Shown here in pieces: positions 1-53,488 of a stretch of DNA of 53,488 nucleotides (the first letter of the stretch is position 1; each line of letters starts with the position of its first letter). Under the pieces are notes generated by a model that did no database searches, had not been told where the DNA came from, and worked only from the letters and a program-made list of their open reading frames with translations. Source of the DNA: Actinomycetota bacterium (GTDB lineage: Bacteria; Actinomycetota; CADDZG01; JAHWKV01); the NCBI GenBank assembly GCA_030447305.1, contig JAUJPC010000002.1:614142-667629 (forward strand), read 5' to 3'. The position numbers were made by a program, and so were the translations under genes.

Positions 1-96
1 CCCGCCTCCGCCCTTAGGGTTCTCAGGGCCCTTGGGCGTCGGTAGAGACCCGCCTCCGCCCTTAGGGTTCTCAGGGCCCTTGGGCGTCGGTAGAGA
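1..96. repeat. perfect 48-bp tandem repeat, two copies plus a degenerate third edge
   Basis: Positions 1-48 and 49-96 are identical. The unit length of 48 is divisible by three, and on the minus strand it encodes a repeating 16-residue Pro/Gly-rich peptide. The sequence from 97 on keeps only the first few bases of the unit. The array probably continues to the left of the window. Confidence 0.9.
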
Positions 97-135
97 CCCG
101 CCTTCGGTGTCGGGCTTCTGGGGGTCCTTTGTCAT
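1..135 (-). CDS. start of unknown gene with 16-residue tandem repeats (runs off the window)
   Basis: The start ATG overlaps the stop of the preceding methyltransferase gene as ATGA, so it is probably translationally coupled and belongs to the cox/methyltransferase operon. Only 45 codons are visible. After a short polar leader (MTKDPQKPDTEGG) the protein repeats a Pro/Gly/Lys-rich unit of 16 residues, SLPTPKGPENPKGGGG, twice without a mismatch. Such a segment is probably a flexible N-terminal linker and not a folded domain. The function cannot be told from the visible part. A displaced CO-dehydrogenase large subunit with an extended N-terminus is one possibility that the next bases to the left would settle. 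Confidence 0.6.
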   Translation of the reverse strand, partial: MTKDPQKPDTEGGSLPTPKGPENPKGGGGSLPTPKGPENPKGGGG

Positions 136-1103
136 AGCTGGAGCGCCTCTTCGGTTTCGGGATTTTCTGGGGTTGTCGCCGGTACTGATTCGGACTTCGA
201 CTCCGACCTCTTCACCGAAGTTCCGTTGGCCGGTTCCTGTGGCTTCTGCGCCGAGAGGATGCCGGAGATCCACAGGTTGCGGTTTCGGGCCCTCCACTGC
301 AGGCGGGCACTCACGATGTTACGGTGCAGGACATCACTCCGTAGCTTGACGAGCTTGCCCAGGTACGCTCCGGGGTAAAGCGCAACAGTCATGCCGTAGA
401 GCCGGCGCACCGAACGGATGATGTGAGGAGTGATGTCGTCCAGCCGGACATTTGCGAAGCCTGCCGCCTCTGCATCGGCAAGCACCTCGTTCTTCGTGGC
501 CAGGTCATCGATCGCCCAGCCTGCAAGCCACTCCCGGTACAGCGCCTCGTCTGCGGGGTGGTAGGGGCGGCGGGTCCGGAACCAATCTTCTATGACAAGG
601 CGGCCCCCCGGCTTCAGGAGTCGGAACATCTCCTTCATCCAGGCGCCCTTGTCCATGGCGTGGCAGAAGCTCTCCTGCGCCCACACGATGTCGAAGGACC
701 GGTCGGGGAAGGTTGTGGCGACGAAGTCCTGGACCTCGAAGGTGCACTGCGCTTCCAGGCCCCGCTCCTTGGCGTAGCGGCGGGCTCGCTCGAGCTCCTT
801 CTCGGAGAGGCTGATTCCCACCGTGTTGAGCCCAAAGGTGCGGGCCAGCCAGATGCAGCTTCCCCCCACGCCGCAACCGGCGTCAAGAACTCTCTCCCCC
901 GGCTTGGGGTTCACCCGAGCCGCTACCTGCTTGTTCATGTTCAAAAGCGATTCGGCGTGGTTGCGGATGTGGGGCTCCCAGTAGCCGAAGTGCTTGGCCA
1001 GCGTTGCCTGGTTCAGCCAGACGGCACGGTAGTCGAACCATGAGCCGTCGTAATACTCAACGATCTGCTTGCGTGTGGCTGCGTCGGTCTGCGCCCCCGC
1101 CAT
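132..1103 (-). CDS. SAM-dependent methyltransferase, second copy of a tandem pair
   Basis: A class I methyltransferase of about 323 residues. Motif I (VLDAGCGVGGS) binds S-adenosylmethionine, and a later LKPGGRLVIEDW marks the post-motif region typical of the sterol/tocopherol/phosphoethanolamine methyltransferase group (Methyltransf_11-like). The start at 1103 was chosen because it overlaps the stop of the upstream gene as TGATG; an upstream extension of the frame has no homology to its paralogue. It shares long identical blocks with the neighbouring methyltransferase (YYDGSWFDYR, KHFGYWEP, FDIVWAQESFCH, GRPYHPADE-like), so the pair arose by duplication. The substrate is unknown; a lipid, quinone or other small molecule is likelier than protein or DNA. 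It lies downstream of coxMS on the same strand. Confidence 0.82.
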   Translation of the reverse strand: MAGAQTDAATRKQIVEYYDGSWFDYRAVWLNQATLAKHFGYWEPHIRNHAESLLNMNKQVAARVNPKPGERVLDAGCGVGGSCIWLARTFGLNTVGISLSEKELERARRYAKERGLEAQCTFEVQDFVATTFPDRSFDIVWAQESFCHAMDKGAWMKEMFRLLKPGGRLVIEDWFRTRRPYHPADEALYREWLAGWAIDDLATKNEVLADAEAAGFANVRLDDITPHIIRSVRRLYGMTVALYPGAYLGKLVKLRSDVLHRNIVSARLQWRARNRNLWISGILSAQKPQEPANGTSVKRSESKSESVPATTPENPETEEALQL

Positions 1104-2038
1104 CAACTTGCCGGTACCGGCTCGGGCGTCGACTCGGGCTGGGCCGCCGCTCCTGGCACGGGTTCTGACATGACCGGTTTCTGCGCCACCACGATGCCGG
1201 CGATCCACAAACCGCGCACGTGGGCCCGCCATTGGCCGCGAGCAGCCCGAAGGTTGTTGTGCAGTACCTTGGTCCTCAGGCGCAGCCATCTCAGGAGGAA
1301 GGCTCCCGGATAAAGCATGGCGGTCACCAGGTAGAGGTGCCGGGCGGATCGCAGCATGTAGGGCGTAATGTCGTCGAATTGAAAATTCATGAGCCCGGCA
1401 TCGCTGCAGTAGTTGGAGATCTCCTCCCGGGTTGGGATGTCGGGGATGGCCCAGCAGCCGAGGAAGTGGTGGATGAGCTTCTCATCGGCGGGATGGTAGG
1501 GCCGGCCGGTTCGGTACCAGTCCTCGATGACCAGCCGGCCGCCGGGCTTGAGCACCCGACAAGCCTCTTTCACGAACTGGTCCTTGTGCGTGCTGTGGCA
1601 GAAGCTCTCCTGGGCCCACACGATGTCGAAGCTGTTGTCCGGAAAATTGGTGTTGATGTAATCCTGCTTGTCATAAGTGCACTGGCCTTCCAGGCCGCGC
1701 TTGCGGGTGTATCTGCGCGCGCGGTCAAGCTCCTTGTCCGAGACGGTGATGCCGACGGTGTCCACACCGTAGTTGCGGGCCAGCCACATCGATGATCCGC
1801 CCACGCCGCACCCGGCGTCCAGAACCCTCTGGCCGGGCTTGGGGTCCACCCGCAGGGCGGTCTGGCGGTTCATGTTGATTAGGGATTCGGCCTGTGATTT
1901 GGTATCCGGCTCCCAGTAGCCAAAGTGCTTTCCCAGGTTGTCTCCGTTCAGCCAGATCAACCGGTAGTCGAACCACGATCCGTCGTAGTAGTCGACGACC
2001 CATTGCTTGGTAGCAGAGTCGGTTTGGGTTTTGGCCAT
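1103..2038 (-). CDS. SAM-dependent methyltransferase, first copy of a tandem pair
   Basis: This 311-residue class I methyltransferase is a close paralogue of the next gene, to which it is coupled by a one-base TGATG overlap. Motif I is VLDAGCGVGGSS; the acidic helix-end and LKPGGRLVIEDW blocks are intact. The start at 2038 was preferred over one 57 bases upstream because GAGGAA lies about 8 bases before it and because the alignment with the paralogue begins here (TDSATKQ versus TDAATRK). Its C-terminal 20 residues are Pro/Ala/Glu-rich. A strong hairpin separates it from coxS, so expression may rest on read-through or on its own promoter. The substrate is not identifiable from sequence. Confidence 0.83.
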   Translation of the reverse strand: MAKTQTDSATKQWVVDYYDGSWFDYRLIWLNGDNLGKHFGYWEPDTKSQAESLINMNRQTALRVDPKPGQRVLDAGCGVGGSSMWLARNYGVDTVGITVSDKELDRARRYTRKRGLEGQCTYDKQDYINTNFPDNSFDIVWAQESFCHSTHKDQFVKEACRVLKPGGRLVIEDWYRTGRPYHPADEKLIHHFLGCWAIPDIPTREEISNYCSDAGLMNFQFDDITPYMLRSARHLYLVTAMLYPGAFLLRWLRLRTKVLHNNLRAARGQWRAHVRGLWIAGIVVAQKPVMSEPVPGAAAQPESTPEPVPAS

Positions 2039-2083
2039 GTTTCGAGGTTCCTCGGAGTGGGCGGTGATGGTGTCCAGGTAAAC

Positions 2084-2121
2084 ACTAACCCCCACCCTCT
2101 TAGGCGAAGGTGGGGGTTAGT
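2084..2121 (-). terminator. strong hairpin between coxS and the methyltransferase pair
   Basis: A perfect 13-bp inverted repeat (ACTAACCCCCACC with its complement) encloses a 12-base loop. It lies 14 bases after the coxS stop codon. On the minus strand it is followed by GTTTACC, so there is no proper T-run. It could be a partial terminator or an mRNA-stabilising stem that sets the ratio of cox to methyltransferase transcripts. Confidence 0.6.
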
Positions 2122-2134
2122 TGGTGAAGCGGTA

Positions 2135-2629
2135 CTACCTGCGGTAAGCGGCAGGCTCCGAGTTGATCTTGTGAGCTGCCCACTTCACGGACTTGACGAT
2201 GTTCTGGTAACCGGTGCAACGACAGAGGTTGCCGGAGATGGCCCAGCGGATCTCGTCCTCGGTCGGATTGGGGATCTCGTCCAGCAGCGCCTTGGAGACG
2301 AGCATCATGCCCGGAGTGCAGAAACCGCACTGCAGGCCGTGCTCCTCATGGAAGCCCTGCTGGACGGGGTGAAGCTCGGATGCCAGGGACATTCCCTCAA
2401 CCGTCATCACCTCGTGACCGTCCGCCATCACTGCAAAGTAGGTGCAGGACTTGATCGGCTGTCCGTCGAGCAGAACGGTGCAGCAGCCGCAGCTGGTGGT
2501 GTCGCAACCCAAGTGGGTTCCGGTTAGACCCAGCACTTCACGAAGGAAGTGGGTCAGGAGGAGCCGGGGCTCAATCTCCGTGGTGTAGGTCTCGCTGTTG
2601 ACGGTGACCGACACTTGCTTTACTTGCAC
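2135..2629 (-). CDS. coxS: CO dehydrogenase / molybdenum hydroxylase [2Fe-2S] small subunit
   Basis: A 164-residue iron-sulfur subunit of the xanthine-oxidase family. The N-terminal plant-type ferredoxin domain has the cluster cysteines in [10 protein letters not shown] and the distal cysteine in IKSC. The C-terminal helical domain has the second cluster motif in QCGFCTPGM and NLCRCTGY. It passes electrons from the molybdenum site to the FAD of CoxM. It follows coxM by 49 bases on the same strand, in the canonical M-S order, but the expected coxL does not follow. The protein could equally serve another molybdenum hydroxylase; assignment to CO oxidation rests on resemblance to CoxS/CoxM and on the CoxI/XdhC-type genes next door. 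Confidence 0.9.
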
Positions 2630-2678
2630 ATTGACCTCCTTGAGTTCCTGTGAGTTTTATTATCTCAGCGCCCGCTCT

Positions 2679-3545
2679 TTAGGCGGCTCGAAGTCCCGCT
2701 GCCGCGCTCAGCGCCCGCACGGTAAAGACACGGACGATCTCACGCTTGTATTCGGCGCTTCCGCGGTGGTCGCTTTTGGGGTCGCAGGCGCCGGCTGCCT
2801 GGCGTGCGGCCTCTTCGATGGTTCCCTGGTTCAGGCTGCTGCCCATGAGGACGGACTCGGCAGAGGTGGCCTTGATGTTGGCTGCCCCTACGCCGGTGAG
2901 GGCGATCCCCGCCTGGCTGATGGAGCCGCCGGTCCAGCCGATGGATACTGCGACGCCTGCGGTGGCGAAGTCCCCGACCTTGCGCTCGAGCTTGAGGTAC
3001 TTGCCGAAGCTGCGCTCACCCTGGTTCGGGATGCGTGCCTCGATGCCGATCTCGCCCGGGTTGAGACTGTTCTGGAAGGGACCGACGATGAACTGGTCAA
3101 CCGGGATCTCGCGCTGGCCTTCGGTGCTCCTGGCAATGACCGAACCGTTCATGGCCAGCATGACGGCACCCCAGTCGCCCTGCGGGTCGGCGTGGCACAG
3201 CGATCCCACAAGGGTTCCCCGGTTACGGACGATCGGGTCGGCAACCTGCGGCGCTGCGTCGGCTGCGCATTGGTAGCGGGCTTTCAGAAGGTCGGATCGG
3301 ACGAGGGTGCGGTAGCGGACGAGCGCCCCGACGCGAAGCCCCCCCCCTTCCTCGTTCATGTAGTCGAGACCCTGGATGCGGTTGATGTCTACGATGACGG
3401 CCGGGCTGGCGAAACGGAGCTTCATAAGAGGAATGAGGCTCATGCCGCCGGAGAGGACTTTGCACTCATCCCCGTACTGGGCAACGATCTGCAGAGCTTC
3501 CTCGATGGTGTCGGGTGCCACGTACTCGAACGGTGGGGGATACAT
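2679..3545 (-). CDS. coxM: CO dehydrogenase / molybdenum hydroxylase FAD subunit
   Basis: A 288-residue flavoprotein subunit of the molybdenum hydroxylase family, normal in length. The first FAD-binding loop is SGGMSLIPLMKLR and the second is RNRGTLVGSLCHADP. The family usually has TIGG at the second loop, so TLVG is a mild deviation. The C-terminal third matches the CO-dehydrogenase flavoprotein C-domain. The start has a perfect AGGAGG about 7 bases upstream. It would take electrons from CoxS and pass them to the quinone pool. The gene is divergent from the XdhC/CoxI genes across a 411-base region. Confidence 0.88.
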   Translation of the reverse strand: MYPPPFEYVAPDTIEEALQIVAQYGDECKVLSGGMSLIPLMKLRFASPAVIVDINRIQGLDYMNEEGGGLRVGALVRYRTLVRSDLLKARYQCAADAAPQVADPIVRNRGTLVGSLCHADPQGDWGAVMLAMNGSVIARSTEGQREIPVDQFIVGPFQNSLNPGEIGIEARIPNQGERSFGKYLKLERKVGDFATAGVAVSIGWTGGSISQAGIALTGVGAANIKATSAESVLMGSSLNQGTIEEAARQAAGACDPKSDHRGSAEYKREIVRVFTVRALSAAAGLRAA

Positions 3546-3956
3546 GCATTCCTCCTAGGTCTAACTACACGAAACCACTGGAACCACAAAACCAACAAAG
3601 GCCATCAACCAAATAGTTTGGGTATCCGTGAGGGACGATTGTCAGAACTGGCGGCGATCGCTTGTAGCTCACGCTTCGGGCGCCGGTTCTCCCTCGTGCT
3701 GTGATGCGTCCAAGAGAAGTTGGACCGCCGATAAATTTACCTACTGGCACGTACCAATGTCAAACGTCGGGGCGCCCCTCACGCGGCACCGGAGCCTATT
3801 TTCTCGACCCTAATAACATTGGGGGGTTGGCGCCCGGGGCGTCACGGGGAAATGTTTGCTGCTCCTTCAGCGTTGAGCATTTCAAAGACAAGCTTTTGTG
3901 GGGTCCGGCTTCCGAAGCATAAGGTTTCGGAGCCGGCATGGGGCCGGGAGGCAGAA
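3546..3956. promoter_or_regulatory. divergent intergenic region between coxM and the xdhC pair
   Basis: This 411-base stretch contains no convincing gene. Its central part (about 3700-3830) is AT-richer than the flanks and probably holds the two divergent promoters. Just before the xdhC start, an imperfect inverted repeat around 3905-3938 (CCGGCTTCCGAA facing TTCGGAGCCGG) could form a stem in the leader mRNA or bind a regulator. No known Moco-riboswitch consensus was recognised. Confidence 0.45.
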
Positions 3957-4271
3957 ATGTACGAAGTCTTGGACACGGTGGACCAGTGGTTGTCCGACGG
4001 CAAGAAAGTAGCAGTGGCGACGCTGATCGAAACCGAGCGGTCCGCCCCCCGCGATCCCGGTGCCGTTCTTGCCGTGTCCGACAAGATGGAGGTGGCCGGG
4101 TCCGTTTCCGGCGGCTGCGTCGAGCCGGCGGTGATCGAAAGGGCCATGGAGGTCATCGAATCCGGAGTCCCCGAGCGCATCACCCACGGCATCACAGACG
4201 AGGAGGCCTGCGCAGTGGGCCTCACCTGCGGCGGAACGGTCCACCTGTTCGTAGAGCGCCTCGACTACTGA
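3957..4271 (+). CDS. XdhC/CoxI family N-terminal-domain protein
   Basis: A 104-residue protein matching only the N-terminal domain of the XdhC/CoxI family (PF02625 type). The core motif SAPRDPGA is followed by GSVSGGCVEPAV, which carries a conserved cysteine, and by LTCGGTVHLF near the end. Members of the family help insert sulfurated Moco into molybdenum hydroxylases. GGGAGG lies 5 bases before the start chosen. The stop overlaps the start of the next gene (TGATG), so the two proteins are probably made in equal amounts and may form a complex. It is divergent from coxM, fitting a maturation role for that enzyme. Confidence 0.82.
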   Translation: MYEVLDTVDQWLSDGKKVAVATLIETERSAPRDPGAVLAVSDKMEVAGSVSGGCVEPAVIERAMEVIESGVPERITHGITDEEACAVGLTCGGTVHLFVERLDY

Positions 4272-5074
4272 TGGGCCAAATCTACGAGGCGCTAAAGCAC
4301 GCCATCCGCGAGAAGGATGCCGTTGCCCTGATCACCGAGGTTCAGGGGCCGAACCCGGGGGCTAAGGTGCTGGCGTCCGATGAACAGGTTGTGGGCAGCC
4401 TTGGGGACTCCAACCTGGACCGAGTTGCAACCGCCAAAGCGCTGGACATGCTGCAGCACGGAGCCATATCTACCGTCCACTATGGCCCGAGAGGGGAGGA
4501 GGAGGGGACCGAGGTCGAGCTTTTCATTCAGTCATTTGCTCCGCCGCCCCTGATGTACGTCTTCGGCGCGGTGAACCTCGCCTCTGCGGTAGTGCGCATC
4601 GGTAAGTTCCTGGGCTACCGGGTCACCGTCTGTGACGCGCGCAAGGTGTTCGCCACCAAGGAGAGGTTTCCGGAGGCCGACGAGATCGTGGTGCAGTGGC
4701 CCAACGAGTTCCTGGAGACCGCCAAGGTCGACCGCCGGACCGCCATCTGCATCCTGACCCACGACCCCAAATTTGACATCCCCCTGCTGCAGGTGGCGCT
4801 CAAGACCAAGGCCGGCTACATCGGGGCGATGGGAAGCCGGCGTACCCATCAAAAGCGGGTGGACAACCTGGTTGAGGCGGGGGTGAGCGACGAGGAGTTG
4901 GACCGCATCATGGCTCCCTTGGGCCTCGACATCGGCGCCTCGCAGCCCGAGGAGGTGGCCGTGGCCGTTGCGGCGCAGATCATCGCGAATCGCAACGGAC
5001 GTCCGGGCGGCTCGCTGAAGCACTCCGACGGACGGATTCACGCCAAGCCGGAGCCGGAGAAAGTTCCGGGCTAG
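4271..5074 (+). CDS. XdhC/CoxI family protein with C-terminal Rossmann domain
   Basis: A 267-residue protein with a degenerate XdhC N-domain (about residues 1-85; GPNPGAKVLAS, GSLGDSNLD) followed by the XdhC C-terminal Rossmann-like domain (YVFGAVNLASAVVRIGKFLG, then VTVCDAR, and GAMGSRRTHQKR). The equivalent of the conserved N-domain cysteine in GGC is missing here (GDS), whereas its coupled neighbour keeps it, so the two may be complementary. Likely role: molybdenum-hydroxylase cofactor loading or sulfuration. A terminator-like hairpin follows, so the two genes appear to form a bicistronic unit. Confidence 0.83.
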   Translation: MGQIYEALKHAIREKDAVALITEVQGPNPGAKVLASDEQVVGSLGDSNLDRVATAKALDMLQHGAISTVHYGPRGEEEGTEVELFIQSFAPPPLMYVFGAVNLASAVVRIGKFLGYRVTVCDARKVFATKERFPEADEIVVQWPNEFLETAKVDRRTAICILTHDPKFDIPLLQVALKTKAGYIGAMGSRRTHQKRVDNLVEAGVSDEELDRIMAPLGLDIGASQPEEVAVAVAAQIIANRNGRPGGSLKHSDGRIHAKPEPEKVPG

Positions 5075-5090
5075 AGCCCACAATGATGCA

Positions 5091-5125
5091 AAGGCCACCC
5101 TGGGAGGCCTTCTTCTTGCTTCTTG
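5091..5125 (+). terminator. rho-independent terminator-like hairpin after the xdhC pair
   Basis: AAGGCC faces GGCCTT, with CCC/GGG pairing inside and one A-A mismatch. A pyrimidine-rich TCTTCTT tail follows on the plus strand. It lies 17 bases after the xdhC stop and just before the 3' end of the convergent methyltransferase gene. Confidence 0.6.
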
Positions 5126-5129
5126 CGAA

Positions 5130-5957
5130 TCATTCTTCGGGTCCCCACCAAAGAGTCGCAATCTCGTGCTGGGGCGGCGATGCCGACCACATGCCGTCGT
5201 GCTCCGCCAGGCGCTCACCCAGTGCGCCGGCCAGCTCGTCGTCCTGCTCGGGCCACAGGCATAGACGCTTGCGGACGAAAGCTATGGCGTCGGCCCGGCT
5301 CGGGAAGCCGCTCAGAACGGGGGGCCCAGATGTCAGCTCATGTCTGACGTCGAATCCGAGCTCGGCTACGACCTGCACCGCGTCGGCGTAGGTGGGGCCC
5401 TTCGGCCGCTCCAAGCCGTGGAATCGCGTCCACAGGTCCGCCATCCACGCCAGCGGGTGCTCCGGGGTCATCTCGACCACCACTCGACTGACGGCTTTCG
5501 CAGACAGCGCGGTGACGAAGGGGACGAGGTCGGCAACGTTGTAAAAGACATGGTGGCATACGAGTACGTCTGCCGGGGCCACCTCGGGCGCCACCTCAGG
5601 CCACGTGCCGGCAACCGTCGCAGTGCGGACACCCGCCTTCGCCGCTGCCTCGCTGAACGAGCTCAACATGCTCTTGGAGGCGTCAACTCCCGTGATCAGG
5701 CGGGCCTTTCCAGCCAGGGGGAGACTGCCTGCCCCGCCGCCCACGCCGACGTCCAGCACCGTTCCTTTCTCCGGTAGCGCCTCGAGCGCTCGAAGATTGG
5801 CGGGGGATAGACCCCGGTTGACTGCTGAGGTCGCCCGGTTTGCAAACAGCTTGGTCGGGAATCCCCACGGGGACTCCGGCGCCGCCGCGACTATCTCATC
5901 GGGGATGGCCCAGGCGAGAAGATCTGACTTCCATCGCTCTGCGGCGTTTTCCACCAT
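5130..5957 (-). CDS. class I SAM-dependent methyltransferase
   Basis: A 275-residue protein with a Methyltransf_11/25-like core. Motif I is VLDVGVGGGAGSLPL (about residues 67-81), followed by ITGVDAS as motif II and CHHVFYNVADL around motif IV. It is not a close relative of the tandem pair at 0.1-2.0 kb. The start at 5957 was chosen because GGGAGGG lies 7 bases upstream; an ATG six bases earlier would be too close to it. The substrate is unknown. It sits between the XdhC genes and a set of small genes and is separated from the upstream gene by a terminator, so it probably has its own transcript. Confidence 0.8.
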   Translation of the reverse strand: MVENAAERWKSDLLAWAIPDEIVAAAPESPWGFPTKLFANRATSAVNRGLSPANLRALEALPEKGTVLDVGVGGGAGSLPLAGKARLITGVDASKSMLSSFSEAAAKAGVRTATVAGTWPEVAPEVAPADVLVCHHVFYNVADLVPFVTALSAKAVSRVVVEMTPEHPLAWMADLWTRFHGLERPKGPTYADAVQVVAELGFDVRHELTSGPPVLSGFPSRADAIAFVRKRLCLWPEQDDELAGALGERLAEHDGMWSASPPQHEIATLWWGPEE

Positions 5958-5976
5958 TGCCATCCCTCCCAAAAGA

Positions 5977-6007
5977 AAGATCCCGGCGCCTTGGGCGCCG
6001 GGATCTT
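5977..6007 (-). terminator. rho-independent terminator
   Basis: A perfect 14-bp stem (AAGATCCCGGCGCC and its complement) has a 3-base loop and is followed on the minus strand by TCTTTT. It ends the transcript of the upstream 151-residue hypothetical gene, 19 bases after its stop, and lies just before the ribosome-binding site of the next gene. Confidence 0.85.
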
Positions 6008-6025
6008 GTCGATTCTGTTGAAGGC

Positions 6026-6481
6026 TTACTCGCCGGGCTTGAGGTCCTTCAACGCGCCGCCCTTCCACACCACGCCGGTGGTGCGGGCCTTCTCGAAGGC
6101 GTCCAGATCCCGGTAGCCGAGCCTGGTCGCCATTTCCTGTGCCGTCTCGTCGGGTCGCTGCTCCGCTGGAGCGTCGGTGCCGTAACCCATAGGGGCGTCG
6201 CCTCCACGCTTGCGGGCGATGTCGCGCTCCTGCTGGGCCGGCTCCGCAACTGCTTGCGGCTCTGCGCTTCCCACCTCGGGATCGGCACGGCGCTCCTGGT
6301 GGGGAGGCCACGGCCCTGGAACCGGCTGGCCGGCGATCTTGAGGAAATCGGTGACTTCGGGCCAGGCCCACACCGAGTTGTCTCCACCGGGACGGTTCTG
6401 GTTGTTCTTGCCGGGTGCGTCCTGGATCAGCTCGTAGATCCGAGGGCTACCAGGACTTGCTTCAAAATCATCTTCGGCCAT
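6026..6481 (-). CDS. hypothetical acidic protein
   Basis: A 151-residue protein not recognised. It is soluble, acidic at the N-terminus and rich in Pro, Glu, Ala and Gln in the middle (about residues 60-95), probably disordered. The last 40 residues (TAQEMATRLGYRDLDAFEKA) look helical and may form a small domain. The start at 6481 has AAGGAG 6 bases upstream; a start 15 bases earlier lacks one. It ends in a strong terminator. No signal peptide or membrane segment is visible. Confidence 0.65.
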   Translation of the reverse strand: MAEDDFEASPGSPRIYELIQDAPGKNNQNRPGGDNSVWAWPEVTDFLKIAGQPVPGPWPPHQERRADPEVGSAEPQAVAEPAQQERDIARKRGGDAPMGYGTDAPAEQRPDETAQEMATRLGYRDLDAFEKARTTGVVWKGGALKDLKPGE

Positions 6482-6555
6482 TCCAACTCCTTTCAAAGCT
6501 TTATGGGCCTGGATACTGCTGACAACAAAAGACCGGAGATCAGCCTAGCACCACC

Positions 6556-7002
6556 CTATTTTGGTTGCTCGTGTGCTCCTCTTGGCGCGAGCGGTCCGGT
6601 CAGGCTGGAGGTGTAGTCGCCCTTCCAGGTTTCGTCCCACGCGTTGTCGTACTTCTCGTCGTTGCAGACGGGATTGTACTTGGCGATCAGCTCAACCTGA
6701 ATCTGCTTGAGGGTACCTTCCAGGGATTGCGAATCCGGAACGTGGTAGGAGGCTATGTGAAGCTTCCACGGGGACCCTGCTCTGGAAGCCCAGCAGCCCG
6801 CCGCCGGGTGCCTCTTGGGCAGGCCTGCCTTGGACAGGTCCATCGCATATCCCACATAGATGACCGAATAGGCCTCCGGCTTCCTAACCGGGTCGGCCTT
6901 GTACATGATGGCGTAGACGCCGGGCTTTTTGGGTGCGTTCCACCCGCCCAGAAGAAGTGGTCCTTCGAACGAGTACCCAGCGAGACTACCCAATCTGATC
7001 AT
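6556..7002 (-). CDS. GIY-YIG-like small protein
   Basis: A 148-residue protein. KKPGVYAIMYK and, about 15 residues later, YSVIYVGYAMDLSK resemble the paired GIY and YIG strands of GIY-YIG nucleases (here GVY and YVG). A conserved arginine and glutamate may be represented in the later RHPAAGC and QVELIAKYNPVCN segments. The family makes nicks or double-strand cuts, but small single-domain members are often of unknown role. AGGAGGG lies about 6 bases before the ATG. It is divergent from the Moco operon that starts at 7265. The nuclease fold is inferred from motif spacing only. Confidence 0.6.
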   Translation of the reverse strand: MIRLGSLAGYSFEGPLLLGGWNAPKKPGVYAIMYKADPVRKPEAYSVIYVGYAMDLSKAGLPKRHPAAGCWASRAGSPWKLHIASYHVPDSQSLEGTLKQIQVELIAKYNPVCNDEKYDNAWDETWKGDYTSSLTGPLAPRGAHEQPK

Positions 7003-7264
7003 GCATCCCTCCTAACGCCACGAGTTTCAGGTCTGAGACACGGCACCTCCAAGGACAACATGTGTATCTAGACCCTGTGGCGACCATGCGAAGCAAATAA
7101 CTCCAAGTTAATCTTAGACTCATCAAGGGGCTAGTTCATCCCACGAAAGGTTCTCCAATTCTAGGCCCCGCGGCGTGATACCTGTTGGGCGAAGCGAGGC
7201 CAAGCTCGGCCCGGGCAGAAGCCGATCTCGCAGGCGTCGGCCGACGGCAGGAAGAAGGTAAAGA

Positions 7265-8713
7265 GTGCCCACAGGAAGGCGAGCCGCTGTGCTGACCATC
7301 AGCGACGGCGTCTTCCACGGAACCCGAACCGACGACTCCGGGCGGGTGCTGGCAGAAGCGCTCGCCGACGCAGGTTTCGACGTGGCAACGCGCAAGGTGG
7401 TCCAGGACGACCGCCGGGACATCGAGCCGGCGATCGTTGCACTCACCGAAGACCACGACCTCGTTCTCACCACCGGAGGGACCGGACTGGGCCCCCGCGA
7501 CGTGACCCCGGAAGCCACCCTGGCGGTTATCGAGCGCCAGGCTCCGGGCTTTGCCGAGGCGATGCGGGCCGACGGCCGGGCCAAGACGCCCATGGCGATC
7601 CTCTCCCGCGGCATCAGCGGTGTTCTCAACGACGCGCTCGTGGTCAACTTTCCCGGCAGTCCTAAGGCCTGTGCCGAAGGCCTTCAGGTGGTTCTGCCGC
7701 TGTTCGGCCACGCCCTCGACCTGATGACCGGACACACCCAACACAAGGATGGACCTCCGGCGCCGAAGGAACGCCCCGGCCAGACGGACCTTGCGGGTAA
7801 GACGGCTCAGTCAGGAGACCAAGCCTCCAACGGCGGACATCGACGCGGGGGTTCCGATGTGCCGGCAGTTTCGGGCGAAAGCGCGCAGCCCGGGTCCGGC
7901 GCCCCGGCCGCAACGCCGCCGCCGCAGGCAGATCCGGCTTGGGACGTGACCAGCACGCTGGCCCGCCGGATCGAGCAGGGCGAGGACAGCCTGCTGGCAA
8001 CCGCCATCAAGCGCGATGGTTCCCCTCCGTGCTCCGTGGGGCAGAAGATGCTACTGGGACCCGGAGGACCTTTGACCGGAACTCTGGGATGTTCGGACTT
8101 CGACACCGCCGTTGCCAACGACGCGGCACAGATCCTTGCCGGCGGAGTATCGACCGTACGCACCCTCAAGCACGACCTGGGGACGATAGAGGTCTACCTC
8201 GAGCCCTACACCCAGCGCCCGCGCCTGGTGGTCATAGGGGCTACGCCTGTGGCTCTCTGGCTCCTGCGATGGGGCCGGGATCTTGGGTACGAGCCGATCC
8301 TGGTGGAAGACCGCAAGGACTGGGTCACCCCGGAGCATCGGGAGGCAGCGGCCCGGGTGGAGATGTCGGCCGACAGCGTGGCGGACGGCAGCCCGATAGA
8401 TGTCGTTCATACCGACCACGAATCACCCGCGGTCTCGGATCAGATTGCGGCCCTGATGCCCCTGGAGCCCCGATTCGTCGGCATCATCGGAAGCGCCCGG
8501 CACACGGGCCATCACATCCGGCAGCTGAGGGATCACGGATTGAACCCTGGGCAGATCGACCGGATCCAGTCGCCGGTGGGCTTGGACCTCGGGGCCAAGA
8601 CTCCACCGGAAATAGCGCTTTCGATCCTGGCAGGTTTGATGAGGTACCGGACCGGCCGGAAGGGAGAGTGGCTGGACCGCAGATTCGAGGAAGCCGGCGC
8701 TCGTGCAGGGTAG
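7265..8713 (+). CDS. fusion of MogA/MoaB molybdopterin adenylyltransferase with an XdhC/CoxI-type domain
   Basis: A 482-residue two-domain protein. Residues 1-160 are a MogA/MoaB domain (VLTISDGV, LTTGGTGLGPRDVTPEA, NFPGSPKA), which adenylylates molybdopterin before metal insertion. A Pro/Gly/Ser-rich linker (about 160-222) joins it to an XdhC-like part: an N-domain with GSPPCSVGQKML and GTLGCSDF, then the Rossmann domain (LVVIGATPVALWLLRWG, FVGIIGSARHTGHH). Joining an early Moco step to an insertion/sulfuration chaperone suggests channelling of cofactor to a molybdenum hydroxylase. The start is GTG, with AAGAAGG upstream. It heads a same-strand run with moaDE and moeA. Confidence 0.85.
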   Translation: MPTGRRAAVLTISDGVFHGTRTDDSGRVLAEALADAGFDVATRKVVQDDRRDIEPAIVALTEDHDLVLTTGGTGLGPRDVTPEATLAVIERQAPGFAEAMRADGRAKTPMAILSRGISGVLNDALVVNFPGSPKACAEGLQVVLPLFGHALDLMTGHTQHKDGPPAPKERPGQTDLAGKTAQSGDQASNGGHRRGGSDVPAVSGESAQPGSGAPAATPPPQADPAWDVTSTLARRIEQGEDSLLATAIKRDGSPPCSVGQKMLLGPGGPLTGTLGCSDFDTAVANDAAQILAGGVSTVRTLKHDLGTIEVYLEPYTQRPRLVVIGATPVALWLLRWGRDLGYEPILVEDRKDWVTPEHREAAARVEMSADSVADGSPIDVVHTDHESPAVSDQIAALMPLEPRFVGIIGSARHTGHHIRQLRDHGLNPGQIDRIQSPVGLDLGAKTPPEIALSILAGLMRYRTGRKGEWLDRRFEEAGARAG

Positions 8714-8737
8714 GGTCGGTAGGGCTGGAGGAGAGAC

Positions 8738-9448
8738 ATGAAAGTTAGGGTTCGCATGTTTGGCGGTCTCGCGGAACGCGGCCGCGCAGAGGAGGTTCTG
8801 GACGTCCCGGAGAATTCCTCGACCGCCGACGTCATGGCCCTCCTCTACGAGCGCTATCCCGCGGTAGGGCGGCTGTCCGGACAGATCCGCACGGCCGTCA
8901 ACTCTGAGATTGCCTCGGGCAACCACGTCCTTGAAGAGGACGACGAGGTGGCCTTGCTTCCCCCGGTGGCCGGAGGAGCCAATATCCTGACAGGCCTTCG
9001 CGAGGGGGGGATCTCAATCGACGAAGCTATGGACGCCGTTACAGCTCCAGACGCCGGCGGAATCGTCCTGTTCGTGGGCACGGTTCGGGACCACGCCGAG
9101 GAATGGGGCGAGGTGGACCGCCTTGAGTACTCCGCCTATCGGGAGATGGCGGAAGCTGTGCTGCAGCAGGTTGCAGAGGAGGCTGCTCAGAAGTGGCCAC
9201 TGGCCGGAGTGGCCATCCTCCACGGTCTCGGGGAGCTGGCAATCGGCGATCACACGGTGGTCGTCGCGTGCTCGTCGGCCCATCGGGGTGAAGCCTTCGA
9301 GGCTGCCCGCTACGGGATCGACGAGGTGAAGGTGCGCTGCCCGGTGTGGAAGAAAGAGGGCCGGGGCGACGACCACCGATGGGTGGGCCTCGAGGAATCT
9401 GCCCCGCCGGCCGACGCTGAAGGCTCGGCCACCAAGGCGGAGGGTTAG
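8738..9448 (+). CDS. MoaD-MoaE fusion, molybdopterin synthase
   Basis: A 236-residue protein joining both halves of molybdopterin synthase. Residues 1-80 are MoaD, ending in the Gly-Gly (VAGG at 77-80) that must become a free thiocarboxylated C-terminus. Residues from about 90 on are MoaE, with GTVRDH and the catalytic-lysine segment CPVWKKEG. In mycobacterial MoaX, an equivalent fusion is cleaved after the Gly-Gly; the same is inferred here because the motif is intact. GGAGGAG precedes the ATG. It follows the mog-xdhC fusion by 24 bases and precedes moeA by 5. Confidence 0.88.
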   Translation: MKVRVRMFGGLAERGRAEEVLDVPENSSTADVMALLYERYPAVGRLSGQIRTAVNSEIASGNHVLEEDDEVALLPPVAGGANILTGLREGGISIDEAMDAVTAPDAGGIVLFVGTVRDHAEEWGEVDRLEYSAYREMAEAVLQQVAEEAAQKWPLAGVAILHGLGELAIGDHTVVVACSSAHRGEAFEAARYGIDEVKVRCPVWKKEGRGDDHRWVGLEESAPPADAEGSATKAEG

Positions 9449-9453
9449 CAGCC

Positions 9454-10698
9454 TTGGGTTATGTGATGAGAACCGTCGAGGACGTCAGGGAGGAGATCCT
9501 TGATGCGGTCAAGCCGCTCGACCCCGTGAAGTTGCCGTTGTTGGAGGCTTGGGGCTGCGTGGTGGTAGAGAACGTGCGGGCACCTTATGACATCCCGACC
9601 TTTGCATCGTCCGCAATGGATGGTTATGCCGTCCGTTCCGAGGATGTAGCTGGAGCCGGCGACTCCGGCGTGGTGCTGAAGCGGGTCGGTAGTGCCTTCA
9701 TCGGTAAGGCACCAGACGGGGAGGTGGGACCCGGGCAAACCATGTGGATTGCAACCGGAGCGCCGGTGCCTCCCGGAGCCGACTGCATCGCTCCGAAAGA
9801 GGATGTGACTGCCGAGCCCGACTCAATCACCGTTCACAAAACGTTCTCGCCGGCCCAGTTCATCCGGCCGCCCGGACAGGACCTCCAGAAGGGAGACATC
9901 GTCGTTCCTGCCGGAAAGGTGCTTGCCGGCCCCGAGCTGGGAAACCTGTCGACTGCCGGCTTCGCCGAGGTGAGGGTGTATCCGAAGATTCGGGTCTGCG
10001 TCGTGTCGACCGGCGACGAGCTGGTCGAGCCGGGATCGAAGCCTTCGTACGGCCAGATTCCCGACGGGAACGGATACACGATTTCAGGGTGTCTAAAGGA
10101 GCTGGGGATCTCGCCGGTCAAGCCTCCTATCGTTCCCGACGACGAGGACCTGTTGCGTGAGCTTTTCGTGTCCAAAGCGCCCGATGCGGACGTGTTCATC
10201 TCCTCAGGAGGCATGTCCGTCGGCGACCTGGACGTTGTTCGAAAGGTCGTGGAGGAGTTGGGCAAGATCGACTCCTACAAGGTCGCCATGCAGCCGGGCA
10301 TGCCCCAGGCTTTTGGAGTGGTCGAGGGCAGGACCTACTTCGGCTTACCCGGGAACCCCGTGTCGGTGTTCGTCTCCTTCGAGCTGTTCATCCGCCCGGC
10401 GCTGATGAAGATGATGGGAAGGACGGACCTCGACCGGCCGGTTATCGAGGCCTCGATTGACGAAGAGATGGAGGGGCTGGTGGATAAAACCCGCTACTCC
10501 AGAGTTTTCGTCTACCGGCAAAACGGCGAATGGCGTGCCCGCTCCACCGGCCCGGCAGCATCCAACCTGCTGGGCACCGTGGTGAAGGGCAATGGTTTGG
10601 CGGTCATCCCTCCGGGCGATGCCTTAATCAAAGCCGGCGAGCAAGTCAAGGTCCAGATGTACCGCCCGCTAGAGCAGGTTGGAGCTTTCGGCAAATGA
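9454..10698 (+). CDS. moeA: molybdopterin molybdenumtransferase MoeA
   Basis: A 414-residue enzyme of normal length that inserts molybdate into adenylylated molybdopterin. Diagnostic motifs are SAMDGYAV, STGDELVEPG, SSGGMSVGDLD and FGLPGNPVSVFVSFE; the C-terminal MoeA domain IV follows. A TTG start at 9454 is 9 bases from GGAGGG; an in-frame GTG or ATG a few codons later is also possible. It completes the visible late Moco pathway (MoaD/E, Mog, MoeA). Confidence 0.92.
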   Translation: MGYVMRTVEDVREEILDAVKPLDPVKLPLLEAWGCVVVENVRAPYDIPTFASSAMDGYAVRSEDVAGAGDSGVVLKRVGSAFIGKAPDGEVGPGQTMWIATGAPVPPGADCIAPKEDVTAEPDSITVHKTFSPAQFIRPPGQDLQKGDIVVPAGKVLAGPELGNLSTAGFAEVRVYPKIRVCVVSTGDELVEPGSKPSYGQIPDGNGYTISGCLKELGISPVKPPIVPDDEDLLRELFVSKAPDADVFISSGGMSVGDLDVVRKVVEELGKIDSYKVAMQPGMPQAFGVVEGRTYFGLPGNPVSVFVSFELFIRPALMKMMGRTDLDRPVIEASIDEEMEGLVDKTRYSRVFVYRQNGEWRARSTGPAASNLLGTVVKGNGLAVIPPGDALIKAGEQVKVQMYRPLEQVGAFGK

Positions 10699-10778
10699 GT
10701 CAGCCCTAATCAGCAGGGGTAGGACAAGATGGCGGTCTTCTATACTTGCCCGCAACTCTCAAGATGCTAGGGGGAAAA

Positions 10779-11390
10779 ATGGCCTACGAACTGCCGCCAA
10801 TGCCTTATGCATACGACGCGCTTGAACCGCACATCGATGCAAGGACGATGGAGATCCATCACACGAAGCATCACCAGACCTACATCGACAAGTTGAACGC
10901 GGCCCTGGCCGACAAGCCGGAGCTCTCCGCGAAGCCCATCGACGAGCTGATGAAAGACTTCGCCTCTGTCCCCGCAGAGCTGAGCACCCCCGTCCGCAAC
11001 CACGGCGGCGGCCATGTCAACCACACCTTGTTCTGGCAGATCCTCTCGCCCGAGGGCGGCGGTGAGCCGGCCGGCCCCTTGGCGGATGCCATCAACGACT
11101 CCTTCGGCTCGTTCGACCAGTTCAAGACCCTTTTCACCAACGCAGCCATCAACCACTTCGGCAGCGGCTGGGCATGGCTTGTGGTGGCCGAGGGCGCTTT
11201 GGTCCCTTATAGCCTGCCCAACCAGGACTCACCGCTGGCCGCCGGCGAAATCCCGATTCTCGGCGTTGACGTCTGGGAGCACGCCTACTACCTCAAGTAT
11301 CAGAACCGCCGACCCGAGTACGTCGGCGCCTTCTGGAACGTGGTGAATTGGGAAGAGGTCAGCCGGCGCTACAGCGAGGCACTGGGCTAA
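10779..11390 (+). CDS. sodA: superoxide dismutase, Fe/Mn family
   Basis: A 203-residue SOD of normal length. The four metal ligands are visible: His27 (EIHHTKHH), His82 (HVNHTLFW), Asp164 and His168 (DVWEHAYY). It detoxifies superoxide in the cytoplasm. The start at 10779 ([10 protein letters not shown]) fits the family; the longer frame upstream does not. A TATACT at 10741-10746 is a plausible -10 element. A clear terminator follows the gene. It lies between the Moco genes and the Calvin-cycle cluster. Whether Fe or Mn is used cannot be decided from motifs alone. Confidence 0.93.
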
Positions 11391-11405
11391 ACCCGCTTTA
11401 GGAAC

Positions 11406-11446
11406 GAATGGCTGCCCTAGTCCTAGAGGGCGCCATTCCTTTTTTG
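11406..11446 (+). terminator. rho-independent terminator of sodA
   Basis: GAATGGC faces GCCATTC, with an inner GCCCT/AGGGC stem, and a run of six T follows. It begins 15 bases after the sodA stop and lies in front of the convergent rpe gene. Confidence 0.85.
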
Positions 11447-11451
11447 GAGAG

Positions 11452-12111
11452 CTAAAGCGCTGCGCGGCATTCATCCATGGCTGCAGCGACACCTTCGGGG
11501 TGGCGAAACAGAGCAGAGCCGACCACGAAGTGATCGGCGCCGGCTTTGGCGGCGCCGGCGATGGTGTCCTTCGTAACGCCTCCGTCTACCTCAAGGGCGA
11601 TGTCCCGCCCGGTTGCATCGATCATCGCCCGGGCCTCTCCGATCTTGGTGTCCATCTCCTTGATGTACGCCTGGCCGCCGAAGCCGGGGTTCACCGTCAT
11701 GATCAGCAGATGGTCGATGGATCCGATGACGTGGCGAATGACCTCCAGCGGGGTAGCCGGGTTCAGCGCAACACCCGACTTGGCCCCCATGCGCCTGATC
11801 TCCTGCAGACAGCGGTGCAGGTGCACGATCGCCTCCGGATGCACGATAACGGTTTCACAACCTGCCGTGACGTAGTCCTCCACCCATCTCTCCCCGTCGG
11901 TGATCATGAGGTGGGCCTCGTAAGGGATGTCCGTCAGGTCCCGGCACTGCTTGATCACCTCAGCGCCAAACGTAAGGTTGGGTACGAAGTGCCCATCCAT
12001 CACGTCCCACTGGATAGCGTCGGCGCCGCCCTCCGAAAGCCGGATCACATCTTCGCCGAGACGCGCCAGGTTGGCGTTTAGAACTGAGGGAACGATTCTG
12101 CCCTGGGTCAC
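11452..12111 (-). CDS. rpe: ribulose-phosphate 3-epimerase
   Basis: A 219-residue TIM-barrel enzyme that interconverts ribulose-5-phosphate and xylulose-5-phosphate, needed to regenerate RuBP. Motifs: VPSVLNANLARL, WDVMDGHFVPNLTFG with the catalytic Asp and metal His, VNPGFGGQAYI, and LEVDGGVTKDT near the second Asp. The GTG start has AAGGAAGG 7 bases upstream. It is divergent from prk over 190 bases, so the two may share control. Confidence 0.93.
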   Translation of the reverse strand: MTQGRIVPSVLNANLARLGEDVIRLSEGGADAIQWDVMDGHFVPNLTFGAEVIKQCRDLTDIPYEAHLMITDGERWVEDYVTAGCETVIVHPEAIVHLHRCLQEIRRMGAKSGVALNPATPLEVIRHVIGSIDHLLIMTVNPGFGGQAYIKEMDTKIGEARAMIDATGRDIALEVDGGVTKDTIAGAAKAGADHFVVGSALFRHPEGVAAAMDECRAAL

Positions 12112-12230
12112 CCGGTACCTTCCTTTTCGCTTTTCTGGGAGCCGGTTTCTGCCTCGTTTTAGTTGATGACTGTGGCTGGCACGACCAGATTTGGATTATG
12201 GACGGTATCACGCTCCAGCTTTCCTATCCG

Positions 12231-12244
12231 CCCAAAATTTTGGG
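12231..12244. promoter_or_regulatory. 14-bp perfect palindrome in the rpe-prk divergent region
   Basis: CCCAAAATTTTGGG is an exact palindrome 57 bases before the prk start, in the 190-base region between divergent rpe and prk. Its symmetry and position suggest an operator for a dimeric regulator. It does not match the T-N11-A core of LysR sites, so the binding protein is unknown. Confidence 0.5.
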
Positions 12245-12301
12245 GGCAAACGCGCATAGTTCACCCAAGCAAAATCGGTTGCGTTATGAGTAAACTACGG
12301 C

Positions 12302-13273
12302 ATGGCCACTTCGACGTCCTCTCTACCTAATCGCGCTCCCAACGGGCAGCGCCCGATCATGCTCGGAGTCGTCGGAGACTCGGCGACGGGCAAGACGACG
12401 TTGACCGCCGGGATCGCAAAGATTCTCGGCAAGGATCGGGTGACGGCCATCTGCACCGACGACTACCACCGCTACGACCGCGCGGAGCGCAAGAGCCTAC
12501 CCTTCACCCCGTTGCATCCGGACTGCAACTACATGGAGATCATCGAGCAGCACCTCAAGCTTTTGGCGGAGGGCGAGCCTGTTCTCAAGCCCATCTACAA
12601 CCACAGTCACGGGACCCTCGACCGTCCGGTGCTGGTCACGCCCGAGGAGTACATGGTGGTGGAGGGCCTCTTCGGCTTCTACACCAAGTCGATGTGCGAC
12701 TGCTTCGACGTGAAGGTCTTTCTGGACCCGCCCGAAGATGTCCGGCGCGCCTGGAAGATCAAGCGTGACGTTGGCAAGCGCAACTACACCGAGGAGCAGG
12801 TTGACGCGGACCTTGCCAAGCGCGAACCGGAGTCGGAGGCCTACATCCGCCCGCAACGGGCCCACGCCGACATCGTCGTTCGCTTTTATCCTCCGGGACC
12901 GGACCTCAGCGTCGATGCCAGCCACTACAACGTGAAACTGGTTCTTCGTCCCACTCTGCCCCACCCTTATCTGGCGGAGATCGCGTCGGCTACCCGGACC
13001 TCCAAGTACGAGCCGATTCGGTTCGCACTGGCCAGGGACCGCGGCCAGCCCGTCGACGTGCTGGAGATCGACGGCACCGTCCCGATGGAGGTGGCCACGG
13101 AGGCCGAGCAGATCATCTGGGAGAAGATGCACAAGGACGAAGCTCTCGACGCCAACGCAATCGGCCTGTTCGCAGAAGGTGATGAGGAGCGTGTTTCCGG
13201 CCCGCTGGGCCTGACGCAGTTGCTGATCGTCTTCCAGCTTCAGTCGGCGAGGGCGGGCTTCACCTTCGGCTGA
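12302..13273 (+). CDS. prk: phosphoribulokinase
   Basis: A 323-residue kinase that makes ribulose-1,5-bisphosphate, the RuBisCO substrate. The P-loop is GVVGDSATGKTTL (residues 22-34). It is followed by ICTDDYHRYDR with the catalytic Asp, by NHSHGTLD, which binds ribulose phosphate, and by EGLFGF as Walker B. A C-terminal PRK-like extension is present. The first 17 residues are polar and likely disordered. It is diagnostic for the Calvin cycle. Convergent with cbbR and adjacent to cbbLSX. Confidence 0.93.
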   Translation: MATSTSSLPNRAPNGQRPIMLGVVGDSATGKTTLTAGIAKILGKDRVTAICTDDYHRYDRAERKSLPFTPLHPDCNYMEIIEQHLKLLAEGEPVLKPIYNHSHGTLDRPVLVTPEEYMVVEGLFGFYTKSMCDCFDVKVFLDPPEDVRRAWKIKRDVGKRNYTEEQVDADLAKREPESEAYIRPQRAHADIVVRFYPPGPDLSVDASHYNVKLVLRPTLPHPYLAEIASATRTSKYEPIRFALARDRGQPVDVLEIDGTVPMEVATEAEQIIWEKMHKDEALDANAIGLFAEGDEERVSGPLGLTQLLIVFQLQSARAGFTFG

Positions 13274-13319
13274 AGCCGGAGATGTCCTGCAACCCTAGAC
13301 CGGCCGAGACATCGATCTG

Positions 13320-14252
13320 CTAGGAAAGAAACTTCCGGGACGCCCCGAACCAATCATCCACGGCCTGCTTGGTTCTTTGCGTCCTTAGCAGCTGTAGAAA
13401 CGCCTCCGCGCTGGGCGAGTGATCGGTCTGGCTGCGGTACAGCACGTGCCAGGAGCGCAAGAGCGGTGTTCCTATGACGTCCAGGCGGGCCAGTGTTCCG
13501 GACGCCAGCTCTGCCGCCACCGCATGCGTCGAGATGAGGGTGACTCCCAGACCGGCGGACGCGGCCTGCTTGACGGCCCCGTTGCTTCCCAGCGTCATAA
13601 CCGGCGGGGCTTCGATACCGGACTCGGAGAAGAACTCCTCGGTGTTGTTGCGGGTTCCGGAACCACCCTCCCGGAGCAGCCATGTCTCCTTGGCCAGCTG
13701 GGCAGCGTCGATTGGTCCCGCCTTCGCCGCCAATTGGTGTTCGGGCGATCCCACAACGACCAGCCGGTTGTTCAGGAAGGGCTCTCCTGAGATCTCACCA
13801 ATGTCTGGGGGACGTCCGCCGATACCTAGATCCACCTGGTAGGACAGCAGGCTGTCGAAGACCCCCTGGAGGTTGCCCACCTCCATCCACAGCTCCACGC
13901 TCGGTTGCTCCTGTCTGAAGAGCTTCAGGATGGGGGCCATCAGGGACTCGCCGGCGGTGGTGACTGCCGAAAGCCGCAACTGAGCAGTCTGACCGGCCTT
14001 TTCGCGTGCCCGGCGGGCAGCTTTATCGTACAAACCGAGGATTTGGGAGGCATAGCTTGAGAATTCCTGGCCGGCAGGAGTTACCCTGATACCTCGTCCC
14101 TGGCGTTCCACGAGCGCCACACCCAGTTCTCTTTGCAAGGAGGCGACTCCCGCAGAAACTGAAGGCTCGGTCACCATCAGGCTGGCGGCAGCCGCCCGGA
14201 TGGATCCATGACGCACCACTTCCAAAAAAGTCTTCAACTGGCCGAATGTCAT
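13320..14252 (-). CDS. cbbR: LysR-family regulator, probable CbbR
   Basis: A 310-residue LysR protein with an N-terminal winged helix-turn-helix (residues 1-60; GSIRAAAASLMVTEPSVSAGV) and a periplasmic-binding-like effector domain with RLSAVTTAGESLMAP at its start. Divergent transcription from cbbL is the classic arrangement of CbbR, which activates Calvin operons in response to metabolites such as RuBP or NADPH. A ten-base palindrome overlaps its own start codon, fitting autoregulation. The name rests on family and context, not on a diagnostic motif. Confidence 0.85.
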   Translation of the reverse strand: MTFGQLKTFLEVVRHGSIRAAAASLMVTEPSVSAGVASLQRELGVALVERQGRGIRVTPAGQEFSSYASQILGLYDKAARRAREKAGQTAQLRLSAVTTAGESLMAPILKLFRQEQPSVELWMEVGNLQGVFDSLLSYQVDLGIGGRPPDIGEISGEPFLNNRLVVVGSPEHQLAAKAGPIDAAQLAKETWLLREGGSGTRNNTEEFFSESGIEAPPVMTLGSNGAVKQAASAGLGVTLISTHAVAAELASGTLARLDVIGTPLLRSWHVLYRSQTDHSPSAEAFLQLLRTQRTKQAVDDWFGASRKFLS

Positions 14253-15844
<1,592 letters not shown>

Positions 15845-15874
15845 CCCGGAAAAGACATTCAGGAGAACAAGACA

Positions 15875-16315
15875 ATGGCAACTTCAACTGGACTAATAAT
15901 CAGGCAGGGAACGTTCTCGACTCTTCCGGAGCTTACGGACGATGAGATTCGTGCCCAGATTCAGTACGGAATCGACAACGGCTGGGCCGTGTCGATCGAG
16001 TACAGCGACGACCCGCACCCCCGCAACACCTACTGGGACATGTGGGGCATGCCGATGTTCGACCTGAAGGACGCCGCCGGCGGACTCTACGAGGTCAACA
16101 AGTGCCGGGAAGCTTTCCCGAACAGCTACGTCAAGGTCAGCCTGTACAACCCCAAGCTGACCAAGCAGACCATCGGACTGCAGTTCATGGTGCAGCGGCC
16201 GAAGCACGAGCCGGGCTTCCGCCTGGTCCGGAGCGAAGGTCCCCACCGGCGGATCTTCTACACGATGGAACCGTACGCCGCCGAGAAGCCTCACGGCGAT
16301 CGGTACGAGGACTAG
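15875..16315 (+). CDS. cbbS: RuBisCO small subunit, red-type
   Basis: A 146-residue small subunit that caps the L8 core. It starts 30 bases after cbbL with AGGAG upstream. The conserved core is seen in [32 protein letters not shown] and [15 protein letters not shown]. The C-terminal extension after about residue 110 ([16 protein letters not shown]) is typical of red-type small subunits, which form an extra beta-hairpin in the solvent channel. A hairpin follows the gene. Confidence 0.95.
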
Positions 16316-16347
16316 GAAGTAAGAGGACACGCAGATGGCAACCTTGC

Positions 16348-16390
16348 AAATCGGAGGAAGCGGGTTTCTGCTTCCTCCGATTTGTCAAAT
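16348..16390 (+). terminator. hairpin between cbbS and cbbX (attenuator or processing site)
   Basis: A perfect 14-bp stem (AAATCGGAGGAAGC and its complement) has an 8-base loop and is followed by GTCAAATAAATA without a solid T-run. It lies 33 bases after the cbbS stop. Partial termination or RNA stabilisation here would give much more CbbL/CbbS than CbbX. Confidence 0.65.
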
Positions 16391-16438
16391 AAATAGGCAA
16401 TTACTCAAGCAGCAGGGTCCAACAGGAAGGAAGACGCC

Positions 16439-17557
16439 GTGGCGCAAGGCATCACACCGGAAAAGCTGATCAAACCGCCATCCCAGGGCACGGGAATGTA
16501 CAAAGGCGACAGCAACATCGATGACCGATTCGGCGCCGACAAGCCTTCGGAGGAGTTCGCGCAATACTCCGATCCGTTGCGCGAGATTCCCGACGACCTC
16601 GAAGTCGACGCCGAGAAGCTGATCACAGACACCAAGGTCAAGGAAGTTCTCCATCAGCTCAACACCGAGCTGGTGGCACTCGAGATTGTCAAGGAGCGGA
16701 TCTCCGAGATTGCGCATCTTCTGCTCATCGACCGGTTGCGCCGGAGTATCGGTCTGGAAGCGGAAGCGCCGACGCTACACATGAGCTTCACCGGGAACCC
16801 GGGAACGGGCAAGACTACGGTCGCCCGCAAGATGGGACAGATCCTGTGGAAGCTCGGCTACATCCGCAAAGGCCATGTGGTCACCGCCAGCCGGGACGAC
16901 CTGGTGGGCCAGTATGTCGGCCACACCGCACCGAAGACCCGCGAGGTGATCAAGCGCGCGATGGGGGGAGTGCTGTTCATCGACGAGGCGTACAACATCT
17001 ACCGCCTGGACAACGAGCGGGACTACGGCCAGGAGACGGTCGAGATGCTTCTGGAGGTCATGGAGAACGACCGCCAGGATCTAGTGGTCATCATGGCCGG
17101 CTACCGCGACAAGATGGACCGCTTCTTCTCGGACGTCCCCGGCATCTCATCCCGTATTGCCCACCATGTCGACTTCCCGGACTACACCGCCGAAGAGCTT
17201 CTGGACATCGGCCGGATGATAATGGAGCAGCAGCGGTACCAGTTCTCGTCGGATGCCGAGAAGGCATTCCAGGAGTATTTGCAGATCCGACTTACCCGCC
17301 CGCACTTCGCCAACGGGCGGTCGGTCCGCAACGCCCTGGACCGAACCCGCATGCGGCAGGCCATCCGGCTCTACGACGCCGTGGAAAAGGGCCGCAAGCT
17401 TACCAAGAAGGACCTGGTCACCATCGAGGCAGAAGATATCCTTGCGAGCCGGGTGTTCGACGACTTGCACGCGCTGGAGTTGCCCAGCGGCAACGGTGAA
17501 GCGAAGGGGAAATCCAAGCCACGAGCAAAAGCCGGCGCCTCCAAGGCCAAGAAGTAG
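16439..17557 (+). CDS. cbbX: red-type RuBisCO activase CbbX
   Basis: A 372-residue AAA+ ATPase that remodels inhibited red-type RuBisCO by pulling the C-terminus of the large subunit. Walker A is GNPGTGKT (119-126), the pore-loop region is [11 protein letters not shown], and Walker B is [12 protein letters not shown]. It is longer than the usual ~300 residues: an N-terminal extension of about 55 residues and a Lys/Ala-rich tail after residue 350 ([10 protein letters not shown]...). The GTG start has AGGAAGGAAG upstream. It is third in the cbbLSX operon. Confidence 0.94.
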
Positions 17558-17570
17558 GGCGTGGTGACCC

Positions 17571-17807
17571 ATGGTTGACGAGTGGGGAGGCGGCACCAAC
17601 GAGAAGGTTGTCCTTGGCCGGAAGGACCCGCACAGCTGGGTGGGATTCCAGTGGACCGGCGAGGAGCCCGAGGGTTTGAACGACCCGGCGCAGGCGGTTT
17701 CGCTGGGCGCCGAGTGGGTGGGTGACGAGCTGGTCATCTACAACAAGCCCTCCTTCGACCACAACTACTCCCGGGTGCGCGACGGTTGGATGGAGGACTC
17801 CGACTAG
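17571..17807 (+). CDS. small hypothetical protein in the cbb operon
   Basis: A 78-residue acidic protein not recognised. It is rich in Trp, Gly and Asp (WVGFQWTGEEPEG, GAEWVGDELVIYN), suggesting a small beta-rich fold. It starts 14 bases after the cbbX stop and ends 4 bases before the next gene, so it is almost certainly co-transcribed with both. The ribosome-binding site is weak. The tight packing argues that it is real. Confidence 0.6.
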   Translation: MVDEWGGGTNEKVVLGRKDPHSWVGFQWTGEEPEGLNDPAQAVSLGAEWVGDELVIYNKPSFDHNYSRVRDGWMEDSD

Positions 17808-17811
17808 GTCG

Positions 17812-18594
17812 ATGGCCTCTCGTGAGATATCGGAGCGCTTGGCGTGGGCTGAGGATGTCTCCCACCGGGTGGGCAAGCTGCTCTTAGGGTCGTTTCGAGT
17901 CGGCTTGGAATCCAGCGAAAAGGCTGCCGGCATAGTCACCGAGCTCGACCGACAGGCCGAGGACCTGATAGCTGCGGAGCTGAAGGCATCGTTCCCGAAC
18001 GACGGCCTCCTGGCCGAAGAGGGGACCGACACCGAGTCCTCGAGCGGCTTTCGTTGGATCGCCGATCCGTTGGACGGCACCACGAACTACGTGAGCGGCA
18101 TCCCCCATTTTGGTGTGTCACTGGCCTGCCTAGAGGGGTCCGAGGTGGCCCTGGGCGTAGTGCGCTCACCGGCTATGACTGAAACCTTCAAGGTGATCAG
18201 GGGCGAGGGTGCCATCGGTCCGGACGGTCCGCTAGAAGCAAAGGACACCTCGGCCCTGCGCAAGGCGGTCTTCTTGTTGAACAAGTGCTACCTGCCCTCA
18301 GCGGTCCTGTGGGAGGCGACTCGGGATTTGCTGGGCAACATACGTGCTTTCCGCTACCTGGGATGCATCAGTCTTGACGTCAGCTATGTGGCCGCCGGCC
18401 GGGTAGATGGCTTGGTCCTGCTGCCGGCGGAACCGTGGGATATTGCCGCCGGTTTGGCGATGCTGGAGGCCTCCGGAGCCGGCTACTGCGACCTGTCCGG
18501 CAAACCGGTGCCGGTAGGAGAGCCCTCCGGAATAATTGCGACGGCGCCGCGCTTGCTCGAACAGGTGGTGCCGCTGGTACACTTTCAAAACTGA
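17812..18594 (+). CDS. inositol-monophosphatase-family phosphatase (possible FBPase)
   Basis: A 260-residue Mg2+/Li+-sensitive phosphatase family member. Metal-binding motifs are LLAEEGT (about residues 63-69), WIADPLDGTTNY, and EPWDIAAGLAMLEASG near the C-terminus. The family includes inositol-1-phosphatases, CysQ and type IV fructose-1,6-bisphosphatases. No other FBPase is seen in this window and the gene ends the cbb run, so a role in RuBP regeneration is plausible. This is an inference from context; sequence alone does not separate the activities. Confidence 0.85.
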   Translation: MASREISERLAWAEDVSHRVGKLLLGSFRVGLESSEKAAGIVTELDRQAEDLIAAELKASFPNDGLLAEEGTDTESSSGFRWIADPLDGTTNYVSGIPHFGVSLACLEGSEVALGVVRSPAMTETFKVIRGEGAIGPDGPLEAKDTSALRKAVFLLNKCYLPSAVLWEATRDLLGNIRAFRYLGCISLDVSYVAAGRVDGLVLLPAEPWDIAAGLAMLEASGAGYCDLSGKPVPVGEPSGIIATAPRLLEQVVPLVHFQN

Positions 18595-18683
18595 GCTTGA
18601 GGCAGCGTTAACAGGTTCGCGGAATTTCTTTAGCAATTAGGACCCATTCGTAGCGTATATTGCCAACTCCGCTCACCGTACGT

Positions 18684-18721
18684 CTCTGGCGGGAAACCTG
18701 GTTCGGTTCCGGCCGTCAGAG
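18684..18721 (+). other. structured leader hairpin upstream of the CBS-domain gene
   Basis: CTCTGGCGG faces CCGTCAGAG (one G-U pair), with an inner GGAAACC/GGTTCC stem, in the 186-base gap before the CBS gene. It ends 60 bases before that start. It could be a terminator for the cbb transcript, although only a distant TTTTT follows, or a 5'-leader element. No known riboswitch was recognised. Confidence 0.35.
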
Positions 18722-18780
18722 TCTTTAGCGCACCACCTTTTTGTTGAGTCTTGGCAGGGCAGGAGATTTGGAGGTGAGAC

Positions 18781-19200
18781 ATGTCCCCGGTTGAGGAGAC
18801 GATGAGTCGTGCGGTCTTGAAGGTTCGACCCGAGGACACTTTGGAACAGGGCGCTCAGGCCATGATTGAGCGAAGGACCGGCTCAGCGGTTGTGACCGAC
18901 GGTGGGACGCTGGTCGGGATAGTCACGGAACGGGACGTTCTTCGTGCCGTCGCCAACGGAATGGTTCCATGGAGTACCAAGATCGCAGACGTGATGACCT
19001 GCGATCCGGTTTCGGTTCCCCCTGAGACTGACACCAGTGAGGCCATCCAGATCATGCTCAAGGGGGGCTTCCGCCACCTGCCCATCTGCGTCGGGGACAG
19101 TTTGGTGGGACTGGTGTCCTTGAGAGAGCTCCTCAGGGCCGAAGCCCTGCCCCTGATCGGCTCTACCACCGCAGCGACGGCCTCCCCACCAAGCCCCTGA
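18781..19200 (+). CDS. CBS-domain pair protein
   Basis: A 139-residue protein made almost wholly of two CBS motifs (about residues 8-60 and 72-122; GIVTERDVLRAVA and GLVSLRELLRAE end each). Such stand-alone Bateman modules bind adenine nucleotides or related ligands and act as sensors, but the partner is unknown. GGAGGTGA lies just before the ATG. The C-terminal 15 residues are Thr/Ala/Pro-rich and probably disordered. It may be co-transcribed with the YceI gene 40 bases downstream. Confidence 0.85.
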   Translation: MSPVEETMSRAVLKVRPEDTLEQGAQAMIERRTGSAVVTDGGTLVGIVTERDVLRAVANGMVPWSTKIADVMTCDPVSVPPETDTSEAIQIMLKGGFRHLPICVGDSLVGLVSLRELLRAEALPLIGSTTAATASPPSP

Positions 19201-19240
19201 GTGTTTTACTCGGTGCCTTTGGTTCGGGTAGTGTGCTCCC

Positions 19241-19777
19241 ATGAGCATTAATCCTGGTACATACGAGTTTGGCCCGCAAAACGGGAAGATGGTTGTACGC
19301 GTTTTTCGAGAGGGAATGGCCAAAAAGGCGGGTCACGACCTCGTCATCGATGTCGGCAGCTGGAAGGCCACTGCGAACATCGCGGAAAACCCTGCTGAGT
19401 CCACCTTCTCGGCTACGGCCGATGTGGGCTCAATGACGGTTCGCGAAGGAGTCGGAGGCGTCAAGCCGCTGTCCGAAGGGGACAAGGCAGACATCAAGAA
19501 AAACATCACCCAAAAAATTGTCACCCAGCCGGAGATCTCCTTCACCTCCACTGCCGTCGAGTCCAATGGTGACGCCGCCACCGTAACCGGTGACATGACG
19601 ATCATGGGCCGCTCCAATCCTACGACTGTGAAGCTGGCGCAGGAAGGAAACAAGGTCAAGGGTAGCCTGTCCATCGTCCAGTCCAAGTGGGGGATCAAGC
19701 CCTTCCAGGCGATGATGGGTGCGCTGAAGGTTCGGGATCAGGTCGATATAGAGCTGGAGGCAGACCTGCCTTCGTAG
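19241..19777 (+). CDS. YceI-family protein
   Basis: A 178-residue YceI-like lipocalin-type beta-barrel. Family features are GTYEFGPQNGKMVVRV at the N-terminus, KAGHDLVIDV, and GDMTIMGRSNPTTVKL in the second half. YceI proteins bind polyisoprenoid-type lipids. No signal peptide is visible, so it is probably cytoplasmic or non-classically located. A strong bidirectional terminator follows. Confidence 0.85.
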   Translation: MSINPGTYEFGPQNGKMVVRVFREGMAKKAGHDLVIDVGSWKATANIAENPAESTFSATADVGSMTVREGVGGVKPLSEGDKADIKKNITQKIVTQPEISFTSTAVESNGDAATVTGDMTIMGRSNPTTVKLAQEGNKVKGSLSIVQSKWGIKPFQAMMGALKVRDQVDIELEADLPS

Positions 19778-19793
19778 CCGACCTGGAAGAAAC

Positions 19794-19818
19794 AAAGGCG
19801 CCTGCGGGCGCCTTTTTT
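19794..19818. terminator. bidirectional rho-independent terminator
   Basis: AAAGGCGCC faces GGCGCCTTT with a 4-base loop. Six T follow on the plus strand and CCTTTGTTTC on the minus strand. It lies between the convergent YceI gene and a membrane-protein gene and can serve both. Confidence 0.88.
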
Positions 19819-19832
19819 CTGAGATGCTCGGA

Positions 19833-20321
19833 TCACTGCGTGCCGTTTCGGACGAACCTCATGGTAAGGGCCAGTGTCTCCGTCGGTGACGGCTCCTTGC
19901 CCAGGAAGACGTATCGAACCTGCATCTTGATCAAGCCTAGCTGGGCCAGCGGGTCCCGGCTTCCAAGCCGGCGCTGCCGCCAGCTGAACCACCGGGCATA
20001 GCTCGCAGGCTTCTCCTTGCGGAACCGGTGGCGACGCATCTCCAGCCAGGGCAGGTACCAGACCAGGCAGGCGCCGAAGATGGTGCCGGTGACGACCAGA
20101 GGAATTGGGCTGTTCAAAGCTTTCTCACCGTCGGCATTGGGGAGCACCATCAGCATGAGCACAGGCAGAATGAGCCCGGAGACGAAGAAGACCAGCTGAC
20201 CAATCCGGGTCGGCACGGAACTCCGGACCAGGTATTTGAACAGGTCGTCTACGTAGTCGGGCAACCCGCTGTCGGTCGATTGGGGCCAGGGAGATGTCGA
20301 TTGGGGCCAGGGAGAAGTCAC
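19833..20321 (-). CDS. putative membrane protein with two transmembrane segments
   Basis: About 162 residues if it starts at the GTG at 20321; the open frame reaches further upstream (to 20468) and overlaps the previous gene, so the N-terminus is uncertain. Two hydrophobic segments (IGQLVFFVSGLILPVLMLMV and PLVVTGTIFGACLVWYLPWL) are followed by an Arg/Lys-rich cytoplasmic tail (RRHRFRKEK, WFSWRQRRLG). The chosen start is followed at once by a perfect SPWPQST duplication. Function is not recognised. Confidence 0.6.
   Translation of the reverse strand: MTSPWPQSTSPWPQSTDSGLPDYVDDLFKYLVRSSVPTRIGQLVFFVSGLILPVLMLMVLPNADGEKALNSPIPLVVTGTIFGACLVWYLPWLEMRRHRFRKEKPASYARWFSWRQRRLGSRDPLAQLGLIKMQVRYVFLGKEPSPTETLALTMRFVRNGTQ
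20275..20317. repeat. 21-bp tandem duplication in the membrane-protein gene
   Basis: Two adjacent copies of a 21-base unit (GTCGATTGGGGCCAGGGAGA plus one base), identical but for the last position. On the minus strand they encode SPWPQST twice, near the N-terminus of the membrane protein. Slippage is the likely origin. Confidence 0.85.
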
Positions 20322-20385
20322 GTTGCAATTGTATTCGGTGAGAAAGTGTTTGTGGCCGGCAGAATGGGATTTTGCCGGGCAAATT

Positions 20386-21102
20386 TCAGTACCTTGAGGG
20401 CCTGCCCAACAGGTCGGTGAAGGGTTCTCCGCCGGTAGCTTCATAGGCAGCCTCATACTCCTCGTCAAGCCGCATATGCCAGCGGGCGCCTATGATCCCT
20501 CCCCAAATGCCTCCGGCCAGAAGGGACACTGCCACTCCGGCCACCACTGCGATGCCAAGTGGAGTGAAGTTGGCGTCGAGCGGCAGGTTGCCGACGCCGA
20601 AGGGAAGTTCGATGATGTCCCGGCCCTGGACGCCCAATCTGAAGCCGGTCAGAGCGGCAATTACAATCAGTGCGATGCCCGGCACCAGGCCGCCGTTCAG
20701 GCCGCCGGCCCCTGCTCCCATCCTGCCTGCGGTATAGCCGCCCCACAGAAATGATAGGAAAACCGCCAGAACGAAGGCCGTTCCGGCACCCGGGCTGGCC
20801 CAGGGAGTTCTGCCCTGGACCACTTTGTGCAGATCGTGTCCCTGCGACTGGAGCGCTGCTCCCGCCAAAACGGTGAAGACGAAGGTGGCGGAGAGGGCCA
20901 CCATGAGGCCGGTGAGGCTGGCGCCCAGCGAGACGCGTCTCCGCCTCGATCCACGCGCCCTTCCGCCGGACCACTCCGCCCTTCCGCCGGACCACTCCGC
21001 CGTTCCTTGGGACCAATCCGCCGTTCGGTCAGACCGGTCCGCCGTTCGGTCGAAGCTCCACGAGCTGTCGTCACGGCCTTTTCGTCCCAGTCGTCGCCAC
21101 AT
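20386..21102 (-). CDS. multi-pass membrane protein with repetitive charged N-terminus
   Basis: A 238-residue protein. The first 60 residues are a low-complexity cytoplasmic segment with repeated DRTAD / EWSGGRA units. Four hydrophobic spans follow (TGLMVALSATFVFTVLAG, TAFVLAVFLSFLWGGYTAG, GLVPGIALIVIAALTGF, GIAVVAGVAVSLLAGGIWG). Their small-residue-rich character resembles the YrzE/DUF3792 type of integral membrane protein, but this is not certain. The start at 21102 was chosen for AAGGAG 7 bases upstream. It lies upstream of the other membrane protein on the same strand. Confidence 0.65.
   Translation of the reverse strand: MWRRLGRKGRDDSSWSFDRTADRSDRTADWSQGTAEWSGGRAEWSGGRARGSRRRRVSLGASLTGLMVALSATFVFTVLAGAALQSQGHDLHKVVQGRTPWASPGAGTAFVLAVFLSFLWGGYTAGRMGAGAGGLNGGLVPGIALIVIAALTGFRLGVQGRDIIELPFGVGNLPLDANFTPLGIAVVAGVAVSLLAGGIWGGIIGARWHMRLDEEYEAAYEATGGEPFTDLLGRPSRY
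20955..21053. repeat. degenerate short tandem repeats in a membrane-protein N-terminus
   Basis: Units of about 21-24 bases built on GACCACTCCGCCCTTCCGCC and variants recur five times. On the minus strand they encode the repeated EWSGGRA and DRTADRS peptides. The unit length keeps the reading frame, and there are no spacers of the CRISPR kind. Confidence 0.75.
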
Positions 21103-21279
21103 CGGTCCGCTCCTTCTGTCCAAGTTTGTCCAACGATCTCGGGCCCCTTTCCAAAAAGTCTATGTTGGCCTTCCCCCGCCTTCGAGGATTCCGGGATCTC
21201 CTGCCCTTGAAAAGGAGGGAAAACCAGCATGCGCTGAGAGACCAGTTTGAAGGCGGGCCACTTCTGGCAGACTTTCGAG

Positions 21280-23091
21280 ATGCGACGGTTGAGATACGGA
21301 GTGGCCGGTTTAAAGGATCCAACGGATCTTCAAGCCTCGATCGACCATCTGGTTGCTCACGGCTTTGCGCAGTGCGAGGTGCAGTTCGTGAAGGAGTTCA
21401 CGCTCAAGGAAGCGGACGCAAAACGCCTCGGCGAGGTGGCGAGGGACAACGGCATCGGGCTGTCCGTCCACGCACCGTACTTCGCTCAGCTGACCACCAA
21501 GGAGCCCGAGCGGCTGAAGCTCCACCTGGGCGGCCTTCATCACGCCTGCAAGCTGGCGAGCGCCATGGGGGCCACGGTGGTGGTGTGCCATCCCGGCAGC
21601 CACCACGGAGCGACGCCGGAGGAGCTGCACGAGCGCGTCAACGCGAACCTTGCCGATCTGGGGCCCCGGATCGGGGATCTGGGAGTGAAGCTCGGCCTGG
21701 AGACCTGCGGGAGAAGGTCGCAGTTCGGCGCCCTCGGAGACATCGCCCTGATGGTCAAGGAGCATTCCTTCACCACCGTGGTCATCGATTACGCCCATAT
21801 CCATGCGTTGTCGAATGGATCGCTCGACAGTCCGCAGGCGATGGAAGCTTTGTTCGCCTACGTCACCGAGCAGTTCTCGTTCGAGCACTTCTGGCCTCTG
21901 CACACGCATTTCAGCGACAACGAGTACGGGCCTGGGGGGGAGATCCGCCACGTTCCTTACGGGCAGGGGTCCCTGCGCATCGGCCATGTCGTGCAGGGCG
22001 CCAGTAAGTTCGATATGGCCCTCACCGTGGTCTCCGAGGAAAAGGACGCCGGCTCCCACGTGGCGATTCTTGACGAGCTCAAGTCCACCGGCGCTCCGCT
22101 GGTATTCCCGGCCAAACGTGAGGTGGTCCGGCGGGAGCGGGAGGGTCTGTGGTTCCCGCATCCCATCCCTCTCGAACGGAAGAACCAGGCGCATGTCTTC
22201 AGGCACGGGGCCCGGGAGGTGCGAATAACCAACAAGGACAAGGTCTACTTCCCTGAGGGCGAGATGACCAAGGGTGACCTCATCAACTACTACTACAACG
22301 TTGCCCCGATGATGCTCCCGTTCCTGCGGGACCGTCCCATCGCCATGCAACGGGTTCCCGAGGGGATCTACGGCGAGGCCTTCTACGAGAAGCAGCTTCC
22401 CAAAGGGGCCCCGGAGTGGGTTCATTCCGTGCCGATCTCCGCAGAAGGAGGCAGCAGGACCATCGACTTCGTGGTGGTCGAGGATGTCGCCACTCTGGTG
22501 TGGCTGGCCCAGATCGCCAGCGTGGAGGTGCACGCCTGGACCAGCAAGTGGCCCAAGCTGGATGAGCCCGACTTTGCCGTGCTCGACCTGGACCCGCATG
22601 AGCCAATTGAGTTTGAGGATGTCCGGGCGGTGGCGCGGCTGGTCAAGGTGGTGCTGGACGGCCTGGGCCTGCGAGCGTTCCCGAAGACCTCCGGCGGATC
22701 AGGGCTGCAGATCTTCATCCCCATAACTCCTGGCCATTCCTACGCCGAGGTCCGCGAGTTCTGCGTCGCGGTGGGAGGGATGCTGCGAACGGCCTATCCG
22801 GAGAAGGTTACGCTGGAGTTCGCAAAGGCCAAGAGGGCGGGCAAGGTCTACGTGGACGCCGGACAGAATGCCAAGGGCCAGACTCTCGTCGCCCCCTACT
22901 CCGTTCGGCCCTACCCGGGAGCGCCGGTCTCGGCGCCTCTGGCGTGGGACGAGCTCGACGAAGAGATCTTTCCCGAGATGTTCAGCATGTGCTCGTTGTT
23001 CGAGCGTATCGAGCAGGTGGGCGACCTGTTTGCCGATGCAATGAAGATCCGGCAGGATCTGCATCCTGCATTGGAGAGGTTGAGCGGCTGA
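21280..23091 (+). CDS. fusion of an endonuclease-IV-like AP endonuclease barrel with a LigD-type polymerase domain
   Basis: A 603-residue two-domain protein. Residues 1-275 form a TIM barrel of the AP-endonuclease-2/xylose-isomerase-like family. The zinc-site residues of endonuclease IV can be matched: His64 (SVHAPYF), His104 (CHPGSHHG), Glu141 (LGLETCG), Asp170 and His173 (IDYAHIH), His210 (HTHFSDN), His224 (RHVPYGQG) and Glu253 or Glu254. Residues 310-600 are the primase-like polymerase domain of bacterial NHEJ ligase LigD: VRITNKDKVYFPEGEMTKGD, VLDLDP with Asp436/Asp438, and FPKTSGGSGLQIF. No ligase or Ku is in the window. The likely role is end or gap processing in DNA repair, with lesion incision and fill-in in one chain. 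The ATG at 21280 matches the endonuclease IV N-terminus; a TTG 33 bases earlier is possible. Confidence 0.88.
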   Translation: MRRLRYGVAGLKDPTDLQASIDHLVAHGFAQCEVQFVKEFTLKEADAKRLGEVARDNGIGLSVHAPYFAQLTTKEPERLKLHLGGLHHACKLASAMGATVVVCHPGSHHGATPEELHERVNANLADLGPRIGDLGVKLGLETCGRRSQFGALGDIALMVKEHSFTTVVIDYAHIHALSNGSLDSPQAMEALFAYVTEQFSFEHFWPLHTHFSDNEYGPGGEIRHVPYGQGSLRIGHVVQGASKFDMALTVVSEEKDAGSHVAILDELKSTGAPLVFPAKREVVRREREGLWFPHPIPLERKNQAHVFRHGAREVRITNKDKVYFPEGEMTKGDLINYYYNVAPMMLPFLRDRPIAMQRVPEGIYGEAFYEKQLPKGAPEWVHSVPISAEGGSRTIDFVVVEDVATLVWLAQIASVEVHAWTSKWPKLDEPDFAVLDLDPHEPIEFEDVRAVARLVKVVLDGLGLRAFPKTSGGSGLQIFIPITPGHSYAEVREFCVAVGGMLRTAYPEKVTLEFAKAKRAGKVYVDAGQNAKGQTLVAPYSVRPYPGAPVSAPLAWDELDEEIFPEMFSMCSLFERIEQVGDLFADAMKIRQDLHPALERLSG

Positions 23092-23122
23092 GGTCCGCCC
23101 ACACAGGGGAGGAAACCGAAAG

Positions 23123-24163
23123 GTGACTGAAAAAGCTAAGACCCACACCTGGCCCGAGATCCTGGGGACCATCCTTTCCGGCACCTCCCTGGACCGCGGC
23201 CAGGCTGCCTGGGCCATGGGCCAGATCATGGAGGGGCAGACAGCCCCGTCCCAGCTGGGAGCATTCCTTGCCGGCCTGCGTGTGAAGGGTGAGTCCGTCG
23301 AGGAGATGGTCGGGCTGGTGGAGACGATGCGTTCCTTCTCCCAGAAAGTGGAGGTGGACTACCCGGTGGTGGACACCTGCGGCACCGGCGGCGACCGCTC
23401 CGGCTCCATCAACGTTTCTACGATGGCGGCGATGGTCGTGGCAGGCGCCGGAGCCAAGGTGGCCAAGCACGGCAACCGGGCGGCTTCGAGCCGATGCGGC
23501 TCCGCCGACGTCCTGGAAGCCCTTGGGGTCAAGGTGGACCTCGGGCCTGAGGGGGTGCGCCGGTGCCTGGACGAGGCCGGCATCGGGTTCTGCTTCGCTC
23601 CGGTCTTTCACCCCTCCATGCGCCACGCGGGCCCAATCCGGCGGGAGCTGGGCGTTCTCACGGTCTTCAACTTCCTGGGGCCTCTCACGAATCCCGCCCG
23701 CGCGAGATCCCAGGCCCTGGGCGTCTCGGACAAAGCGATGGCGCCGAAGATGCTGGAAGTCCTGACCGCTCTCGGCAGCGAGCGGGTGCTGGTCTTCCGA
23801 GGATTCGACGGGCTGGACGAACTCTCCACAACCGGCCCCTCGAACCTGTGGGAGCTTCGGTCGGGCCGGGTTACCGAGTCGGTAATCGACCCGCTGGAGT
23901 ACGGCATTCCCAGGGCGGCTCCATCCGCCCTGGCCGGTGGTTCGGCGGAGAACAACGCCCGCGTGGTGAGGGAGGTGCTGGACGGCAAAGAGGGTCCGAA
24001 CAGAGACATCGCAGTCTTCAACTCGGCCGCCGGCATCATCGCCGCCGGACTTGCGGACGGCTTCGCCGAGGGTATCCACATGGCACAGGAGTCCATAGAC
24101 TCGGGCAAGGCCAGGGGAGCCTTGAAATGCCTGGTGGAGGTTTCAACCTCTCAGATCCGGTAG
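23123..24163 (+). CDS. trpD: anthranilate phosphoribosyltransferase
   Basis: A 346-residue TrpD that joins anthranilate to PRPP in tryptophan synthesis. Motifs: DTCGTGGDRSGSINVST (PRPP and metal), KHGNRAASSRCGSADVLEALG, HPSMRHAGPIRRELG (anthranilate) and FNFLGPLTNPA. The GTG start follows GGGGAGG by 9 bases. It is 31 bases from the polymerase-endonuclease fusion and could share its transcript. No other trp gene is near. Confidence 0.94.
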   Translation: MTEKAKTHTWPEILGTILSGTSLDRGQAAWAMGQIMEGQTAPSQLGAFLAGLRVKGESVEEMVGLVETMRSFSQKVEVDYPVVDTCGTGGDRSGSINVSTMAAMVVAGAGAKVAKHGNRAASSRCGSADVLEALGVKVDLGPEGVRRCLDEAGIGFCFAPVFHPSMRHAGPIRRELGVLTVFNFLGPLTNPARARSQALGVSDKAMAPKMLEVLTALGSERVLVFRGFDGLDELSTTGPSNLWELRSGRVTESVIDPLEYGIPRAAPSALAGGSAENNARVVREVLDGKEGPNRDIAVFNSAAGIIAAGLADGFAEGIHMAQESIDSGKARGALKCLVEVSTSQIR

Positions 24164-24219
24164 GGGTGTAGGGACGCCTGCTTCGGCGGGTGCCAGCGGC
24201 ATTGGAGTATGTTGATCTC

Positions 24220-24576
24220 ATGAGGTGGTTGCTGAGGTTGCTGGGCATCGAGGGCTCGCGCAAGCCTGAGTCATCAACGGAGCCCACTCTCAAGGAGCGC
24301 CGTGCGGAGCCGGATCCGGTTGCTTTGGCGGCGGCCGCGTCCGGGTCGACGTCACGGCCCGGCCTGGACCTCGAACGCCTCAAGGCCCTCCCCTCGGGGG
24401 CCTACCAGCCCCTCACCGAGTACCTGACCTACATACAGGTCAAACGGGGCGAGACCGAGAGCCTGGTCTTCGTGCGTGCAAGCGATATCGACGCACTCGC
24501 AGCCCTTACGGGCGAGTCGCGTGAGAACTTCGTCAAGGAGTTCAAGCGGCTGGGTGTCCTCATCTCAATGAACTGA
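24220..24576 (+). CDS. hypothetical protein
   Basis: A 118-residue protein not recognised. A hydrophobic N-terminus (MRWLLRLLGIEG) is followed by a polar, probably disordered stretch. A conserved-looking C-terminal half (YLTYIQVKRGETESLVFVRASDIDALAAL, then NFVKEFKRLGVLISMN) may form a small alpha/beta domain. A GTG 30 bases earlier is an alternative start. It ends 37 bases before a terminator. Confidence 0.6.
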   Translation: MRWLLRLLGIEGSRKPESSTEPTLKERRAEPDPVALAAAASGSTSRPGLDLERLKALPSGAYQPLTEYLTYIQVKRGETESLVFVRASDIDALAALTGESRENFVKEFKRLGVLISMN

Positions 24577-24612
24577 GGTTTTCCGCTACAGCATTTTCCG
24601 CACCTTTTTTCT

Positions 24613-24640
24613 GACCGGCCTTGTGGGCCGGTCCTTTTGT
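24613..24640 (+). terminator. rho-independent terminator
   Basis: GACCGGCC faces GGCCGGTC with a 5-base loop, followed by CTTTTGT. It lies between the 118-residue hypothetical gene and the next small gene, so the group from the fusion gene to here may be one transcript. Confidence 0.82.
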
Positions 24641-24714
24641 CACACCCTCTCCCTATCGTCATTCCTGTCGACAACGCTGTCGCCCCAGTGGGGGCCGCAA
24701 GATAGGAGAGGAAG

Positions 24715-25032
24715 ATGGAGAACTTCGGATCCTTCAATCAGGGTCAGGAGCCGAATCCGCCCGCCACCGGCGAAATCCTGAAGTGGGGCAGCCGGCTGGC
24801 TTCCGAGCTGGACCCGCGCCTGGCCGATGTCTGGTCCTGCGTGTTCAGCATCGAGGCGGAGCCAACGCTCGAGCAGCTCGGATGGTTTCTGCGCATGGCG
24901 TACCTGAATGGATACGAGGACGGGCTCACCGAAACCACCAGGGGCAAGCTGCTGGAAGAGCTCGGAGTGACTGCCCCGAAGCGCAACGCAACAACATCGA
25001 AAGGAGCAGGCGCTAATGATCATCGACTGTAA
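24715..25032 (+). CDS. hypothetical protein upstream of sepH
   Basis: A 105-residue, largely helical soluble protein (ADVWSCVFSIEAEPTLEQLGWFLRMAYLNGYEDGL). GGAGAGGAAG lies just before the ATG. The last 17 bases overlap the next small gene, so the two are likely coupled. Function is not recognised. Confidence 0.7.
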   Translation: MENFGSFNQGQEPNPPATGEILKWGSRLASELDPRLADVWSCVFSIEAEPTLEQLGWFLRMAYLNGYEDGLTETTRGKLLEELGVTAPKRNATTSKGAGANDHRL

Positions 25033-25204
25033 GGAATGTGAGATGTACCAGAGCAGCCACTGCCAGGACTGTTTCGTCATGGCGGTGCTAACCAAGGGCA
25101 AGGATGAGCCTCTCGTCATTGATGCCGAACAGGAGCCGGCCATCGTGAGGCTTCAGGAGGCGGGCCTGGCGCCGGTTCTGAGGTTTAGGAAGAAGGCCGG
25201 TTAG
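25016..25204 (+). CDS. small double-CxxC protein
   Basis: A 62-residue protein with two CxxC pairs close to the N-terminus (DCKECEMYQSSHCQDCF), a likely zinc site. AAAGGAG precedes the ATG, and the gene overlaps the preceding one by 17 bases. It lies about 100 bases upstream of sepH. Function is unknown; a zinc-ribbon-like adaptor is a guess from the cysteines. Confidence 0.68.
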   Translation: MIIDCKECEMYQSSHCQDCFVMAVLTKGKDEPLVIDAEQEPAIVRLQEAGLAPVLRFRKKAG

Positions 25205-25309
25205 GCCTGTTTGGAGCAGAAGTGGAGCTTCGATCACCGGCCGATGAAGTTAATTCGGGGTCGCCAAGTGGATATCCTTTATTCTTCGAGTTCATAGGGC
25301 TTGGAGAAT

Positions 25310-26404
25310 ATGGTCAGACTGCATCTGGTTGGGTTTACGACCGACCTGAAAAACCTCATCTTTGCCGACGAGCGCGGAGCAACGAGCGGCGGATACGTTG
25401 TGAGTGTCGACGCCCGGCTGAGGCATACGCTCGAAGAGGTCGCGAGGCTCGAGGAGGTCGAAGGGTACGAGCCGGATGAAGTCGAGGAAAGCCAGCAACC
25501 TGAGGCCCCGCCGACCCCCAGGGTTGTCTCCAAGCTGACCCCCAAGGAAATCCAGAGCCTGTTGCGAGCGGGCAAGACCGAGGAACAGGTTGCCCGTCTG
25601 GCAGGCACAGGGGTGGACTGGATCCGCCGTTTCTCCTTTGCGATTCTAGCCGAGCGTCGTGACGTGATCGATGCCGTCAGGGCTGCAACTCTCTCCAAGC
25701 CGAGGCTGGGCCCGTCCGGCATGAACATCGGTGATGCGGTGGAGGAGAATCTTGGAGCCAAGCGCCTGAGGATGGGGCCTGAAGCAATTGAGGAAGCGTG
25801 GAAGGCCATGCGGAAAAACGGCCGGTGGCAGGTCAGTTTCGAATATGAGTCGCGGGGACAAAAACGGCTTGCACGTTACTCGTTCGATCCCAACACCAGA
25901 CATGTTGAACCTCTCAACGACATAGCACTCGAGCTCGGCTGGCGAGCAGATTCCCGAGGCAAGACCCCAACCCCGCGTCCTACGGCCGGCACTTCGAAGA
26001 TGGTGTCGGGAGTGAGGCCGAGTCCCGGACGAGGCGCTGCGGCGGCCAAGCCCGGTCAGGTCAAGGCGGCCGGCACAACACGGGTAGCCGGCGGCAGAGG
26101 GGGAGGCGGAGCCGAACGTCCCATATCAGCCGGAACACGTCCCGTCCCCAAGCCAACGCCTTCCAGTAGGCGCGCAGTCGCGGCACGGGCGAATGAGGAA
26201 GCTGGACCTGAGGAGCAGCCGTCGCCCCGGAGGCGTCTCGGTCAGCCGGCTGGCGAGGAAACTCAGAGCGTGCCGCCCGATACCGGTTCGGAGCCGGACC
26301 CGGACTCCACAAGCGACGAGTTCATCATCCAGCGACCGCGCAATTCCGAGCGGACCGAGTACGGCTCCCTGCCAACGGTCTGGCGGCCGTCCCGTAGGGG
26401 ATAA
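25310..26404 (+). CDS. sepH: septation protein SepH (DUF3071)
   Basis: A 364-residue protein matching SepH, an actinobacterial cell-division factor that stimulates FtsZ assembly. The N-terminal DUF3071 domain begins RLHLVGFTTDLKNLIFADERG. A helix-turn-helix-like segment is seen in SKLTPKEIQSLLRAGKTEEQ and VDWIRRFSFAILAERR. The C-terminal 140 residues are Pro/Arg/Ala-rich and disordered, as is usual. The ATG at 25310 is preferred to a TTG three codons upstream because GGAG precedes it. Its presence supports placement in the Actinomycetota. Confidence 0.85.
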   Translation: MVRLHLVGFTTDLKNLIFADERGATSGGYVVSVDARLRHTLEEVARLEEVEGYEPDEVEESQQPEAPPTPRVVSKLTPKEIQSLLRAGKTEEQVARLAGTGVDWIRRFSFAILAERRDVIDAVRAATLSKPRLGPSGMNIGDAVEENLGAKRLRMGPEAIEEAWKAMRKNGRWQVSFEYESRGQKRLARYSFDPNTRHVEPLNDIALELGWRADSRGKTPTPRPTAGTSKMVSGVRPSPGRGAAAAKPGQVKAAGTTRVAGGRGGGGAERPISAGTRPVPKPTPSSRRAVAARANEEAGPEEQPSPRRRLGQPAGEETQSVPPDTGSEPDPDSTSDEFIIQRPRNSERTEYGSLPTVWRPSRRG

Positions 26405-26546
26405 GACACGCCCAGGCCGGGGGAATAGTTTGGTATGTTAAGGACTAATTAACTTTGGGACTGTCGCATAAGGCGCAATGTTCCCCTACAAGAGCGCCCT
26501 GGCTAAGCCGGCCGCTTCATCACACAGGCTCGAGGAGGAGTAGCCA

Positions 26547-27656
26547 ATGACCACGCGTATCGCCATCAACGGTTTTGGACGTATCGGCCGGCAGGTGCTG
26601 AGGCAGATCGCGATGGGCGAGCCGGATCTGGAAGTGGTCGCGATCAACTCCTCGCGCACGACCCCCCAGGCTGCCGAGCACATGTTCAAGTACGACTCGG
26701 TTTTCGGCCGATACAAGGGCAAGGTTGAGAGCGACAAGCAGAGCCTGATCGTCGACGGCAGGCCGATACGGGTTACCGACCAGCGCGATCCCCTTCTGTG
26801 CCCCTGGCACGCCTTCGAGGTGGACATTGTCGTTGAGGCGACCGGTCACTTCAATCACCGGGAGGCGGCGGCTAAGCATCTTAAGGCGGGAGCCGGCAAG
26901 GTGGTTTTGACCGCCCCGGGACAGTACGAGGATTGCACTCTCGTCATGGGCGTGAATGATGAGATTTACGACCACGACCGGCACTGGATCATTTCTGCCG
27001 CATCGTGCACCACCAACTGCCTGGCCCCCATGCTGAAGGTGCTCCACAACGAGTTCGGCATCGAGGGAGCCCTCATGACCACAATTCACGCCTTCACCCG
27101 TGACCAGCAGCTGCTCGACGGTACCCACAGCGACCCTCGCCGCGCCCGTGCGGCGACGCTGAACATGACTCCTACCAAGACTGGCGCGGCCAAGGCGATT
27201 GACAAGGTCATGCCCGAGCTGGCCGGCCGTGTCGTGGGAATCGCAGTCCGCGTACCGGTTCCCGACGTCTCGCTCGTCGACCTGAGCGTTACCCTCAGCC
27301 GCGGCACCACCACCCAGGAGATCAACGACGCTTTCCGTGAGTACGCCATCGGCCCGATGGCCCGGGTGCTGGACGTGACCGACGAGCCGCTGGTGTCCAG
27401 CGACTTCCATGGTGACACGCACTCGACAGTGATGGACCTGGCCTCCACCCGCCGCGGTCCAGGAACCCAGGCCAAGGTGTTGGCGTGGTACGACAACGAG
27501 GCCGGCTACTCGGCTCGTGTGGTCGATGTCTGCAAGCTGATCGCCCATCACAACGACCAGGGCGCGCAGACCAAGGGCGAAGAGACCAAGGCAGCAAATG
27601 GGGGGAAGCCTGCGAAGGGAAGCGCCTCCAAAGCCAAGGTCCCCGCGGGAGCGTAG
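26547..27656 (+). CDS. gap: glyceraldehyde-3-phosphate dehydrogenase, GapB-like cofactor loop
   Basis: A 369-residue type I GAPDH. The catalytic Cys154 is in SAASCTTNC, and the NAD(P)-binding N-terminus is INGFGRIGRQVLR. The usual Asp after the second strand, which selects NAD, is absent (AINSSRT). This is the pattern of NADP-accepting, GapB-type enzymes and would suit Calvin-cycle reduction of 1,3-bisphosphoglycerate. After the normal C-terminus there is a 30-residue Lys/Ala/Gly-rich tail, like the one on CbbX. GAGGAGGAG precedes the start. It is convergent with glgA/M. Confidence 0.92.
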   Translation: MTTRIAINGFGRIGRQVLRQIAMGEPDLEVVAINSSRTTPQAAEHMFKYDSVFGRYKGKVESDKQSLIVDGRPIRVTDQRDPLLCPWHAFEVDIVVEATGHFNHREAAAKHLKAGAGKVVLTAPGQYEDCTLVMGVNDEIYDHDRHWIISAASCTTNCLAPMLKVLHNEFGIEGALMTTIHAFTRDQQLLDGTHSDPRRARAATLNMTPTKTGAAKAIDKVMPELAGRVVGIAVRVPVPDVSLVDLSVTLSRGTTTQEINDAFREYAIGPMARVLDVTDEPLVSSDFHGDTHSTVMDLASTRRGPGTQAKVLAWYDNEAGYSARVVDVCKLIAHHNDQGAQTKGEETKAANGGKPAKGSASKAKVPAGA

Positions 27657-27664
27657 GTAGCAGC

Positions 27665-27718
27665 TCAACCCCACTGCTGTCGAGCCGGGCGGACGGGTCG
27701 CTTTACAGCGGGGGTTAG
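27665..27718. terminator. hairpin between convergent gap and glgA/M
   Basis: AACCCC...GCTGT faces ACAGC...GGGGTT across a GC-rich loop of about 28 bases, directly after the gap stop and overlapping the glgA/M stop. There is no clear T-run on either side. It is probably a shared terminator, but a weak call. Confidence 0.4.
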
Positions 27719-28914
27719 CCACGCGAAATCTGCCCGTAGACCTCAACGGTTTTTGCCGCTGCGGCCGTCCAGCTGAATTGCTCGACCGCCCGGCGCCGTC
27801 CCGCTCGGCCCATTCGTCGAGCCAGGTCCGGGTCCTCCAGCAACCGGTTTACCGCCTCGGCCAGTGCACGAGCGAAGGCGCCCGAATTCGTGGGCTCGCC
27901 GGTTACCGGAGTCGTGTCGCCCAAAGGGACCAGGAAACCGGTCTCCCCCTCGACGATGATCTCCGGGATTCCCCCGGTCAGGCTTGCAACGACCGCAGTC
28001 TCGCAAGCCATCGCCTCGACGTTCACCAAGCCGAACGGCTCATAGATGGAGGGACAGACAAACGCAGTCGCCGAGCTCACCAGCTCGATGAGCTCCGGTC
28101 GGGGCAACATCTCGTCGATCCAGAACACGTTCCCCCGGGTCTTTTGTAGCTCGGCGGTCAGCTGCTCGAACTCCAGGGCAATCTCCCGCGTATCGGGAGC
28201 GGCGGCACAGAGAACGAGCTGTGCTGTTGCGGTAATGTGCTGCGCGGCATGGAGCAGGTGAACGATCCCTTTTTGGCGGGTAATCCGGCCGACGAAGACG
28301 ACGATCGGCAGTTCCGGGTCAATCCCTCGCTCCTGTAGAACCCTCGTCCCCGATACCGGATGGTAGGTTGCGGTGTCGATCCCGTTGTGGGCTACCGTCA
28401 CCCGGTCCGGATCAATAGCGGGATAGCAGCGAAGCACGTCCCTGCGCATCTGTTCCGATACCGCGATAACTGCGTCCGCGGCCTCCAGCGAGGTCTTCTC
28501 GCAAAAGCTCGACACCGCGTAGCCGCCGCCCAGCTGTTCGGCTTTCCAGGCCCGAAGGGGCTCCAGGCTGTGGGCTGTGGCCACGTGCGGCACCCCATAT
28601 AGCAGCTTGGCCAGATGCCCGCCGAAATTCGTGTACCAGGTGTTGCTGTGGACGAGGTTCGTTCCTTCGACGGCGGCCGCCATCGCCAGGTCAACGGACA
28701 TGGATTGAAGGGTGCCCAGGTGCTGAGCCGGCCCGGCCAGGGCTCCCCACGGCTCGTAGTCGCGGATTGGGACGTCGCCCGAGCGGCGGGAGCCGAAACA
28801 GTGCACGGTCAGGTCGACAAGCTCAGCCAGCTTCGCAGTCAGGTGCTCGGCGTACACGCCGGCGCCTCCGTAGACCTCGGGCGGGAACTCTCGTGTGAGA
28901 AAGGCGACTCTCAA
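27715..28914 (-). CDS. glgA: GT4 glycogen synthase / maltose-1-phosphate synthase
   Basis: A 399-residue GT-B glycosyltransferase of the actinobacterial GlgA/GlgM type. The N-terminus is FLTREFPPEVYGGAGVYAEHL, and HSLEPLRAWKAEQLGGG is typical of ADP-glucose-using members. The C-domain has FVGRITRQKG, and the nucleotide-binding PSIYEPFGLVNVEAMAC with the paired glutamates. Mycobacterial orthologues make alpha-maltose-1-phosphate from ADP-glucose (GlgM). The gene follows glgC by 9 bases, so the two form an operon for glucan storage. GlgA and GlgM activity cannot be separated from sequence. Confidence 0.88.
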   Translation of the reverse strand: MRVAFLTREFPPEVYGGAGVYAEHLTAKLAELVDLTVHCFGSRRSGDVPIRDYEPWGALAGPAQHLGTLQSMSVDLAMAAAVEGTNLVHSNTWYTNFGGHLAKLLYGVPHVATAHSLEPLRAWKAEQLGGGYAVSSFCEKTSLEAADAVIAVSEQMRRDVLRCYPAIDPDRVTVAHNGIDTATYHPVSGTRVLQERGIDPELPIVVFVGRITRQKGIVHLLHAAQHITATAQLVLCAAAPDTREIALEFEQLTAELQKTRGNVFWIDEMLPRPELIELVSSATAFVCPSIYEPFGLVNVEAMACETAVVASLTGGIPEIIVEGETGFLVPLGDTTPVTGEPTNSGAFARALAEAVNRLLEDPDLARRMGRAGRRRAVEQFSWTAAAAKTVEVYGQISRG

Positions 28915-28923
28915 CCGATGAGC

Positions 28924-30159
28924 CTAGGGAAGCTTCTGTCCCTTGCCGATGACGACCACGCCGTTTTGGGAGACGGTGAAGCGTTCAGCGTCGACGGCCG
29001 GGTTACAGCCGATCTCATATCCCGGGGGGACGTATACGTTCTTGTCGATGATGGCATTTCGCACGGTGGCGCCCCGGCCGATGTCCACGCGCTCCATGAG
29101 CACCGACCCCTCCACCTCCGCACCGGAGTGAATGTGGACCCGGGCCGACAGGATGGAGCGCCGAACGGCGCCACCCGAGACGATTGCTCCCTCACTAACC
29201 AAAGAGTCCAGGGCCGTGCCTCGACGTAAGTCCTCGTCGAAGACGAACTTGGCCGGAGGCAGCGGCTGATGCCAGGAGTAAATCGGCCAGTGCTCGTTGT
29301 ACAGGTTGAAGACCGGATGCACCGACACCAGGTCCATGTGGCCGTCGTAGTAGGAATCGAGCGTTCCCACGTCCCTCCAGTAGCCCCCCTCCCGCTCCGT
29401 GGTTCCCGGCACCTCGTTCTTATCAAAGTCGTAGACTGCTGCGACACCCTCCGAAGCCAACATCGGAATGACGTCGCCACCGATGTCGTGCCGGCTGTCA
29501 GGGTTCGATGCGTCCCTGGTCACCGCGTCGACCAGGGCTCCGGCCGAGAAGACGTAGTTGCCCATAGAGGCCAGCACCTTGCCGGGGGAGTGCTCGAGGC
29601 CGGTAGTGTCCGTGGGCTTCTCGACAAAGCGGCGAATCCGCTGGTCGGGACCGGCATCGATGATCCCCAAGCCCGGCGATTCGGAGGCAGGCATCGGGAT
29701 TCCGGCAACCGTCACATCGGCGCCGGAGGCGATGTGCTCGGCGAGCATCTGATTGGGGTCCATCCGGTAGATGTGGTCGGCTCCGAAAACGTAGATGTAG
29801 TCGGGGCTCTCGTCACCAATGAGGTTGAAGTTCTGGAAGATGGCGTCGGCCGAGCCTGAGAACCAGTACGGCCCGCGCCGCATCTGCGCAGGGACGCAGG
29901 CGACGTAACCGCCAAGAAGCGACGACAGGCGCCAGGCCAGCGCAATATGGCGGTCCAAGCTGTGACTCTTGTACTGCGTCAACACCGCGATGCGGCGGTT
30001 GCCGCCGTTGACCAGGTTGGAGAGGGCGAAGTCGATCAGCCGGTAGTTGCCGGCGAAGGGAACCGCGGGTTTGGCTCGATCGGCGGTAAGGGGAGCCAGG
30101 CGCTTGCCTTCCCCGCCCGCCAGCACGATGGCAAACTCGCGCGCCCGTGCCACGTTCAC
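28924..30159 (-). CDS. glgC: glucose-1-phosphate adenylyltransferase
   Basis: A 411-residue ADP-glucose pyrophosphorylase, the committed step to glycogen. Motifs: [24 protein letters not shown] (catalytic loop, from residue 12), [17 protein letters not shown], and a C-terminal left-handed beta-helix ([20 protein letters not shown]). The GTG start fits the family N-terminus. It is divergent from the acyl-CoA synthetase gene over about 250 bases that probably hold both promoters. Confidence 0.93.
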
Positions 30160-30410
30160 CGGAGCCTGCCATTGAACGGGGGCCGGACCGTCGAACGGGC
30201 CCTGTCGGGTGTCACGGCGGGCGTTGCTCCAGCTGCCATCCCCATATCGTACGTTCAGCGCATGCTTGTGGGGTAACGGTCACGATTCGGCCGGCGTTAC
30301 AGCGCGACAGAACCGAACGCTGGCTGTGGCAAGACTCGATCGAGCGCGATAATCAGCAAGATATTCGCCATCGAGGCGCGGGTTGCCGAGCTCCGACAGG
30401 AAGGAGATCC

Positions 30411-32209
30411 ATGGCTGTTTCAGGCCGTACGCTCACCGAGATCTTTGAGAATCGTGTTGCGCGCAGCGCCGATCGGGTGGCGATGCGGGTGAAGACGGAC
30501 AACGGTTGGAGGGCCATCACCTTCCGTGAGTACGACGATCAGGCGCGGGCGATTGCCAACGGCCTGATCAGCCTCGGGGTCCAGAAGGGCGACACCGTGG
30601 CTCTGCTGTCCACCAACCGGCCGGAGTGGCACATCGCCGATCTCGGGATCCTGCTGATCGGCGCGGTTACGGTTCCGGTTTACGTCACCAACTCATCCAG
30701 CCAGGTGGCCCATGTCGTGGGACACTCCGGCGCCCAGGTCATTTTCGTAGAGAACCAGATTCAGCTGGACAAGGTGAAAGCGGCACTGAAGGATCTCCCG
30801 AATCTCCGGAGAGTCGTGGTGATCAGCGGCGAGGGCGGTCCAATGAGCTCCTGATGTCCTTCGATCAACTCCTCCAGCGGGGCCGGGACTTCCTGAAGAC
30901 CGACCCGGCCGCCCTCAAAGAGCGCACCGCCGCCATAAATCCCGAGGACACCGCAACCATCATCTACACGTCGGGTACCACCGGCTTGCCGAAGGGCTCG
31001 GTGCTGAGCCACGGCGGGTTTGCCTGGACTCTCGAATGCCTTGGCCGGGTTTTGCACTTCGGAGATTGTGAGGAGCGGGTGATCTCATACCTTCCGCTGT
31101 CCCATGTGTTCGAGCGCCTGGCATCGGAGTGGGGCGGCATCTACTTCTGCTTCGAGGTGTGGTTCTGCGAGTCCACCGACAAGCTGCGGGCGGACCTGAA
31201 GGACTGCAGGCCAACCTTCTTCATCGGCGTGCCCCGGGTGTTCGAGAAGTTCGCCTCCGCAATTCAGGCCCGGTACGCCGAGCACCAGAAGGCCGACACG
31301 ATCGCCAAGGCTCTTGCTGCTGCGATGGAGAGAGTCGAGTTGGACCAGGCGAGCAAACCAGTGCCGCTCCAGCTCAAGGTCAAGAACGCGCTATTCGACA
31401 AGTTGATCTTCTCGAAGACTCGCGAAGAGCTGGGCATGAACCAATGCCGGCTCGCCGTCACGGGTTCCGCCCCGGTGGCGCCCGAGGTCATAAAGTTCAT
31501 CCACGCCATCGGTATCGATCTGGTGGAGGCATACGGTCAGACGGAGACCAATGCCCCCACCACAGTGACGCCTGCAGGAAAAGCTCGGATCGGCACCGTC
31601 GGTCCTCCGATCCCGGGCCTCGAGCTGAAGTTCGACTCCGACGGCGAGATCCTGGTGAAGGGGCCGAACCTCTTCAAGGGCTATCTGAACGACCCGGTGT
31701 CGACAGCCGAGGCCCTGACCGAGGACGGATTCCTTCGCACCGGTGATGTCGGAACCCTCGACGAGGCCGGCTACCTCAAGATCACCGACCGCAAGAAGGA
31801 CATCATTATCACCGCCGGCGGCAAGAACATTGCTCCCCAGGAGATCGAGAGCAAGCTCACACTGTCCCCGCTCGTCTCGCAGGCCGTGGTGATAGGGGAC
31901 CGGAGGCCGTACCTCACGGCGCTGCTGACACTGGACGCGGATGCCGCACTCAAATGGGCCCATGCCAATGGGGTTGATGCTGCGGACGCGAGCGAGCTTG
32001 CGCGTGATCCCAAGGTTCTGGAAGAGATCGGTGCGCTGGTTGAGAAGGTGAACGAGACCCTGGCCCAGGTGGAGAAGATCAAGAGATGGACGCTTCTCGA
32101 AAATGACTTCACTCAGGAGGCGGAGGAGATCACTCCCACTTTCAAGGTGAAACGCAAGACGATCAGCCAGAAGTACGCACCCCAGATCGAGGCGATGTAC
32201 GTCAAGTAG
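30411..32209 (+). CDS. fadD: long-chain acyl-CoA synthetase, frameshifted near 30,840
   Basis: An AMP-forming acyl-CoA ligase of about 600 residues split between two frames. The first part (30411 to about 30840) has the N-terminal domain (SGRTLTEIFENRV, GDTVALLSTNRPEW). The second carries the ATP motif TIIYTSGTTGLPKGS, EAYGQTETNAPTT, GYLKITDRKKDIIITAGGKN and the conserved C-terminal lysine region. The shift falls where the sequence reads GGCGAGGGCGGTCC; one extra G would restore one frame through to MSFDQLLQRG. No slippery heptamer is evident, so a lost base or a recent mutation is likelier than programmed frameshifting. GGAAGGAG precedes the ATG. It would activate fatty acids with CoA. Confidence 0.82.
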
Positions 32210-32229
32210 GCGGTGTAGTGCGGGCCCTG

Positions 32230-32897
32230 CTACCCGATGTGCAGCGGGTGTCCGGTTTCCTCCTCGAAGGTGTTGCCCTCGGCCGGGATGGGGTTTGCTT
32301 TGAGGATCCGCGCAAGTGAACCAGGTTGTGAGCCATCCACCGAGTGGTCCGTTGCGTGTAGGCATGGTTCTCGCCGCCGGCTTCGATGTACGAGGGTCCC
32401 GGACCGGCGTCTCCCACCCAGTAGGTGTCGGCGTTCGGCGGCACGGCGCATCCCAGGTGAGTCAGGTTGAACAGCGTCGTCTCGGCGGCGGCATGGGCTC
32501 CGTCCTCATTGCCGGTGACGACCACTCCGGCGACCTTATTGTAGAGCGGGTACTGGCCCTTCTCGTTCCGCTCGTTGTAGGTGCCGTCGAGGCGTTCGAT
32601 CACCAGCTGACACACGCTGCTGCGCACGCCGAACCAGATGGGCGTGCAGACGACGATGATGTCGGCGGCTTTGACCTTGTCTAGGACCACAGGCCACTCG
32701 TCACCGTCTCCCTCGTAGGAGGACACTCCGAAGTAAACGTTGTAGTCAACGATCCGGACGATCTCGCTCTCCACGTCCATTCGGTCGAACCACTCGACGA
32801 CCTTGCGCGCCAGCGCCCCAGTGTTGGACTCCTGCGGCGACTTCTTCAGTGTGCAGTTGAGAAGTACGGCCCTCAGCTTCGGGGGCTCTATGTGCAA
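32230..32897 (-). CDS. flavodoxin/NADPH-dependent FMN reductase family protein, frameshifted near the end
   Basis: About 222 residues. The flavodoxin-like fold shows LLNCTLKKSPQESNTG (phosphate loop for FMN), VVCTPIWFGVRSSVCQ and VVVTGNEDGAHAAAE. The frame breaks at about 32,308-32,316: the continuation ARILKANPIPAEGNTFEEET, usual for the family, is in another frame and needs one more G. The start appears to be a TTG overlapping the LysM gene's stop region by 10 bases; there is no clear Shine-Dalgarno. Probably an oxidoreductase using FMN; the partner is unknown. Confidence 0.75.
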
Positions 32898-33367
32898 GGC
32901 TGGGCCGGCTTGGGCGGAATCGTCAGCGACCTACCCACCTGCAGCTTGCTGGCGTCGGCTATGTCGTTTGCCTTCTGGATGCACTTGGCGTAGATCGCGT
33001 TGCCGTAGAACCGGTTGGCAATCCCGCGCAAGGAGTCGCCCGGGCGGACGGTGTAGTTACGGGTCTCCGTGTTTCCTGCAGTGGGAGTTGCGGTCGCTCT
33101 GGCTGTCGGGGTCGCCGTCGGAGAGGCGGTGGACGTCGGCGTTGCGTTAGGGGAGCCTTCGGCGTTTGGGTCCGCGGCGGCGTCCGGTGAAGGACTGGCC
33201 AGTGAGCGGTTCTCGGCCTCCAACTGGTCGATCTCTGCGTTTTGCGCCTCGACCCGGTCCTGGAGCGCCTGCAGCTCAGACCTGCTGCCGCCGGTAGACC
33301 TGCCCAACAGAAATACCAACAAGAGCACAACACCGAGCACGACGACTCGGCCCCATAGCACGTTCAT
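32888..33367 (-). CDS. membrane-anchored LysM-domain protein
   Basis: A 159-residue protein. An N-terminal transmembrane segment (VVVLGVVLLLVFLLG, residues 8-22) is followed by a short coiled coil (ELQALQDRVEAQNAEIDQLEAENRS), a Pro/Thr/Ala-rich wall-spanning linker, and one LysM domain (about 104-152; NYTVRPGDSLRGIANRFYG). LysM binds peptidoglycan, so the protein probably tethers membrane to wall. GAGAGG lies close to the ATG. It overlaps the flavodoxin-like gene by 10 bases. Confidence 0.82.
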   Translation of the reverse strand: MNVLWGRVVVLGVVLLLVFLLGRSTGGSRSELQALQDRVEAQNAEIDQLEAENRSLASPSPDAAADPNAEGSPNATPTSTASPTATPTARATATPTAGNTETRNYTVRPGDSLRGIANRFYGNAIYAKCIQKANDIADASKLQVGRSLTIPPKPAQPCT

Positions 33368-33635
33368 TGGCCTCTCATTTCCGAAGGAGGGCTGATCGGG
33401 CTCGTAAATGGCCTTACTCCTGTTCGTCTCGCCAATGCACGTTCCAAGTGGCGGCGCATCCTGATCCTAGCGTCGGCCATGGGGATCCACAACATTTCCC
33501 GACTTTCCAAGAAGTCTAGCGTTGCCCGGAGTCCACGGGCTGGCATTTCGAGACGCCTGAGGGATTGAACTAGACTGGCCGGGTCATTCCGCAAGTTTGT
33601 AGAATGGATTCGGCGAAACGCTAGGAGCCTCAAGA

Positions 33636-33908
33636 ATGCAGGATTGGGTGACCACGTTCTCAGCCGCCCTTGTCCGTGAGTTTCCCGCCTTGCCCGCCGG
33701 CCTGGCTCCCTCAACCGAGTTGGCGGACGATTTGCTTTCGCTGGCCCGCATAGTCGCGGAAGGGACAGGGCAGAAGACGAACGCACCGCTGAGCACATAC
33801 ATGGTTGGATACCTCGCCTGTGCTCTGGCCGGGAAAGGCGAGTCTCCCGAGGCGGCCGTGACCCGAGCCACCGACATAGCCGGTCGCCTGCTTACCGCCG
33901 AAGACTGA
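33636..33908 (+). CDS. DUF6457-type small protein
   Basis: A 90-residue helical protein resembling DUF6457 (QDWVTTFSAALVREF, then LLSLARIVAEGTGQKTNAPLSTYMVGYLACALAG). In actinobacteria this domain is often next to or fused with MobA, the Moco guanylyltransferase, so a link to molybdenum-cofactor use is possible. No mobA is present here. The family match is from memory of the motif pattern. Confidence 0.6.
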   Translation: MQDWVTTFSAALVREFPALPAGLAPSTELADDLLSLARIVAEGTGQKTNAPLSTYMVGYLACALAGKGESPEAAVTRATDIAGRLLTAED

Positions 33909-34017
33909 ATTCGAGATGGCGGATGTCGACGTGTGCCGGACACAGCTCAGGCTTGCTGCAGACGCCGGCTGATCTCCGGGGCCCTCCACGAGTATTCCGT
34001 CGGCAGTCGATCAGGGT

Positions 34018-34203
34018 TTGCATGTCGCGCTGCTTCTTCTTACTTTGTTCTGGGGCGGAATGCTGGTGCTGAAGTTGGTCCGTCCGATGCTGGGCGACGG
34101 AGCTCCGGGGAAAACGCTTGATCGCAGAATATTAGTTCCGCTCGGGTTGGTGACGGTGGCGGGATTCCTTTTCGACCAGTACATTCACGGCCGCTTCCTA
34201 TAG
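34018..34203 (+). CDS. possible small membrane protein
   Basis: A 61-residue frame from a TTG start, with two hydrophobic segments (HVALLLLTLFWGGMLVLKLV and ILVPLGLVTVAGFLFDQYI). Its end overlaps the stop of the convergent HAD gene by 6 bases. The ribosome-binding site is weak (AGGG). The membrane-like composition on this strand is the main support. Confidence 0.4.
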   Translation: MHVALLLLTLFWGGMLVLKLVRPMLGDGAPGKTLDRRILVPLGLVTVAGFLFDQYIHGRFL

Positions 34204-34962
34204 ACCCAGAATCCCCTGGAGCTTGGACCAATGGTCCATGACCGCGTCGGCTTCCTCACCTGAGGTATCTTCGGGGCTCCACATGTCGTCGTGCAGCCCT
34301 GTGTACCGGATGCTTCCCATGCCGGCGCTGCGGGCGCCGGCGATATCCGTGCGCTTCAGATCACCGATATGCACTGCCTCCTCGGGGGCGGCACCGGTGG
34401 CTTCGAGGGCCGCCAGGAAGATCGGCGGGTACGGCTTGGGGGAGCCCACCTCGTCACTGAAGAAGTAGTGGTCCAGCTTAATGCCGTGGTCGGCCAAGAA
34501 GCGTCTCACGAAGCGGGCGGGAGTGAAGCCGGTGTCGCAGACCAGCGCGGTGCCAATTCCTGCCGCCGTCACTGCCTGCACCGCCTCGGCGGCCCCTTCG
34601 AGCACATAGGTTCCGACGCCGCTCGTGGCGCTTTCAATGGCCAGAGCCAGCTCTGCGGCCAGTTCGTCTTCTGTGGACGACCCGTCCGGCGAGACGATCG
34701 AGATGCCAAGCTGCCCCAGGATCCAGTCGGCTGCTCCCTTGGCGCCGAAGGTTCCGCCGGCACGCCAGGAGATCACATGCTGCTCCCAGGCCGCTTCGAT
34801 GAGCTCCTTCGATCTTTCGAGCGAGATCTCAACGCCGCGCTTGCCTGCGATCTCGATTAGAGACTGCTGGCGCTGGAGCATGGTCTGCTCCCAGCTTTTG
34901 TCCGAGATCAACGTCGACCAGCAGTCGAAGGTGACGGCCCTAGGCGGGCGGGGGATGGGCAT
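34198..34962 (-). CDS. HAD-superfamily hydrolase
   Basis: A 254-residue haloacid-dehalogenase-like phosphatase. Motif I is TFDCWSTLI (the nucleophilic Asp is followed by CWST, a recognised subgroup pattern in place of DxDGT). Motif II is ALVCDTGF, motif III is the Lys in GSPKPYPPIF, and motif IV is HIGDLKRTDIAGA. A helical cap lies between residues 20 and 95. The substrate is probably a small phosphorylated metabolite and cannot be told from sequence. It is divergent from the winged-helix gene 48 bases away. Confidence 0.85.
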   Translation of the reverse strand: MPIPRPPRAVTFDCWSTLISDKSWEQTMLQRQQSLIEIAGKRGVEISLERSKELIEAAWEQHVISWRAGGTFGAKGAADWILGQLGISIVSPDGSSTEDELAAELALAIESATSGVGTYVLEGAAEAVQAVTAAGIGTALVCDTGFTPARFVRRFLADHGIKLDHYFFSDEVGSPKPYPPIFLAALEATGAAPEEAVHIGDLKRTDIAGARSAGMGSIRYTGLHDDMWSPEDTSGEEADAVMDHWSKLQGILGL

Positions 34963-35010
34963 CGGTTCAGGTTAGCGTACGAGCCTTCGTAGTGTTGGTA
35001 GGGTCGGCAT

Positions 35011-36130
35011 ATGGATCTGGCGGCCGGGGCGGCGGTTGGCAGCCGGCTCGCTCGGAACCACCTGATGCCTGGATCGAAGTTGTCCAGTGCGGCAGGGGTC
35101 GTGGCCGCTCTGTGCGGTATACAGGCTCAGGAGCTGCCTGCGGCCCGGCTGGCCGTGCGCCCTCGCAGCACCGGCCTTACCGACGCCGGTGTAGAAGCTG
35201 CCCGGATAACCGAAAGATCCTTTGTACGCACCTGGGCGATGCGGGGGACTCTCCACCTGGTGCCGGCGAAGGACCTCGCGTGGATCCGGCGCCTGCTGTC
35301 GCCGGGGATCATCCGAAGGAATGCGCGTCGCAGCGCCCAGCTCGGGCTGGATGAGGGGACGTACCGGCGGGCGATGGTCCTGATCGAGGACGCCTTGTCG
35401 GAGGGCGAAGCCCTGACCCGGGCGCAACTCCGGGAGATCCTGGACCGGCACGGCGTTGATGCGTCAGGCCAGCGTGCGGCTCACCTCCTGCTACGAGCCT
35501 CGGCGGAGGGCTTAATCTGTGAGGGACCGATCTCCAAAGGCAAGCCTGCCTACGTGCTCGTGAGGAAGTGGCTTGCCGGATTGGCCGATGCGCCGTCGGA
35601 CCGCGAATCGGATCTGGTTCGGATCGTCTATCGTTACCTGGATGCCTACGGCCCAGCCGGCCCCGAGGACCTGGCGGCCTGGTCCGGTCTGCCTGTCTCG
35701 GAGTGCCGGGAAGCTTTTCAACTGAGCGGCGGCCTGATTGAGGTGTCCATCAACGGCCGACCGGTTTGGACAACTCCGGAACGTGGGGTCGAGTTCCGGG
35801 AGACTGCGGCGGTCGGCGTCCGGCTCCTGCCCGCTTTTGACACGTTTCTGTTGGGATACCGGAACCGGGACCTTCATCTGAGTCCCCACCATGTCCGCCG
35901 CGTGAATGCCGGAGGGGGAATCGTCAGGCCCGTCGTTCTTGTTGATGGTCGGGTGAAGGGGACCTGGCGGCTGGTCCGCCGGCCGAGCGTCCTGAAACAT
36001 AAAGGTCCAGGCATTTGGGGGGTTGCCGGCATCGCTTTGTGCGGAGTTCGAGGCGGAAGCCGCGGACATCGGCCGTTTTTTGGAGATGCCTTCGTCCCTT
36101 ACTCTGGAATCTGCGTCCTCGCGGGCTTGA
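35011..36130 (+). CDS. winged-helix AlkZ-like DNA-binding protein, frameshifted near the end
   Basis: About 373 residues of the HTH_42 / AlkZ-like family (winged-helix DNA-binding domain protein; AlkZ members are DNA glycosylases that unhook crosslinks). Features: HLMPGSKLSSAAGVVAALCGIQAQE, RTWAMRGTLHLVPAKDLAW, and LLPAFDTFLLGYRNRDL followed by NAGGGIVRPVVLVDGRVKGTW. At 35,990-35,999 the frame shifts. The expected ending (VQAFGGLPASLCAEFEAEAA...) continues in another frame to a stop at 36130; one A too many in AAA explains it. The glycosylase motif was not verified, so the function is tentative. Confidence 0.72.
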
Positions 36131-36147
36131 ACTCCAGCACGAATTCT

Positions 36148-36705
36148 TTAGGCGGTGGCGTCCCCCACGGCAAAGCGTACCCGGTCGGCCACCCGCTTGC
36201 AGAAGGGTGCGTGGTCGTTGGCGACGTACTCGACCTCGAGCTCGTGCTTGCCCGGCTGCAGCTGAAGAGTCTGGTCTGCGTCCCCGGTGCCTGCAGAGTT
36301 CCGTCGCCCAGGGCTTGAATCTGAGGTTCGCCACCCGGAGGCGCGATCAGAACAGTGGTCGGCGGGCCGGTAAAGAGAGCCCGCACTCCTCTTGTGGCAG
36401 TTTCAGGAGATCCGCCACGGGTCGGGTTTCCGACGCGGGTAGTGGGTTTGCAACCAACTCGTGTATTTCCTTGGTGGACGCATTGGTGAGAGTCAGCTTG
36501 GTTCCTGCCTTGACTTGGGCGAAGAAGTCCCTCAAAGCGATAGTCCTGACCGGTGACCTTTAGTGTTCCCCTCAGCCGTCCGGTCGGCCGCAGGCGCTCG
36601 CTTCTCAGCGGCCTCTTCCTGTCCTCCGTCCCCACATGCGGCCACAAGAAGGGCCAGCGCCGTCAAAACAACGATGCGCCACAACAGCTGCGGCGGTCCA
36701 CTCAT
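36148..36705 (-). pseudogene. cupredoxin-like lipoprotein broken by several frameshifts
   Basis: Reading through four single-base shifts (near 36,567, 36,531, 36,388 and 36,270) gives one coherent lipoprotein of about 185 residues. It has a signal peptide (MSGPPQLLWRIVVLTALALL) with lipobox VAAC, a polar spacer, then LKVTGQDYRFEG, VKAGTKLTLTNASTKEIHEL (a His in the cupredoxin position) and LQLQPGKHELEVEYVANDHA with a late Cys (PFCKRV). GGGAG lies 6 bases before the ATG. The reconstruction ends at a TAA. Such dense breaks suggest poor sequence or decay. It may carry electrons or copper outside the membrane. Confidence 0.6.
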
Positions 36706-36819
36706 CTAGTCTCCCGCTCCTTCGTTGGGCCCAATGGCCCAATATCTGCCGGTCGTACTCTACCTAATCAGATCTGAGACGCGGCAAAGGGGTTGCCGCT
36801 TGTAGGAACTGAGTGGGGG

Positions 36820-37149
36820 TTAGGTTGGAGGAGGTGCCTCGCCTGTGGGGTTGAACGGGGAAGTCCGGTCAAGGAGGTCCTTCATGGTGGGCGGTTTGGG
36901 CTCGAGCATGTTGCCGAGGTCCCGGTGCGGCTTGATCTCCGGGTACGGACCGTCGAGGCTGATCTTGTCGGGGGCGGGCGGGTCTCGAAGGACCCCGCGC
37001 CTCATGGGATCCGTGCATGCCGCAGCCCAACTGCTTCGTAAGGCGGCAAGCTGTCGGCTGCCGGCCCCTTTGCGCCGCATTTCACGATAGAGGCGTGCGA
37101 GATCGTCCTGAGATTCCTCGATGCTTTGAGGCTCGGGTTCGTCGCTCAT
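36820..37149 (-). CDS. hypothetical protein downstream of fabI
   Basis: A 109-residue acidic, Pro-rich protein not recognised. The first 45 residues look helical (SIEESQDDLARLYREMRRKGAGSR); the rest is proline-rich and probably disordered. It starts 3 bases after the fabI stop, so it is the last gene of the five-gene minus-strand run 40495-36820. The ribosome-binding site is weak. Confidence 0.62.
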   Translation of the reverse strand: MSDEPEPQSIEESQDDLARLYREMRRKGAGSRQLAALRSSWAAACTDPMRRGVLRDPPAPDKISLDGPYPEIKPHRDLGNMLEPKPPTMKDLLDRTSPFNPTGEAPPPT

Positions 37150-37152
37150 ACC

Positions 37153-37947
37153 CTATGTTTTACCCGATTCTCCGGTGCTCAGCTCCGCTCCCATTGCGTG
37201 GTAGCCCCCATCTACGTGAATCAGCTCGCCGGTGATTCCGGCCGACCAGTCAGAGAGGAGAAAGCCGATGGTCTTTGCGACCGGCACCGGATCGTCGGGC
37301 GTCCAGCCGAGGGGTGCACGGGAACCCCAAGCCGAGACAAGCCGGTCGAAGCCGGGGATGCCCTTGGCGGCGGTCGTGGCCAAGGGACCGGCAGAAACCG
37401 TGTTAACCCGAATGCCGTGGGGACCTAGATCCCTCGCCAGATACCGGGTGATGGACTCCAGGCCCGCCTTGCACACGCCCATCCAGTCGTAGATTGGCCA
37501 GGCCACCCGGCCGTCGAAGTCCAGGCTGACGATGGAGGCGCCGCTCTTCATCAGTGGCATCAGGCCGGCGGCCAGAGACTTGAGCGAGAAGGCGCTCGTC
37601 TTGAAGGCAAGCTCCACGCTCTCCCATGGCGTATTGAGAAACTCGCCGCCCAGCGCATTCTGGGGAGCAAAGGCAACGGCGTGGAGGAATCCGTCCAGTC
37701 CGTCCCACATCGTGGCGATCTGATCCTTAACGCGGGCGATGTCCTCTTCCTTGGTGACGTCAAGCTCGAGAATCTGGGGTGGATCGGGCAGCCGTCGGGC
37801 ACTCATCTCGGTTAGGGCCATGCCCTTGCCGAATCCGGAGAGAACTACCTTTGCGCCCTGCTCCTGGGCGAGGCGGGCTGCGGCGAATGCAATGCTTTTT
37901 TGGGTTAGGACCCCGGTTACGAGAAGCCGCCTGCCCGCCAGAAGCAT
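37153..37947 (-). CDS. fabI: enoyl-[acyl-carrier-protein] reductase, FabI/InhA type
   Basis: A 264-residue short-chain dehydrogenase-type enoyl-ACP reductase. The N-terminus LLVTGVLTQKSIAFAAARLAQEQGA is the FabI/InhA NADH-binding pattern. The catalytic Tyr-x6-Lys is in YDWMGVCKAGLES, and the substrate-loop region follows ATTAAKGIPGF. It completes the fatty-acid elongation cycle. The ATG at 37947 lies 2 bases after the upstream stop; the upstream frame extension has no homology. Confidence 0.92.
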   Translation of the reverse strand: MLLAGRRLLVTGVLTQKSIAFAAARLAQEQGAKVVLSGFGKGMALTEMSARRLPDPPQILELDVTKEEDIARVKDQIATMWDGLDGFLHAVAFAPQNALGGEFLNTPWESVELAFKTSAFSLKSLAAGLMPLMKSGASIVSLDFDGRVAWPIYDWMGVCKAGLESITRYLARDLGPHGIRVNTVSAGPLATTAAKGIPGFDRLVSAWGSRAPLGWTPDDPVPVAKTIGFLLSDWSAGITGELIHVDGGYHAMGAELSTGESGKT

Positions 37948-37949
37948 GG

Positions 37950-38882
37950 CTAAGGGTTGAGCCGCTCGCTGTAGAACGCGATTTTGGTGCCGTCTGGAGA
38001 CCATGCGGCGAAGCGGTCGATGCCGGGGCTGTCGGTTAAGCGCCGCTGATCTGATCCGTCGGCATTCATCAAATAGATCTCCCGATCCTGGTCTCGCACC
38101 GAGTCGAAGGCGATCCTGGTGCCGTCCGGTGACCAGGATGGGAACGTGTCGAAGCCGGGACTGTTGGTGAGGCGGATCTGGCCCGAGCCGTCAGCTTCCA
38201 TCAGGTAGACCTCAAAGTTGCCCCTGCCGTCGCGCTCGCTGATGAACGAGATCTGCGACCCGTTCGGCGACCAGGCGGGCGACCCGTCCACGGCGTCGCT
38301 GTTGGTCAGGCTGCGCGGATTGGATCCGTCGGAGTTCATGACGAAGATCTCAAAGTTTCCGGTCCGATTGCTCTCGAATGCGATCAGGTTTCCGTCCGGG
38401 GAGTAGGCCGCCAGGCCGTCGTTGAAGTCGTTGTTGGTCAAACGGCGCTGGTCGGATCCGTCGGCGTCCATCACATATATCTCCCGGTTGCCGTCGCGGT
38501 CGCTGTTGAAGGCGATCTGTTTTCCGTCGCGCGACCAGTCGGGAGAGAAGTCCTCGGCGTTGTTGTTGGTCAGACGGCGCTGGTCGGATCCGTCGGCGTC
38601 CATCACGTATATCTCGAAGTTGCCGTCGCGGTTGCTGTTAAAAGTGATCCTCTCGCCGTCGGGCGACCATGCTGGAGACGAGTTGACTCCCGGTTCGTCC
38701 GTTATCCGGGTCTGCTCAGAGCCATCGGGATTCATGAAGAAGATGTCCTGAACCTCGCTGGCGGGAGAAGGTGCCGCCTCTGGCGAGTTGTCGGCGCAAG
38801 CTGAGACGGCGAGCATGACCGCCCCCGCAAGGGCCGATGCCGCGACCGCTCCTTTGTTTTTTCGCACGTGCTTTCCTGCCAT
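37950..38882 (-). CDS. lipoprotein with six PD40/TolB-type beta-propeller repeats
   Basis: A 310-residue exported protein. The signal peptide ends in a lipobox (LAVSAC, Cys about residue 29). Then come about six PD40 repeats of 40-43 residues, each built on SPDG.RIAF.S.RDGN.EIYVMDADGSD. The repeats are also visible at DNA level. It resembles TolB but lacks the TolB N-terminal domain, and the organism is probably monoderm, so a TolB role is unlikely. It is more likely an extracytoplasmic binding scaffold. Co-transcribed with fabI. Confidence 0.85.
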   Translation of the reverse strand: MAGKHVRKNKGAVAASALAGAVMLAVSACADNSPEAAPSPASEVQDIFFMNPDGSEQTRITDEPGVNSSPAWSPDGERITFNSNRDGNFEIYVMDADGSDQRRLTNNNAEDFSPDWSRDGKQIAFNSDRDGNREIYVMDADGSDQRRLTNNDFNDGLAAYSPDGNLIAFESNRTGNFEIFVMNSDGSNPRSLTNSDAVDGSPAWSPNGSQISFISERDGRGNFEVYLMEADGSGQIRLTNSPGFDTFPSWSPDGTRIAFDSVRDQDREIYLMNADGSDQRRLTDSPGIDRFAAWSPDGTKIAFYSERLNP

Positions 38883-38922
38883 CCGTCGACCAATAAGGGG
38901 AGTGAAGCGAGCGGTGAAGCGG

Positions 38923-39717
38923 CTAGGCCCGTTTCACCGGTGCTGAAGCTTCCGCCACCGCCAAGGTGGGCCCAACCGAATCTGATGCGGGCAGGGCACG
39001 CACCACCACCTCATCCAGAACCCTATCGTAATCAGACAGCCCCTGGGCGTATGTGCCGTTGCCGTCCGATACGCCCACCGAGCCAAGCGGCGCCCCCATG
39101 GCGGTGAAGTGGCGGGTGTAGGCCGGCAAGGTGTTGTACTTTGCTGCTTCGGCGGCTATCCGGTCGGCTGCCCCTTCCCCGATGGCCGCACGGACGTAGG
39201 CCGCAACCTCGGGCAGTTCGGTCCTACTCGACCGACGGGAGCCTTTAAATATATGGGCTCTTGCCCACGCGATACGCTCGGGCACCATCCAGTTGAGGAG
39301 TACTGTATCGGCGAGCTCGCCTGCAAGTCGGCACATCAGGGGTCCCATGGCTGCCACGGCGATTCTAGGTTCCGCGCCCAGCGTGTCCCGCAGCTCCTCA
39401 ACCGCCTTCCGAACAATGATTAGCGGAGTGGCCGAAGAACCGGCTCCCACTCCCAGAACCAGGCGGTCGAGCGGAATCTCCAGGTCCCGGATGGCGCGGG
39501 CGACCTCATGGGGACTCCGGCGGTCCACGGCGACGACGCCGATTCCAACCCGGATCCGCTCGGTAGCGTCGGCCATATTGGCAGCGGTCCAAATGCCATC
39601 GGCCGCAGGGGTGTCGTTGGTCCAGATGGTGGAGTAGCCGAATCCTTCGACGCCCGTTGCGATCTGCTGGGCCTTGCCGGTGTTCGCGGTGGCCGGAATG
39701 CCGAATCCTCTGGTCAT
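38923..39717 (-). CDS. LLM-class F420-dependent oxidoreductase
   Basis: A 264-residue bacterial-luciferase-like flavin or F420 enzyme. Typical blocks: FGYSTIWTNDTPAADGIWTAA, RIRVGIGVVAVDRRSPHEVA, LVLGVGAGSS and RIAVAAMGPLMCRLAGE. Members reduce or oxidise diverse substrates with coenzyme F420, which is widespread in actinobacteria. The substrate is unknown. It follows the upstream gene by 16 bases in the same operon as fabI. Confidence 0.82.
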   Translation of the reverse strand: MTRGFGIPATANTGKAQQIATGVEGFGYSTIWTNDTPAADGIWTAANMADATERIRVGIGVVAVDRRSPHEVARAIRDLEIPLDRLVLGVGAGSSATPLIIVRKAVEELRDTLGAEPRIAVAAMGPLMCRLAGELADTVLLNWMVPERIAWARAHIFKGSRRSSRTELPEVAAYVRAAIGEGAADRIAAEAAKYNTLPAYTRHFTAMGAPLGSVGVSDGNGTYAQGLSDYDRVLDEVVVRALPASDSVGPTLAVAEASAPVKRA

Positions 39718-39733
39718 TCCGGCGGCTTAATCC

Positions 39734-40495
39734 TCAGGGGAGAAGGTGGCCGGCGACCTCGGAGATGACCGGCCAGATGCGCTCGTCGTCACGGACCAGC
39801 TTGCCAAAATCGTACTCGATTCCATGGCGGTCCCACGCGGTTCCGCTGGTCTCCACGCAGATCTTGGGATCGTCGTTAAGCAGAAGGAACCAGAACCGAT
39901 AGGCCGAGACACCGAAGGGATCCGACTCCTTTACGTGCTTCAGCCGGTCGTGAGCTTCCGGGAACAGCTCGAAGCGGCTCTCCCAGACGCCTCCAAAACC
40001 GTCCGACGTGTCCAGGTAGCCGTTCTCGCAATTCCAGAAGAACTTCCCAAATGAGGCGTTGAAAGCGATGTGGGTCAAGAATCCTGCGATGAAGCGGTAG
40101 ACGGTAACCTCGTTGGTAGCCGGCTTCAGCTTGGCCACCGGCGGCAGACCTGCGAAGGTCGCCAGCTTTCGCATGGGTTCACGGGCGTCGGCGGCATTCA
40201 GAAACTCCGCCCAGAAGTCGGGCCAGTTCTTGAAGGTGAGGGAGCCATTCGGCCTGCGGAAGTGGTACTGGACTCCGCCCAAGCGGTTGAGCTCCAGGCG
40301 CTGATAGGGCTGGTGGCCCGGATCGAGCAGCAACGTCAGGCAATCGTTCTGACCGCCGCCGGGGTGAGTCTGGATGATACGGATCTTGGGATACCGGCGT
40401 GCCATCTCGGCGGCCACCCGCCAGGATGCTATCTCCAGGAGTTGCCGGCTGGGGTGACGCGGGGAATAGGAGGGAGGTATCGTGCGCCCCCTCAT
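39734..40495 (-). CDS. hypothetical protein, possible TY-Chap2-type peptide chaperone
   Basis: A 253-residue soluble protein. The N-terminal pattern LLEIASWRVAAEMARRYPKI then IIQTHPGGGQNDCLTLL resembles proteins annotated as TY-Chap2 putative peptide chaperones in actinobacteria. The rest has many aromatic residues (FRFWFLLLNDDP, NASFGKFFWNCENGY). The match is from memory of a motif and could be wrong. The start is uncertain; a GTG near residue 26 is an alternative. It is first in the fabI operon. Confidence 0.5.
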   Translation of the reverse strand: MRGRTIPPSYSPRHPSRQLLEIASWRVAAEMARRYPKIRIIQTHPGGGQNDCLTLLLDPGHQPYQRLELNRLGGVQYHFRRPNGSLTFKNWPDFWAEFLNAADAREPMRKLATFAGLPPVAKLKPATNEVTVYRFIAGFLTHIAFNASFGKFFWNCENGYLDTSDGFGGVWESRFELFPEAHDRLKHVKESDPFGVSAYRFWFLLLNDDPKICVETSGTAWDRHGIEYDFGKLVRDDERIWPVISEVAGHLLP

Positions 40496-40655
40496 GCCTT
40501 GCGCCCCCCGTTGTCGGGGGCTTTCAACTCATCGGAACAATGCAGCGACCGGGCGTCCGACGATGTCACTATGTGAGCCTTTCCCTACAGAACGTCCTTA
40601 TCTATTAACCCATGGGGCCGTTCTTTACACGTAACGTACTATTGGTGCCGAATCC

Positions 40656-41144
40656 ATGCGATGCCCATTCTGCTCCCATCCCGAAGATCATGTCGTCGAT
40701 TCGCGGATGGCCGAGGAAGGCCGGGCCATCCGGCGACGCCGCCAATGCGGAAGCTGCGGGCAACGCTACACCACCTATGAGCGTATAGAAGAGATCCCCC
40801 TGCTTGTCCAAAAGCGTTCCGGACGGCGTGAAGCTTTCGACAAGGAGAAGCTCATCGCCGGGGTGCGCAAGGCGTGCAAGAACCGGCCGGTCTCCGCTGA
40901 GGACCTCGACAAGCTTGCCGAGGACGTGGTCGACTCGGTGAAAGAAGAGGGCAGCAGCGTAGTTATGAGCGCCGATCTGGGCCTGCAGATCCTAGAGCGG
41001 CTCCGGGTGCTGGACGATGTTGCCTATCTGCGGTTCGCCAGCGTCTACAAGGACTTCCAGGAGCTGAACGATTTCGAGAAAGAGCTCGGCTTCCTCCAAA
41101 AAAAGATTCCGCCGAAGGAGCGCCCGGCCACCCCGTCGATCTAG
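40656..41144 (+). CDS. nrdR: transcriptional repressor NrdR
   Basis: A 162-residue regulator of ribonucleotide reductase genes. The N-terminal zinc ribbon has CPFC and CGSCGQRYTTYER; an ATP-cone follows from about residue 46 (KRSGRREAFDKEKL). It senses ATP/dATP and represses nrd genes at NrdR boxes. No nrd gene is in the window. The next gene, dUTPase, also belongs to nucleotide metabolism. Confidence 0.95.
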   Translation: MRCPFCSHPEDHVVDSRMAEEGRAIRRRRQCGSCGQRYTTYERIEEIPLLVQKRSGRREAFDKEKLIAGVRKACKNRPVSAEDLDKLAEDVVDSVKEEGSSVVMSADLGLQILERLRVLDDVAYLRFASVYKDFQELNDFEKELGFLQKKIPPKERPATPSI

Positions 41145-41313
41145 GGAGGTTCCGGCTCGGCGGCATGGCCACCGAGTTCGGGGCAAACCGACCGTAGTCG
41201 AGATTTTTTCCCGTACCCAGCCTTCGGCGGAATCCCGCCTGATAAGGTGCGTCGGCAACTTCCCCACTAGCGGACTGATGATCTTGGAATCTCACTTCCA
41301 AGACGGAGGGTCA

Positions 41314-41778
41314 GTGGGACGAAGCACCAAGAATCCGAGCGAAGTTCGGCGAGTTCAGATCATGCGCCTGGATCCTGACATGCCCATGCTGACCCCCGCC
41401 AGACCTGGGGATGCAGGAGTGGATCTGAGGGCTGCTGAGGCGGTGTCTCTTGAGCCGGGAGAGCGAACACTGATTGCCACCGGCATTGCAGTCGCCATCC
41501 CCGAGGGTTCCGCAGGATTCGTACAGCCCCGCTCCGGGATGGCCATTCAAAAAGGGCTGGGCCTGCTCAATTCACCGGGTTTGATCGACTCGGGCTATCG
41601 GGGCGAGATCAAAGTGATCGCTATCAATCTGGATTCAAAGACGCTCGAGATAGGGCGCGGCGACCGGATCGCTCAGCTGGTGATAGTGCCCGTCCCTCCT
41701 GTGGCTTATGAAGAGGTTACCGAACTCCCGGACTCGGAACGAGGCACCGCCGGCTTCGGGTCAACGGGTACCGGCTAG
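41314..41778 (+). CDS. dut: dUTP diphosphatase
   Basis: A 154-residue dUTPase that hydrolyses dUTP to dUMP. All five motifs are present: AGVDLRA, PRSGMA, GLIDSGYRGEI, GDRIAQLVI and RGTAGFGSTG. The GTG at 41314 follows GGAGGG closely; an ATG at 41278 and an ATG at the MRLDPD segment are alternatives. It lies 170 bases after nrdR and before tRNA-Gly. Confidence 0.93.
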   Translation: MGRSTKNPSEVRRVQIMRLDPDMPMLTPARPGDAGVDLRAAEAVSLEPGERTLIATGIAVAIPEGSAGFVQPRSGMAIQKGLGLLNSPGLIDSGYRGEIKVIAINLDSKTLEIGRGDRIAQLVIVPVPPVAYEEVTELPDSERGTAGFGSTGTG

Positions 41779-41867
41779 CAGTCGACGGGGGGCCGGAGCC
41801 GGGCAAGCATTCCCGCGGCCGATCGGTCTTGGCTCCATCTGCGAGGACTGATACGATGGGTCCTCCC

Positions 41868-41943
41868 GCGGACGTGGCTCAGTTGGTAGAGCATCACCTT
41901 GCCAAGGTGAGGGTCGCCGGTTCGAATCCGGTCGTCCGCTCCA
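41868..41943 (+). tRNA. tRNA-Gly (GCC), CCA end encoded
   Basis: A complete cloverleaf. The acceptor arm GCGGACG pairs with CGTCCGC (41933-41939), the D-arm carries GGCTCAGTTGGTAGAGC, the anticodon arm ACCTT-GCC-AAGGT gives anticodon GCC, and the T-arm carries GGTTCGAATCC. The discriminator T is followed by an encoded CCA. It marks the boundary between the housekeeping part and the accessory region; tRNA 3' ends are common integration sites. Confidence 0.96.
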
Positions 41944-42404
41944 GATTTCCGACCGAATTTGTGCGTGGCGCTGGGAACTCTTAGGTGCACTAGGTCGGCC
42001 CGATTCGGCTTTGACCCGCAGCCCGTCCGTCAAATGTCCGTCGCAGGAGTCGCACGGGCGTTCGTCGCCCCGGGATCACTCAGCAAAGATGACGGTTGTC
42101 GGACTGGTCTTTCTGCTTACTGGGGGCTAGTGCTCAACGAGGTCGATCAAAATTATGGGCGCACCGTCGGAGTCGACGGGTCGCCACGCCGCACCCACGA
42201 CGCCAAACACCGAGAAGCTCTACAGCGGGGATGACCCCCCGCTACAAGGCCAGGGCGGCCAAGCTCGACGCACTGAACGTCGCGCCTGTCGAGACCGCAG
42301 AACCGGACTCCTTCATCGACGAACCTGTCGACGTGGTCGAGCCGAACGAGCCCCCGGGTCCCCCGAACCTATCCGCATCAGCTCTCTGCCGGGAGGCTAG
42401 CTTC
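41944..42404. other. gap after tRNA-Gly with relics and no intact gene
   Basis: 461 bases without a convincing gene. It holds the duplicated tail of a replication-relaxation gene (42073-42212). It also holds a plus-strand frame from 42231 (63 codons, MTPRYKARAAKLDALNV..., acidic and proline-rich), which could be a fragment of something but has no recognisable partner. Confidence 0.5.
42073..42212 (-). pseudogene. 3' remnant of a second replication-relaxation gene (repeat copy A)
   Basis: About 140 bases closely similar to 48922-49057. On the minus strand, 42129-42210 encodes GVVGAAWRPVDSDGAPIILI and a few more residues, then a stop. This matches the last 27 residues of the gene at 48973. The 5' part of the gene is missing. 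It points to an earlier insertion, or a duplicated end, of the same kind of element beside the tRNA gene. Confidence 0.75.
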
Positions 42405-43542
42405 CTAGCTGTCAGCCGGTGAACCGGCGGCGACTGGACTGCCTCGCACCGGCCGGCCGTTCATTACTCGCCGCTCGTTGTCTCGAAATCGGGGCTCATA
42501 GTGCGTAAAGAAGACCTTGCCGACGAGGTCCCTGCGGCTCCGGACCCCGGTCTTCTCGAAGATGGTCTTGAGATGCTGTTGAACGGTGTGCGGGGAGACA
42601 AAGAGTGCCTCGGCGATCTCGGCCGTTGAATCCCCGCGAAGCACCAGCCGGGTGACCTCCTGCTCCCGTTCCGTCAGCTGGTACGCCGACATCAGGAGTG
42701 GGGAGATCCTTGCCGGATGGGCCGGCTCGATGATAACCGCTACCTGCCGGGCACCCGACCCGACCATCGAAGCCCCATGCAGGACGACCCAGCGGCCACC
42801 TTTGGTAAGCACCCGGAGAGTTCTCATCCTCGGCGGACCTCAGAGCCCGGCCCGCCGCCAGTACCGACGGCGGCAGGGAGTTGTCGCGTTGCCACCTTCC
42901 GTGCGGTAGCTCCTCGAGCCAGCGCTCGACTCCCGGCGTGAGCGATGCCACCGTCCAGTCGTCCCGCAGGATGACCAGGCCCGGGGCCTCGGGACCATCG
43001 GGTTCGGACGCTTCGCCGATAAGAAGGCCGCGATGCGCGCCCGCCGCCAGGTGAGATGCGATACGTCGCATGAAGTCGATTTCGTCCTTGTTGAAGAGTG
43101 GGCGGTTTGGCTCCCTGTAGAGCCCGACCACGCCCCATACCGCCCCGCCGCGATCCCGAAGGGCCACCAGAAGCTCTTGGTCTCCGCCGTAGGGAGCGAC
43201 GAACTCGCGCCATGAGTAGCTCTTGGAGGGATCTCCGCCGGTCGCCTCATGGATGGTGGAAGCGCCCCGCTCCGAACGGGCAACGATCGAGAGCGACTGG
43301 TACTCCTCCTCGTGCAGGTACTCGTAAGCAAGCCACTCGTCGGGCAGCTCCGGGAGCTCGGTCTGATAGTGGCTGGTGGCAAGCAGTGAAGCCGGGTCGA
43401 CGGTGAACCAGCACGGCGTCGGCAAGTGCGGCACGACCTTTGCAATAAGGGGGGTGCACTCCTGCCAGAAGGACACCAGGTCCAGGCCCTGCTCGGCCAG
43501 CCTGGCAATCCGGGATTCGGTCAGTTCGCTCGAATAACTCAC
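42405..43542 (-). CDS. LuxR-family regulator with sensor domain, frameshifted
   Basis: About 378 residues in two frames. The first part is a GAF-like sensor region ([53 protein letters not shown]). The second contains the LuxR helix-turn-helix: [40 protein letters not shown]. The break lies near 42,820-42,850, where one missing base would rejoin the frames. The GTG at 43542 is chosen because the family match begins there; an ATG at 43611 is possible. It is divergent from the SnoaL-like/cupin pair, which it might control. Confidence 0.75.
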
Positions 43543-43628
43543 ACCCCAATGGTACGGCGCCCGGCGCCGGCCCGAAATACCACATTTGTGGAATAGGCCG
43601 CTTCGCTCCATCCCTCTACCTTGTTGCC

Positions 43629-43953
43629 ATGAACAAAGGCGCGAACCCCCGAAGAGCTGGAGACGCTACTGGAGGACGCCCTGGTAATCGAGGACCTCAG
43701 CGCACTGGCGGAACTGTTCGAGGAGTGGGCGGTCCTGGCTGCCGGGTGCAGCTTGCCTGAGGTCCGAGGCAGCCGGGAAGCGGCCAAGGCACTCGCCGGT
43801 ATCCACGACGAAGCCCGGCCGTACCTGGCCGGTCCTCGGCGGGTGGTCCAGATCCGCAGTCGGGCCCTGGTGGTGACCCATCAGGGAGCCAACGTGGTGC
43901 ACCGCGGGGATGACGGCGCCTGGCGATACGAGGTTTTGCATCTGTGGACGTAG
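43629..43953 (+). CDS. SnoaL/NTF2-like small protein, frameshifted in a C-run
   Basis: About 107 residues. From ATG 43629 the frame breaks after MNKGAN in a run of five C (43646-43650). With one C fewer it reads PEELETLLEDALVIEDLSAL, AELFEEWAVLAAG and on to VVTHQGANVVHRGDDGAWRY, the pattern of SnoaL/NTF2-like (YybH-type) proteins. Such folds act as small-molecule enzymes or binding proteins. It lies 14 bases before the cupin gene, so the two are probably one unit. Confidence 0.65.
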
Positions 43954-43966
43954 AGAGGAGACGTAC

Positions 43967-44449
43967 ATGACGGTAGGAACCGAGGTTTCAACGGTACAGG
44001 CAGTAAGAAATGCCGAAGGAGAAGCTCGGTGGTGGCTGGGATCGCTTGCGGTTATCAAGGCCAGATCGGAAGACACAGGCGGCCAGATGACGATCATCGA
44101 GGTGACCGAGCCGCCGAACTCGGAAGCACCCCTTCACGTCCACCATCGGGAGGACGAGGGCTTCTGGATTCTGGAGGGCAGTGCCACCATTCAGATCGGG
44201 GACGAGACGTTCGAGGCGGGTCCGGGAGACTACGTCATGGGACCCCGGGATATCCCCCACCGCTACTCCGTGGGTGAAGCGGGATGCCGGATGCTGTTCA
44301 TCTGCGTGCCCGGCGGACTCGACGGCCTCGTCCGGGACATGAGCGAACCGGCGGTAACCCGCACCCTTCCTCCCCCGATGGAGAGCGAGCCCGATTGGGA
44401 GAAGGTGGCCCAGATCGCAGAATCCTACGGCTGCGAGATGCTCGGCTAG
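43967..44449 (+). CDS. cupin-domain protein
   Basis: A 160-residue single-domain cupin. Motif 1 is HVHHREDEGFWILEG (His, His and Glu as metal ligands) and motif 2 is GDYVMGPRDIPHRYSVG with the last His. The metal site is therefore complete. The reaction is unknown; quercetinase-like or small-ligand-binding members look similar. GAGGAG precedes the ATG at 43967. It follows the SnoaL-like gene. Confidence 0.85.
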   Translation: MTVGTEVSTVQAVRNAEGEARWWLGSLAVIKARSEDTGGQMTIIEVTEPPNSEAPLHVHHREDEGFWILEGSATIQIGDETFEAGPGDYVMGPRDIPHRYSVGEAGCRMLFICVPGGLDGLVRDMSEPAVTRTLPPPMESEPDWEKVAQIAESYGCEMLG

Positions 44450-45324
44450 AACCGGATGCCTGCGAGACGGAGGAGCGACCTGACGGCGAAGGATTCTCAG
44501 CTGATGGCGTGGAGAAGATCTCCAGATCCTTGTTGTCCCTGGAGTTGGGGGAGCAGGTCAGAGAGGCGTCAAGGAACTAGTAGGTAACCGCCATAGGCTG
44601 CGATGGTGTTGGTGGCCTGATGGTAGCAACTCAGGGTTTTGGCCCCCAACAGGCTGCGGCCCCCAGATCAGTATCCAGTCCAAGCACTAATCCCTAATGG
44701 TTTCTGATCCACTGCTCTGCGTAGGCGTAGGCGTTGGCGTTGGGCGCTCGGACGGAGTTCGGATGACTCTGATTTCCTCTGCGGAAAAGTGCGCGATGTT
44801 CGCAACATGCATCGACGGAGGGTAGCTCTGCAAACAGGCTGGATCTTCTCTAAGGGCGGCACCAAGGGCAAGGCGGTCGTGTAGCAGCAATGCTACGCGG
44901 AGGCGATGTGGCGGCTTCCGTGACTCGGACACCCTTAATGCGGAAGTGCGCTCAAAGGTCGAACCCCGCCGCAAAGCTCTACACCGACGCGCATCGCCCC
45001 TACTGCAGGTTCGTACCGAGTACGAACACGATACGTTGACCACGCCGACGGCTATGTGCCTGGGTCAGATGTATGCGAACGCGCTAGAGAACTTCTGTGG
45101 ATGTTTAAAAGCGGACCAGGCGGTACGTATGTGTCGGTAACACTGAGCATGAGGTGCACAAGTGCAACAGCGACTCAGGCGATGATGACCTACATCATGA
45201 AGCACGTCAGGTAAGCGGCGAATTCTGCAGGTCGACCGTGGCGGGCCTGAACATTAGGTGAATTCTCAATGGAACGACATCAAGGGATCGGACGCCTGGC
45301 TTGGGTCTTCGCCCTTTTCTTTGC
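44450..45324. other. gene-poor stretch with a transposase fragment
   Basis: 875 bases with no convincing gene. Around 44480-44533 is a decayed copy of the sequence at 45965-46019, the start of a transposase relic. Around 45009-45027 is an inverted repeat (GTTCGTACCGAGTACGAAC). Several short frames exist but show no family features. Confidence 0.5.
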
Positions 45325-45759
45325 TCACTTGCCAATCCTCGGGGCGAAGAACCTGCCGTTCATGGTAAAGGGATGAATGTTGCACTCGAATCGATACGTT
45401 CCCGCCCCGAGGGCTGGTATGTCTAAGGTGCTCGTGATGGAACCGTCGAGGAAGTGGCTGGCATAAACGCTTTCTCCTCCCTTGCCTTGGAGGATGGCGA
45501 AGTTGTGTTGAAAGTTGTCGTCGTTATGGAAAGTCAGACGCAAAGGCTGGTCTGCAACTGCAATGACGCATTGCTTGTCAAACACTGACTTGGAAGCGGT
45601 GATCTCGGCTTGTGATGAGGGACCGGCGCAATCGTTCTCCTGGACGGCCGTTGAAGTGCCCTGGGAGCTCCTAAAAGGTTGTCCACGCTTACCGTCTTCA
45701 CAGGCCGATGCCGTAAATGCCGCGAGAATAAGCAATCCCGCTATCGCTCTTCGGATCAT
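45325..45759 (-). CDS. cupredoxin-like (plastocyanin-type) lipoprotein
   Basis: A 144-residue exported protein. The signal peptide (MIRRAIAGLLILAAFTASAC) ends in a lipobox Cys at about residue 20. The C-terminal domain is a cupredoxin: DDNFQHNFAI supplies a His, and TYRFECNIHPFTMNGRF has the Cys-His-Met ligands of a type 1 copper site. It would be a small electron carrier or copper-binding protein on the outer face of the membrane. It is related in type to the broken lipoprotein at 36.1-36.7 kb. The gene is isolated among IS relics. Confidence 0.82.
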   Translation of the reverse strand: MIRRAIAGLLILAAFTASACEDGKRGQPFRSSQGTSTAVQENDCAGPSSQAEITASKSVFDKQCVIAVADQPLRLTFHNDDNFQHNFAILQGKGGESVYASHFLDGSITSTLDIPALGAGTYRFECNIHPFTMNGRFFAPRIGK

Positions 45760-45784
45760 TGTTCACCTTAGGCGAGGTGCGAAT

Positions 45785-46110
45785 CTAAGTCGGCCGCTGC
45801 ACCATCGACTTCCATTTCGGGATGACGAATACCGACCAGAACCTGTGGGGTGCCAAGCAGAGTCTGCGGAGTGACCAAGAAGCTATCCCACTGTTGCCGA
45901 GGCAGGATACAGCTGAGAGCCGCGGGAAGAGCCGATCAGTCTTCCTCAGCTCGGGACGAGCGACTTGTCGGCGTAGGATTCTCAGTTGATGACGAAGAAC
46001 GACGATCTCCAGATCCTTGGAGTTCTGGTTGAAGAGGGAAACTGGCGAAGGAGGGTGCGCAGGAGCGCGTACACAATCGAGAGGAACATAAGCCGCGATG
46101 CTAGTCGAGC
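45785..46110 (-). pseudogene. decayed DDE transposase, N-terminal part
   Basis: The minus strand encodes KDLEIVVLRHQLRILRRQVA followed by RPELRKTDRL and, in another frame, PRQQWDSFLVTPQTLL. This is the typical N-terminus of IS transposases with an integrase core (the LRHQLxVLRR ... LVTPETLLRWHR pattern). The catalytic core is missing and frames are broken. A shorter fragment of the same start is at 44480-44533. Confidence 0.65.
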
Positions 46111-46263
46111 CTAATGGCCCGGCAAAATCGAGTTTTGGCATCCACAGGATCTCAAGGTCATACATGCTGGCCGATGACCCATCGTCGTGGGCTCTTACTG
46201 GCACTTCCAAGTGGGCCTGGATCACCAGTCGGGCCCACTCTTCTTCAGCTCGTAGACGTCTCA

Positions 46264-46318
46264 CTGCTTCAGATGGCGGTAGATCGAGGCCCGACTGACG
46301 CCAATGGTCTTAACATGC
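46264..46318 (-). pseudogene. possible resolvase C-terminal relic
   Basis: The last 17 codons before a stop read VKTIGVSRASIYRHLKQ, similar to the helix-turn-helix that ends serine resolvases and invertases. The frame upstream is replaced by the IS3-like element. This is a short match and could be chance. Confidence 0.3.
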
Positions 46319-47140
46319 TGCAGGATCGCCTCGAGCTGTCGGAACGACGGGCGTGTCAGATCGTAGGGCAGCACCGCTCGACCCAGCGTCACCGTTCTCC
46401 GAGGAGTGGGCGACGATGCCCTGCGCAAGTGGCTGCGCAGCTTCAGCCGGGAGCACAAACGCTGGGGTTACCAGCGAGCCTGGGCGGATCTGAAGGCCGA
46501 GGGTTGGAGGGTCAACCGCAAGAAGGTTCAGCGTCTGTGGCGGGAGGAACCGCCTTCAGGTGCCGCAGCGAAAGCACAAGCGCCAGCGCCTGGGCTCCTC
46601 CACCTGCCCCTCCGAGCTGCTCAGCGCCACCCACCCCGACCACGTGTGGGCCCTCGATTTCAATTCGACCAGACCGCCGACGGCCGCGTGCTCAAGCTGC
46701 TCAACATCGTTGACGAGCACACCCGAGAGGCACTTGAGATTCGTGGTCGCGCAGGATCGATACCGACCAAACCATCGCAGCCTTGGACCGCATCGCTGCT
46801 ACCACCGCCCGGTGCCCCCAGTTCATCGCTGTGACAATGGACCAGAGCTCACCGCTAACGCCATCCGGGACTGGTGCCGGTTCTCAGGAGCAGGAACGAG
46901 CTACATCGAGCCCGGGTGTCCTTGGGAGAACCCCTTCGTCGAGTCATTTGGCAGCCGCCTGCGGGACGAGCTTTAGCGACTGAGTTGTTCGCCAACCTGC
47001 TCAAAGCTCAGGTGATCATTCGGGACTGGAAACAGGAGTACAATACCGCCGGCCTCACTCCAGCCTTGGATGGCTGGCCCCGGCGTTCTACGCTGAGGGC
47101 TGGAGGAAGCAAACCGAACTACTGGACCAACTCACATAGG
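46310..47140 (+). pseudogene. IS3-family transposase OrfB, frameshifted
   Basis: Several frames together give an IS3-type OrfB: LELSERRACQIVGQHRSTQR, HKRWGYQRAWADLKAEGW, HPDHVWALDFQFDQTADGR (first catalytic Asp), RCDNGPELTANAIRDWC (second Asp), YIEPGCPWENPFVESF (catalytic Glu) and IIRDWKQEYNT. At least four single-base shifts break it. The OrfA part and the terminal repeats were not found. It truncates whatever lay at 46264-46318. Confidence 0.82.
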
Positions 47141-47444
47141 GAGTGGACCGACAAACGGGGGCGGGCCAAGACGGTAAGAGGATCCAGCTCGTCTATCAGC
47201 CTTCGTTAAGGGCAGAGCTTCCGCCGCTTGAGACCGAGTTGACGCGCCGCCTGCGACCAACCACGACGCAAGCAAGCCGACCAGCAGCAGAGCGAGTGCT
47301 GCGAGCCCGTCGCCGAACGGAAACGCGACCATGGCCTTCTCCCATGGCCAGAGGTCTCCCCCGGCGGTCACGTGCGAGGCATTCAGAGAGATAGATATCT
47401 TCAGCCAAGAATAGAGCCGTCGGTCTATTTGTCAATGTTATGGT
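47141..47444. other. gap between IS3 relic and glycosyltransferase
   Basis: About 300 bases. A minus-strand frame of 79 codons (47132-47371) has one hydrophobic segment (GLAALALLLVGLLASWLVAG). It might be the start of a membrane protein truncated by the IS insertion. Support is weak, and no other gene is seen. Confidence 0.35.
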
Positions 47445-48479
47445 TCAGCCCCGCACACGTGCGACGATCTTCGCCAGCAGCGGCAGCCTCACGAGCTCGA
47501 CAGCTATGTTGATCAACCAGCGGCGAGCAAACCTTACCGCCCTTCGTCCCGGTGCTCCTGCGCATAGCCATCCCAACATCCTTCTACCCATCGCGTCATG
47601 CAGCAAAGGAGCGAGGCCGAGCCCCAGAGCTTCCCGGCTCCAACGCTTCGATCTCTCTTCGTCTCCACCTCTGAAGGCGAAGACTGCCGGCGCTATGAAG
47701 GAGCGAGCACGACCTTCTTGCGAATTCAGCAAACTGCCATACCGCCGAAGGATCTCCTCGAGGCCGGCAAGGCGGGCGGGGGACGCGAGCCGCGTGGACA
47801 AAGAGCCGCTGACGGAGCCCGAGTGAAGACGGTATTGAACAAGTGGTTCGGGAAGACAGATAAAGGACGAACTCCCGCCTTGCGCCGCTATTCGCGACCA
47901 CATCTCAAAATCCACCGCGCTGTCCATAGTTTCGTCGAAGCCGCCGAGCTCGTCGAAGCATTCTCGGCGAAGCAGCAGACAGCTTCCGTTTCCAGGAGGG
48001 CAGCCGCCCACCAGCAAGTCTTCCAAGCCGTAGGGACCTTCCCGCGGCGTCAATCTTCCGACCACGGCTCCGTTCGAAAGGATGAGAAGCGAGTGGCAAA
48101 AGACTCCCTTCACTTCAGTGCCAGCTTGCTCGATCAGGGCCAGGCATCTTTCGAGCATATTTGGTTCCCAGAGGTCGTCAGCATCGAGGAAAGCTATGTA
48201 GTCACCCGTCGCGCGCTCCAGGCCACGGTTGCGGGCCGCTCCGGATCCAGTAACTTGCGTCTGAATCAATTTGGCAAAATCCGCGCCGCCAAGGTGCTGG
48301 TAGATCACTTCGACAGTCCGGTCGATAGATCCAGTGTCTACGACGAGATACTCCGACGGGCAATGCGTCTGAGCCAAGACAGAATCAATGGCTTGTCCAA
48401 TGAAGGACTCGGTATTGAGAGCCGGTGTTATGACCGTGACGGTGCACTTCATCCTGTTGCTATTACTAGGCTCCGGCAC
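47445..48479 (-). CDS. family 2 glycosyltransferase
   Basis: About 344 residues. The GT-A core shows VTVITPALNTESFIGQAIDSVLAQT at the N-terminus, the YLVVDTGSIDRTVEVI nucleotide-binding Asp, and the metal motif FLDADDLW (DxD-type); the acceptor-side GGFDETMDSAVDFEMWSRIA follows. It probably adds sugars to a surface polysaccharide. The start is uncertain: GTG 48479 has AAGGAGG 10 bases upstream; ATG 48452 and GTG 48509 are alternatives. It lies alone between IS relics and an integrase module. Confidence 0.85.
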   Translation of the reverse strand: MPEPSNSNRMKCTVTVITPALNTESFIGQAIDSVLAQTHCPSEYLVVDTGSIDRTVEVIYQHLGGADFAKLIQTQVTGSGAARNRGLERATGDYIAFLDADDLWEPNMLERCLALIEQAGTEVKGVFCHSLLILSNGAVVGRLTPREGPYGLEDLLVGGCPPGNGSCLLLRRECFDELGGFDETMDSAVDFEMWSRIAAQGGSSSFICLPEPLVQYRLHSGSVSGSLSTRLASPARLAGLEEILRRYGSLLNSQEGRARSFIAPAVFAFRGGDEERSKRWSREALGLGLAPLLHDAMGRRMLGWLCAGAPGRRAVRFARRWLINIAVELVRLPLLAKIVARVRG

Positions 48480-48972
48480 ACCTTTTGCACCTCCTTCAAG
48501 GGTACTCACAATGCGAGTGGGTGGTCGCCAGCGCTATTTTAAACTGAGCGAAGCGCGCATCCTCAAACGTCTGACGAGAATCGGAATCCGCTTCCGGCTT
48601 GATGAGCAAGCTGTCGCGATGGAAGAACTCTGCGATAGTTGGCACTTCAAACTCACCGCCTCTACCCAGCAATCACGCCGGACGTGCCCCGACCCTTAGG
48701 CTCTACGGCGTCAAAATCGGGCTTTGAGACCTTACTCGGATCCGGTGGGGTGGCCTGTCCTAGGCCCTCGACGGAGATCTCGCCTCGATCTGTGTGGAGG
48801 ACCGCACGGTTGAAGGACTGGTTCCGCAACGACGCCGTCGGGTGGGCTAACGACACCCCAGAAGGTAAGGGGCACCAGTGAGATCGCTGCCGGTAGGGTT
48901 TTTGGAGCCCTGCGCGCGCCTGGATCACTAAAGATGACGGTCGTCGGGCTGGTCTTTCTGCTTACCTGGGGG
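48480..48972. other. gap between glycosyltransferase and the integrase module
   Basis: About 490 bases with short frames only and no recognised family. The last 50 bases (from 48922) begin the 136-base segment that is repeated next to the tRNA gene. No terminator or RNA gene was recognised. Confidence 0.45.
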
Positions 48973-49057
48973 CTAACCCTTAACGAGGTCGATCAACGTG
49001 ATGGGCGCACCGTCGCAGTCGACGGGTTGCCAGGCCGCTCCCACGACGCCGACACCG
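48922..49057. repeat. repeat copy B (partner of 42073-42212)
   Basis: A direct repeat of the segment beside tRNA-Gly, about four-fifths identical by eye. The longest shared blocks are around GGTCTTTCTGCTTAC, ACGAGGTCGATCAA and GATGGGCGCACCGTCG-like sequence. It covers the end of the replication-relaxation gene and its downstream flank. Confidence 0.75.
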
Positions 49058-49791
49058 GCGTCACGTGCCATCGTCGCCACCGGAATCGGTGGTCCCGCCA
49101 GTGCACGCCGTACCGACGCTTCCCGGCGCCGTGAGCGCAAACTGAACAGCACCCAACGCCGCACGCCCGACGCGACTTCGAGGTCCCGATAGCCTTCGAG
49201 CTTGGCCGCCAGGCGGTCGAGGCTCTCGGTGCCCCGGTCGTACTCCAGCAGGAACTCGAGCCGCCTGCCGGCCTCTTCCCAAACCCCGTAGGCGTCCGGA
49301 TAGACGATGCCTGCCATCGCCTTGGCGCAGCGGGCTTCCGACCACCACTCGGCCAGCGTCACCTCTCCCGGGCTCCGGCGCTCCTCCTTCATCAGGTCGA
49401 TGAAGAACTGGTTCACGCCAATTTGGTGTTCCAGCCGCTGGCTGCTGCCTAGCGCGATGGCCTTGTCCGCCCTCCAGTTGTTCCTGCCGGGATCCTCGTC
49501 GAGATCCGCGGCCACCACCATCGCACCCACCTGCCCGAGGATGTAGTGGTATGGAGCGCAGTCGTGGAGCCATCGCCGGGGTTTGAAGCGATCCACCAGT
49601 CGCAGTCGGTGAAGCTGTGTGAGGCGATGACGAGCTGTCGTCGCGTTGGAGAAGAAGACCTCTGTCAGTTGCTCGGTGGTGAAGACACGATGCTGTGAGA
49701 GCAGTTTGAGGATCTGTCGGTCCCGGTCGGTCAAACGGTTGGCAACCCGCAGGACGTCGTGGTCTCGAACCCGCAACCTTGCGGAATTCAA
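48973..49791 (-). CDS. replication-relaxation family protein
   Basis: A 272-residue protein of the replication-relaxation type found on actinobacterial integrative elements and plasmids. The N-terminus has a winged helix (LTDRDRQILKLLSQHRVFTTEQLTEVFF, TTARHRLTQLHRLRLVDRF). Then come QRLEHQIGVNQFFIDL and an RRLEFLLEYDRGTESLDRLA block. Its TTG start overlaps the integrase stop by 3 bases (TTGA), so both belong to one operon. The likely role is in plasmid-like replication or mobilisation of the element. Confidence 0.8.
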   Translation of the reverse strand: MNSARLRVRDHDVLRVANRLTDRDRQILKLLSQHRVFTTEQLTEVFFSNATTARHRLTQLHRLRLVDRFKPRRWLHDCAPYHYILGQVGAMVVAADLDEDPGRNNWRADKAIALGSSQRLEHQIGVNQFFIDLMKEERRSPGEVTLAEWWSEARCAKAMAGIVYPDAYGVWEEAGRRLEFLLEYDRGTESLDRLAAKLEGYRDLEVASGVRRWVLFSLRSRRREASVRRALAGPPIPVATMARDAGVGVVGAAWQPVDCDGAPITLIDLVKG

Positions 49792-51083
49792 GAAGGAGTC
49801 CTGTAGAAGTCGGAGGTTGCGACTGCCGAGGGTTGCTCGGCGGATTTGTACGTGAATTCGGCGACTTCACGGCCTTGTGACCCCGATCGTTCAGGACTGC
49901 CGGGCTCCCTGCCGGCATCTTTGCCGGCATGGCTGCTAGCCAGCTGATCATCACCGGGAGGCCGGCGGCGCAGCTCCGCCGGCCTCTCGACCAGAGGCGA
50001 GTCCTTGGTCATCGACAACTGGAACGTGGCATCCAGGCTGTCGCGGAGGGCAGCTCGGGCCTTCGGGAAGAGGTGGCCGTAGCGGTCCGATGTTACCCGG
50101 ATGCTGGAGTGTCCGAGGTAGTCCTTCACCTCCTCGATGTGCTTGCCGTTCGCGATAAGGATTGCCGCGCACGTGTGCCGCAGATCGTGGAACCTGAGGT
50201 CGGGCGCAAGGCCTGCTGCTCTAACTGCCGGAACGAAGAACCGCCTGTAGAAGTTGCGGTGCCGAACGGCGCCCCCTTCGGGCGAAGCGAATAGGTAGCC
50301 GTCCCTGCTCGGAAAGCGCCGAATCTGCTCCTCGATCATGCGGACCAGGAATTGTGGGATGAGCAGACTCCGCGCTTTGCCGCTCTTGGTAGGCCCCACC
50401 TCAAGCCGGCCCCGAACCTCGGACAGCGATTCCACGATGTCGAGGAAACCGTGGAGCAGGTTGACCCGCTCCAGCCTTAGCGCCCACAGCTCGCCGGCCC
50501 GCATCCCCATGTAGGCAGCTGTATAGATAAGCCCGCCGAAGCGAGGGTCGATCGCATCGGCTAGCCGGCGGACCTGATGCGGATCCAGGAAGTGCATCTC
50601 TTCCCTCGACCCAAGTGACGGCAGGGAGATCCCGATGCAGGGCGATCTGGAGATGTACCGGTCGATAACTGCGGTTCGAAGAACCTGGTCAAGAATCTGA
50701 TACGTCGCTCTGACGGTTGATCCTGAGAGGCCCTTTTCGGTCAGGCCCTTGACCCATTGGCGGACGTCCACCGGCTGAAGGCTGTCAGTCCTCCTTTCAC
50801 CGAATTCCGGGAGGATGTGATTCTGAAGGCGGCCCTCGATATTGATCATTGTGCGAGGGCGGACGTTGACCTTGGTGTCGAGCCACCGGCGAGCATATTC
50901 CTCGAAACGGGTCTTGCTCAGGTCCGGATCGACCCAGTCCCCGGTTCGCTTCTCGTGCTCGACGGTTTGCAGGAACCGCCTGGCGTCGGCCTCCCGGCTA
51001 AAGCTCCGGGCGCGCTCCCGGCCGCTGGGATCGAAGTAGCGGGCCTGCCAACGATCCTTCGACCACTTTCGGATGTGGCCCAT
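49788..51083 (-). CDS. int: tyrosine-recombinase integrase
   Basis: A 431-residue phage/ICE-type integrase. The N-terminal arm-binding domain (GHIRKWSKDRWQARYFDPSG) and the SAM-like core-binding domain (WLDTKVNVRPRTM) precede the catalytic domain: Arg in YMGMRAGELWALRL, Lys in TKSGKAR, His-x-x-Arg in HDLRHTCA, His in YLGHSSIRVT, and the nucleophile Tyr in DRYGHLF. The last 60 residues are a polar tail. The start overlaps the excisionase stop (TGATG). It would insert the element at a tRNA or similar site. Confidence 0.92.
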   Translation of the reverse strand: MGHIRKWSKDRWQARYFDPSGRERARSFSREADARRFLQTVEHEKRTGDWVDPDLSKTRFEEYARRWLDTKVNVRPRTMINIEGRLQNHILPEFGERRTDSLQPVDVRQWVKGLTEKGLSGSTVRATYQILDQVLRTAVIDRYISRSPCIGISLPSLGSREEMHFLDPHQVRRLADAIDPRFGGLIYTAAYMGMRAGELWALRLERVNLLHGFLDIVESLSEVRGRLEVGPTKSGKARSLLIPQFLVRMIEEQIRRFPSRDGYLFASPEGGAVRHRNFYRRFFVPAVRAAGLAPDLRFHDLRHTCAAILIANGKHIEEVKDYLGHSSIRVTSDRYGHLFPKARAALRDSLDATFQLSMTKDSPLVERPAELRRRPPGDDQLASSHAGKDAGREPGSPERSGSQGREVAEFTYKSAEQPSAVATSDFYRTPS

Positions 51084-51451
51084 CAGTCCGCCCGCCTGGT
51101 CTTTAACGTCACGAGCCACCGGGAGACATCCCTGCGGTCGTAGCGCAAATGGCGCCCGACCTTCACTGCCGCGGGACCCTGTCCAGTCCGGCGCCAACCG
51201 TAGATGGTGGAGACCGGAATCCGTAGGTAGGCTGCGAGCTCGTCGATCGACATCAGATGGTCATCCGGTGGAGGGCGGAATATCGGCCCGCCGCCGCAAG
51301 CCTCAGGACTGTGAAGCGAACGTACACGCCACCTCCGATCGCAGGCGTCACAGGAGGCCTCGGGTGCGCCGGCCTTGTCAAGGCGGTCGCGCGCGTCACA
51401 AGCCGAAGTCGGCTGAACTGGTGATCTGTTGTTGCCCGTAGTCGTCGTCAT
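51083..51451 (-). CDS. excisionase-like helix-turn-helix protein
   Basis: A 122-residue protein whose C-terminal 55 residues form an HTH_17/excisionase domain (MSIDELAAYLRIPVSTIYGW, KVGRHLRYDRRDVSRWL). The N-terminal part has two Cys pairs (ASCDACDRRW) and is otherwise unusual. A shorter start at the Met of MSIDELAAY is possible. It is coupled to int by a TGATG overlap, the usual xis-int order. Confidence 0.8.
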   Translation of the reverse strand: MTTTTGNNRSPVQPTSACDARDRLDKAGAPEASCDACDRRWRVRSLHSPEACGGGPIFRPPPDDHLMSIDELAAYLRIPVSTIYGWRRTGQGPAAVKVGRHLRYDRRDVSRWLVTLKTRRAD

Positions 51452-51458
51452 GGGTTCG

Positions 51459-51504
51459 GCCCCGGTTCCTAGAAGTAGCGCCTCTTACTCCTAGAAACCG
51501 GGGC
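51459..51504. promoter_or_regulatory. 14-bp inverted repeat upstream of the excisionase gene
   Basis: GCCCCGGTTCCTAG (51459-51472) faces CTAGAAACCGGGGC (51491-51504) with one mismatch and an 18-base spacer. It lies 8 bases before the excisionase start. It could be an operator, part of an attachment region, or a terminator. No match to the tRNA 3' end was seen here. Confidence 0.45.
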
Positions 51505-51643
51505 TGGGGGCGTTTCGCGGACACTTTGATTTCTCGGAACCGGCCCCACTTCGGCGCCATGCCCGGACACTTTTCCGACACTTTTCCGACTGATTCCGCT
51601 GTGAGACTCTGTGAGACGCCGGTAGATGCTTGACAGGTGATCT

Positions 51644-51680
51644 CCGGCTGATCGGCGACAAATCCGGTTGATCGGCGACA
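51644..51680. repeat. 17-bp direct repeats at the IS481 left end
   Basis: CCGGCTGATCGGCGACA (51644-51660) and CCGGTTGATCGGCGACA (51664-51680) differ at one base. They lie about 60-100 bases before the transposase start and probably belong to the left terminus of the IS481-like element. Confidence 0.6.
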
Positions 51681-51740
51681 CGGCCGCCCAGCCTTCTTTC
51701 GTACATCGAGTACGGGAGGAGGGCTCGGGAGAGAGTGCTC

Positions 51741-53009
51741 GTGGAGCTCACCATCGTGGATCAGAGATGAGGCCGTGAACGAAGTCCTTTGTCACAACTG
51801 GTCGGTAACCGAGGTAGCCGCCCGCTACGAGATCGGCCGGCAGACCGTGCACGAGTGGATCAGGCGCTACTCCAAGCAGGGAGTTGCCGGGCTGGTGGAC
51901 CGCAGCCACCGCCCAACGTCGTGCCCTCACCAGATGAGCGCCGAGGTGGAAGCTTGGATCATCAACTTGCGTGCCCACAACCCTGAGTGGGGACCAGCAC
52001 GGATCGCCCACCAGCTCGGCAAGGAAGGTTTCGAGCCGTTACCCGGGGCGAGCAGCGTTACCGGGCGCTGCTGCGCAACCAGCTCGTAGGTGGAGTGTCC
52101 CGGCAAAGACGCCGGCAGGACTACCGGCGGTGGGAGCGGTCCAAGCCGATGGAGCTTTGGCAGATGGATTTGGTCGGCGTGAAACTGGCCGACGGGGCCA
52201 AGGCATCGATCTTAACCGGAGTGGACGATCGCTCCCGGTTCTGTGTGGTTGCCCGGGCGCTGGAGCGAGGTCCTACCCATCTGGTGTGTGACGCGCTGGC
52301 GCATGGTCTTCGCAACTACGGGGTACCCGAGCAGATCCTCACGGACAACGGCAAAGTGTTCACCTCCCGCCTGGGGCCGCACCTCGGAGAGACACTGTTC
52401 GACCGCGTCTGCCGGCAAAACGGAATAGAGCACATCCTGACCAAGCCCTACTCGCCGACCACCACCGGCAAGGGCGAGTGTTTTCACCGAACCCTGCGGC
52501 TGGAATGCCTGTCCAAAGCTGAGTTCGATTCGATCGGTCACCTGCAAACAGTCCTCGACGGGTTCGTGGAGACCTACAACTCCAGCAGGCCTCACCAGGC
52601 GCTGGATATGGCCACTCCCTCGGAGCGCTTCTACCGCGAGCAGCCGGTCGAAGCCGAGGGTTCATCCACCGAGCTCGAAGTTATCGAGGGAGGCCTAGCC
52701 GAACCGGCCGCACCACCCCCTGGTCGGGCTGAGCCGATCCTGACAACCGCTGCTCCGGTCTCATCTCGGGCATTCGAGGTCACCAGAAAGTGGACTCCTC
52801 GGGAACGGTCGGCTTCGCATGCGTCTGCTATAGCGCCGGCGTGGCTGGCCGGCAAGACGGTGACCGTGCGGTGCGTCAATGCGCGTGCTGACACGCTTCG
52901 TGGCGCGAGACATGCAGAGAGCCGTCATGCCGATCGGGGAAGACAGCGCGTCGCTCCCGGTTGTCCCGACGTTGACGACCAGCCTGGTCGCGAGCAACGG
53001 CGCCCATGA
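51741..53009 (+). pseudogene. IS481-family transposase, frameshifted
   Basis: Reading through shifts near 51,770, 52,050 and 52,790 gives an IS481-type transposase of about 400 residues. An N-terminal helix-turn-helix (WSVTEVAARYEIGRQTVHEW, RYSKQGVAGLVDRSHRP) precedes the DDE core: ELWQMDLVG (first Asp), EQILTDNGKVFTS (second Asp), SPTTTGKGECFHRTL (Glu) and YNSSRPHQALDMATPSERF. One lost T near 52,051 explains the main break. Homology fades after about 52,900. Inverted terminal repeats were not located at the right end, so the element may be truncated. Confidence 0.85.
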
Positions 53010-53016
53010 CGCATGA
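52879..53016 (+). CDS. possible C-terminal fragment or small protein
   Basis: A 45-codon frame (begins MRVLTRFVARDMQRAV) whose stop overlaps the next gene's start by 11 bases. It may be the tail of a gene cut by the IS element, since it reads naturally into the next start. Support is weak. Confidence 0.25.
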   Translation: MRVLTRFVARDMQRAVMPIGEDSASLPVVPTLTTSLVASNGAHDA

Positions 53017-53488
53017 ACGGAAGATCGCGCCTCGCATGACGGAGTCGACGGAGCGGGACGAGCCGGGCGGGCGTCGCCCGCTGAGGATCCAGTTCCTCGG
53101 CCACGCGACGGTGCTGATCGACCTCGACGGGACGAAGATCCTGACCGATCCGGTGCTGCGCGGCCGGATCTCGGCCTTGGCGCGCCACCGCTCACTGACA
53201 CGCGAGGTTTCCGCGGATCCGGTCGATGCGGTCTTGATCTCGCACATGCATCACGATCACCTGGACCTGCCCTCGCTTCGGCGGCTCGGGCCGAGAGTTC
53301 CGTTGCTCGTACCGCGACGCGCCGGTGCATTCCTCGCCCGGCGGGACTTCCGCAACGCCCGCGAGATGCAGGCCGGCGACGCGGTCGAGGTTGGCGCCGT
53401 CAGAGTCGTGGCGACCCGGGCCCGCCACATTGGGGGTCGGACGCCTGATGACCGACGACGGCCGCATGGTGGTGCAGGCGGGCTCGCC
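53006..53488 (+). CDS. MBL-fold metallo-hydrolase, 3' end outside the window
   Basis: About 160 residues visible. After a polar leader, RIQFLGHATVLIDLDGTKIL, then TDPVL, and the zinc motif SHMHHDHLDLP identify an UlaG/RomA-like metallo-beta-lactamase fold. Near 53,430 the frame appears to shift: GRLMTDDGRMVVQAGS continues in another frame. Base composition looks slightly different from genes upstream of the IS. The substrate is unknown; relatives act on lactones, phosphodiesters or N-acyl lipids. Confidence 0.75.
   Translation, partial: MTHERKIAPRMTESTERDEPGGRRPLRIQFLGHATVLIDLDGTKILTDPVLRGRISALARHRSLTREVSADPVDAVLISHMHHDHLDLPSLRRLGPRVPLLVPRRAGAFLARRDFRNAREMQAGDAVEVGAVRVVATRARHIGGRTPDDRRRPHGGAGGLA

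Follow-up and report, generated by a model that had tools for sequence, protein, structure and literature searches.

Two domains in one reading frame

The window, by which we mean the whole 53,488-nucleotide stretch of actinomycetotal DNA analyzed here, contains an open reading frame that starts with the ATG at 21280 and stops at 23089-23091 (Table 1). Its N-terminal part matches Pfam family PF01261 (AP_endonuc_2) over residues 22-239 (E 6.3e-27; 95.3 bits versus a Pfam cut-off of 31.1), and its C-terminal part matches PF21686 (LigD_Prim-Pol) over residues 330-584 (E 3.8e-88; 295.8 bits versus 27.4). The polymerase part also scores 265.9 bits with TIGR02778 (ligD_pol), above the curated cut-off of 214.7. 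A first-pass annotation had placed both domains in one chain at these positions; Pfam searches and the translation agree, and the same single ORF in other genomes bears out the single chain. Pfam search found no ligase domain in the 603 residues, and the protein is thus not a whole LigD enzyme. An anthranilate phosphoribosyltransferase-type gene lies 31 bp downstream of the fusion in the window and 2 kb off in genome G001.

Table 1. Features of the barrel-polymerase fusion, in positions of the window
Feature	Position	Strand	Basis
Whole ORF, barrel-polymerase fusion, 603 aa	21280..23091	+	orthologues with the same single ORF
EndoIV-like TIM barrel, residues 1-278	21280..22113	+	PF01261; model pLDDT >90 over most of it; Foldseek
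His64, equivalent of EndoIV His69	21469..21471	+	invariant in 15 barrels
His104, equivalent of EndoIV His109	21589..21591	+	alignments
Glu141, equivalent of EndoIV Glu145	21700..21702	+	alignments
Asp170 and His173, equivalents of EndoIV Asp179 and His182	21787..21798	+	alignments
His208 and His210, one in place of EndoIV His216	21901..21909	+	profile alignment favors 208
Glu221 and His224; His224 matches EndoIV His231	21940..21951	+	alignments
Glu253, equivalent of EndoIV Glu261	22036..22038	+	alignments
Linker (residues ~279-297; 280-286 modeled with low confidence)	22114..22170	+	AlphaFold model
Primase-polymerase domain of LigD type (residues 298-603), lacking the Loop 3 of Prim-PolC	22171..23088	+	PF21686, TIGR02778, Foldseek
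5'-phosphate pocket Asn318, Lys321, Lys331	22231..22272	+	alignment; pocket as in PMC7442782
Catalytic Asp436 and Asp438 (DLDP)	22585..22593	+	alignment
KTSGG motif, residues 469-473	22684..22698	+	alignment
Third catalytic Asp526	22855..22857	+	alignment

Structure prediction with AlphaFold2 from an alignment of 38 rows recovered both folds (mean pLDDT 94, pTM 0.61); with only six close sequences as input, the polymerase part was poorly modeled (pLDDT 62). The model consists of two confident domains on a loose linker, with their mutual placing uncertain. Foldseek comparisons give the barrel a target TM of 0.79 to Escherichia coli endonuclease IV (EndoIV; 1qum) and 0.78 to MJ1311 (3wqo), and sugar epimerases have the same fold. 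The polymerase reaches 0.83-0.93 to solved Prim-Pols.

To which polymerase group does the C-terminal domain belong? The DLDP aspartates and the KTSGG motif reported in the first pass are present, and a third catalytic aspartate was found as well. The domain resembles the LigD polymerase domains of M. tuberculosis (2iru) and M. paludicola (5dmu) in fold (target TM up to 0.93), in its catalytic Asp triad and 5'-phosphate pocket, and in its place in the tree among LigD-type polymerases. The known partners of those domains are ligase and phosphoesterase (PE) domains (PMC8656161); the present domain is paired with an EndoIV-like barrel. Prim-PolC is defined by a C-terminal extension, Loop 3 (PMC5663958, PMC7442782), which is absent from the fused polymerase, the chain ending before it; a separate Prim-Pol on contig C3 of the same genome has the loop. 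In the polymerase tree the Prim-PolC group (support 100/100) leaves out the fused polymerases, which stand with LigD-type polymerases of the class on joining branches of moderate support. Among these class relatives, one gene adjoins a PE-ligase gene (G017, L091) and another polymerase lies within an 842-aa Pol-PE-ligase ORF (G007). Membership of the fused polymerase in Prim-PolC was rejected on both grounds, the missing loop and the position outside the clade.

The predicted metal site of the barrel

Is the barrel an endonuclease IV? Fifteen homologous barrels, 12 fused and three unfused, with identities down to 32%, were aligned, and eight residues are invariant in all of them: His64, His104, Glu141, Asp170, His173, Glu221, His224, and Glu253. 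The barrel was also compared, profile against profile, with E. coli Nfo and the class's own Nfo proteins (probability 97.9%). Eight of the nine EndoIV ligand positions are aligned, one of them with an ambiguous register (His208 or His210). The ninth ligand, Asp229, falls in the profile alignment on Ile222, adjoining the invariant Glu221, which may act as its stand-in. The residues in the ligand list of the first-pass annotation are all present, and seven (His64, His104, Glu141, Asp170, His173, His224, Glu253) are invariant. Where it had offered Glu253 or Glu254, the former is invariant and the latter is not conserved; its His210 is indeed a histidine in the window protein, but families f30, f32, and f52 have Gln at that position, and the alignment favors His208. 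In the structural model these putative metal ligands sit at the ends of barrel strands or just past them.

Three residues after His64, Tyr67 matches Tyr72 of EndoIV, which penetrates the DNA. This tyrosine is present in 12 of 12 fused barrels examined, and the position is Leu in all three unfused ones. Stand-alone barrels in family f43 (L077:6489-7322, L078:6490-7296, L079:6518-7330) keep the metal-site residues and have Leu for Tyr67.

The barrel shares with EndoIV (Nfo) the TIM-barrel fold and the equivalent of Tyr72; of the nine ligand positions eight can be aligned, one in ambiguous register. It differs in forming a separate clade on a long branch in the tree, in leaving Asp229 unaligned, and in scoring 44.7 bits with the curated nfo model TIGR00587, whose cut-off is 129.65. 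Because of this score we call it an EndoIV-like relative and not a proven Nfo; as a canonical Nfo it was rejected, being far under the cut-off and having Ile222 aligned with Asp229.

Distribution and genomic company

The fusion occurs in seven of the eight genomes of the order, the remaining one being 64% complete, with orthologue identities of 63-87%. When our phylum sample of 396 genomes was searched with the barrel profile, eight further genomes proved to carry both domains (families f30, f32, f52, and f35), and stand-alone barrels appeared in f43. The barrel precedes the polymerase in the first three of these families, and the barrel-polymerase order is found in 12 genomes altogether. The more distant orthologues of those three families are about 39-45% identical to the window protein; over the whole set, identity drops as low as 37-44% in both domains. 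In f35 the order is reversed: a 600-aa ORF carries the polymerase at residues 30-281 and the barrel at about 347-593, intact in two genomes and frameshifted in a third (G265, L086:6381-8194). The fusion of G003 (L011/L013), one of the seven genomes of the order, has an in-frame TAG; this and the G265 frameshift may be real decay or sequence errors of metagenome-assembled genomes (MAGs). The first-pass annotation had proposed listing the taxa with the same architecture, and these prove to span several families of the phylum and both domain orders. Since both orders exist, the domains were joined at least twice or were rearranged after joining; in AU tests, one common clade of all fusions receives p 0.04-0.08, values that allow one origin or more.

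Elsewhere the searches yielded less. Sister family f3 of the same class has polymerase relatives only, with no matching barrel at the threshold used. The fusion was not found in the plasmids, phages, and viral contigs searched, and a single-sequence search of a genome-contig collection returned near relatives only. An assembly chimera was rejected, as orthologues carry a single ORF in the order and in other families.

What other end-joining and repair genes accompany the fusion? In the window's genome, Ku and an adjoining ligase gene occupy C2:559-561k; contig C3 carries a Prim-PolC gene at a distance of 2.6 kb from a ligase, and C7 encodes a PE domain. Also present are two Nfo-type genes and, in all, several ATP-dependent ligase genes. 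Both Ku and an ATP-dependent ligase, for which the first pass had suggested looking, are therefore present, and its idea that an AP endonuclease replaces the ligase and phosphoesterase is not supported here: with Ku, ligases, PE, and Nfo-type genes at hand, the fusion is not replacing missing functions in this genome. The two Nfo-type genes also led us to reject the fusion as a simple substitute for a lost Nfo.

Ku is found in all 15 fusion genomes and in 190 of the 396 genomes of the sample. The hypergeometric p is 1.2e-5 when genomes are counted and 0.003 when genera are counted (10 of 10 genera positive); both are overstated by shared descent, and the fusions represent about five lineages. 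The fusion is the sole Prim-Pol in G065, G089, G226, and G265; G065, G089, and G226 also have a ligase gene some 1.7-1.8 kb away from Ku. The PE domain was not found in six of the 15 (G065, G185, G303, G339, G265, and G003 (incomplete)) and was found in the other nine, the window's own genome among them. An operon of the fusion with Ku or ligase was considered and rejected, since neither is beside the fusion in any locus read.

G065, G339, and G076, of families f30 and f32, encode a stand-alone 5'-3' exonuclease some 2 kb away from the fusion (L080:5602-6474, L081:3692-4615, L083:4042-4923), with other genes between, not in one operon with the fusion.

What the fused protein may do

Why join an EndoIV-like barrel to a LigD-type polymerase? 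The fusion in both orders suggests that the two domains act jointly to clean and fill damaged DNA ends. Our leading reading, held tentatively, is a two-enzyme protein for 3'-end cleaning and gap filling that works most likely in Ku-dependent end joining. The N-terminal barrel would be a metal-dependent, EndoIV-type phosphoesterase; it would remove blocks from 3' ends or cut next to a lesion, leaving a 3'-OH. The C-terminal Prim-Pol would bind the 5'-phosphate on the far side of the gap or break and fill in one or a few nucleotides, often ribonucleotides if the precedent of the family applies, and a separate ATP-dependent ligase would seal the nick. At a Ku-dependent junction the barrel would thus take the role of the LigD 3'-phosphoesterase domain. 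The architecture, its conservation in both orders, the conserved catalytic residues, the LigD-type placing of the polymerase, and the company of Ku are observed; the nuclease activity, the transfer from one site to the other, and the pathway itself are parts that we infer.

Several lines of evidence point to end joining. The pairing is seen in both orders, 12 barrel-polymerase fusions and two polymerase-barrel fusions with a frameshifted third; the metal-site residues are invariant, and Tyr67 is confined to the fused members of the 15 aligned barrels; and the catalytic triad and 5'-phosphate pocket of the polymerase are intact. The polymerase tree places the domain with LigD-type polymerases and not with Prim-PolC, Ku accompanies every fusion, and in four genomes the fusion is the only Prim-Pol. 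Moreover, the PE domain was not found in four of the fusion genomes (G065, G185, G303, G339). Enzymes of the EndoIV family have 3'-repair activity (PMC6341776), a task of the same kind as that of the PE domain within LigD (PMC8656161). Against end joining stand the separation of the fusion from both Ku and ligase in every genome read, the PE domain kept in most fusion genomes, the missed nfo cut-off, the unaligned Asp229, the uncertain domain placing (pTM 0.61), a best profile match, MJ1311, without known nuclease activity, and a Ku link that shrinks once relatedness is considered.

The main rival is base excision repair. Here the barrel would incise 5' of abasic sites and the Prim-Pol would fill the resulting gap of one nucleotide, with no part for Ku. 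The protein would be a single-chain version of the mycobacterial LigC/Prim-PolC excision-repair complex, which likewise joins EndoIV, Prim-Pol, and ligase, although as separate proteins (PMC5663958). Pull-downs and epistasis connect EndoIV with both LigC and LigD (PMC5663958, PMC4770248): tagged mycobacterial EndoIV pulls down LigC, LigC1 binds EndoIV and Prim-PolC (PMC5663958), and LigD and Nfo of B. subtilis are not additive for spore survival (PMC4770248). The exonuclease genes near three of the fusions would also suit excision. The Prim-PolC of the mycobacterial complex, however, has Loop 3, the mark of gap filling in that group, which the fused polymerase lacks while standing outside the Prim-PolC clade, and the window's genome already owns a Loop-3 Prim-PolC with its nearby ligase, besides the two Nfo-type genes. 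Furthermore, Prim-PolC bound LigC1 only in in-vitro blots (PMC5663958), so a direct contact between EndoIV and a polymerase is without precedent. On balance we regard base excision as less likely than end joining, albeit a serious contender.

Less probable still is a barrel that is catalytically dead or does not act on DNA, serving as a structural or regulatory module or as an MJ1311-like enzyme while the polymerase alone takes part in repair. By profile the nearest solved barrel, and the best full-length PDB match, is MJ1311 (1.1e-16), with EndoIV behind at 1.6e-10; the ninth ligand is not aligned, position 210 varies, and the fold is common to sugar epimerases. MJ1311 is an uncharacterized stand-alone archaeal EndoIV/tagatose-epimerase-like protein with Phe, not Tyr, three residues after the first ligand His. 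It reportedly conserves the EndoIV zinc ligands but has no DNA groove. Yet the metal-site residues of our barrels stay invariant at 32-45% identity and the Tyr72 equivalent appears in the fused ones only; among the curated NCBIfam models deoxyribonuclease IV scores highest for the barrel (1e-11), and the joining of the barrel to a DNA polymerase in both orders speaks for work on DNA. That the architecture is an assembly artefact or a chance adjacency of two genes can practically be dismissed, as single ORFs occur in many genomes of six families and in two domain orders.

Returning to end joining, the protein is possibly, and here we are more hesitant, an undescribed end-joining module in which an EndoIV-like nuclease and an NHEJ polymerase, joined in both orders, offer an alternative to the LigD 3'-phosphoesterase and, in some lineages, the sole Prim-Pol of a Ku-positive genome. 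LigD is built from ligase, polymerase, and phosphoesterase modules whose order is shuffled among species (PMC8656161), and the EndoIV-like barrel would be a possible fourth. We found no description of an EndoIV-like module on a polymerase in the open-access papers searched, in keeping with the first-pass remark that no such example was known. Covalent fusion in both orders is a separate line of evidence for joint action of an EndoIV-type nuclease and a Prim-Pol at one and the same DNA end, and it provides a single chain that allows 3'-end cleaning to be assayed together with gap filling.

Two further loci of the window's genome concern the same gene families. At C7:66.0-67.0k (L042:3998-4996), and likewise at L195 and L199, a PE domain precedes a ligase domain that lacks the KxDG adenylation motif; in its place the three species read FEPRLEGQR, FEPQLEGQR, and FEPNLEGQR, a conserved pseudo-ligase of the genus. 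At C4:570.6-571.5k (L041:6632-7530) a further Prim-Pol gene is split by a frameshift; it is intact in sister species (L022, L023, L025).
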